The position numbers were made by a program, and so were the translations under genes. This document shows positions 1 to 23,954 of a stretch of 23,954 nucleotides of DNA, in pieces. Location of the stretch: positions 1-23,954 of IMG/VR virus record IMGVR_UViG_3300030688_000119, one strand, 5' to 3'. Origin of the DNA: a virus. How positions within the stretch are numbered: the first letter of the stretch is position 1; each line of letters opens with the position of its first letter. The notes under the pieces are model-generated. The model did not search any database, was not told where the DNA came from, and saw nothing but the letters and a program-made list of their open reading frames with translations.

Positions 1-1
1 A

Positions 2-124
2 GCGGAAAAATGGCGTGACAAAATAGAAGAGATCGAGCCGAACCTGATGTGGGAGGTCTTTCCGTTTGAAACAGACCAACCAATCAGCGACGATGAGGCA
101 GTATCGGATTGGAGAGAACGATGA
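2..124 (+). CDS. 3' end of a hypothetical protein
   Basis: An open frame enters from the left edge and ends at TGA 122-124, giving about 40 C-terminal residues rich in Glu, Asp and Trp, ending in Asp-Trp-Arg-Glu-Arg. I do not recognise it. It is probably real, because its stop overlaps the ATG of the next gene as ATGA, the junction style used throughout this window. The frame also contains the ribosome binding site (GGAGAG, 111-116) of that next gene. The start lies outside the window, so length and function cannot be judged. Confidence 0.6.
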   Translation, partial: AEKWRDKIEEIEPNLMWEVFPFETDQPISDDEAVSDWRER

Positions 125-1308
125 GCGTACTTTACACTAGTGCTTCTGGTCGTGAGGTTACCCACAGCTCCTCTAGTGCGTTGGACACTTTTCGTCTATG
201 TAGGAGAAAGTTCAAGCTCTCCAGGATCGATGGCTGGAAACAAAAGGCGCGCAAAGCAAGCCTCTCCATTGGAAAGTGTCTGGAATCAGCTCTCCAGTTC
301 TATCACGACAACGGCCTGAAAGAAGGGGACTTCGAATCGGAGTGGCAGCGCCTGTGGCTCAAATTCGCGGACATTGACCTCGCCTATACCGACCAGGAGA
401 AGGATTGGAAGAACGTCTATGATCTTGGAAAGGACTGGGCGCGCTTATACCCCATCCTCCTTCCTACTTTCCCAATTCGAAATCCCAAGTGGCAGCTTCA
501 GTTCCTCAAGGAATTGTGGCCCGGGGACCCCACGTATGGTGGTCTCAGCTTCATGGGATACACGGATATGCTGTCTACGTTAGAAGACGGAACCCGACTA
601 ATTATCGACGTGAAGACGGCGGCTAAGGCCCTCCCAGTAACTTCGGATTTGATGGCTCTTGATGGCCAGCTCCGAAAATACGCATGGGTCAGTGGAATAA
701 ACCAAGTCAGTTTCTTAAACTTCGTGAAATGTGACCCCAGTTCCTTTCGTAAAGGAGTGGATGTTACTCTGCTAGAGGATTCCCGAGATTGGAAAGCTGG
801 ACAACCCTTGGTCGTTTTCAAAGCGGAAGAGAAGCCGGTTGAGGACTCTGAGTCAACTCAGTTACTCCTGACTCTCGGAACCGCTGAAACTGTCCGGATA
901 ATGGACGAAGAGTTAGACCTCATCAAGGGAAAGGGAAGCACGGAGGCCAAGGCGGCGGTAGTCTCTGCATATCTTGCCGACGGTCGGATGTGCCTAGTCG
1001 AAAGATCGGCGGTCACTAAGGTCAAAATCCAATTTGTGAGAGGGTCGATACCAGAAGAAGACTTGCCAGAGATCGGCCAACAGATCGGCCAAGATATGAT
1101 CGCCCTCAAATCTGCGTCTGATTCTGGGTTCTTCCCTGCGGACGGTGGTGTGAGATTTCCCAACGCGGACTGCGCATGGTGTGAATTTTTGCCAATTTGC
1201 ACCAAAAATAACACGCGCCGAGACGAGACTTTGGTTCAGATCAAACCGGCCAATGCTACGGAAGAGAAGGACTGGCTAACAGAATTAGAAAGCGAGGAGG
1301 GAGAATGA
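121..1308 (+). CDS. RecB/Cas4-like PD-(D/E)XK nuclease with Fe-S cluster cysteines
   Basis: The 395-residue product carries the RecB-family nuclease core: a GYTD motif (Asp149), then Ile-Asp-Val-Lys (Asp163, Lys165) and Gln183-xxx-Tyr187. It also has the four-cysteine arrangement of Cas4/AddB Fe-S nucleases: one N-terminal cysteine (Cys27 in a Ser-rich RLCRRKF stretch) and three C-terminal ones (Cys351, Cys354, Cys360). Family knowledge predicts a metal-dependent DNA exonuclease or endonuclease with a structural 4Fe-4S cluster, acting in phage recombination or end processing. I chose ATG 121 over an upstream in-frame TTG at 109 because GGAGAG at 111-116 is well spaced for it and the ATG overlaps the previous stop. 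No adjacent CRISPR or cas1 is seen, so it is not called Cas4. The gene contains one 15-bp dispersed site (892-906). Confidence 0.82.
   Translation: MSVLYTSASGREVTHSSSSALDTFRLCRRKFKLSRIDGWKQKARKASLSIGKCLESALQFYHDNGLKEGDFESEWQRLWLKFADIDLAYTDQEKDWKNVYDLGKDWARLYPILLPTFPIRNPKWQLQFLKELWPGDPTYGGLSFMGYTDMLSTLEDGTRLIIDVKTAAKALPVTSDLMALDGQLRKYAWVSGINQVSFLNFVKCDPSSFRKGVDVTLLEDSRDWKAGQPLVVFKAEEKPVEDSESTQLLLTLGTAETVRIMDEELDLIKGKGSTEAKAAVVSAYLADGRMCLVERSAVTKVKIQFVRGSIPEEDLPEIGQQIGQDMIALKSASDSGFFPADGGVRFPNADCAWCEFLPICTKNNTRRDETLVQIKPANATEEKDWLTELESEEGE
892..906 (+). promoter_or_regulatory. 15-bp dispersed near-palindromic site 1 (14/15)
   Basis: Reads GTCCGGATAATGGAC, one mismatch from the consensus. It lies inside the nuclease gene and encodes Val-Arg-Ile-Met-Asp. 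Confidence 0.8.
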
Positions 1309-1538
1309 TCGTTCACACAAAATCAGGAAGCAAATACCGCGTAGACCTCGACGCGAAGACCTGGGAGCGCTTGCACGAAGACCCGAAGTCTGGACCACTG
1401 AGGACGCCCAAAGGGTCGTACTTGGAGATCAGACTGAAGTTGGGGGAACCCCTGGAGATGCTGTGCCAACCTTTGAACCCAGAGGCCGACGCACGATACG
1501 TAGGAACTAGCACTGTAACTAGAATGGAGGAGGAGTAA
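1305..1538 (+). CDS. hypothetical small protein
   Basis: This 77-residue protein starts at an ATG overlapping the nuclease stop (ATGA), with GGAGGGAG just upstream. Its sequence is mixed and polar, with no membrane segment and no zinc motif. The N-terminus (MIVHTKSGSKYRVD) suggests a short beta-strand domain, like other small phage proteins, but I do not recognise a family. Its TAA stop overlaps the next ATG (TAATG), so translation is probably coupled with both neighbours. Confidence 0.75.
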   Translation: MIVHTKSGSKYRVDLDAKTWERLHEDPKSGPLRTPKGSYLEIRLKLGEPLEMLCQPLNPEADARYVGTSTVTRMEEE

Positions 1539-1816
1539 TGGAACGTATCATACGTAATGCTGCTCGCTGCAAAAAGTGTGGGGACGAACTTGAGTCGGAA
1601 AATAGGCACGATTTCGTAACCTGCTCTTGTGGAGCGCTATCGGTAGATGGTGGTCTCGACTACCTGAGAAGGTGTGGAGACCCAGCAAACTGCGAGGAAC
1701 TATCTGAGTACTCGGACAAGACTATGCCACCGAAGCCCCGAGTAAGCAGCTACGGATTCCTGCTATCTATGCTCGACGAAGAGCCTAAAATTCTGGGTGG
1801 AAAGTTGGACCGATAA
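1538..1816 (+). CDS. small zinc-ribbon protein (DUF7695-like)
   Basis: A 92-residue protein with a clear N-terminal zinc ribbon: a first pair Cys11-x2-Cys14 (CKKCG) and a second Cys-Ser-Cys (CSCG) about 18 residues later, followed by VDGGLDYLRRCGD. The spacing and the words HDFV.CSCGA and VDGG.DY match a recurrent small phage/bacterial domain that I recall as DUF7695; the name is from memory. The function of that family is unknown. The gene overlaps its upstream neighbour by one base and ends in Leu-Asp-Arg at a TAA that overlaps the next ATG. The sequence around that stop resembles a decayed 15-bp dispersed site (11/15 match). Confidence 0.75.
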   Translation: MERIIRNAARCKKCGDELESENRHDFVTCSCGALSVDGGLDYLRRCGDPANCEELSEYSDKTMPPKPRVSSYGFLLSMLDEEPKILGGKLDR

Positions 1817-2034
1817 TGGCCTACGAATACGTAAAACAGTATTACGGAGTTCCTGTTGAAATTGGACAGAGGGTTTATATGGAAGGCCATAGACCCGAGT
1901 ATGGGACTGTGGCGAGAAAACGTTCCTACGATATGTACGTCCACGTCCGCTTCGATGGCCAGAAGTTTGACTTGCCCGTTCATCCACTCGATCTAAAGTA
2001 TTACGACGCCGACGGAAGAGAGTTGTCCAGATAA
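1816..2034 (+). CDS. hypothetical small protein (MAYEYVKxxYGV.. type)
   Basis: A 72-residue protein beginning MAYEYVKQYYGVPVEIGQRV, a type of opening I recall from short phage proteins predicted to adopt an SH3-like barrel; the function is not known. The start ATG overlaps the previous stop. The last three residues, Leu-Ser-Arg, and the TAA stop are supplied by a 15-bp dispersed site (2025-2039). The C-terminus is therefore set by the DNA motif rather than by the protein family. Confidence 0.75.
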   Translation: MAYEYVKQYYGVPVEIGQRVYMEGHRPEYGTVARKRSYDMYVHVRFDGQKFDLPVHPLDLKYYDADGRELSR

Positions 2035-2039
2035 TGGAG
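2025..2039 (+). promoter_or_regulatory. 15-bp dispersed site 2 (14/15), at a stop codon
   Basis: Reads GTCCAGATAATGGAG. It contains the TAA stop of the preceding gene. The single mismatch (final C to G) creates the GGAGG ribosome binding site of the next gene. Confidence 0.85.
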
Positions 2040-2044
2040 GAGAT

Positions 2045-2551
2045 TTGGCTAACATTTTTGTAATCTCAGATAATCACTTCGGGCACTCTAACATCCTAGG
2101 CTTTAAACGGGAAGATGGGTCTCCTCTTCGGTCTTTCTCTTGTGTTGAGGAGATGGACCAACATATGGTTGACAGATGGAACTCTGTGGTGCGCCCCCAA
2201 GACCATGTGTATAATCTGGGCGACGTGGCTATGAAAAAGAAATACATCGAGACGGTTAGGCGGTGTAACGGGCATAAAAGACTCGTGAGGGGGAACCATG
2301 ACATTTACCCCACCAAAGAGTACATGAAGTATTTCGACGAGATTTACGGGGTCCGGGTTCTAGACGGACTTATCTTCTCGCACATCCCCTTACATCCAGA
2401 TAGCCTAGGGAGATTCAAAGCAAATATCCACGGGCACGTTCACGCACTCCCGCAAGGATTCTTCGGCCCGAGATACTACAACGTCAGTTGCGAGGCGGTA
2501 GACTATACGCCGGTCTCTCTGGAAGACTTGAAGAAAAGACTGTCCAGATAA
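2045..2551 (+). CDS. calcineurin-like metallophosphoesterase
   Basis: A 168-residue protein with all motifs of a compact metallophosphoesterase: SDNHFGH (Asp9, His11), NLGDVA (Asp60), RGNHD (Asn84, His85), FSH (His113) and HGHVH (His131, His133). These residues bind two metal ions in the family and hydrolyse phosphodiester or phosphomonoester bonds; the phage substrate is unknown. The start is TTG 2045, since it alone lies about four bases after GGAGG (2036-2040) and gives the expected MANIFVISDNH opening. The nearby ATG 2034 is out of frame. The protein ends in Leu-Ser-Arg because its stop codon sits in another 15-bp site (2542-2556). Confidence 0.9.
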   Translation: MANIFVISDNHFGHSNILGFKREDGSPLRSFSCVEEMDQHMVDRWNSVVRPQDHVYNLGDVAMKKKYIETVRRCNGHKRLVRGNHDIYPTKEYMKYFDEIYGVRVLDGLIFSHIPLHPDSLGRFKANIHGHVHALPQGFFGPRYYNVSCEAVDYTPVSLEDLKKRLSR

Positions 2552-2556
2552 TGGAT
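2542..2556 (+). promoter_or_regulatory. 15-bp dispersed site 3 (14/15), at a stop codon
   Basis: Reads GTCCAGATAATGGAT and contains the TAA stop of the metallophosphoesterase gene. It overlaps the place where a -35 element would lie for the TATAAT at 2574-2579. Confidence 0.85.
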
Positions 2557-2612
2557 TCCCACGAAACAGGCAGTATAATACTGTTTTACGACTGGAAATA
2601 ACGCTTTACGAC
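2551..2612 (+). promoter_or_regulatory. possible promoter with palindromic -10 and direct repeats
   Basis: In this gene-free stretch the perfect 13-bp palindrome CAGTATAATACTG (2571-2583) contains a consensus TATAAT at 2574-2579. The octamer TTTACGAC then occurs twice, 20 bp apart (2585-2592 and 2605-2612). No good -35 hexamer is visible; the -35 position (about 2551-2556) falls in dispersed site 3. A repressible or activator-dependent promoter for the gene at 2626 is an inference. Confidence 0.45.
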
Positions 2613-2625
2613 GGAGAGAGGTAGA

Positions 2626-3156
2626 ATGCCTGTAAGTAAACTATCGCACGAAGATTTGAGAAAACTTGCCATAAGCTGGCTAAAAACACGCACAGTTGCT
2701 GTCGAGAGGGGTGGCCCTCCCCGTGGAGGGCGTTGTTCTATAGTTGCTTCGGAGTTGGTAACATCTGCTGACGACACGCCTGATGCAATTGGGTGGGACC
2801 CTTTGGGGCGTTCTATTCTCATAGAATGCAAGTCCAATCGAGCTGACTTCCATCAAGACGGTTGCAAAACTAGAAGTGCTCTAGGGTGCGGAATGGGAAA
2901 CCAGAGGTACTATCTGGCCCCCTTTGACATCATACCCAAAGACAAGATTCCGAAGGACTGGGGACTGCTGGAAACTACGGATTCCGGGAGTATTTGGTGT
3001 ACTGTTCGGGCTCCTATCAGGGAGATCGACGCACACGAGCAGTGCAATGAAAAATTGATTCTTATGTCTCTAATTCGAAGAATAAACAAAAGAGAATTTC
3101 TCATCATCCAGCCAGAAGAGATGGATTCTCTTTTGGTGCCAACCCAAGGGGCGTAG
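2626..3156 (+). CDS. PD-(D/E)XK nuclease-like protein
   Basis: A 176-residue protein with a small PD-(D/E)XK-like core: Glu43, Pro52-Asp53 (TPDAIGW), then beta-strand ILIECK with Glu67 and Lys69, followed by SNRADF and a Gly-rich GCGMGNQRYYLAP stretch. This order matches restriction-endonuclease-fold proteins of phages, including MmcB-like and Holliday-junction-nuclease-like families. DNA cleavage is likely but the substrate is unknown. The ATG at 2626 follows GGAGAGAGG. The gene follows one of the few non-coding gaps and may open a transcription unit. It ends with an ordinary TAG. Confidence 0.65.
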   Translation: MPVSKLSHEDLRKLAISWLKTRTVAVERGGPPRGGRCSIVASELVTSADDTPDAIGWDPLGRSILIECKSNRADFHQDGCKTRSALGCGMGNQRYYLAPFDIIPKDKIPKDWGLLETTDSGSIWCTVRAPIREIDAHEQCNEKLILMSLIRRINKREFLIIQPEEMDSLLVPTQGA

Positions 3157-3167
3157 AGAGGAGGAAA

Positions 3168-4355
3168 ATGGCAGACAGTAAGGGGAAGTACCAGCCGTGG
3201 GGCCACGAAGAGTTCATGGCAGATGTGCGGGTCCGCCGAATGACCCCCACAGCGCTTAAAACCTACATGATGCTGTTGCACGAAGCTTTTGTCTGCGAAG
3301 TCCGACCGAACCTCCCAGACGACGAAGAAGAACTAGAGCTAATGGCATACTGTACCGACCACGAAGAGTGGCTATCTGTCCGCGACACGGTCTTGGGGAT
3401 GTTCACCCGAGAGTTGATAGACGGTGTTCAGGTTCTGACAAGAAAGAGACTCCAAGATGATTGGAATAAAATCCAAGAAATCCGCGAAGCACGGTCAGAA
3501 GCCGGAAAAGAGGGAGCCAAAGCCCGGTGGAATGGCAAAAATAGCAAACCTATGGCAAATGATGGCAACCCGATAGCAAAAAATAGCAAGGAAGTAAGTA
3601 AGGAAGTAAAGAAAGAAAGAGAAGAGAAGGAAGAAAGAAATTCCGATTCTCTCTCTGATTTTGAAAATCCAGATAACGGACAAGGAGAAGGTATGAACTT
3701 GAAAGCGTTCAAGCAGGAAATGACGAACATCGGAATCAAGCGGTCCATGAAGATTACTGGGTACCCCGATACTTGGGAAAATCTGAAGCTACTGAGCAAC
3801 GCCCACGGATCGCAAGCCGTCCTAAATGACTTCGATTCCTTCCTGTCAGAGGGAGATGACTACCCGAAGGGTGCTCTTTCCGCATACAACCAAGTAGCCT
3901 CCGACCGACTGTCTTCAAATACACCTTCTCTAGCCTCCGCCAAAGACCCGGAGGTAGTTTCCCTAGTCCGGGAGCTTTCCTACGCGTCTGGTGGCCTTGT
4001 ATGCTTCTTAGACAAGCAACGGGCACGGTTAGCAGAAGTGCTGAAAGAGTTCACCGCCGAGGAAATCAAGTCGGCGTTCAAAACCTGGGTCGAAACGCAG
4101 GACCTGAATGATACCAAAAACCTGTCGTACGCCCCTGGAAAGTTTGTCCAGATAGCGGACAACCTTGCGTACTCCGCTAGGAAGCAGAAGCAGGAAGCTG
4201 AAAAAGCCAAGACCCTGAGAGACGCGACCGCCCGGAGACTCCAAGAAGAAGCCGAGATTGACCGGCAAGCGCGGGAGAAGATGAAGCAGGACGAGTCCGA
4301 AATATTTGATCCTCTCGCGGAATTGTTGTCCGAAACTGACAAAGCTGTGGTATAA
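3168..4355 (+). CDS. DUF1376-type replication initiator, probably lambda O-like
   Basis: A 395-residue protein. Residues 1-120 resemble DUF1376/YdaU-type phage replication proteins: PWGHEEF at the start, a helical MTPTALKTYMMLLHEAF segment, LPDDEEEL, and the RSEAGKEGAKARWNGK linker. Residues 121-165 are a low-complexity Asn/Lys/Glu region encoded by phased heptamer repeats and a purine tract. Residues 190-395 are helical and highly charged at the end, possibly the helicase-loading part. In this family the protein binds the origin and recruits the helicase; the helicase here is the product of 6853-8730. The ATG has AGAGGAGG just upstream. The gene holds two 15-bp dispersed sites (3667, 4146) and an extended -10 element close to its stop. 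Confidence 0.65.
   Translation: MADSKGKYQPWGHEEFMADVRVRRMTPTALKTYMMLLHEAFVCEVRPNLPDDEEELELMAYCTDHEEWLSVRDTVLGMFTRELIDGVQVLTRKRLQDDWNKIQEIREARSEAGKEGAKARWNGKNSKPMANDGNPIAKNSKEVSKEVKKEREEKEERNSDSLSDFENPDNGQGEGMNLKAFKQEMTNIGIKRSMKITGYPDTWENLKLLSNAHGSQAVLNDFDSFLSEGDDYPKGALSAYNQVASDRLSSNTPSLASAKDPEVVSLVRELSYASGGLVCFLDKQRARLAEVLKEFTAEEIKSAFKTWVETQDLNDTKNLSYAPGKFVQIADNLAYSARKQKQEAEKAKTLRDATARRLQEEAEIDRQAREKMKQDESEIFDPLAELLSETDKAVV
3532..3589 (+). repeat. six helically phased AT(A/G)GCAA repeats; candidate origin iterons
   Basis: The heptamer AT(A/G)GCAA starts at 3532, 3541, 3552, 3562, 3573 and 3583, at intervals of 9, 11, 10, 11 and 10 bases, about one helical turn each. It falls in two codon frames (AAT-GGC-AA and ATG-GCA-A types), so amino-acid repetition alone does not explain it. 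Its position inside an initiator-type gene is the lambda O/ori arrangement. An origin function is inferred. Confidence 0.6.
3588..3641 (+). other. purine-only tract downstream of the iterons
   Basis: About 54 bases almost entirely A and G on the + strand, dominated by GGAAG, GTAA and GAAA words, begin where the heptamer repeats end. The tract encodes a Lys/Glu-rich linker. It could act as a DNA-unwinding element, or be only low-complexity coding sequence. Confidence 0.5.
3667..3681 (+). promoter_or_regulatory. 15-bp dispersed site 4 (13/15)
   Basis: Reads ATCCAGATAACGGAC, about 25 bases downstream of the purine tract of the candidate origin. It encodes Asn-Pro-Asp-Asn-Gly-Gln, the same frame as the site at 12445. 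Confidence 0.6.
4146..4160 (+). promoter_or_regulatory. 15-bp dispersed site 5 (13/15)
   Basis: Reads GTCCAGATAGCGGAC with both GTCC and GGAC arms intact, inside the initiator gene (Val-Gln-Ile-Ala-Asp). Confidence 0.65.
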
Positions 4356-4356
4356 T
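4348..4356 (+). promoter_or_regulatory. candidate extended -10 element
   Basis: TGG-TATAAT matches a sigma-70 extended -10 and spans the end of the initiator gene, 26 bases before the RNA ligase ATG. A TTGTCC lies upstream at 4326-4331 but with a long 19-base spacer. The longer word TGTGGTAYAAT recurs at 10060-10070. Confidence 0.4.
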
Positions 4357-4381
4357 GGTTTTGTGCTCAAAGGAGGACTAG

Positions 4382-5338
4382 ATGCCGGCACATATTCCGT
4401 TTCCTGAAATTCAGCAATTTCGCAACACGATCAAGCTCGTTCGAGAACGAGCGGAACACGACGGGGTTCCTCTCCCTACTTTGACCTTTGCGGGGTCGGT
4501 CAAGCTCCACGGAACCAACTCGTCTGTTGTATTCCCTCCTGATGGTGACTTCTACGTTCAGTCTCGGACACAGATCATCACTCCCGAGAAGGACAACGCC
4601 GGGTTCGCTTCTTGGGTTCACGACAACATTGATCTCTTCAAACATCTGGACAAGTCCGGGTATGTGGTTTATGGGGAATGGTGCGGCCAAGGAATTCAAA
4701 AGGGCGTAGCAATATCTCAAGTGCCCAAGCAGTTCATCGTGTTCGCCATCAGGAGCCTAAATACCGGAAGATGGATGCACTCGGATGGTATTCGTTTATC
4801 GATTGGTGACGGTCTGAAGTGCGTCTACGATTACCCAACTTGGACAATCGAGATTGATTTCAACAAACCAGAAGAATCCCAGAACCGATTGGTAGAACTC
4901 ACACAATCCGTAGAGAACGAATGTCCAGTCGGAAAAGCGTTCGGAGTTTCGGGGGTTGGGGAAGGGATCGTCTGGTGGCCAGTTCAGAACGACAATTTCA
5001 ACACTCACGATCTGGCCTTTAAGGTCAAGGGGGAGAAGCACTCTGAGACCAAGGTCAAGACCTTAGCCGCCGTCGATGTTGAAAAGCTGGCGTCGATCAA
5101 TGAGTTGGTGGGTTCTGTTTTGACGGAGCACCGTCTGGAAAAGAAAGTAGAGTCTCTTCTCGAACAAGGTGGAGAGTTGGACATCAAGAGTACCGGCGCT
5201 TTCCTAAAGCTGGTTGGCTCAGATGTGTACAAGGAAGAAGCGGATACAATCGCGGCCTCCGGATTCAAGGACAGCGAAATCATGGGCACGGTTCAAAAGA
5301 AGGCTAAACAGTGGTGGATGGAAAGGTTGTCCAGATAA
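4382..5338 (+). CDS. RNA ligase, Rnl2-like (RNA_ligase family)
   Basis: A 318-residue protein with nucleotidyltransferase motifs in order: KLHGTN with the adenylated Lys41 (motif I), an SR at 61-62, YGEWCG at 97-102 (motif III), EGIVW at 194-198 (motif IV) and FKVKGEKH around 213-220 (motif V). The family activates itself with ATP and seals nicked RNA, typically tRNA broken by host defence nucleases. The C-terminal 100 residues are helical and may bind RNA. A strong AAAGGAGG lies upstream of ATG 4382. No polynucleotide kinase partner is visible in the window. The product ends in Leu-Ser-Arg, because its stop lies in an exact copy of the 15-bp site. Confidence 0.88.
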   Translation: MPAHIPFPEIQQFRNTIKLVRERAEHDGVPLPTLTFAGSVKLHGTNSSVVFPPDGDFYVQSRTQIITPEKDNAGFASWVHDNIDLFKHLDKSGYVVYGEWCGQGIQKGVAISQVPKQFIVFAIRSLNTGRWMHSDGIRLSIGDGLKCVYDYPTWTIEIDFNKPEESQNRLVELTQSVENECPVGKAFGVSGVGEGIVWWPVQNDNFNTHDLAFKVKGEKHSETKVKTLAAVDVEKLASINELVGSVLTEHRLEKKVESLLEQGGELDIKSTGAFLKLVGSDVYKEEADTIAASGFKDSEIMGTVQKKAKQWWMERLSR

Positions 5339-5343
5339 TGGAC
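5329..5343 (+). promoter_or_regulatory. 15-bp dispersed site 6 (exact), at a stop codon
   Basis: Exact GTCCAGATAATGGAC. It holds the TAA stop of the RNA ligase gene and lies directly before the GAGGAGG ribosome binding site of the next gene. Confidence 0.92.
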
Positions 5344-5354
5344 GAGGAGGAATA

Positions 5355-5936
5355 ATGTCAGCAATCGAACTTTTTAAAGAAGACGGAACTACTGCGGGAA
5401 TCTTCTACTGTTCGGAGTGCAAAGTAGTCGCCTGGACGAAGGAAGAGGCGGATTTCTGCCACGGAGAACGGCTGTGTGCTTGTGGAAAGACAATCAAGCG
5501 TTACGGCTCCTACAAAGTCTGCGAGGATTGCGAACACAAAGAGTGGGTCCTGAAGGAAAGCAAGAAAGAGTGGGACCGATTTGAGAAGGCCACCAAGATC
5601 ACAGAGGCAGAATATACCGGCGACCATGTTCTCGATGGTGATGAATTTTATGAGTCCGTAGACGACGCTATCGACCGATACTCGGAGGGGCAGGAGCCTG
5701 AGTATGTCTGGGCCTGCAAACCTACTCCACTACCCCATGTCAATCTTGAAGATGTAACTTGCAATCTTCTTGATAATATGTGGGAGGACGCAGATATAAA
5801 CGACCTAAATGGGGTTGAAGAACTTGAGAAGGCACTAAACGACTTCAACAAGGCTAACGAAGATTTGCCGATGTGGGAGCCTGATTACTCAACAGCGATT
5901 CTGGTTAGCCCGAGAAAAGAAGAGGGGGAAATATGA
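5355..5936 (+). CDS. zinc-ribbon-containing hypothetical protein
   Basis: A 193-residue protein starting MSAIELFKEDGTTAGIFYC. The N-terminus holds several cysteines: CSEC near residues 19-22, then CHGERLCACGK and CEDC with a neighbouring His, so one or two zinc ribbons are likely in residues 15-65. The rest is acidic (Asp/Glu-rich). This domain type is common as a phage accessory protein of unknown function. I chose ATG 5355 because GAGGAGG (5344-5350) precedes it; a longer open frame upstream runs back into the RNA ligase gene and is not supported. The stop overlaps the next start as ATGA. Confidence 0.75.
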   Translation: MSAIELFKEDGTTAGIFYCSECKVVAWTKEEADFCHGERLCACGKTIKRYGSYKVCEDCEHKEWVLKESKKEWDRFEKATKITEAEYTGDHVLDGDEFYESVDDAIDRYSEGQEPEYVWACKPTPLPHVNLEDVTCNLLDNMWEDADINDLNGVEELEKALNDFNKANEDLPMWEPDYSTAILVSPRKEEGEI

Positions 5937-6136
5937 CAGATTGGATTAGCGTTAAAACTAGACTGCCTTACGAAAATGAGGATGTTCTCGTATGGGTAGT
6001 ATGGGTATGGCCGACCAGAGAAGGAAACGTAGAAACCAGCTTCTTAGATGAAGAAGGAAACTGGATGATGGGTTCTGCCAAACGTTTTGAAGTAACACAT
6101 TGGATGCCACTGCCTGAGGGTCCGGAGGAATCATGA
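5933..6136 (+). CDS. DUF551-like small protein
   Basis: A 67-residue protein with the DUF551 signature: an N-terminal W-I-S-V-K-x-R-L-P, a V-L-V-W strand, and the C-terminal V-T-H-W-M-P-L-P. DUF551 proteins are frequent in phages and prophages, and their function is unknown. The gene has ATGA-type overlaps on both sides, so it is translated as part of the same coupled operon. Confidence 0.85.
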   Translation: MTDWISVKTRLPYENEDVLVWVVWVWPTREGNVETSFLDEEGNWMMGSAKRFEVTHWMPLPEGPEES

Positions 6137-6315
6137 TTCACGATTTTGGAATCAACAAGAACGACATTTTCCTAGCCGAGGCTTTGAACTTTCCTAGCTT
6201 TCCGCTAGACGATGCTGTTACTTGGGTCCAGGAAAATCTGGACCCGGGTGACGTGTTTTCAGAACGGCAACTATCGGAGTGGGCGTTCGACAACGGCTTC
6301 AAGAAGTTTGAATAG
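6133..6315 (+). CDS. hypothetical small acidic protein
   Basis: A 60-residue protein with the pattern FPSFPLDDAVTWVQENLDPGDVFSERQLSEWAFDNGF. It resembles short phage proteins with a C-terminal helical F-S-E-x-x-L-x-x-W segment, but I cannot assign a function. GGAGGAA precedes the ATG, which overlaps the previous stop. The gene contains a perfect 8-bp inverted repeat (GGGTCCAG/CTGGACCC, 6224-6245), possibly by chance. Confidence 0.7.
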   Translation: MIHDFGINKNDIFLAEALNFPSFPLDDAVTWVQENLDPGDVFSERQLSEWAFDNGFKKFE

Positions 6316-6323
6316 GAGACCAC

Positions 6324-6629
6324 ATGGAAATGACTTGGCTAGACAAGTTTAAGGCGATCCGGGCACTCAACCCCACAAACACCTGCTTGGTGTTGCGAGA
6401 CGGAGGAACTTGGTACTTGAGCCAACGGGGAGTCGAACGTAAAGAGGGTGGCTGTTTGAGTTCTGGTTGCGATCATGGCAGAACCATAGATGAGGCGATT
6501 CAGCAACACTGGGAGTGGATCACTGATCCGGAATACTACGTCGTTATCGATGCCGTGGGGGAACACAGGCGCGCTGTTCGTTGGAACGGATTCATGTGGG
6601 AGGATGTTGTAGAGGAGAAGCCATGCTAA
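6324..6629 (+). CDS. hypothetical protein
   Basis: A 101-residue protein, probably compact, with many aromatic residues (Trp, Tyr) and the pattern DEAIQQHWEWITDPEYYVVI. There is no zinc motif, membrane segment or catalytic motif I can name. TAGGAG lies just upstream of ATG 6324; a second ATG at 6330 is possible. The stop overlaps the next gene by seven bases, consistent with a translated operon gene. Confidence 0.7.
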   Translation: MEMTWLDKFKAIRALNPTNTCLVLRDGGTWYLSQRGVERKEGGCLSSGCDHGRTIDEAIQQHWEWITDPEYYVVIDAVGEHRRAVRWNGFMWEDVVEEKPC

Positions 6630-6853
6630 TCAGCGAATTCAGCTTGAGAAATAACGAGCCGCTGCCTGATGTCGTCCTGTTTGCCGGGTCGTTTCTCGAA
6701 CGAAGTGGCGAACTGTTCGGTCACACGTTTCACACCCACGACGCTGTTGATAAAGCGGCAGAACTTCTCACGATAATGGCAGAGGAAGACACCGACTGGG
6801 TAGAATTTCGTCGGCAACTCAGGTCATATGATGTTCAAGAGGATTGGACCTAG
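6623..6853 (+). CDS. hypothetical small protein
   Basis: A 76-residue protein with no recognised family. I chose ATG 6623 (AGAGGAGAAG upstream) rather than an earlier in-frame start inside the previous gene. A His-rich HTFHTHDAVDKAAELL stretch and the acidic C-terminus are the only visible features. Its TAG stop (6851-6853) overlaps the GTG start of the primase-helicase. Confidence 0.65.
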   Translation: MLISEFSLRNNEPLPDVVLFAGSFLERSGELFGHTFHTHDAVDKAAELLTIMAEEDTDWVEFRRQLRSYDVQEDWT

Positions 6854-8730
6854 TGGAAAACCTGGATGAGCTTAAATCGAACCCGGCAGTTCTTAAAATC
6901 TATGGGCAGTACGTTCGTGGGTTGAAGAAGGCTGGGAATCTATACACGGGTTCGTGCCCCTTGCACCAAGACTCACACCCCTCCTTTTCTGTCTATCCGG
7001 ATATGAGGTGGACGTGCTTCTCGGGTGCGGGCTGCGGGTCGGGCAACATTTTTCAGCTCCTAGAACGGATCGATAAAATCAGCTTCCAAGAGGCTGTAGA
7101 GAAGGTGAAAAAAGAGATAGGACAAACATCTTCGTGGGAAGAAGCGAAGACAAAGGTAGAAGCGACTTTCAAGCCTGTCGCGGAATCCAAGGTTTATAAA
7201 GTTATTGATTTGAGCAGGTGGGGCGCACTAGAAAAGGCTTTGGCAAACTCACCAGAGGCTGTCCATTATCTGGACTCTGAGCGCGGGATTACACTCGCAA
7301 CCGCGCAGCAGCTAAGACTTGGATTTGCACAAAATATTGGAACTCTGTCTGGACAGGATGGTGCGGACATTGCCGACAAGGGATGGATTGCCTTTCCTTC
7401 AATCGAAGGGGATAAGGTTATTGGTGTCAAGTACAGATCAATCGTCCGGAAAAAACCAGGAGGGTTCAGCCGACAGCCGGGGATGTCTACGGCTTTGTTC
7501 AATACCGAGGCAATCGATTGCTTCGAACCGGTATACGTCTGTGAGGGTGAGTTCGATTGCGCCGCCCTCACACAAATTGGACTTTGTACTGTATCCGTTC
7601 CTTCGGCGGGAACAAAGCTAACGCCCAGTATGAAGGATCAGTTGATGAAGGCATCCTATGTAGTGCTGGCGGGAGATACCGACGCGACCGGTTCCGGGTA
7701 TATGAGCAAATTATGGAAGGAGTTGGGGGAGAAGACCTACCTGCTAACTTGGCCGGAGGGGATGAAGGACGGCAACCAGACGTTCCTCGAAGCCTGCGGA
7801 CGAGACCTTTCAAAATTCAAGAATCTCGTAGAGGAGCTGACGAGCAAGGCTAAGTCGCAGCCGATGCCCTCTGTATACTCGCTACAGGAAACTATGCGGT
7901 CGGGGGATGATGCGGTTCTTTCTGACCACCCAGATAGAATGCGCGCCCCGTGGCACGACGTAGACACAATGGTGAATATCATGCCTGGAGACGTGGTCGG
8001 AATCAATGCCACGAATAGTGGTATGGGCAAGAGCACTTTTGTGTTACAATGGACTTTGTATAATGCTAGGAAGTACGGACGGTCATTTGTCAACTTCCAA
8101 GCCGAAATGCGACCTGCGGAGATTGCTACAATGGTGACAGCGCAGGTTCTCAGGAAAGACCGAAACTTTCTGACCGGCTCCGATAAGAAACAGGCCGCGA
8201 ATGAGTTGGAAGGTGTGGAGTACTACGTGGGGTTCGACCCCGTCCTGAATGATATCAACGCGGTCCTTGATCTACTTGAGGCTGCTATTAAACGTTTGTC
8301 ACCATATGGGGTCGTTCTGGATCACTTCCACCACCTGACCACGGGGATGAACAACGAGACTCAGGTTCAAACAGCAGCGATGACCCGGATCAAGCAGATA
8401 GCCGAGACCTACAAGGTCGTGTTCTTTAACGTGGGTCAGCCTCGGAAGGCAACGCAGCAGACAAAGGGTAAGCAGATTCACCTGACCGATGCAAAAGGCT
8501 CCGGAGCGTGGGCAGATGCCTCCAACTCAGTGGTTACCATCCACAGGGAGCTTAATAAGGCAGATGATCCTACGATGACTAAGGGCGTATACGAGGATAA
8601 AACGCTGGTGAAGCTGCTGAAGGGGCGATCAATGGGAACTGGAAACTCAGCTTGCTATCTTACCTCGTTTGGTGAGTTCGCAAGCTTCGAGCAAATTTCG
8701 GATCGGTACGAAGAGGGGGAAGCAGAATGA
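6853..8730 (+). CDS. bifunctional primase-helicase (T7 gp4-like)
   Basis: About 625 residues with three modules. A CHC2-type zinc finger lies at about 35-61 (CPLH, then WTC and GCGSGN). A TOPRIM primase core lies at about 228-280 (CEGEFD catalytic Glu; AGDTD acidic pair). A DnaB/RecA-like helicase starts near 365, with Walker A around 386-394 (NSGMGKST) and Walker B VVLDH near 490, followed by a GSGAWADASN segment. It makes RNA primers and unwinds the phage fork. I prefer GTG 6853 (AAGAGG about ten bases upstream, stop-start overlap) over TTG 6844. An exact 15-bp dispersed site lies at 7261-7275. The clamp gene follows one gene later, forming a replication cluster. Confidence 0.92.
   Translation: MENLDELKSNPAVLKIYGQYVRGLKKAGNLYTGSCPLHQDSHPSFSVYPDMRWTCFSGAGCGSGNIFQLLERIDKISFQEAVEKVKKEIGQTSSWEEAKTKVEATFKPVAESKVYKVIDLSRWGALEKALANSPEAVHYLDSERGITLATAQQLRLGFAQNIGTLSGQDGADIADKGWIAFPSIEGDKVIGVKYRSIVRKKPGGFSRQPGMSTALFNTEAIDCFEPVYVCEGEFDCAALTQIGLCTVSVPSAGTKLTPSMKDQLMKASYVVLAGDTDATGSGYMSKLWKELGEKTYLLTWPEGMKDGNQTFLEACGRDLSKFKNLVEELTSKAKSQPMPSVYSLQETMRSGDDAVLSDHPDRMRAPWHDVDTMVNIMPGDVVGINATNSGMGKSTFVLQWTLYNARKYGRSFVNFQAEMRPAEIATMVTAQVLRKDRNFLTGSDKKQAANELEGVEYYVGFDPVLNDINAVLDLLEAAIKRLSPYGVVLDHFHHLTTGMNNETQVQTAAMTRIKQIAETYKVVFFNVGQPRKATQQTKGKQIHLTDAKGSGAWADASNSVVTIHRELNKADDPTMTKGVYEDKTLVKLLKGRSMGTGNSACYLTSFGEFASFEQISDRYEEGEAE
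7261..7275 (-). promoter_or_regulatory. 15-bp dispersed site 7 (exact, reverse orientation)
   Basis: GTCCATTATCTGGAC on the + strand is the exact reverse complement of the consensus. It lies inside the primase-helicase gene and encodes Val-His-Tyr-Leu-Asp. Confidence 0.9.
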
Positions 8731-9248
8731 TGAAAGTTTGCTCGAAGTGTGGAATGGGGTATGTTATTGGAAACATAGCTGTTATTTCCGATAAAGCTAA
8801 TACAATAAAAAGTAATGGAAGCTGGAAAGAACATTTACTCGTAGCAAATTGGATCGATTCAGCTCTCGACCCTCTTAGAAAAGATAGTTTCCAAGACGAA
8901 AATACACTATCAACAAGAGACGGAAAAATAACTCTTCTTCGAAAAGCAAGAAAACGGGCAAAAGATAAAAATTTGGATTTTGATCTAGAAATTTCTGACC
9001 TACACGTACCCGTTTCGTGTCCTGTTTTGGGTATTCCGCTGTCGCCAGGGGTGGGTAAATCCCACGATGGGTCCCCTTCTATCGACCGAATTGATCCTAC
9101 CAAAGGATACACGAAGAGAAATACGGCTGTGATCTCTCACAGAGCTAACGCCATCAAAAGTTATGGAACCGCAGAGGAGCATCGGAAAATAGCGGATTGG
9201 TTAAAAACTATGCTTTTGTCGAGCCAAAAGGAGGATGTATGCTTATAA
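8727..9248 (+). CDS. HNH-like endonuclease with duplicated C-terminal module (chimera)
   Basis: A 173-residue protein. The C-terminal part (about 95-165) has the CPVLGIPL, PSIDRIDPTKGY and N-x-AVIS-x2-AN-x-IKS words of a phage HNH-like nuclease family. Residues 11-50 repeat the last 40 residues of that domain: I count 18 of 40 identical with residues 127-166, including AVIS, AN, IKS and EH. The first ten residues (MMKVCSKCGM) look like the zinc-ribbon start of another such protein. The gene appears to be a fusion of paralogue fragments, and its first half looks more A+T-rich than its neighbours. It sits between the helicase and clamp genes, a typical homing-endonuclease location. The start overlaps the helicase stop (ATGATG). 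Confidence 0.7.
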   Translation: MMKVCSKCGMGYVIGNIAVISDKANTIKSNGSWKEHLLVANWIDSALDPLRKDSFQDENTLSTRDGKITLLRKARKRAKDKNLDFDLEISDLHVPVSCPVLGIPLSPGVGKSHDGSPSIDRIDPTKGYTKRNTAVISHRANAIKSYGTAEEHRKIADWLKTMLLSSQKEDVCL

Positions 9249-10324
9249 ATGCGAGCGAAATCAAACGGTTTTTGAAGCCTCTATCGCCAGTCCGTTCTGA
9301 GTCTTACCAGATCGGGGAACACGGAATTTCGGCTCAGGATAGTGATATCTGGGCCGTCTCTGAAAGTCAATTATCCGGACTAGGAGGCTGCTTCTCCGTG
9401 AATGGAAAGAAGTTGAGTCAGGTAGTCGGGCGGATGTCGGGCCAGATCGAGATCGTAAAAGAAGAGAAGCTGCTGTCTCTAAAATCCGCGCGCGCGAAGA
9501 TCGAACTGGAGGTTCAGGACATCAAACCGATCAAGATTCCCGAGGCCCCAGCCAAGACCTTGGAACTGAACGCGGACGACTTCAAGAAAGCTCTATCAGT
9601 AGCTGTAGCGTCCGCGTCCCCTAACAAGGCTTCGGCGTTCGGAGGGGTAGTCCTGCTTCAAAGTCTTCCAATGGGTCTCGAAGAAGAGGCCCCACGAGGG
9701 TACCGGATTGTAGGCACGGACGCGAACATGCTTACCGTTGCTAAGGTCTCAGGATCAGGACTGTTTGAGTTCAAGATTACCCTCAACCTGCCAGCGGCAT
9801 CAGTTGTCCAGATAATGGATGGAAGTTCCATCTTGCTCGGAGAATCCAATAATCACGTTTGGGCTAAGTCCGGCGGAATCAGAGTGTTCGCTTCTAAACC
9901 CACACAAGTGTATCCCAACTTTGACCCGTTGTTGGCCATTCAACCCAAGCTGAAGTTCGGTTTCAAGACCCAGGAGTGGGTGTCCGCGATCCGGACCGTA
10001 GAAACTTTAATTGACGAAGCTGTAGATCAAGGAGGAATTGATTTACATTTCGCTGAAGGTGTGGTACAATATAGAAATGTTGGGGTAGGGTCAACTGCTT
10101 CGGACGAAGCGCCGTACGACCAGATCGAACCCGACCCGCTGTTCGATGGACCGGTTACCGTCTCGAATCTGAGGGTTAAGGCCAAGTATCTGTCCGCATT
10201 CTTGGCAAAAGCGGGGGAAGAGGCTACTTTGGGTCTAGTAGACAAGAATAAGCCGGTGCGACTGGAGTCCGGGAACGTTACTACTTTGATTATGCCGATG
10301 CTTGGTAAGAAGGAGTCTAAGTGA
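9239..10324 (+). CDS. DNA polymerase sliding clamp (beta-clamp/DnaN-like)
   Basis: A 361-residue protein, close to the length of bacterial beta clamps. The repeating clamp-fold pattern is visible, with TLELNADDFKKAL opening domain 2 and the family's characteristic C-terminus: a P-V-R-L-E-S-G strand followed by a P-M motif near the end. It should form a ring on DNA and tether the replicative polymerase. ATG 9239 is preceded by AAAAGGAGG at ideal spacing; a longer frame starting at 9197 lies inside the HNH-like gene and is rejected. It contains two dispersed sites (9366, 9806) and an internal promoter-like sequence. A phage-encoded clamp suggests that the phage brings its own polymerase, outside this window. 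Confidence 0.85.
   Translation: MLINASEIKRFLKPLSPVRSESYQIGEHGISAQDSDIWAVSESQLSGLGGCFSVNGKKLSQVVGRMSGQIEIVKEEKLLSLKSARAKIELEVQDIKPIKIPEAPAKTLELNADDFKKALSVAVASASPNKASAFGGVVLLQSLPMGLEEEAPRGYRIVGTDANMLTVAKVSGSGLFEFKITLNLPAASVVQIMDGSSILLGESNNHVWAKSGGIRVFASKPTQVYPNFDPLLAIQPKLKFGFKTQEWVSAIRTVETLIDEAVDQGGIDLHFAEGVVQYRNVGVGSTASDEAPYDQIEPDPLFDGPVTVSNLRVKAKYLSAFLAKAGEEATLGLVDKNKPVRLESGNVTTLIMPMLGKKESK
9366..9380 (-). promoter_or_regulatory. 15-bp dispersed site 8 (13/15, reverse orientation)
   Basis: GTCAATTATCCGGAC on the + strand, inside the clamp gene (Ser-Gln-Leu-Ser-Gly frame). It is the weakest copy in arm symmetry. Confidence 0.5.
9806..9820 (+). promoter_or_regulatory. 15-bp dispersed site 9 (14/15)
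   Basis: GTCCAGATAATGGAT inside the clamp gene, encoding Val-Gln-Ile-Met-Asp. Confidence 0.8.
10042..10070 (+). promoter_or_regulatory. candidate internal promoter
   Basis: TTTACA, 17 bases, then TACAAT with an extended -10 (TGG before TACAAT). It lies within the clamp gene and could serve the downstream regulatory genes. This is sequence resemblance only. Confidence 0.35.
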
Positions 10325-10566
10325 TATTGAAAGTCTTCTTGATCTTGCTCTTTGCTTTTGTGTTGTGCTTCGCCGTCTCTCAAACTCCAGTCCCAACAAC
10401 TCTTGGAGATAAATTGTTTGCAAACTCAGTAGCTTGTGATATAATACACGGTAGTGAGATTCAGAATTGCAAGTTGCTCCCGGGTAAGACTCTGGACGAC
10501 GTGGTACAAGAATTCAGTGACCTTCGGCGGTGTGACGAAGACGAAGATGCGAGGTTGAAACCGTGA
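10321..10566 (+). CDS. small protein with N-terminal signal peptide or membrane anchor
   Basis: An 81-residue protein starting at GTG 10321, with AAGGAG six bases upstream. Residues 1-20 are strongly hydrophobic (ILKVFLILLFAFVLCFAV), followed by a polar tail with two cysteines and an acidic end. It is probably exported or membrane-anchored; a Leu-Cys at the end of the hydrophobic part is not a classical lipobox. I do not recognise the family. It lies between the clamp and the HTH genes, with stop-start overlaps on both sides. A good promoter-like sequence (10418-10445) lies inside it. Confidence 0.65.
   Translation: MILKVFLILLFAFVLCFAVSQTPVPTTLGDKLFANSVACDIIHGSEIQNCKLLPGKTLDDVVQEFSDLRRCDEDEDARLKP
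10418..10445 (+). promoter_or_regulatory. candidate sigma-70 promoter before the HTH gene
   Basis: TTGCAA, 16 bases, then TGA-TATAAT (consensus -10 with extended TG). It is about 120 bases before the HTH protein gene, and is the best promoter-like sequence I can find in the rightward block. Confidence 0.5.
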
Positions 10567-11285
10567 ACGATCCCGAATACCTTCCTGCTCTCAACAAGGA
10601 TGAGGCCCTACTCAAGAGCAAAGAGATCGACGAACTAGTCGAGCAGATATGTGCCCACGAACTTCGCCTATCGCATTCGTATGCTAGGCTGGGGTCTCTT
10701 CTGCGAGACGTGAAAATCAATCAGTACTGGATGTCGCTGGGGTTTGAACGGTTCTCGTCCTACTTGGAATACGTGAGGGAGAAGATAGGCGTTCGCAGGT
10801 CCCAGACGTACGCTATCCTTTCTGTAGCCGAAGTCCTGATTCCCCACATCTCCGAGAGCAAACTGGAAGAGATCGGTATTACTAAAGCCCACGAATTGAG
10901 ACGGTTAGTCCAGCACGGTGGAAACGTACACTCCGAGATAGTTCTTATTGTTCCAGACGAATACGACCGAGGGATTGATGTAGAAAAGAGAGTCCAGATA
11001 ACGGACTACGCTCTACAGTCTAATGTAACGGCTGCACAGCTTCGGGTTAAGGTTAATGAGTTGTTGCACATACACGAGAATCCAACCGGCTTGTGGCTGG
11101 AGCTTCCTGGGTTTTACGCTACTCCAGATGAGCGGAAAGAGATTGATGTGTTCTGGACTCTTGGAAGACAGATTCTCGAACTCTCTTCGGAGACCTCCGA
11201 GCATGAAGCGAACAAGCAGGTGTTCTTGGCGGCGGTACGCGAAAGTGTGGGAACGTGGCAAGGAGAACTAAGCAATGCCGAGTAA
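10563..11285 (+). CDS. helix-turn-helix DNA-binding protein
   Basis: A 240-residue protein. The N-terminal 120 residues are helical with a HTH-like core: LGFERFSSYLEYVREKIGVRRSQTYAILSVAEVL, then a second helical stretch up to HELRRLV. This resembles phage and plasmid ParB/KorB-like or DUF3102-like DNA-binding proteins. The C-terminal half has no motif I can name. The start is GTG, overlapping the previous stop. A promoter-like sequence lies upstream, and the gene contains a dispersed site (10992-11006). It is one candidate for the protein that binds the dispersed sites; that is inference only. Confidence 0.6.
   Translation: MNDPEYLPALNKDEALLKSKEIDELVEQICAHELRLSHSYARLGSLLRDVKINQYWMSLGFERFSSYLEYVREKIGVRRSQTYAILSVAEVLIPHISESKLEEIGITKAHELRRLVQHGGNVHSEIVLIVPDEYDRGIDVEKRVQITDYALQSNVTAAQLRVKVNELLHIHENPTGLWLELPGFYATPDERKEIDVFWTLGRQILELSSETSEHEANKQVFLAAVRESVGTWQGELSNAE
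10992..11006 (+). promoter_or_regulatory. 15-bp dispersed site 10 (14/15)
   Basis: GTCCAGATAACGGAC inside the HTH gene, encoding Val-Gln-Ile-Thr-Asp. The variant is identical to the site at 14652. Confidence 0.8.
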
Positions 11286-11640
11286 AATAGTCCACGTAGA
11301 AATGGGTCTTAACGGTCTCCCGATCCGCATATTCCGGGACAAGAAGTGGCTAGACTACCCTACGGTAGAAATTACCAAAGCAGAAGCGGTGAAAGGAATT
11401 CGCACCCAAGTATTTCGTAGATGTTGGAATCCATTGTCTGGAAACTTTGAATGCGAAAAGTGCGGACGAACGATCACTTGGATAAGCGGTGAAATGAACG
11501 AACGGATTCCGAAGGGGTCTGGTGGAGAAGTAAGTTTAGACAATTGTGAGGCTTTATGCCGGTCATGCCATCAAACGGGGCCAGATGCGGCGCACAAAGA
11601 CAGAAGATGGCAAACAGCAAAATTGAGTCCGAAGGAATAA
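11275..11640 (+). CDS. HNH endonuclease-like protein, first His possibly lost
   Basis: A 121-residue protein with a zinc-supported HNH layout: Cys60-x2-Cys63 (CEKCG), SGEMNERIPKGSGGEVSLDN, then Cys95-x2-Cys98-His99 (CRSCH) and a later His107. The Gly-Gly-Glu-Val-Ser-Leu-x-Asn-Cys block and the CxxCH ending are typical of phage HNH proteins. In the relatives I remember, GEM is followed by His-Glu; here it is Asn-Glu, so the first catalytic His may be missing. AAGGAG precedes the ATG, and the gene overlaps the HTH gene by 11 bases. It may be a nicking enzyme, a remnant or a DNA-binding derivative. Confidence 0.75.
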   Translation: MPSKIVHVEMGLNGLPIRIFRDKKWLDYPTVEITKAEAVKGIRTQVFRRCWNPLSGNFECEKCGRTITWISGEMNERIPKGSGGEVSLDNCEALCRSCHQTGPDAAHKDRRWQTAKLSPKE

Positions 11641-11641
11641 A

Positions 11642-12163
11642 ATGGACATTAACGTTCTTAAGTACAAACCGGTAATCGAGCGAGTGTTATCCCGGCTTAA
11701 AATCCCCGCAGATCAGAGGGATGACATGCGCCAGGAGTGTTATGTAGCTTTGCTCGAAAAGAAGCATCACGTACAAAAGGGAATAGATCGGGATCGAGAA
11801 GATACCTATGTATCTAGAATTTGTCGAAGCCGGATAACAGATTTGTGGAAAACAGGACAGCACCCACAAAGGACCAAGGAAGACCCAGGTCCGAGGTTAG
11901 TGTCGCTTTCTTTGCCCAAGATCATGCACCAAGTTGAGAAGATACCGCAATTCAAGGCGGAGGTTACCGACGAAGAACTGTACGCAGCGATTCTTAGTCT
12001 ACCTCTGGACGAGTATCGGGCCGTATATAACGTTTATGTAGATGGAAAATCACAACGAGAGACTGCGGGAGATTTTGGAATCAGCCGCCGACAGGTGTCC
12101 AACCTGATTGAACGTGGGATCAAAAACCTGAAGAAGTATTTTGAGGTCGAAGATGGGGATTAG
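11642..12163 (+). CDS. sigma-70-like (ECF-type) RNA polymerase sigma factor
   Basis: A 173-residue protein with a region-2-like N-terminal segment (DQRDDMRQECYVALLEK, then YVSRICRSRITDLWK) and a clear region-4 HTH at about 110-165: LSLPLDEYRAVYNVYVDGKSQRETAGDFGISRRQVSNLIERGIKN in overall pattern. The size fits small alternative sigma factors. It may redirect host RNA polymerase to late phage promoters. AAGGAA lies before ATG 11642. A pure HTH regulator is the alternative reading if region 2 is not functional. Confidence 0.72.
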   Translation: MDINVLKYKPVIERVLSRLKIPADQRDDMRQECYVALLEKKHHVQKGIDRDREDTYVSRICRSRITDLWKTGQHPQRTKEDPGPRLVSLSLPKIMHQVEKIPQFKAEVTDEELYAAILSLPLDEYRAVYNVYVDGKSQRETAGDFGISRRQVSNLIERGIKNLKKYFEVEDGD

Positions 12164-12473
12164 AAATTCGGTCGAAATAATTTGTGATTATTCTGAATGT
12201 AAGGCTGGACAAAACGGGCAACGTGTGGTACTATTATGGAATAAGGAAGATGTGGATAGCGGAAAGACGCAGGCCCCTCCCGAAGCCCAGTACCTAGTGA
12301 TCTTCAATCAGGGAGGAGTCACGAAGTCCTTCTGCTGCCAACTACACGCGGCTAAATACTTTCTGCCCCCGGGGTACGAGATCAAGCAAACCCCGGTGGT
12401 AGACATTTCAACACGGAAGTCCGTTGAACCTTGGACGGAGCCGAGTCCAGATAATGGACAGGAGGACCAGTGA
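12153..12473 (+). CDS. hypothetical cysteine-rich protein
   Basis: A 106-residue protein starting at ATG 12153, with TTGAGG upstream; an in-frame TTG at 12141 is less likely. Four cysteines and a histidine (CDYSEC near the start; FCCQLH in the middle) suggest a zinc-binding treble-clef-like domain. The family is not recognised. The C-terminal Ser-Pro-Asp-Asn-Gly-Gln is encoded by an exact dispersed site (12445-12459), so this tail again follows the DNA motif. The stop overlaps the next GTG. Confidence 0.65.
   Translation: MGIRNSVEIICDYSECKAGQNGQRVVLLWNKEDVDSGKTQAPPEAQYLVIFNQGGVTKSFCCQLHAAKYFLPPGYEIKQTPVVDISTRKSVEPWTEPSPDNGQEDQ
12206..12234 (+). promoter_or_regulatory. candidate internal promoter
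   Basis: TGGACA, 17 bases, then TGG-TACTAT, an extended -10 pattern similar to those at 4348 and 10065. It is inside a coding region and unproven. Confidence 0.3.
12445..12459 (+). promoter_or_regulatory. 15-bp dispersed site 11 (exact)
   Basis: Exact GTCCAGATAATGGAC near the 3' end of the cysteine-rich protein gene, directly before the AGGAGG of the next gene. Confidence 0.92.
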
Positions 12474-12850
12474 CCGTAACAGACTTCAAACAGAGTCAAG
12501 TAGCTCTAGCCTGTTGGCGCGCGGCTCAAACCGAACTCCACCAGACCATGCTGGCTGTCTGTCAAGTGTTCCTGAACCGGGCAGCGGCTGGTTGGTACGA
12601 CGGAGACCTCTACGAGAACTGCTACCATTGGCTCGAAGAAAATCCGGGCGAGTTTCCCGACACGAGAGACCCTCAGTTCCAGCAGTTACTATCTAGGATC
12701 GATTCGGTGACTTCAAAGCTGGTGTCGGACGTAACCGGCAGGGCTATCTACTTTGTTCCGAAGGTAGATTTCGATGAGGCTATACTGCCAAGTCAGTACA
12801 GTATAACTACAACCATAGGAAGCCTTGTTTTTATCAAAGGAAGGGAGTAA
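12470..12850 (+). CDS. possible cell-wall hydrolase (SleB-like) or unknown
   Basis: A 126-residue protein starting at GTG 12470 after AGGAGG. The pattern A-C-W-R-A-A-x2-E, M-L-A-V-C-Q-V-F-L-N-R-A, W-Y-D-G-x-L-Y-E-N and D-P-x-F-Q resembles the SleB/Hydrolase_2 cell-wall hydrolase fold, with the first Glu as a possible catalytic residue. There is no signal peptide. The small membrane proteins encoded just downstream would suit a lysis module, but the resemblance is by eye. The 3' end contains an inverted repeat (TATACTG/CAGTATA). Confidence 0.5.
   Translation: MTVTDFKQSQVALACWRAAQTELHQTMLAVCQVFLNRAAAGWYDGDLYENCYHWLEENPGEFPDTRDPQFQQLLSRIDSVTSKLVSDVTGRAIYFVPKVDFDEAILPSQYSITTTIGSLVFIKGRE
12781..12805. 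repeat. imperfectly spaced inverted repeat TATACTG-N11-CAGTATA
   Basis: Perfect 7-bp arms separated by 11 bases near the 3' end of the 12470 gene. The arm CAGTATA also occurs in the 13-bp palindrome at 2571-2583, so both could belong to a second binding-site family. It may be chance. Confidence 0.3.
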
Positions 12851-12851
12851 C

Positions 12852-13061
12852 ATGGCAACAAAAACTAAGCAGCCCGAGGTGAAAACATTCAACGTGACGG
12901 GGCGGGTGTCGGTTGATGTGGGGTTAGATATTCGAGCCATCGATTGGGACGACGCATTAACTCAAGCTAAGAGTCTCAAAGTCGAAGATTTCGTTTCCAT
13001 TTTGGGAGACTATCAAAACGGTAGAGACGTAGAAATAACAGCTATCTGGAAAGAAGAATAG
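12852..13061 (+). CDS. hypothetical small protein
   Basis: A 69-residue protein starting at ATG 12852, with AAGGGAG about five bases upstream; an upstream in-frame start at 12825 lies inside the previous gene and is not supported. The sequence TFNVTGRVSVDVGLDIRAIDWDDAL suggests a beta-strand-rich fold followed by a helix, as in small phage proteins of unknown role. No motif is recognised. Confidence 0.68.
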   Translation: MATKTKQPEVKTFNVTGRVSVDVGLDIRAIDWDDALTQAKSLKVEDFVSILGDYQNGRDVEITAIWKEE

Positions 13062-13070
13062 GAGGGCAAA

Positions 13071-13241
13071 ATGCCTAGAGAAAGACTTACCGTTCGGAAG
13101 TTGTATGACAAGATCGACGAACTGGCCACTCTGCTACAGAATGCCTCAGTAGAGGAAGATTCTGGATTTGGATGGGTAGAGGCGGCGGCGGGACTTGTTG
13201 TCGGGTTGCTGATTGGGATCTCTGCTGCGAAGGTGTTCTAA
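13071..13241 (+). CDS. small single-span membrane protein
   Basis: A 56-residue protein that I read directly from the DNA. ATG 13071 follows GGAGGGCAAA, and the frame ends at TAA 13239-13241, which overlaps the next ATG. The first 35 residues are charged and helical (RERLTVRKLYDKIDELATLL). The last 22 form a hydrophobic segment (AAAGLVVGLLIGISAAKVF), so it is probably tail-anchored in the inner membrane. A holin-like or membrane-anchoring role is possible but not shown. Confidence 0.65.
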   Translation: MPRERLTVRKLYDKIDELATLLQNASVEEDSGFGWVEAAAGLVVGLLIGISAAKVF

Positions 13242-13408
13242 TGAGCCCAATCTTCAACTACCAGTGTGTAGAGTGCGGAGAGAAGTTTGAGAAGCTGGTC
13301 AAGAAAGATGCCAAGCCTCCCCGCTGTCCTACTTGCGATAAGCCAACGCAGCAGATTTGGAGTGTACCGGCTGTGGCCGTGTGGAAGTGCAGTAAAGGAA
13401 GTCTATGA
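13241..13408 (+). CDS. FmdB-like zinc-ribbon protein
   Basis: A 55-residue protein starting at ATG 13241 (overlapping the previous stop) with the FmdB/CxxC-CxxC ribbon pattern: F-N-Y-Q-C-V-E-C-G-E-x-F-E, then R-C-P-T-C. The family has unknown or regulatory roles and is common as small phage proteins. A longer frame starting at 13172 lies inside the membrane protein gene and is rejected. It overlaps the endonuclease VII start by four bases. Confidence 0.8.
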   Translation: MSPIFNYQCVECGEKFEKLVKKDAKPPRCPTCDKPTQQIWSVPAVAVWKCSKGSL

Positions 13409-13872
13409 CAAGGAAAGCAAAACCGAAGACCAAAGTACAACTGGACAAGGACGCCGACCGCCGTCTCCAGAAGACATATAATATCACCCTTCGAGAGTAC
13501 AACGAGTTGGCCAAACGAAACAACGGGGGTTGCTGGGTAAGCGGAAAACCGGCAGGAACCCGGCGTCTGCATGTTGACCACGATCACGCCTGGAAGAAGG
13601 TCAAGATTCTCACTGAGAAGAGAAAAGAGGGATGGAGCGCCGTCGGAACCTACAACGGGGTTGATTATGTTGGTTTCAACGCAAAGAAATCACTTGCTGT
13701 TCGAAAGGTGAAACGAGATTTGCTTCGGGCAAGTGTCCGGGGGCTCCTTTCATATCAAATCAATGCCGGTTTGCAAAAATTCGCTGATGATCCTATTCTG
13801 CTGCGGGCCGCTGCTGACTATCTCGAAAACTTTCAGAAGGGAAGTCCATTATCTGGACAGGAGACAAAATGA
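13405..13872 (+). CDS. recombination endonuclease VII-like, zinc cysteines mostly lost
   Basis: A 155-residue protein with the endonuclease VII pattern: YNITLREYNEL (25-35), HVDHDH (56-61, the catalytic metal site), SVRGLL (110-115) followed by Asn120, and a C-terminal helix with AAADYLE. T4 gp49-type enzymes resolve branched DNA before packaging. Family members have two zinc CxxC pairs. Here Cys43 remains but the partner is Ser46, and the second pair is Ser116/Ile119, so three of four ligands are missing. The catalytic motif is intact. The C-terminal Ser-Pro-Leu-Ser-Gly-Gln is encoded by an exact dispersed site. Confidence 0.8.
   Translation: MTRKAKPKTKVQLDKDADRRLQKTYNITLREYNELAKRNNGGCWVSGKPAGTRRLHVDHDHAWKKVKILTEKRKEGWSAVGTYNGVDYVGFNAKKSLAVRKVKRDLLRASVRGLLSYQINAGLQKFADDPILLRAAADYLENFQKGSPLSGQETK
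13844..13858 (-). promoter_or_regulatory. 15-bp dispersed site 12 (exact, reverse orientation)
   Basis: GTCCATTATCTGGAC on the + strand, just before the end of the endonuclease VII gene and the ribosome binding site (AGGAG) of the next one. Confidence 0.92.
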
Positions 13873-14021
13873 CTAAACCAATTTCAGAATACTCAACACC
13901 TCGTAAGTGCTCAGTTTGCCGACAGCCCGCAACCGTCTGGAACTTCAAGAACGACAAGAAGGGCGGTATCGATTCATCCTCTCGTTCCCCTCGGTGCGAA
14001 GAGCACAAGGAGGCAGCATGA
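13869..14021 (+). CDS. very small zinc-finger-like protein
   Basis: A 50-residue protein that I read directly. ATG 13869 overlaps the previous stop (ATGA) and is preceded by CAGGAGAC. It has Cys-x2-Cys (CSVC) near the middle and a later C-E-E-H, a plausible zinc-binding site. It ends at TGA 14019-14021, overlapping the next ATG. Function unknown. Coupled overlaps on both sides support that it is real. Confidence 0.6.
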   Translation: MTKPISEYSTPRKCSVCRQPATVWNFKNDKKGGIDSSSRSPRCEEHKEAA

Positions 14022-14227
14022 GCAACGTAACAGTAAATTCTTATCGAGGAATGGGTCTCAGCGGATGGCTTACCCTGATCTTCGTTACCCTCAAGCTAGT
14101 GGGGTTTATTACGTGGAGTTGGTGGTGGGTACTAAGCCCTATCTGGATCGATGCGGGCATCTTCCTCGCAGTTTCCCTCTTCATTCTTCTGCTGGCAATT
14201 GTAGTTTACTTTGCGGAGGGCCGATGA
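14018..14227 (+). CDS. two-span membrane protein, transmembrane Fragile-X-F-like
   Basis: A 69-residue protein starting at ATG 14018 after AAGGAGG. It has two hydrophobic segments: LTLIFVTLKLVGFITWSWWWVLSP and AGIFLAVSLFILLLAIVVYF. The L-K-L-x-G-x-I-x-W-S-W-W-W-V motif is the hallmark of a small phage protein family annotated as transmembrane Fragile-X-F-related. Its function is unknown, perhaps membrane remodelling or lysis. A longer frame starting at 13907 is unsupported. Confidence 0.82.
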   Translation: MSNVTVNSYRGMGLSGWLTLIFVTLKLVGFITWSWWWVLSPIWIDAGIFLAVSLFILLLAIVVYFAEGR

Positions 14228-14400
14228 CACACGAAATCAAACTCGAACGCCGAACGGTAGAAGCTATCCTAGCCAGTGTAGTCGGCGGTGGGGCCGTTGC
14301 AGCGATTACTCAGCGGTCTTGGATGTTGGGCATCCTGACTTTGGTAGTGTCTGCGGCGTTATTAATAACAGAGAAAGCGGATATCGAGGAGGAGCAATGA
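14224..14400 (+). CDS. small membrane protein
   Basis: A 58-residue protein starting at ATG 14224, overlapping the previous stop as ATGA. Two short hydrophobic stretches (VEAILASVVGGGAVAAI and MLGILTLVVSAALLI) could form a helical hairpin. The ends are charged. No family is recognised. Together with its two membrane-protein neighbours it might be part of a holin or membrane module. Confidence 0.65.
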   Translation: MTHEIKLERRTVEAILASVVGGGAVAAITQRSWMLGILTLVVSAALLITEKADIEEEQ

Positions 14401-14843
14401 GTTGGTTTGAAACTCCACAGAAACCTGAATCAACTGTCGAATATCGGTCCGGTTTTTCTTGTCGCAAAGGTCACGTTCAGTCTGTATCTTGGAAACAGAT
14501 TGCGACTTCGGGGGTCGAAGAGGTGTGCAAAGAATGTGGATTAACATCCAGACCGGCTGTTATTAGACGTACTTTTGAGTCGTACTTGGTTAGATTCTTG
14601 GGCCGAAAAAAGTGGATAACTGACTCCTTCTCCTCACATACCGACGAATTTGTCCGTTATCTGGACGATCCAAAAGATAGTATTTCCAACGAGATCGTGT
14701 CCAAACTAAAGGCGCGCGCTGTCCGGCCCATGAACGACCAAATACCACCCAACGAACTACCCACCTACTCGGCAGGTCTTCAAGACGGAGAGACTATAAC
14801 CGCCCAGTGGCTGCTGGAAGAAATTAAACAGGAGACTAAGTAA
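14397..14843 (+). CDS. hypothetical protein with a zinc-binding N-terminus
   Basis: A 148-residue protein starting at ATG 14397 after GAGGAGC. The N-terminal 55 residues hold C-R-K-G-H and C-K-E-C-G, a likely single zinc ribbon. The rest is polar, with a stretch PPNELPTYSAGLQDGETITAQWLLEEI. I do not recognise the family. It contains dispersed site 13 (14652-14666). Its stop overlaps the next ATG. Confidence 0.68.
   Translation: MSWFETPQKPESTVEYRSGFSCRKGHVQSVSWKQIATSGVEEVCKECGLTSRPAVIRRTFESYLVRFLGRKKWITDSFSSHTDEFVRYLDDPKDSISNEIVSKLKARAVRPMNDQIPPNELPTYSAGLQDGETITAQWLLEEIKQETK
14652..14666 (-). promoter_or_regulatory. 15-bp dispersed site 13 (14/15, reverse orientation)
   Basis: GTCCGTTATCTGGAC on the + strand, inside the 14397 gene, encoding Val-Arg-Tyr-Leu-Asp. 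Confidence 0.8.
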
Positions 14844-15997
14844 TGCCTAAGACAACACCGGTTCCGGAAGTAGATCGAAACACAATTGCTAAACTGAAGG
14901 AAATTCATCCAGAATGGTCTGGACGACATATCGCCGATTTAGTAGGCTATCACCAGAAAACCGTAAACCGAATTCTAAAACAGAACGACGCCCCTTCGGA
15001 GGTCCGAGTGGAAGAAGAACCAAGTCAGATAAACCACGACGAAATACGCAAGTTGCTGAAAAATGGACCTCGCTCGACGGAAGAGTTGGCCAATTCTCTA
15101 GACTGTAGTCCCAAACGGGTAACCGAAGCCATCGCCGATATGAAGTCGCGCGGAGCCTTGCTATTGACAACTGTCAATGGACTGCACGATCTAGGGGATA
15201 GTTTCTTGCTAGAACCCGGGAGTAGTGAAGTATCAGGAACCGACGGCGACTGGACACACATCTTCGGCTTTACTACCGACAACCACCTCTGCAATCGCCA
15301 CTCCCGTCTGGATGTTCTGAAAGCTGCATACGATCACTTCGAACGGGAAGGAATCTCTGTTGTCTATAATGCCGGAAATTGGATCGACGGAGAAGCGCGG
15401 TTCAACAAAACTGAGCTTCTAACGGCTCCCGGCATGGACCACCAACTTGACTACCTGATTGACCAGTGGCCAGTTCGAGATGGAATCGAAACTCACTACA
15501 TTGCCGGAGACGATCACGAGGGCTGGTACCAACAGAGAGAAGGTATAGAAGTGGGAAGGTATCTCCAGATGCGCGCGGAAGACGCTGGACGCGATGATCT
15601 GAAGTACCTCGGATATGGAGAAGCTGACGTAAAGCTATCCTTCGGGTCTGGATCATCTGTGATGAGGATTGTCCACCCCGGCGGCGGGTCTGCGTACGCA
15701 ATCTCCTATACAGACCAGAAGCGAGTTGAATCCTACCAGGGAGGTGAGAAGCCTCAGATCGAGCTTGTCGGGCACTACCACAAGTTCAACTACGGATACC
15801 CCCGCGAGGTCCATACTCTTCAGGGTGGCTGCACTACTGACCAGTCCATGTTCATGCGCAAGAAGAGGCTACAAGCCCACGTCGGCTACTCCATCGTGAA
15901 GATCAAGCAGAATGACGACGGGGCTATCGCCGGATTCGCTGTCGAGTGGCATCCTTTTTTCGATAGAGGATATTATGAACGACGTTTTGTTGGTTAA
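14843..15997 (+). CDS. HTH-metallophosphoesterase fusion
   Basis: A 384-residue protein. Residues 12-46 form a HTH (HPEWSGRHIADLVGYHQKTVNRIL) and 65-110 a winged-HTH-like segment. From about 138 it is a metallophosphoesterase: TTDNH (Asp146, His148), a GNWIDG motif with Asn179, GDDHE (222-226), a VHPGG stretch and GHYHK near 312. It may cleave DNA or nucleotide substrates at sites chosen by the HTH part. Phage relatives with this combination are known to me only as uncharacterised. Two metallophosphoesterases in one window (also 2045-2551) is notable. The start overlaps the previous stop as TAATG. An exact dispersed site follows directly after its stop. Confidence 0.8.
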   Translation: MPKTTPVPEVDRNTIAKLKEIHPEWSGRHIADLVGYHQKTVNRILKQNDAPSEVRVEEEPSQINHDEIRKLLKNGPRSTEELANSLDCSPKRVTEAIADMKSRGALLLTTVNGLHDLGDSFLLEPGSSEVSGTDGDWTHIFGFTTDNHLCNRHSRLDVLKAAYDHFEREGISVVYNAGNWIDGEARFNKTELLTAPGMDHQLDYLIDQWPVRDGIETHYIAGDDHEGWYQQREGIEVGRYLQMRAEDAGRDDLKYLGYGEADVKLSFGSGSSVMRIVHPGGGSAYAISYTDQKRVESYQGGEKPQIELVGHYHKFNYGYPREVHTLQGGCTTDQSMFMRKKRLQAHVGYSIVKIKQNDDGAIAGFAVEWHPFFDRGYYERRFVG

Positions 15998-16012
15998 GTC
16001 CAGATAATGGAC
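15998..16012 (+). promoter_or_regulatory. 15-bp dispersed site 14 (exact)
   Basis: Exact GTCCAGATAATGGAC in the short gap right after the 15997 stop and before the broken DHH gene. Confidence 0.92.
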
Positions 16013-16025
16013 AAGAAAGGATAAC

Positions 16026-16454
16026 ATGGTTCCTTTAGTTATATACCACAGCCCCTGCGCTGACGGGTTCACAGCAGCTTAGGCCGTCTGGAAAGTTCAC
16101 CCTGACTGGGAATTCTATCCCGGAAAGTACCAGGAGGACCCTCCGGATGTGACAGACAGAGAGGTCTGGTTCGTTGACTTCTCCTACAAGCGTCCTGTGA
16201 TTTTGGAGATGTCCGCGAAGGCAAAATCGATCACAATCCTGGATCACCACAAGAGTGCGGAAGCTGATCTAGTTGAGTTGCCAGAAAACGTGTCTGTGAA
16301 ATTCGACATGGAGAAGTCCGGCGCACGTCTAGCTTGGGATTGTTTCCACCCGGCAGAAGATATACCCATGTTGGTGAACTACGTCGAGGACCGAGACCTG
16401 TGGAGGTTCCACTTCGAAGGGACCCGGATCGGAAACCTCGGACCTACTCTTTGA
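16026..16454 (+). pseudogene. broken DHH-family phosphoesterase (in-frame TAG, truncated end)
   Basis: From ATG 16026 (AAAGGATAAC upstream) the frame reads M-V-P-L-V-I-Y-H-S-P-C-A-D-G-F-T-A-A, then TAG at 16080-16082, then continues with A-V-W-K and the DHH motif (I-L-D-H-H-K). Family members usually have an aromatic residue, often Trp, at that position, so TGG to TAG is a plausible single change. The 3' part is also short: after the DRDLWRF.HFEGTR stretch it ends at 16454, where the family goes on for perhaps another 150 residues. A separate frame with a coupled stop at 16505-16507 follows, suggesting a deletion scar. A GTG (16149) with AGGAGG at 16132-16137 could restart a product lacking the first acidic motif. 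Confidence 0.75.
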
Positions 16455-16506
16455 GTAACGAGAAGTATGGGATGGACCCGAAGACAGGCTCAATTTGGAG
16501 GAGATG

Positions 16507-16920
16507 ATGAAGGTATACTTAGCTGCTAGATATTCCAGGAAGAAGGAAATCAAGTCTTTGGTTCCTATTCTTCTCGAACACAACATCAAAGTAACGAGTC
16601 GATGGCTTGAGGAGACGGGATCAGAGACAGCCCATCTTCACGAGTTTACGCCTAAGTTCTGCCAACATACCGCATACATCGACCTCGAAGATATCGACGC
16701 CGCCGACACGTTCGTATTCTTTTCAGAGGACCCCACTATCGGAACACCACGAGGCGGTCGCCATGCTGAGTTTGGATATGCTTTAGGTACAGGCAAGAGG
16801 ATTGTAGTGATCGGAGGCGAAGAGAACATTTTCCATTATTTACCCCAAGTTGTCCATTATTCGGACTTTGACTCCTTCTTGGAAGGTGAAAGGATAGACA
16901 ATGTCGTTGCTTCCGACTGA
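16507..16920 (+). CDS. nucleoside 2-deoxyribosyltransferase-like protein
   Basis: A 137-residue protein starting MKVYLAARYSRKKEI and carrying the pattern VTSRWLEE, AD-x-F-V-F-F-S-E-D and GGRHAEFGYALGTGK, which matches the nucleoside deoxyribosyltransferase/DUF4406-type Rossmann family. The family moves a deoxyribosyl group between bases or hydrolyses nucleotides; the Glu in GGRHAEFG is the likely catalytic residue. ATG 16507 sits five bases after GGAGG (16497-16501), while ATG 16504 is closer and less likely. Its neighbours, a DHH remnant and a nucleotide diphosphohydrolase, suggest nucleotide-pool management. Confidence 0.78.
   Translation: MKVYLAARYSRKKEIKSLVPILLEHNIKVTSRWLEETGSETAHLHEFTPKFCQHTAYIDLEDIDAADTFVFFSEDPTIGTPRGGRHAEFGYALGTGKRIVVIGGEENIFHYLPQVVHYSDFDSFLEGERIDNVVASD
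16852..16866 (-). promoter_or_regulatory. 15-bp dispersed site 15 (13/15, reverse orientation)
   Basis: GTCCATTATTCGGAC on the + strand, near the 3' end of the deoxyribosyltransferase-like gene. The identical variant occurs at 21320. Confidence 0.65.
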
Positions 16921-17260
16921 TCCTGTTGAGAGGAAGAAGATTCCGCTGTGGTCGGGATTATTTCAATATTTCCCCGACGCCTTAGCAGATGTTGCCCATT
17001 TGTCCTACGTTGGAAACGAACAACACAACAGCGGAGAACCACTTCATTGGGCTAGAGAAAAGTCTGGCGATCAAGAAGATACATTGCTTCGGCACCTGAT
17101 GGAAAAAGGAACAATAGACACAGACGGAATCCGCCACAGTGCGAAGGTTGCGTGGAGGGCTCTGGCTATGCTACAATTGGAAATTGAAAAGGATAATAAA
17201 AATGCCAGCGAACTTTCTCATGAACAGATTAGCGAATTCAAAAAATCCGTTTCAAGGTAG
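16901..17260 (+). CDS. dATP/dGTP diphosphohydrolase-like (DUF5664)
   Basis: A 119-residue protein with the DUF5664 pattern: IPLWSGLFQYFPDAL, VAHLSYVGNEQHN, HWAREKSGDQEDTLLRHL, TDGIRHSAKVAWRALAMLQ. This family, sometimes named dATP/dGTP diphosphohydrolase N-terminal domain and related in name to MazZ of cyanophage S-2L, is a MazG-like helical nucleotide hydrolase. It may clear or shape dNTP pools during infection. It starts at ATG 16901, overlapping the previous gene by 20 bases. No purZ is visible in the window, so diaminopurine DNA cannot be claimed. Confidence 0.82.
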   Translation: MSLLPTDPVERKKIPLWSGLFQYFPDALADVAHLSYVGNEQHNSGEPLHWAREKSGDQEDTLLRHLMEKGTIDTDGIRHSAKVAWRALAMLQLEIEKDNKNASELSHEQISEFKKSVSR

Positions 17261-17609
17261 CTACAAGAAAGTGCTATGTGTTTGTTCCGCCGGGATTCTC
17301 AGGTCTCCTACTGCTGCTTTTGTCTTGGCGAAGGAACCATACAACTTTAACACCCGGGCGGCGGGACTGACAGCAGAGTTCGCGCTGGTCCCGGTAGATG
17401 AAGTTCTGTTGCAATGGGCGGACCTTATTGTATGTATGGATGACCGGCAGGAAGCGCAATTGCGGGAAATGCTAGGAGAGGAAGAGAGGCCAATTGTAAA
17501 CCTCGGCATTCCGGATGTCTACGGGTATCGAGATCCGGTTTTGATTGATCTGATTAGGGAAAGATACGATTTTTTAACCAAGGAGAAGAAAGATGACTCT
17601 GAAATTTAA
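17202..17609 (+). CDS. low-molecular-weight protein tyrosine phosphatase-like
   Basis: About 135 residues with the LMW-PTP signature V-C-S-A-G-I-L-R-S-P, that is Cys28-x5-Arg34, followed by T-R-A-A-G-L, a D-L-I-V-C-M-D-D stretch and Y-G-Y-R-D-P near the C-terminus, where the family has its general acid Asp. It would dephosphorylate tyrosine or a small phospho-metabolite. Start ATG 17202 (AAGGA upstream) overlaps the previous gene by 59 bases; ATG 17220 is an alternative. It is uncommon cargo for a phage replication region. Target unknown. Confidence 0.72.
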   Translation: MPANFLMNRLANSKNPFQGSYKKVLCVCSAGILRSPTAAFVLAKEPYNFNTRAAGLTAEFALVPVDEVLLQWADLIVCMDDRQEAQLREMLGEEERPIVNLGIPDVYGYRDPVLIDLIRERYDFLTKEKKDDSEI

Positions 17610-17808
17610 AGAACCAAAACTTTTGACCGAGAAGGAAATCTACACCATCCGGGGCAAGGCTATCGTAGGGCACGCCTCCCCGGCAGAATTGATGTCCGTG
17701 TTCTCGCACTACGACATCATCGAGTCGAAGCTGGATGAATTCGACGAGGACGATGCGTTTGGAACGGAAGGGTGGAGACATAGGTTTGGGTTGCCAGACG
17801 CAGATTAG
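17593..17808 (+). CDS. hypothetical small protein
   Basis: A 71-residue protein, the last of the rightward block. AGGAG at 17581-17585 precedes ATG 17593 by seven bases, and it overlaps the previous gene by 17 bases. The sequence is acidic with K-E-I-Y-T-I-R-G-K-A near the start and E-G-W-R-H-R-F-G-L-P at the end; I cannot name a family. TAG stop 17806-17808 is followed three bases later by a dispersed site and then a terminator. Confidence 0.65.
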   Translation: MTLKFKEPKLLTEKEIYTIRGKAIVGHASPAELMSVFSHYDIIESKLDEFDEDDAFGTEGWRHRFGLPDAD

Positions 17809-17811
17809 ACA

Positions 17812-17826
17812 GTCCAGGTAATGGAC
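17812..17826 (+). promoter_or_regulatory. 15-bp dispersed site 16 (14/15)
   Basis: GTCCAGGTAATGGAC three bases after the last stop of the rightward block and just before the terminator hairpin. Confidence 0.82.
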
Positions 17827-17832
17827 GCAGAA

Positions 17833-17875
17833 AAGCCCCAACTCTCGGAACATTGAGGATTGGGGCTTCTGTTTT
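17833..17875. terminator. probably bidirectional rho-independent terminator
   Basis: A perfect 9-bp stem AAGCCCCAA (17833-17841) and TTGGGGCTT (17860-17868) encloses an 18-base loop region and is followed by CTGTTTT on the + strand. On the - strand the stem is followed by TTCTG after GGGGCTT, so both strands can end here. It closes the rightward operon and may once have closed the leftward one. Confidence 0.85.
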
Positions 17876-17956
17876 CCACAGATTTATTTTCGATATGCTG
17901 CAACTTTTTGAGAGGAACTGCATCTAATATAGGGTAGGACAAAACAGGAGAACGAC

Positions 17957-18871
17957 GTGTACGATATCTATTTGATTACGAATCAGATCAACGAGAAGAT
18001 TTATGTAGGACAGACAAAGAACACCATACACATTCGCTGGCTCCAGCATCTATGTTCTTGCAGTGGAGGAGACGAAAGACCTCTTTATCGGGCTATGCGC
18101 AAATATGGGGTGGAAAATTTCACTGTTTCTTGTCTTGAGACTGGCCTGAAGACGGTTGAACAAGCCGACGAAGCTGAAAGTCTATGGATAACCAGACTTG
18201 ATTCACTTATCACTAAAAACGGGTACAATTTGACTACGGGCGGGTATTCCGGAAGACATGTCGAGGGTTCTAGAAGAAGAGCGGAGATATCAATACCAAA
18301 AGAGGAGGTCGCCAGAAGGTACGACGAAGGTTCTTCCGTCTGCCAACTGGCGGAAGAGTTGGGTGTTTATTATTCGACTATAATCCGATGGTTGAAAGAA
18401 ACGGGACGAAAAGTTCGTACAAATGATAACATAATGCGCAAGGAACGACTTATATCAGAAGGTAAGGAAGCTTTAGTTGACCCCAAGGGAGAAGATTTGG
18501 TACGTTTGTATGAATCTGGGTTAAGCATATCCGATCTATCCAAAATCTTTGAGATGGCAAGAAGGAACATACGGAAGCGTCTAGTCAAGGAAAACTTGGT
18601 TTTACGGGAGTCCGCTTCCGTGTGGGTAGGCGATCTAAAAGTTTGTTGTGTTTGTCATCTTCCCAAATCTTTAGAAGAAATGGTTCCTTCCAAGCACAAG
18701 AAATGCGGGTATACGAGCTATTGTAAGCCTTGTTGGAAGAATTATGTGAATGATAGGAACCGTAAAATTAGAGCTACTGAGACGGAGTCTGCTGCGGCAC
18801 TAGTCTCAAGAGAGTCTGAAACACCGGGTCTTTCATCCTCTCCTCTGGAGTCATGTCTTTCTTTGCCTTAG
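17957..18871 (+). CDS. GIY-YIG homing-type endonuclease with HTH and zinc domains
   Basis: A 304-residue protein. The GIY-YIG core is at 3-95: I-Y-L-I-T-N, K-I-Y-V-G-Q-T, Arg27, His31, an acidic E-Q-A-D-E-A-E stretch (70-74) and N-G-Y-N-L-T-T-G-G. Two HTH-like segments follow (about 125-147 and 188-210), then a cysteine-rich module (C-C-V-C at 230-233, Cys250, Cys256, Cys259). This layout is that of free-standing homing endonucleases. GTG 17957 has AGGAG six bases upstream. It sits alone between converging operons, and its last 98 bases lie antisense to the end of the leftward gene. The downstream part of the protein (after about 270) may be readthrough of foreign sequence. Confidence 0.8.
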   Translation: MYDIYLITNQINEKIYVGQTKNTIHIRWLQHLCSCSGGDERPLYRAMRKYGVENFTVSCLETGLKTVEQADEAESLWITRLDSLITKNGYNLTTGGYSGRHVEGSRRRAEISIPKEEVARRYDEGSSVCQLAEELGVYYSTIIRWLKETGRKVRTNDNIMRKERLISEGKEALVDPKGEDLVRLYESGLSISDLSKIFEMARRNIRKRLVKENLVLRESASVWVGDLKVCCVCHLPKSLEEMVPSKHKKCGYTSYCKPCWKNYVNDRNRKIRATETESAAALVSRESETPGLSSSPLESCLSLP

Positions 18872-21800
18872 TCAGATATTTTCTCTGAACTTGGAGAGTC
18901 AAAGGAACCAAGGCCGCTTTCTCTGATATATTTGCCTGATCTAGAAGTTTTAGATATTCTGCGGCGGGCAAACGAGAAGCGCGAGTATACAAAGAGGCCA
19001 TCGAGGAATCCATTCCTTTAGTTTTGGAAAGATTCTGCTGTATCTTCTTCAACTCCGATTCCTTCAGTTGGTCCGTTTCGTAGGTTAGCTTCATTAGATC
19101 AGGGTAGGTCATATCTCCCGTCCGGACGCGGTCTTCCATATCCATAACCAATCTGTGTCTCTGCTGTTGACTGGGGTCCACAACTCCATCTTCGTTGTGA
19201 TTTGCCGCCAACTCTGCTGCTAATTTCTGGGCTGGTGTTTGGTAAGTTCTTGCTGTACCGCCTATCGCCTTCCAAACCTGACCAGCGTTTCCTACTTCAG
19301 GGCCGGTGCCAGAGACTGCCTGACCAATTGATTGTACCGGGATTGGCATCATTTGCCTAAATGCGTCGGCCCACAAATCTTCGGGAGCTAGTTTTCTCCC
19401 GAAATTATCGCGACCGGATAGAACCTCTTGTCCTAGATGAATAGTAGGAGACAACCTTCCTTTGACAAAGTCTACAGGTGAGCCCGCAGCATGAAGAAGG
19501 TCCGTTGGAAGTACTCGAATAGACCACAGAGTTTCTTTTCCATCCTTTGACTTAGTTGCCAGAGAAAACGGAGCTTCGTAGTGGGCGTTGCCGGTTGTTA
19601 CCGTGTTAAGAATACGAGCTATAGCCCACATAGAACCGGCCATGATAGCTACCTGCCTGCGACCAATAGCTCCTTCGTCCTTGTTGAATAATCTAGCCCC
19701 ACTACGAAGCTCGGATTCGAGCCAGTCCGGCGCAAGAAGAACTGCACGAGCTGCGTTCTGCGACGAGGCGGCTCTGCCCATGGCTCGCCAATTAATTCCA
19801 CCAAACGATTCGTTAGAATGCAAAGCAGCCGACTTAGCGACTCTGTCTACAGACCAGTCTGGATACTTAGCCCGATAGTCGTCAAACAGCTTTTCTGCTG
19901 CTGTTGCTTTTATGGCGGGCAAGAATCTCTTGAAGATGAAGTCCGTTTGGTACTGCATTGCGTTGGCTAGGATAGGTCCCACTACTGGAACTTTACGCAT
20001 GAGGCTGTGCTCTCCTGAAGAAGAAACACCCTCGGAGAATTCCTGCTGGCCTCGATAGTCAGTTCCCGTGGTGAAACCGTTCTCGACCATCTTCCTTATT
20101 TTAGTAGGAGAGTTGGGGTCGGTTGGGTCTATCTTAGCTCCGTCGATGATATCAGGACCGTGGAGAGTGAAAGGATTAACTCCAGTTAAAACGCCTCTTA
20201 GTGCGAGTTGTACTAAGTGGAATGGAGATAGAGAAAGCAGCGTTTCTTTTAGCTTTGTCCCTACTCCGAGCAGAGCTTTCCCTACTGGGTTTTTTACCCC
20301 CTCATCTAGTCCCAAACGATTTTTCAAATACTCGGCAAATTCGGGGTGTGCAAGAATCTCTGATCGAACCAAAATATTGTGCCCAGCCGAATCATTAGTT
20401 ACAAAATTCCACCCTTTCAGGGCACTATTGTTCAGATTTACGTAATCTTGTGGGGACCACGCATAAACCTTCTTCTGGGCGTCGTTAAACTCCTTGAGTC
20501 CTGAGAAGTCCTTATTAGCCGCCATCGCCTTCAAATACATGATGTCGGTCGAGAGCTTGTTGTTTCCAACTTCGTCGTACTGAGCTTCTTTTCTGGCGGC
20601 TTGTTCTTCCAGTTTTTCGATAGCTGCTTGGATATTGGATGGACGGACACAAGGGGTCAGGTCCTGGATAGTACCCTCGTCCAAGAATCTCTGAAGATCT
20701 CCCGATTTGTCCAGTTGCTGGACTACTGAATCTGCAATGTTGATTTTACGAACCCGGTTTGGATCAATGAAGGTCTTGGGATCTTCCCCGTTTTGTCCGG
20801 ACACAACTTGGCCTTGTCCTGAGAGTACTACCGCAGGACGACCATCTGATCCACGAGTAAAGGAGTCTCGGAGAGTATCAATTAGCTGCTTGTTGGCTGC
20901 TGCCTTGATGAGTTCTCCGCGACCTTTGGCCGTCACAGACACGGGGTCAAAATCAATTGGCTTTGGGGATTTCAAAAGAGCAGTTAGGTGCGAATCATAC
21001 ACACGCTGACGAGCCATCGTAACATTTGTAGCGAACTTGCCTTGCTTGGCTTCGGATGCGATAACCTTTCCCAAAGGATTTAGGTCCTTGTAGGTACGGG
21101 TCATGTAGTCTTGGACAAATGAGTGCAGTAGATCGTTAGACGACCCGATTTGGAGGTTGCGAGCCTGCTCGTCTCTCAGAGCTTTGGCTACTTCAAGTTC
21201 TCGGTCAGATAGTTCTCCGTTGGCCACCCTCTTGAGGGAGTCTAGGACAGTGGCTTTATAGCTATCGGGGAGTGCTTTGAAGTTGTTGTCGGCGATGAGT
21301 TGGGGTAGATTGTCGGGAAGTCCATTATTCGGACTAGTTTTGTTTTCCCCCTCAGTTCCTCCAGACTCTCGTGTCGATTCTGCCAATACTCCTGTATTTC
21401 CAGCTTTGTCAGGATTCTCAATTCTATCCTCTTTTCCATCGGCTTCTGCTAAAGCATTATACCACTGCGCCGCTTTAGCTCGGTCTCCACCAGTAACCAC
21501 CTGATGAAATACAGAAGCGAGTTCAAGTGCTTTCTGTGCTTTTACATCGGCATTTGGGCCAAACACCTTTTCCATGAACCCCGGGGTTTCGTGCCCGAGA
21601 ATTTTCCGAACACGGTTGTCCAGATTGATGGATTCTTGCTCTCCGACCGCGTGTTGAACTTCACGTTCCTTGTTGGCCCGGTCCATCGCCAAGAACTCGT
21701 CGTTGGGCCGGAACTTGTCAGTCTCAAGAAGAGGCTTGAACAGTTCTCCCGCTGCGTGGAGAGCGTGAGGCGTCCCGAGGATTCCCAAAGCTCCGCCCGC

Positions 21801-22877
21801 AAAGGCTTCCGTTCCGTATTCCCAAGCTTTGTCGGTATCCCCTTCTTTGAGGGCGTCGAGGAAGCGAGGAGACATCGCCGCCGCTGTCTCAAACTGCTGG
21901 AGGGTAAATCCGGCATTCAAAACAGCGTTAGCTGTCTTGGCCATTCGAGCGGTAGATGCGACAGGCAAATCAGGAATTGTGTGGCGCAGGACTTGGAATG
22001 CGCCGTTTTCTAGCATGTTCTTGGATAGCAGGTCTTGCTCGGTCAGACCGTTGTCGTAAAGGGCCTTTTGCGCACGTTTCCAAACGTCCACATCTGCTCC
22101 TGTTTCGCGCACGGCGTCTTCGACTGGATGGAACCCGGCTTTGGCTTCGGCTACTGTATCTCCGGCTTTACCCAGAGCTTCAAGTTCTTCGGGGGAGAAT
22201 TTTCCAGACTCTTTCAGGGCGTTTTGGATCGCAGGTGTTCCAAACTCTGCGTCCCGGTTTAGCGGAGACACGAGTTTTCTAGCCCTGTCTAGAAGTCCTA
22301 TATCGTGGCCTCCTGCTTCCAGAGCTTGTTGGATGGCTGGTTCTACTGACTTGGCTTCCTTGAGAGCGCCTAGAGCCGCTTGTGATCCCTTAACCGCATC
22401 TGCGATTTCGGTGGCGGAGAGTCCGGCTTCTTTGAGCGCTGTCATGCCGGACGATTCGATCAGACCTCCCGAGCCAAAAGTTGCCGCCGTCAGGGCGAGC
22501 GACAGAGGACTTGTAAACCCGCTGGCAATGTGTTCTACGCCGCGCTCTAGTCCGTTTGCGCCGGGGCGATCTTCGGGAAGGCCGAACAAACTCTCACTTA
22601 AAGGCGTATTTAGCCACGACCATCCTCTCTCTATCCACCCTTTATTCGGGTCTTGGTAGTCGAATTTTGGGGCCGAAGACTCGGCAGAAGAGGTTGGCTT
22701 GGGTCCACCAAATAGGTCGCTTAGGTCGGCTCCGGACGGAGAGGGAGAAGCGGCGACGGGAACAGAAGCACGAGACGACGAACCCCCAAACAGATCGCTC
22801 AGGTCGGGCGCACTGGTGTTGGGGGTCGAAGGGGTGTGGCCACCGAAAAGATCACTCAAATCAGGGGTTGTAGGCAT
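18774..22877 (-). CDS. large virion-associated polyvalent protein
   Basis: A 1367-residue protein. The first 58 residues carry three copies of D-L-S-D-L-F-G-G (6-13, 25-32, 51-58) in Pro/Ser-rich linkers; their codons differ almost only at silent positions. The rest is Ala-rich and helical, with a Gln-rich central region, and a C-terminal part (from about 900: V-G-P-I-L-A-N-A-M-Q-Y-Q-T-D-F-I-F, N-W-R-A-M-G-R-A-A, S-M-W-A-I-A-R-I-L) like phage large polyvalent or internal virion proteins ejected with DNA. The ATG follows AAAAGGAATATGA on its strand. It contains dispersed site 17, and its stop region overlaps the GIY-YIG gene. Confidence 0.6.
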   Translation of the reverse strand: MPTTPDLSDLFGGHTPSTPNTSAPDLSDLFGGSSSRASVPVAASPSPSGADLSDLFGGPKPTSSAESSAPKFDYQDPNKGWIERGWSWLNTPLSESLFGLPEDRPGANGLERGVEHIASGFTSPLSLALTAATFGSGGLIESSGMTALKEAGLSATEIADAVKGSQAALGALKEAKSVEPAIQQALEAGGHDIGLLDRARKLVSPLNRDAEFGTPAIQNALKESGKFSPEELEALGKAGDTVAEAKAGFHPVEDAVRETGADVDVWKRAQKALYDNGLTEQDLLSKNMLENGAFQVLRHTIPDLPVASTARMAKTANAVLNAGFTLQQFETAAAMSPRFLDALKEGDTDKAWEYGTEAFAGGALGILGTPHALHAAGELFKPLLETDKFRPNDEFLAMDRANKEREVQHAVGEQESINLDNRVRKILGHETPGFMEKVFGPNADVKAQKALELASVFHQVVTGGDRAKAAQWYNALAEADGKEDRIENPDKAGNTGVLAESTRESGGTEGENKTSPNNGLPDNLPQLIADNNFKALPDSYKATVLDSLKRVANGELSDRELEVAKALRDEQARNLQIGSSNDLLHSFVQDYMTRTYKDLNPLGKVIASEAKQGKFATNVTMARQRVYDSHLTALLKSPKPIDFDPVSVTAKGRGELIKAAANKQLIDTLRDSFTRGSDGRPAVVLSGQGQVVSGQNGEDPKTFIDPNRVRKINIADSVVQQLDKSGDLQRFLDEGTIQDLTPCVRPSNIQAAIEKLEEQAARKEAQYDEVGNNKLSTDIMYLKAMAANKDFSGLKEFNDAQKKVYAWSPQDYVNLNNSALKGWNFVTNDSAGHNILVRSEILAHPEFAEYLKNRLGLDEGVKNPVGKALLGVGTKLKETLLSLSPFHLVQLALRGVLTGVNPFTLHGPDIIDGAKIDPTDPNSPTKIRKMVENGFTTGTDYRGQQEFSEGVSSSGEHSLMRKVPVVGPILANAMQYQTDFIFKRFLPAIKATAAEKLFDDYRAKYPDWSVDRVAKSAALHSNESFGGINWRAMGRAASSQNAARAVLLAPDWLESELRSGARLFNKDEGAIGRRQVAIMAGSMWAIARILNTVTTGNAHYEAPFSLATKSKDGKETLWSIRVLPTDLLHAAGSPVDFVKGRLSPTIHLGQEVLSGRDNFGRKLAPEDLWADAFRQMMPIPVQSIGQAVSGTGPEVGNAGQVWKAIGGTARTYQTPAQKLAAELAANHNEDGVVDPSQQQRHRLVMDMEDRVRTGDMTYPDLMKLTYETDQLKESELKKIQQNLSKTKGMDSSMASLYTRASRLPAAEYLKLLDQANISEKAALVPLTLQVQRKYLTKAKKDMTPEERMKDPVFQTLLRLVPQQTPSQ
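21320..21334 (-). promoter_or_regulatory. 15-bp dispersed site 17 (13/15), in the leftward operon
   Basis: GTCCATTATTCGGAC on the + strand, identical to the site at 16852. It reads in the direction of transcription of the leftward gene and encodes Ser-Pro-Asn-Asn-Gly. Confidence 0.6.
22704..22862 (-). repeat. three DLSDLFGG peptide repeats in the large virion protein
   Basis: The copies lie at 22839-22862, 22782-22805 and 22704-22727. Their codons differ mostly at third positions while all eight residues are unchanged, which points to selection for the peptide rather than recent duplication. Confidence 0.85.
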
Positions 22878-22891
22878 TCATATTCCTTTTC

Positions 22892-23953
22892 TTACTGTGC
22901 TCGTTTAACGCCGCGCGCGATGGCCTCAAGCTGTCCAGGAGTCAGATCAAAATCGGAGAGCCTGTCCGCAATTTGTTTCGGAGACTGGCCTTTCATCTTT
23001 TTGATTTGACGTTGAACGACTAAATCGTTAGCGTATTTCGAGTCATCTGGGGTACTTACCCCTAGGGAGCGACGTATGCGGTCTTCATCGGCGAGTGGGA
23101 TGTTAGATGCCGCTAAAGCCATCTCGCGGTCATGCGGAGATAGGCTCCGGAAACTGTCGGCATCGACTCCAGAAGCTCCAGAAGAAAGACCTAATCCTTG
23201 TCGAATTGCGGCCCTCTGTGCGGGAGTGATGGCGGGGTTTGCAAGAGCCTGATCTATCTGCGGCTGGGGGAGACCCTTGAGACGAGTCACAGCAGCGGAG
23301 ACAGCGGGGTCCGCTCCAGATGAGGTTTCATTTGAGAAACTCGCTAACCTACTCAAAGTATTGTACTGCTTCCACAATTCGGGGAGTTGTGATTTGGCGT
23401 CGGCATCTCCGTTTTGTGCTTCTTGGGCAGCGACTTTAATCCCCGCAAGAGCGGAAGCCGCTACCGGAGCGGAGGCTCGTCCTATGACGACTCGGTCTTC
23501 CGCACTTATCTTAGACGGATCATTTCCAGCGGCTGCGAGGTGTTTCCATGCGTTTTCTTCGCGATTCTTCCGAGCGTCTTCTGTAGCCATTTCAGAAGTG
23601 GATAGGTTCTCTCTGCGTGTCGTAGCTTGGTGCGCCGAGATGGCTGCTTTCGCCTCCCCAATTTGTGCTTTAACGTGCTCAACTTCCAAATCGTTCTTGG
23701 TTTGGGCCAAACTCTGATTGGCAAAATTCTGCGCTTGCTGGTCCAGAGATGTAAACTGGTCGGCGCTCAGAACCTTACCAGTTTTGACAATGTCTTTGTA
23801 CTCGGGGTGGTATTTGAAAAGTCCGTCTTTATCCCACTGTTGAATCGTAGCTTGAGATAGCGGAGCCGATGCTTTCGGGTCGTACGCTGAGTAGACCATC
23901 TCGAATGTAGGTACTTCATTCCCGTTGGCATCTTTGGTCATTACGGTCTTGGT
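22892..23953 (-). CDS. partial Ala-rich virion-type protein
   Basis: At least 353 residues; the frame is still open at the right edge, so the ATG at 23941 may be internal and the true start lies outside. The protein is rich in Ala, Gln and Lys with long helical stretches (I-G-E-A-K-A-A-I-S-A-H, a Gln/Asn-rich Q-Q-A-Q-N-F-A-N-Q-S) and a C-terminal S-P-K-Q-I-A-D-R-L-S-D-F-D-L-T-P-G-Q-L. I see no enzymatic motif. Its position 14 bases before the large polyvalent gene suggests a paired structural or internal virion protein. Function unconfirmed. Confidence 0.6.
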   Translation of the reverse strand, partial: TKTVMTKDANGNEVPTFEMVYSAYDPKASAPLSQATIQQWDKDGLFKYHPEYKDIVKTGKVLSADQFTSLDQQAQNFANQSLAQTKNDLEVEHVKAQIGEAKAAISAHQATTRRENLSTSEMATEDARKNREENAWKHLAAAGNDPSKISAEDRVVIGRASAPVAASALAGIKVAAQEAQNGDADAKSQLPELWKQYNTLSRLASFSNETSSGADPAVSAAVTRLKGLPQPQIDQALANPAITPAQRAAIRQGLGLSSGASGVDADSFRSLSPHDREMALAASNIPLADEDRIRRSLGVSTPDDSKYANDLVVQRQIKKMKGQSPKQIADRLSDFDLTPGQLEAIARGVKRAQ

Positions 23954-23954
23954 T

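Follow-up and report, generated by a model that had tools for sequence, protein, structure and literature searches.

We found that the gene at positions 3168-4355 of the window, the 23,954-nucleotide stretch of viral DNA analysed here, very probably encodes a replication initiator that carries its own origin of replication in the DNA of its linker. The sequence is best read, with good confidence, as an intragenic iteron origin of the kind known from Rep2009 and lambda O, in a protein that is not itself a member of the lambda O family. The gene, its DNA-binding domain and the six candidate iterons are as follows.

3168..4355, + strand: initiator gene, 395 amino acids, with a DNA-binding domain, a disordered linker and a helical C-terminal domain (open reading frame, PHROG, AlphaFold)
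3189..3533, + strand: N-terminal DNA-binding domain, residues 8-122, predicted to be winged-helix-like (AlphaFold, fold matches)
3532..3538, + strand: iteron 1, ATGGCAA, exact word match
3541..3547, + strand: iteron 2, ATAGCAA, exact word match
3552..3558, + strand: iteron 3, ATGGCAA, exact word match
3562..3568, + strand: iteron 4, ATGGCAA, exact word match
3573..3579, + strand: iteron 5, ATAGCAA, exact word match
3583..3589, + strand: iteron 6, ATAGCAA, exact word match

The product of this gene matches PHROG 9327, annotated as "primosomal protein" (E 2.6e-8, residues 8-163). Residues 8-122 were modelled confidently by AlphaFold, with pLDDT 80-94 for most blocks in the full-length model, and the long last helix predicted for this domain ends in AGKEGAKARW, directly followed by the heptamer-encoded linker, which is predicted to be disordered. 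When the domain model was compared with predicted viral structures, the best match (E 1.3e-4) was named DUF1376, as were six of the seven matches at E <= 1e-3, the seventh being nameless, and the model thus points to a DUF1376 fold. The original prediction had called the protein DUF1376-type, which holds for its predicted structure but not for Pfam, since a Pfam search of the 395 residues returned nothing significant, with DUF1376 absent even at E 10; the DnaD-type C-terminal domain (PF07261/Phg_2220_C) was also absent. Fold matches of the domain in the PDB were mostly winged-helix proteins together with some plasmid initiators, none of them significant, and a PDB sequence search gave no informative match, the hit at E 0.001 being a hydrogenase subunit aligned to part of the C-terminal region only. 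No relatives of the protein were found among named phages, a genome search with the DNA-binding domain gave no match, and neither did Rfam and tRNA scans. Direct repeats lie downstream of the DNA-binding domain within the gene, as in intragenic origins of the replisome-organizer type.

The six heptamers, at 3532, 3541, 3552, 3562, 3573 and 3583, all match ATRGCAA exactly. Their start-to-start distances of 9, 11, 10, 11 and 10 bp (mean 10.2) track the helix and not the codon, so that they fall in two frames (codon phases 1, 1, 0, 1, 0, 1) and encode the stretch NGK NSK P MAN DGN P IAK NSK; the positions and spacing given for them in the original prediction proved exact. ATRGCAA occurs 12 times in the whole window against 3.95 expected, and six of the 12 occurrences lie in the linker array. 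When the 23-residue stretch was resampled with synonymous codons, at most four heptamers arose and none of 20,000 trials gave six, and codon permutation likewise reached a maximum of four. When 7-mers repeated at 9-12 bp were sought de novo, with one mismatch allowed, this chain of six was the sole cluster in the window, and in 20 Markov surrogates of the window no phased chain exceeded three. The lag-10/11 score of the linker was not significant against synonymous shuffles because the spacers vary, and the valid tests of phasing for this array are the synonymous count and the phased 7-mer scan. It is close to certain that the heptamers were selected as DNA, and they are very likely the iterons of an origin bound by the initiator.

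Comparable arrays were frequently observed in other phages. Three phased words were present in at least 120 contigs of the collection scanned and, among the matches listed, many were initiators in which the array came just after an AGxxGAxxRW motif, in three frames and in steps of 10-11 bp. The 45 array-associated proteins, comprising that of the window, that of its sibling phage L002 and 43 from these contigs, included 19 with DUF6291, seven with DUF1376 and three with Lin1244_N, as well as matches to replisome-organizer or primosomal (initiator) families of PHROG. Four words at 10-11 bp were found in 32 viral contigs, compared with 6 for a scrambled word, and by our own count about 20 of the 32 lay inside long initiator-like reading frames, compared with 0 of the 6. 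The occurrence of ATRGCAA in all three reading frames across distant phages indicates that the DNA, not the protein, has been kept. Relatives that retained the linker amino acids and lost the heptamers had been named beforehand as the observation that would speak against an origin; the opposite was seen, with heptamers kept while amino acids and frames change. A universal use of ATRGCAA in these initiator families is ruled out by counts of relatives carrying any NTRGCAA on the coding strand of the linker (13 of 71 actinobacterial-type and 17 of 51 Bacillota-type) and by DUF1376 loci sampled without bias, only a few of which (n = 9) carry ATRGCAA.

Two further patterns were noted in the course of these searches. 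Exact 10-bp-phased ATRGCAA arrays also occur outside long reading frames in bacterial genomes (loci L285-L358), for example in Collinsella (L285, L302, L304) and Planktothricoides (L331). In L401 (Gordonia phage Catfish) and L403 (CheeseTouch), 11-bp repeats centred on GTCGCTA lie within the part of the gene coding for the DNA-binding domain and not in the linker.

The sibling L002, the sole close relative found, shares many flanking stretches with the window at 80-94% DNA identity, and the C-terminal region is almost unchanged (94% over 3932-4365). What has been exchanged between the two is the DNA-binding domain with its linker and the preceding gene (2626-3156), with limits at about 2615-3657 in the window and 2962-3456 in L002, and identity resumes at about 3657. 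The linker of L002 contains the reverse word, TTGCCA, three times exactly 10 bp apart with different encoded amino acids, and on the 3' side of these comes a 5-nt-periodic AGAGC block. The possibility that L002 carries an unrelated iteron is ruled out by this reverse word at 10-bp spacing. The comparison suggests that a single exchangeable cassette comprises the DNA-binding domain, the iterons and the block, and that it precedes a C-terminal domain that may be started separately, so that binding domain and origin would move together.

The following features lie at the junction of the exchanged and shared parts.

3669..3687, + strand: dispersed leader CCAGATAACGGACAAGGAG with a Shine-Dalgarno motif (repeat copies)
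3693..4355, + strand: in-frame internal start Met176 and C-terminal domain, 220 amino acids (Shine-Dalgarno motif and ATG; sibling identity)

The original prediction had placed a 15-bp site after the purine tract without giving its sequence, and we equate it with CCAGATAACGGACAA at 3669-3683. The site is present, but it is part of the 19-nt leader CCAGATAAYGGACRAGGAG and is therefore not origin-specific. Copies of this leader stand at five places in the window, always on the coding strand (3669, 5331, 12447, 16000 and a weaker one at 894), and at seven in G001, the sibling record behind L002; most are located a few nucleotides 5' of an ATG or GTG, and the site was accordingly rejected as an origin element. 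It may be a phage-wide translation leader or a module boundary sequence, and the copy at 3669-3687 sits where the sibling-shared part begins, just past the exchanged block. Since the leader precedes an in-frame ATG at 3693 with ideal Shine-Dalgarno spacing, translation may also begin here and yield the C-terminal domain as a separate product of 220 amino acids from Met176. Elsewhere in the window, a phage protein with a sigma-70 region 4 (11642-12163) may read phage-specific promoters, and a 1367-residue protein (18774-22877, - strand) has no PHROG match.

The second element of the putative origin follows the heptamers immediately.

3590..3641, + strand: purine-rich tandem block of AGTA, AAGA and AAGAG units of 4-5 nt, proposed unwinding element (purine run, periodicity, low stability)

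Purines make up 51 of the 56 bases over 3586-3641, and the longest stretch without a pyrimidine measures 33 nt (3608-3640), the next longest in the window being 20. The purine-rich tract originally predicted is therefore real, but its purine-only length is 33 nt and not 54. The block has a significant periodicity of 4 nt, and also of 8 nt, with a lag-4 score of 0.80 against 0.56 in synonymous shuffles, and of all 80-bp stretches in the 24 kb only two are less stable than the one beginning at 3595, as would suit an easily melted element adjoining the repeats. It is plausible, and slightly more likely than not, that the block is the opening element of the origin.

In array-bearing initiator genes, the iterons were mostly followed directly by a short tandem block, with units such as AGTGTT, CCCGAA, GAGACA, GACTCA, TCTGAA, GTCAAC, CCCGA and AGTGT. 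Brevibacterium phage Rousseau, for example, has ATRGCAA words together with a 6-nt GAGACA block. So that the word itself would not drive the selection, members of two initiator families were collected on the basis of the DNA-binding domain alone. Linkers with a 5-nt period exceeding that of synonymous shuffles numbered 45 of 51 in the Bacillota type and 44 of 65 in the actinobacterial type, compared with 1/51 and 3/65 in the DNA-binding-domain control, and lags 7, 8 and 13/14 were at background. The 11-bp signal was found in 32/51 Bacillota-type linkers and was rarer in the actinobacterial type (13/65). In all 28 Bacillota-type genes with both signals, the 11-bp repeats were located upstream of the 5-nt block. 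The pentamer is AGGTT-like in the Bacillota type and CCCGA-like in the actinobacterial type; the block of the window, being mainly 4-nt, is a variant of this 5-nt theme and not an exact match. Neither 5 nor 11 is divisible by 3, which makes a cause at the protein level unlikely.

These results bear on the explanation that slippage has simply lengthened a low-complexity protein linker and that the repeats have no other meaning, which we regard as extremely unlikely. The linker is indeed predicted to be disordered, some relatives have dipeptide-repeat linkers, and steps of 33 bp or its multiples could propagate 11-bp units with the frame intact. However, none of the periods (4, 5, 10 and 11) is divisible by 3 and they exceed the level in synonymous shuffles; the heptamers persist where the spacers vary and the frame shifts; and the sibling has the word on the other strand with different amino acids. 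The original prediction had itself raised partial linker expansion as a reservation; in relatives, frames and amino acids vary and the phased words stay.

An exonuclease and an RNA ligase are encoded nearby, and the gene is surrounded by replication genes, among them the following two.

6844..8730, + strand: primase-helicase with CHC2 zinc finger, Toprim and DnaB C-terminal domains (Pfam; PHROG 239, E 1.7e-60)
9197..10324, + strand: DNA polymerase processivity factor (sliding clamp), same replication module (PHROG 947, E 1.8e-19)

In the proposed mechanism, several N-terminal domains would occupy adjacent heptamers along a single face of the helix, in the way lambda O binds its iterons, the strained block next to them (3590-3670) would melt, and the helical C-terminal domain would bring the primase-helicase onto the opened strand. 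The phage's own enzyme at 6844-8730 is the probable helicase to be loaded.

The heptamers could instead be an operator or incompatibility site through which the initiator feeds back on its expression or copy number, with replication starting elsewhere. This is unlikely, although an intragenic location suits autoregulation, an internal start 3' of the repeats would allow an independent short product, and another origin could lie outside the window, which seems to be part of a larger genome, so that further origins are possible. An operator does not need the adjoining low-stability tandem block, nor the two-part layout seen at the mapped Tuc2009 origin, both of which an origin needs. Replication might also start for the most part at another place, by a recombination-dependent route, for instance, or one primed by transcription as in T7, leaving the array as a relic or secondary origin. 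T7 gp4 is among the distant relatives of the primase-helicase, and the GC-skew minimum originally expected at the origin was not seen, the cumulative skew rising steadily through 3.5 kb with no turn; GC skew, though, need not mark the origin of a lytic phage. The array looks maintained and not decaying, with six exact heptamers between variable spacers, and the sibling has replaced the block with another complete one, which makes such a route very unlikely. The placement of an origin inside the initiator gene is supported by the phased words kept in relatives, the cassette swap, the low-stability tract and the Tuc2009 layout.

A broader interpretation is put forward tentatively. The two-part linker could be a general phage origin code, in which helically phased iterons, often ATRGCAA, are followed at once on the downstream side by a strand-asymmetric tandem block with a 4-6-nt unit, for specific recognition of a single strand. 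Such a code might, though this is doubtful, cover the initiators of many tailed phages, with DUF1376-, DUF6291-, Lin1244- and replisome-organizer-type domains. Its block would possibly serve the initiator or helicase loading, as a counterpart of the DnaA-trios and DnaD recognition element, and dipeptide-repeat linkers (NVNVNV, PEPEPE, TETETE, RLGKDRLGK, RPDPTRPDP) could, on the same uncertain footing, be by-products of the DNA code. If this were true, the initiator gene by itself would reveal the replication origin in very many uncultured phages, and overprinted origin DNA would account for the dipeptide-repeat linkers. The short-period element also provides a testable statement on origin opening and helicase loading, which to our knowledge are well understood for only a few phages.

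Intragenic iteron origins as such are known. A search of the open-licence literature found no description of the origins of DUF1376-type initiators, the shared word or the short-period block. The closest layout with a mapped origin, which lies inside the gene, is that of Rep2009 (Tuc2009 ORF16), a member of the Bacillota-type family whose entry is annotated "contains origin of replication". Rep2009 and TP901-1 ORF13 bind direct repeats in their own genes, and these repeats serve as origins (PMC8965321). The Tuc2009 rep gene has 11-bp repeats of the TTGGCAACCAA type and then AGGNN pentamers, and r1t ORF11 has the same layout; both resemble the window in the order of N-terminal domain, phased repeats and tandem block in the linker. 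They differ from it in the family of the N-terminal domain, in a 5-nt AG-led and not mainly 4-nt block, and in the iteron word, which is TTGGCAACCAA/ATGACAACCAA or TGGAACC where the window has ATRGCAA. In TP901-1 both the 5-nt and the 11-bp signal are absent, though its origin lies within the gene.

In lambda, and in Stx phages, iterons in the middle of the O gene are followed by an easily melted AT-rich tract (PMC7466680). The window shares this layout of iterons in the initiator gene with a low-stability tract after them, which is the respect in which the "lambda-like" label of the original prediction stands. The family does not agree: there is no lambda O domain (Phage_rep_O) by sequence, the structural match is weak (rank 24, E 0.033), and the lambda-type iterons (TCCCTCAAAACGAGGGA-like) are longer and unrelated, whereas the window has 7-bp words at 9-11 bp. 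We know of no short-period tandem block at ori-lambda.

Members of the DUF1376 (PF07120), DUF6291 (PF19808) and Lin1244_N (PF14297) initiators carry ATRGCAA arrays after the domain, as in the window; the window protein is below Pfam detection, and other repeat words prevail among the sampled members of related families. Plasmid initiator domains were among the non-significant PDB fold matches (E 0.5-1.2), including 4pql, 4pt7, 4pta and 5kbj, which we take to be RepA_N plasmid initiators. RepA_N plasmids with iterons inside rep are known, but they are plasmids and not phages, and their fold match to the window is not significant. The BstA/aba self-immunity element was considered as a relative and dropped.

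In the oriC of Bacillus, DnaA-trios with a 3-nt period, and the DnaD recognition element opposite them, adjoin the DnaA boxes, and this strand-asymmetric element of bacterial oriC serves both opening and helicase loading (PMC10201434). It is, by position only, the closest known analogue of the tandem block, with a period of 3 where the phage blocks have 4-6.
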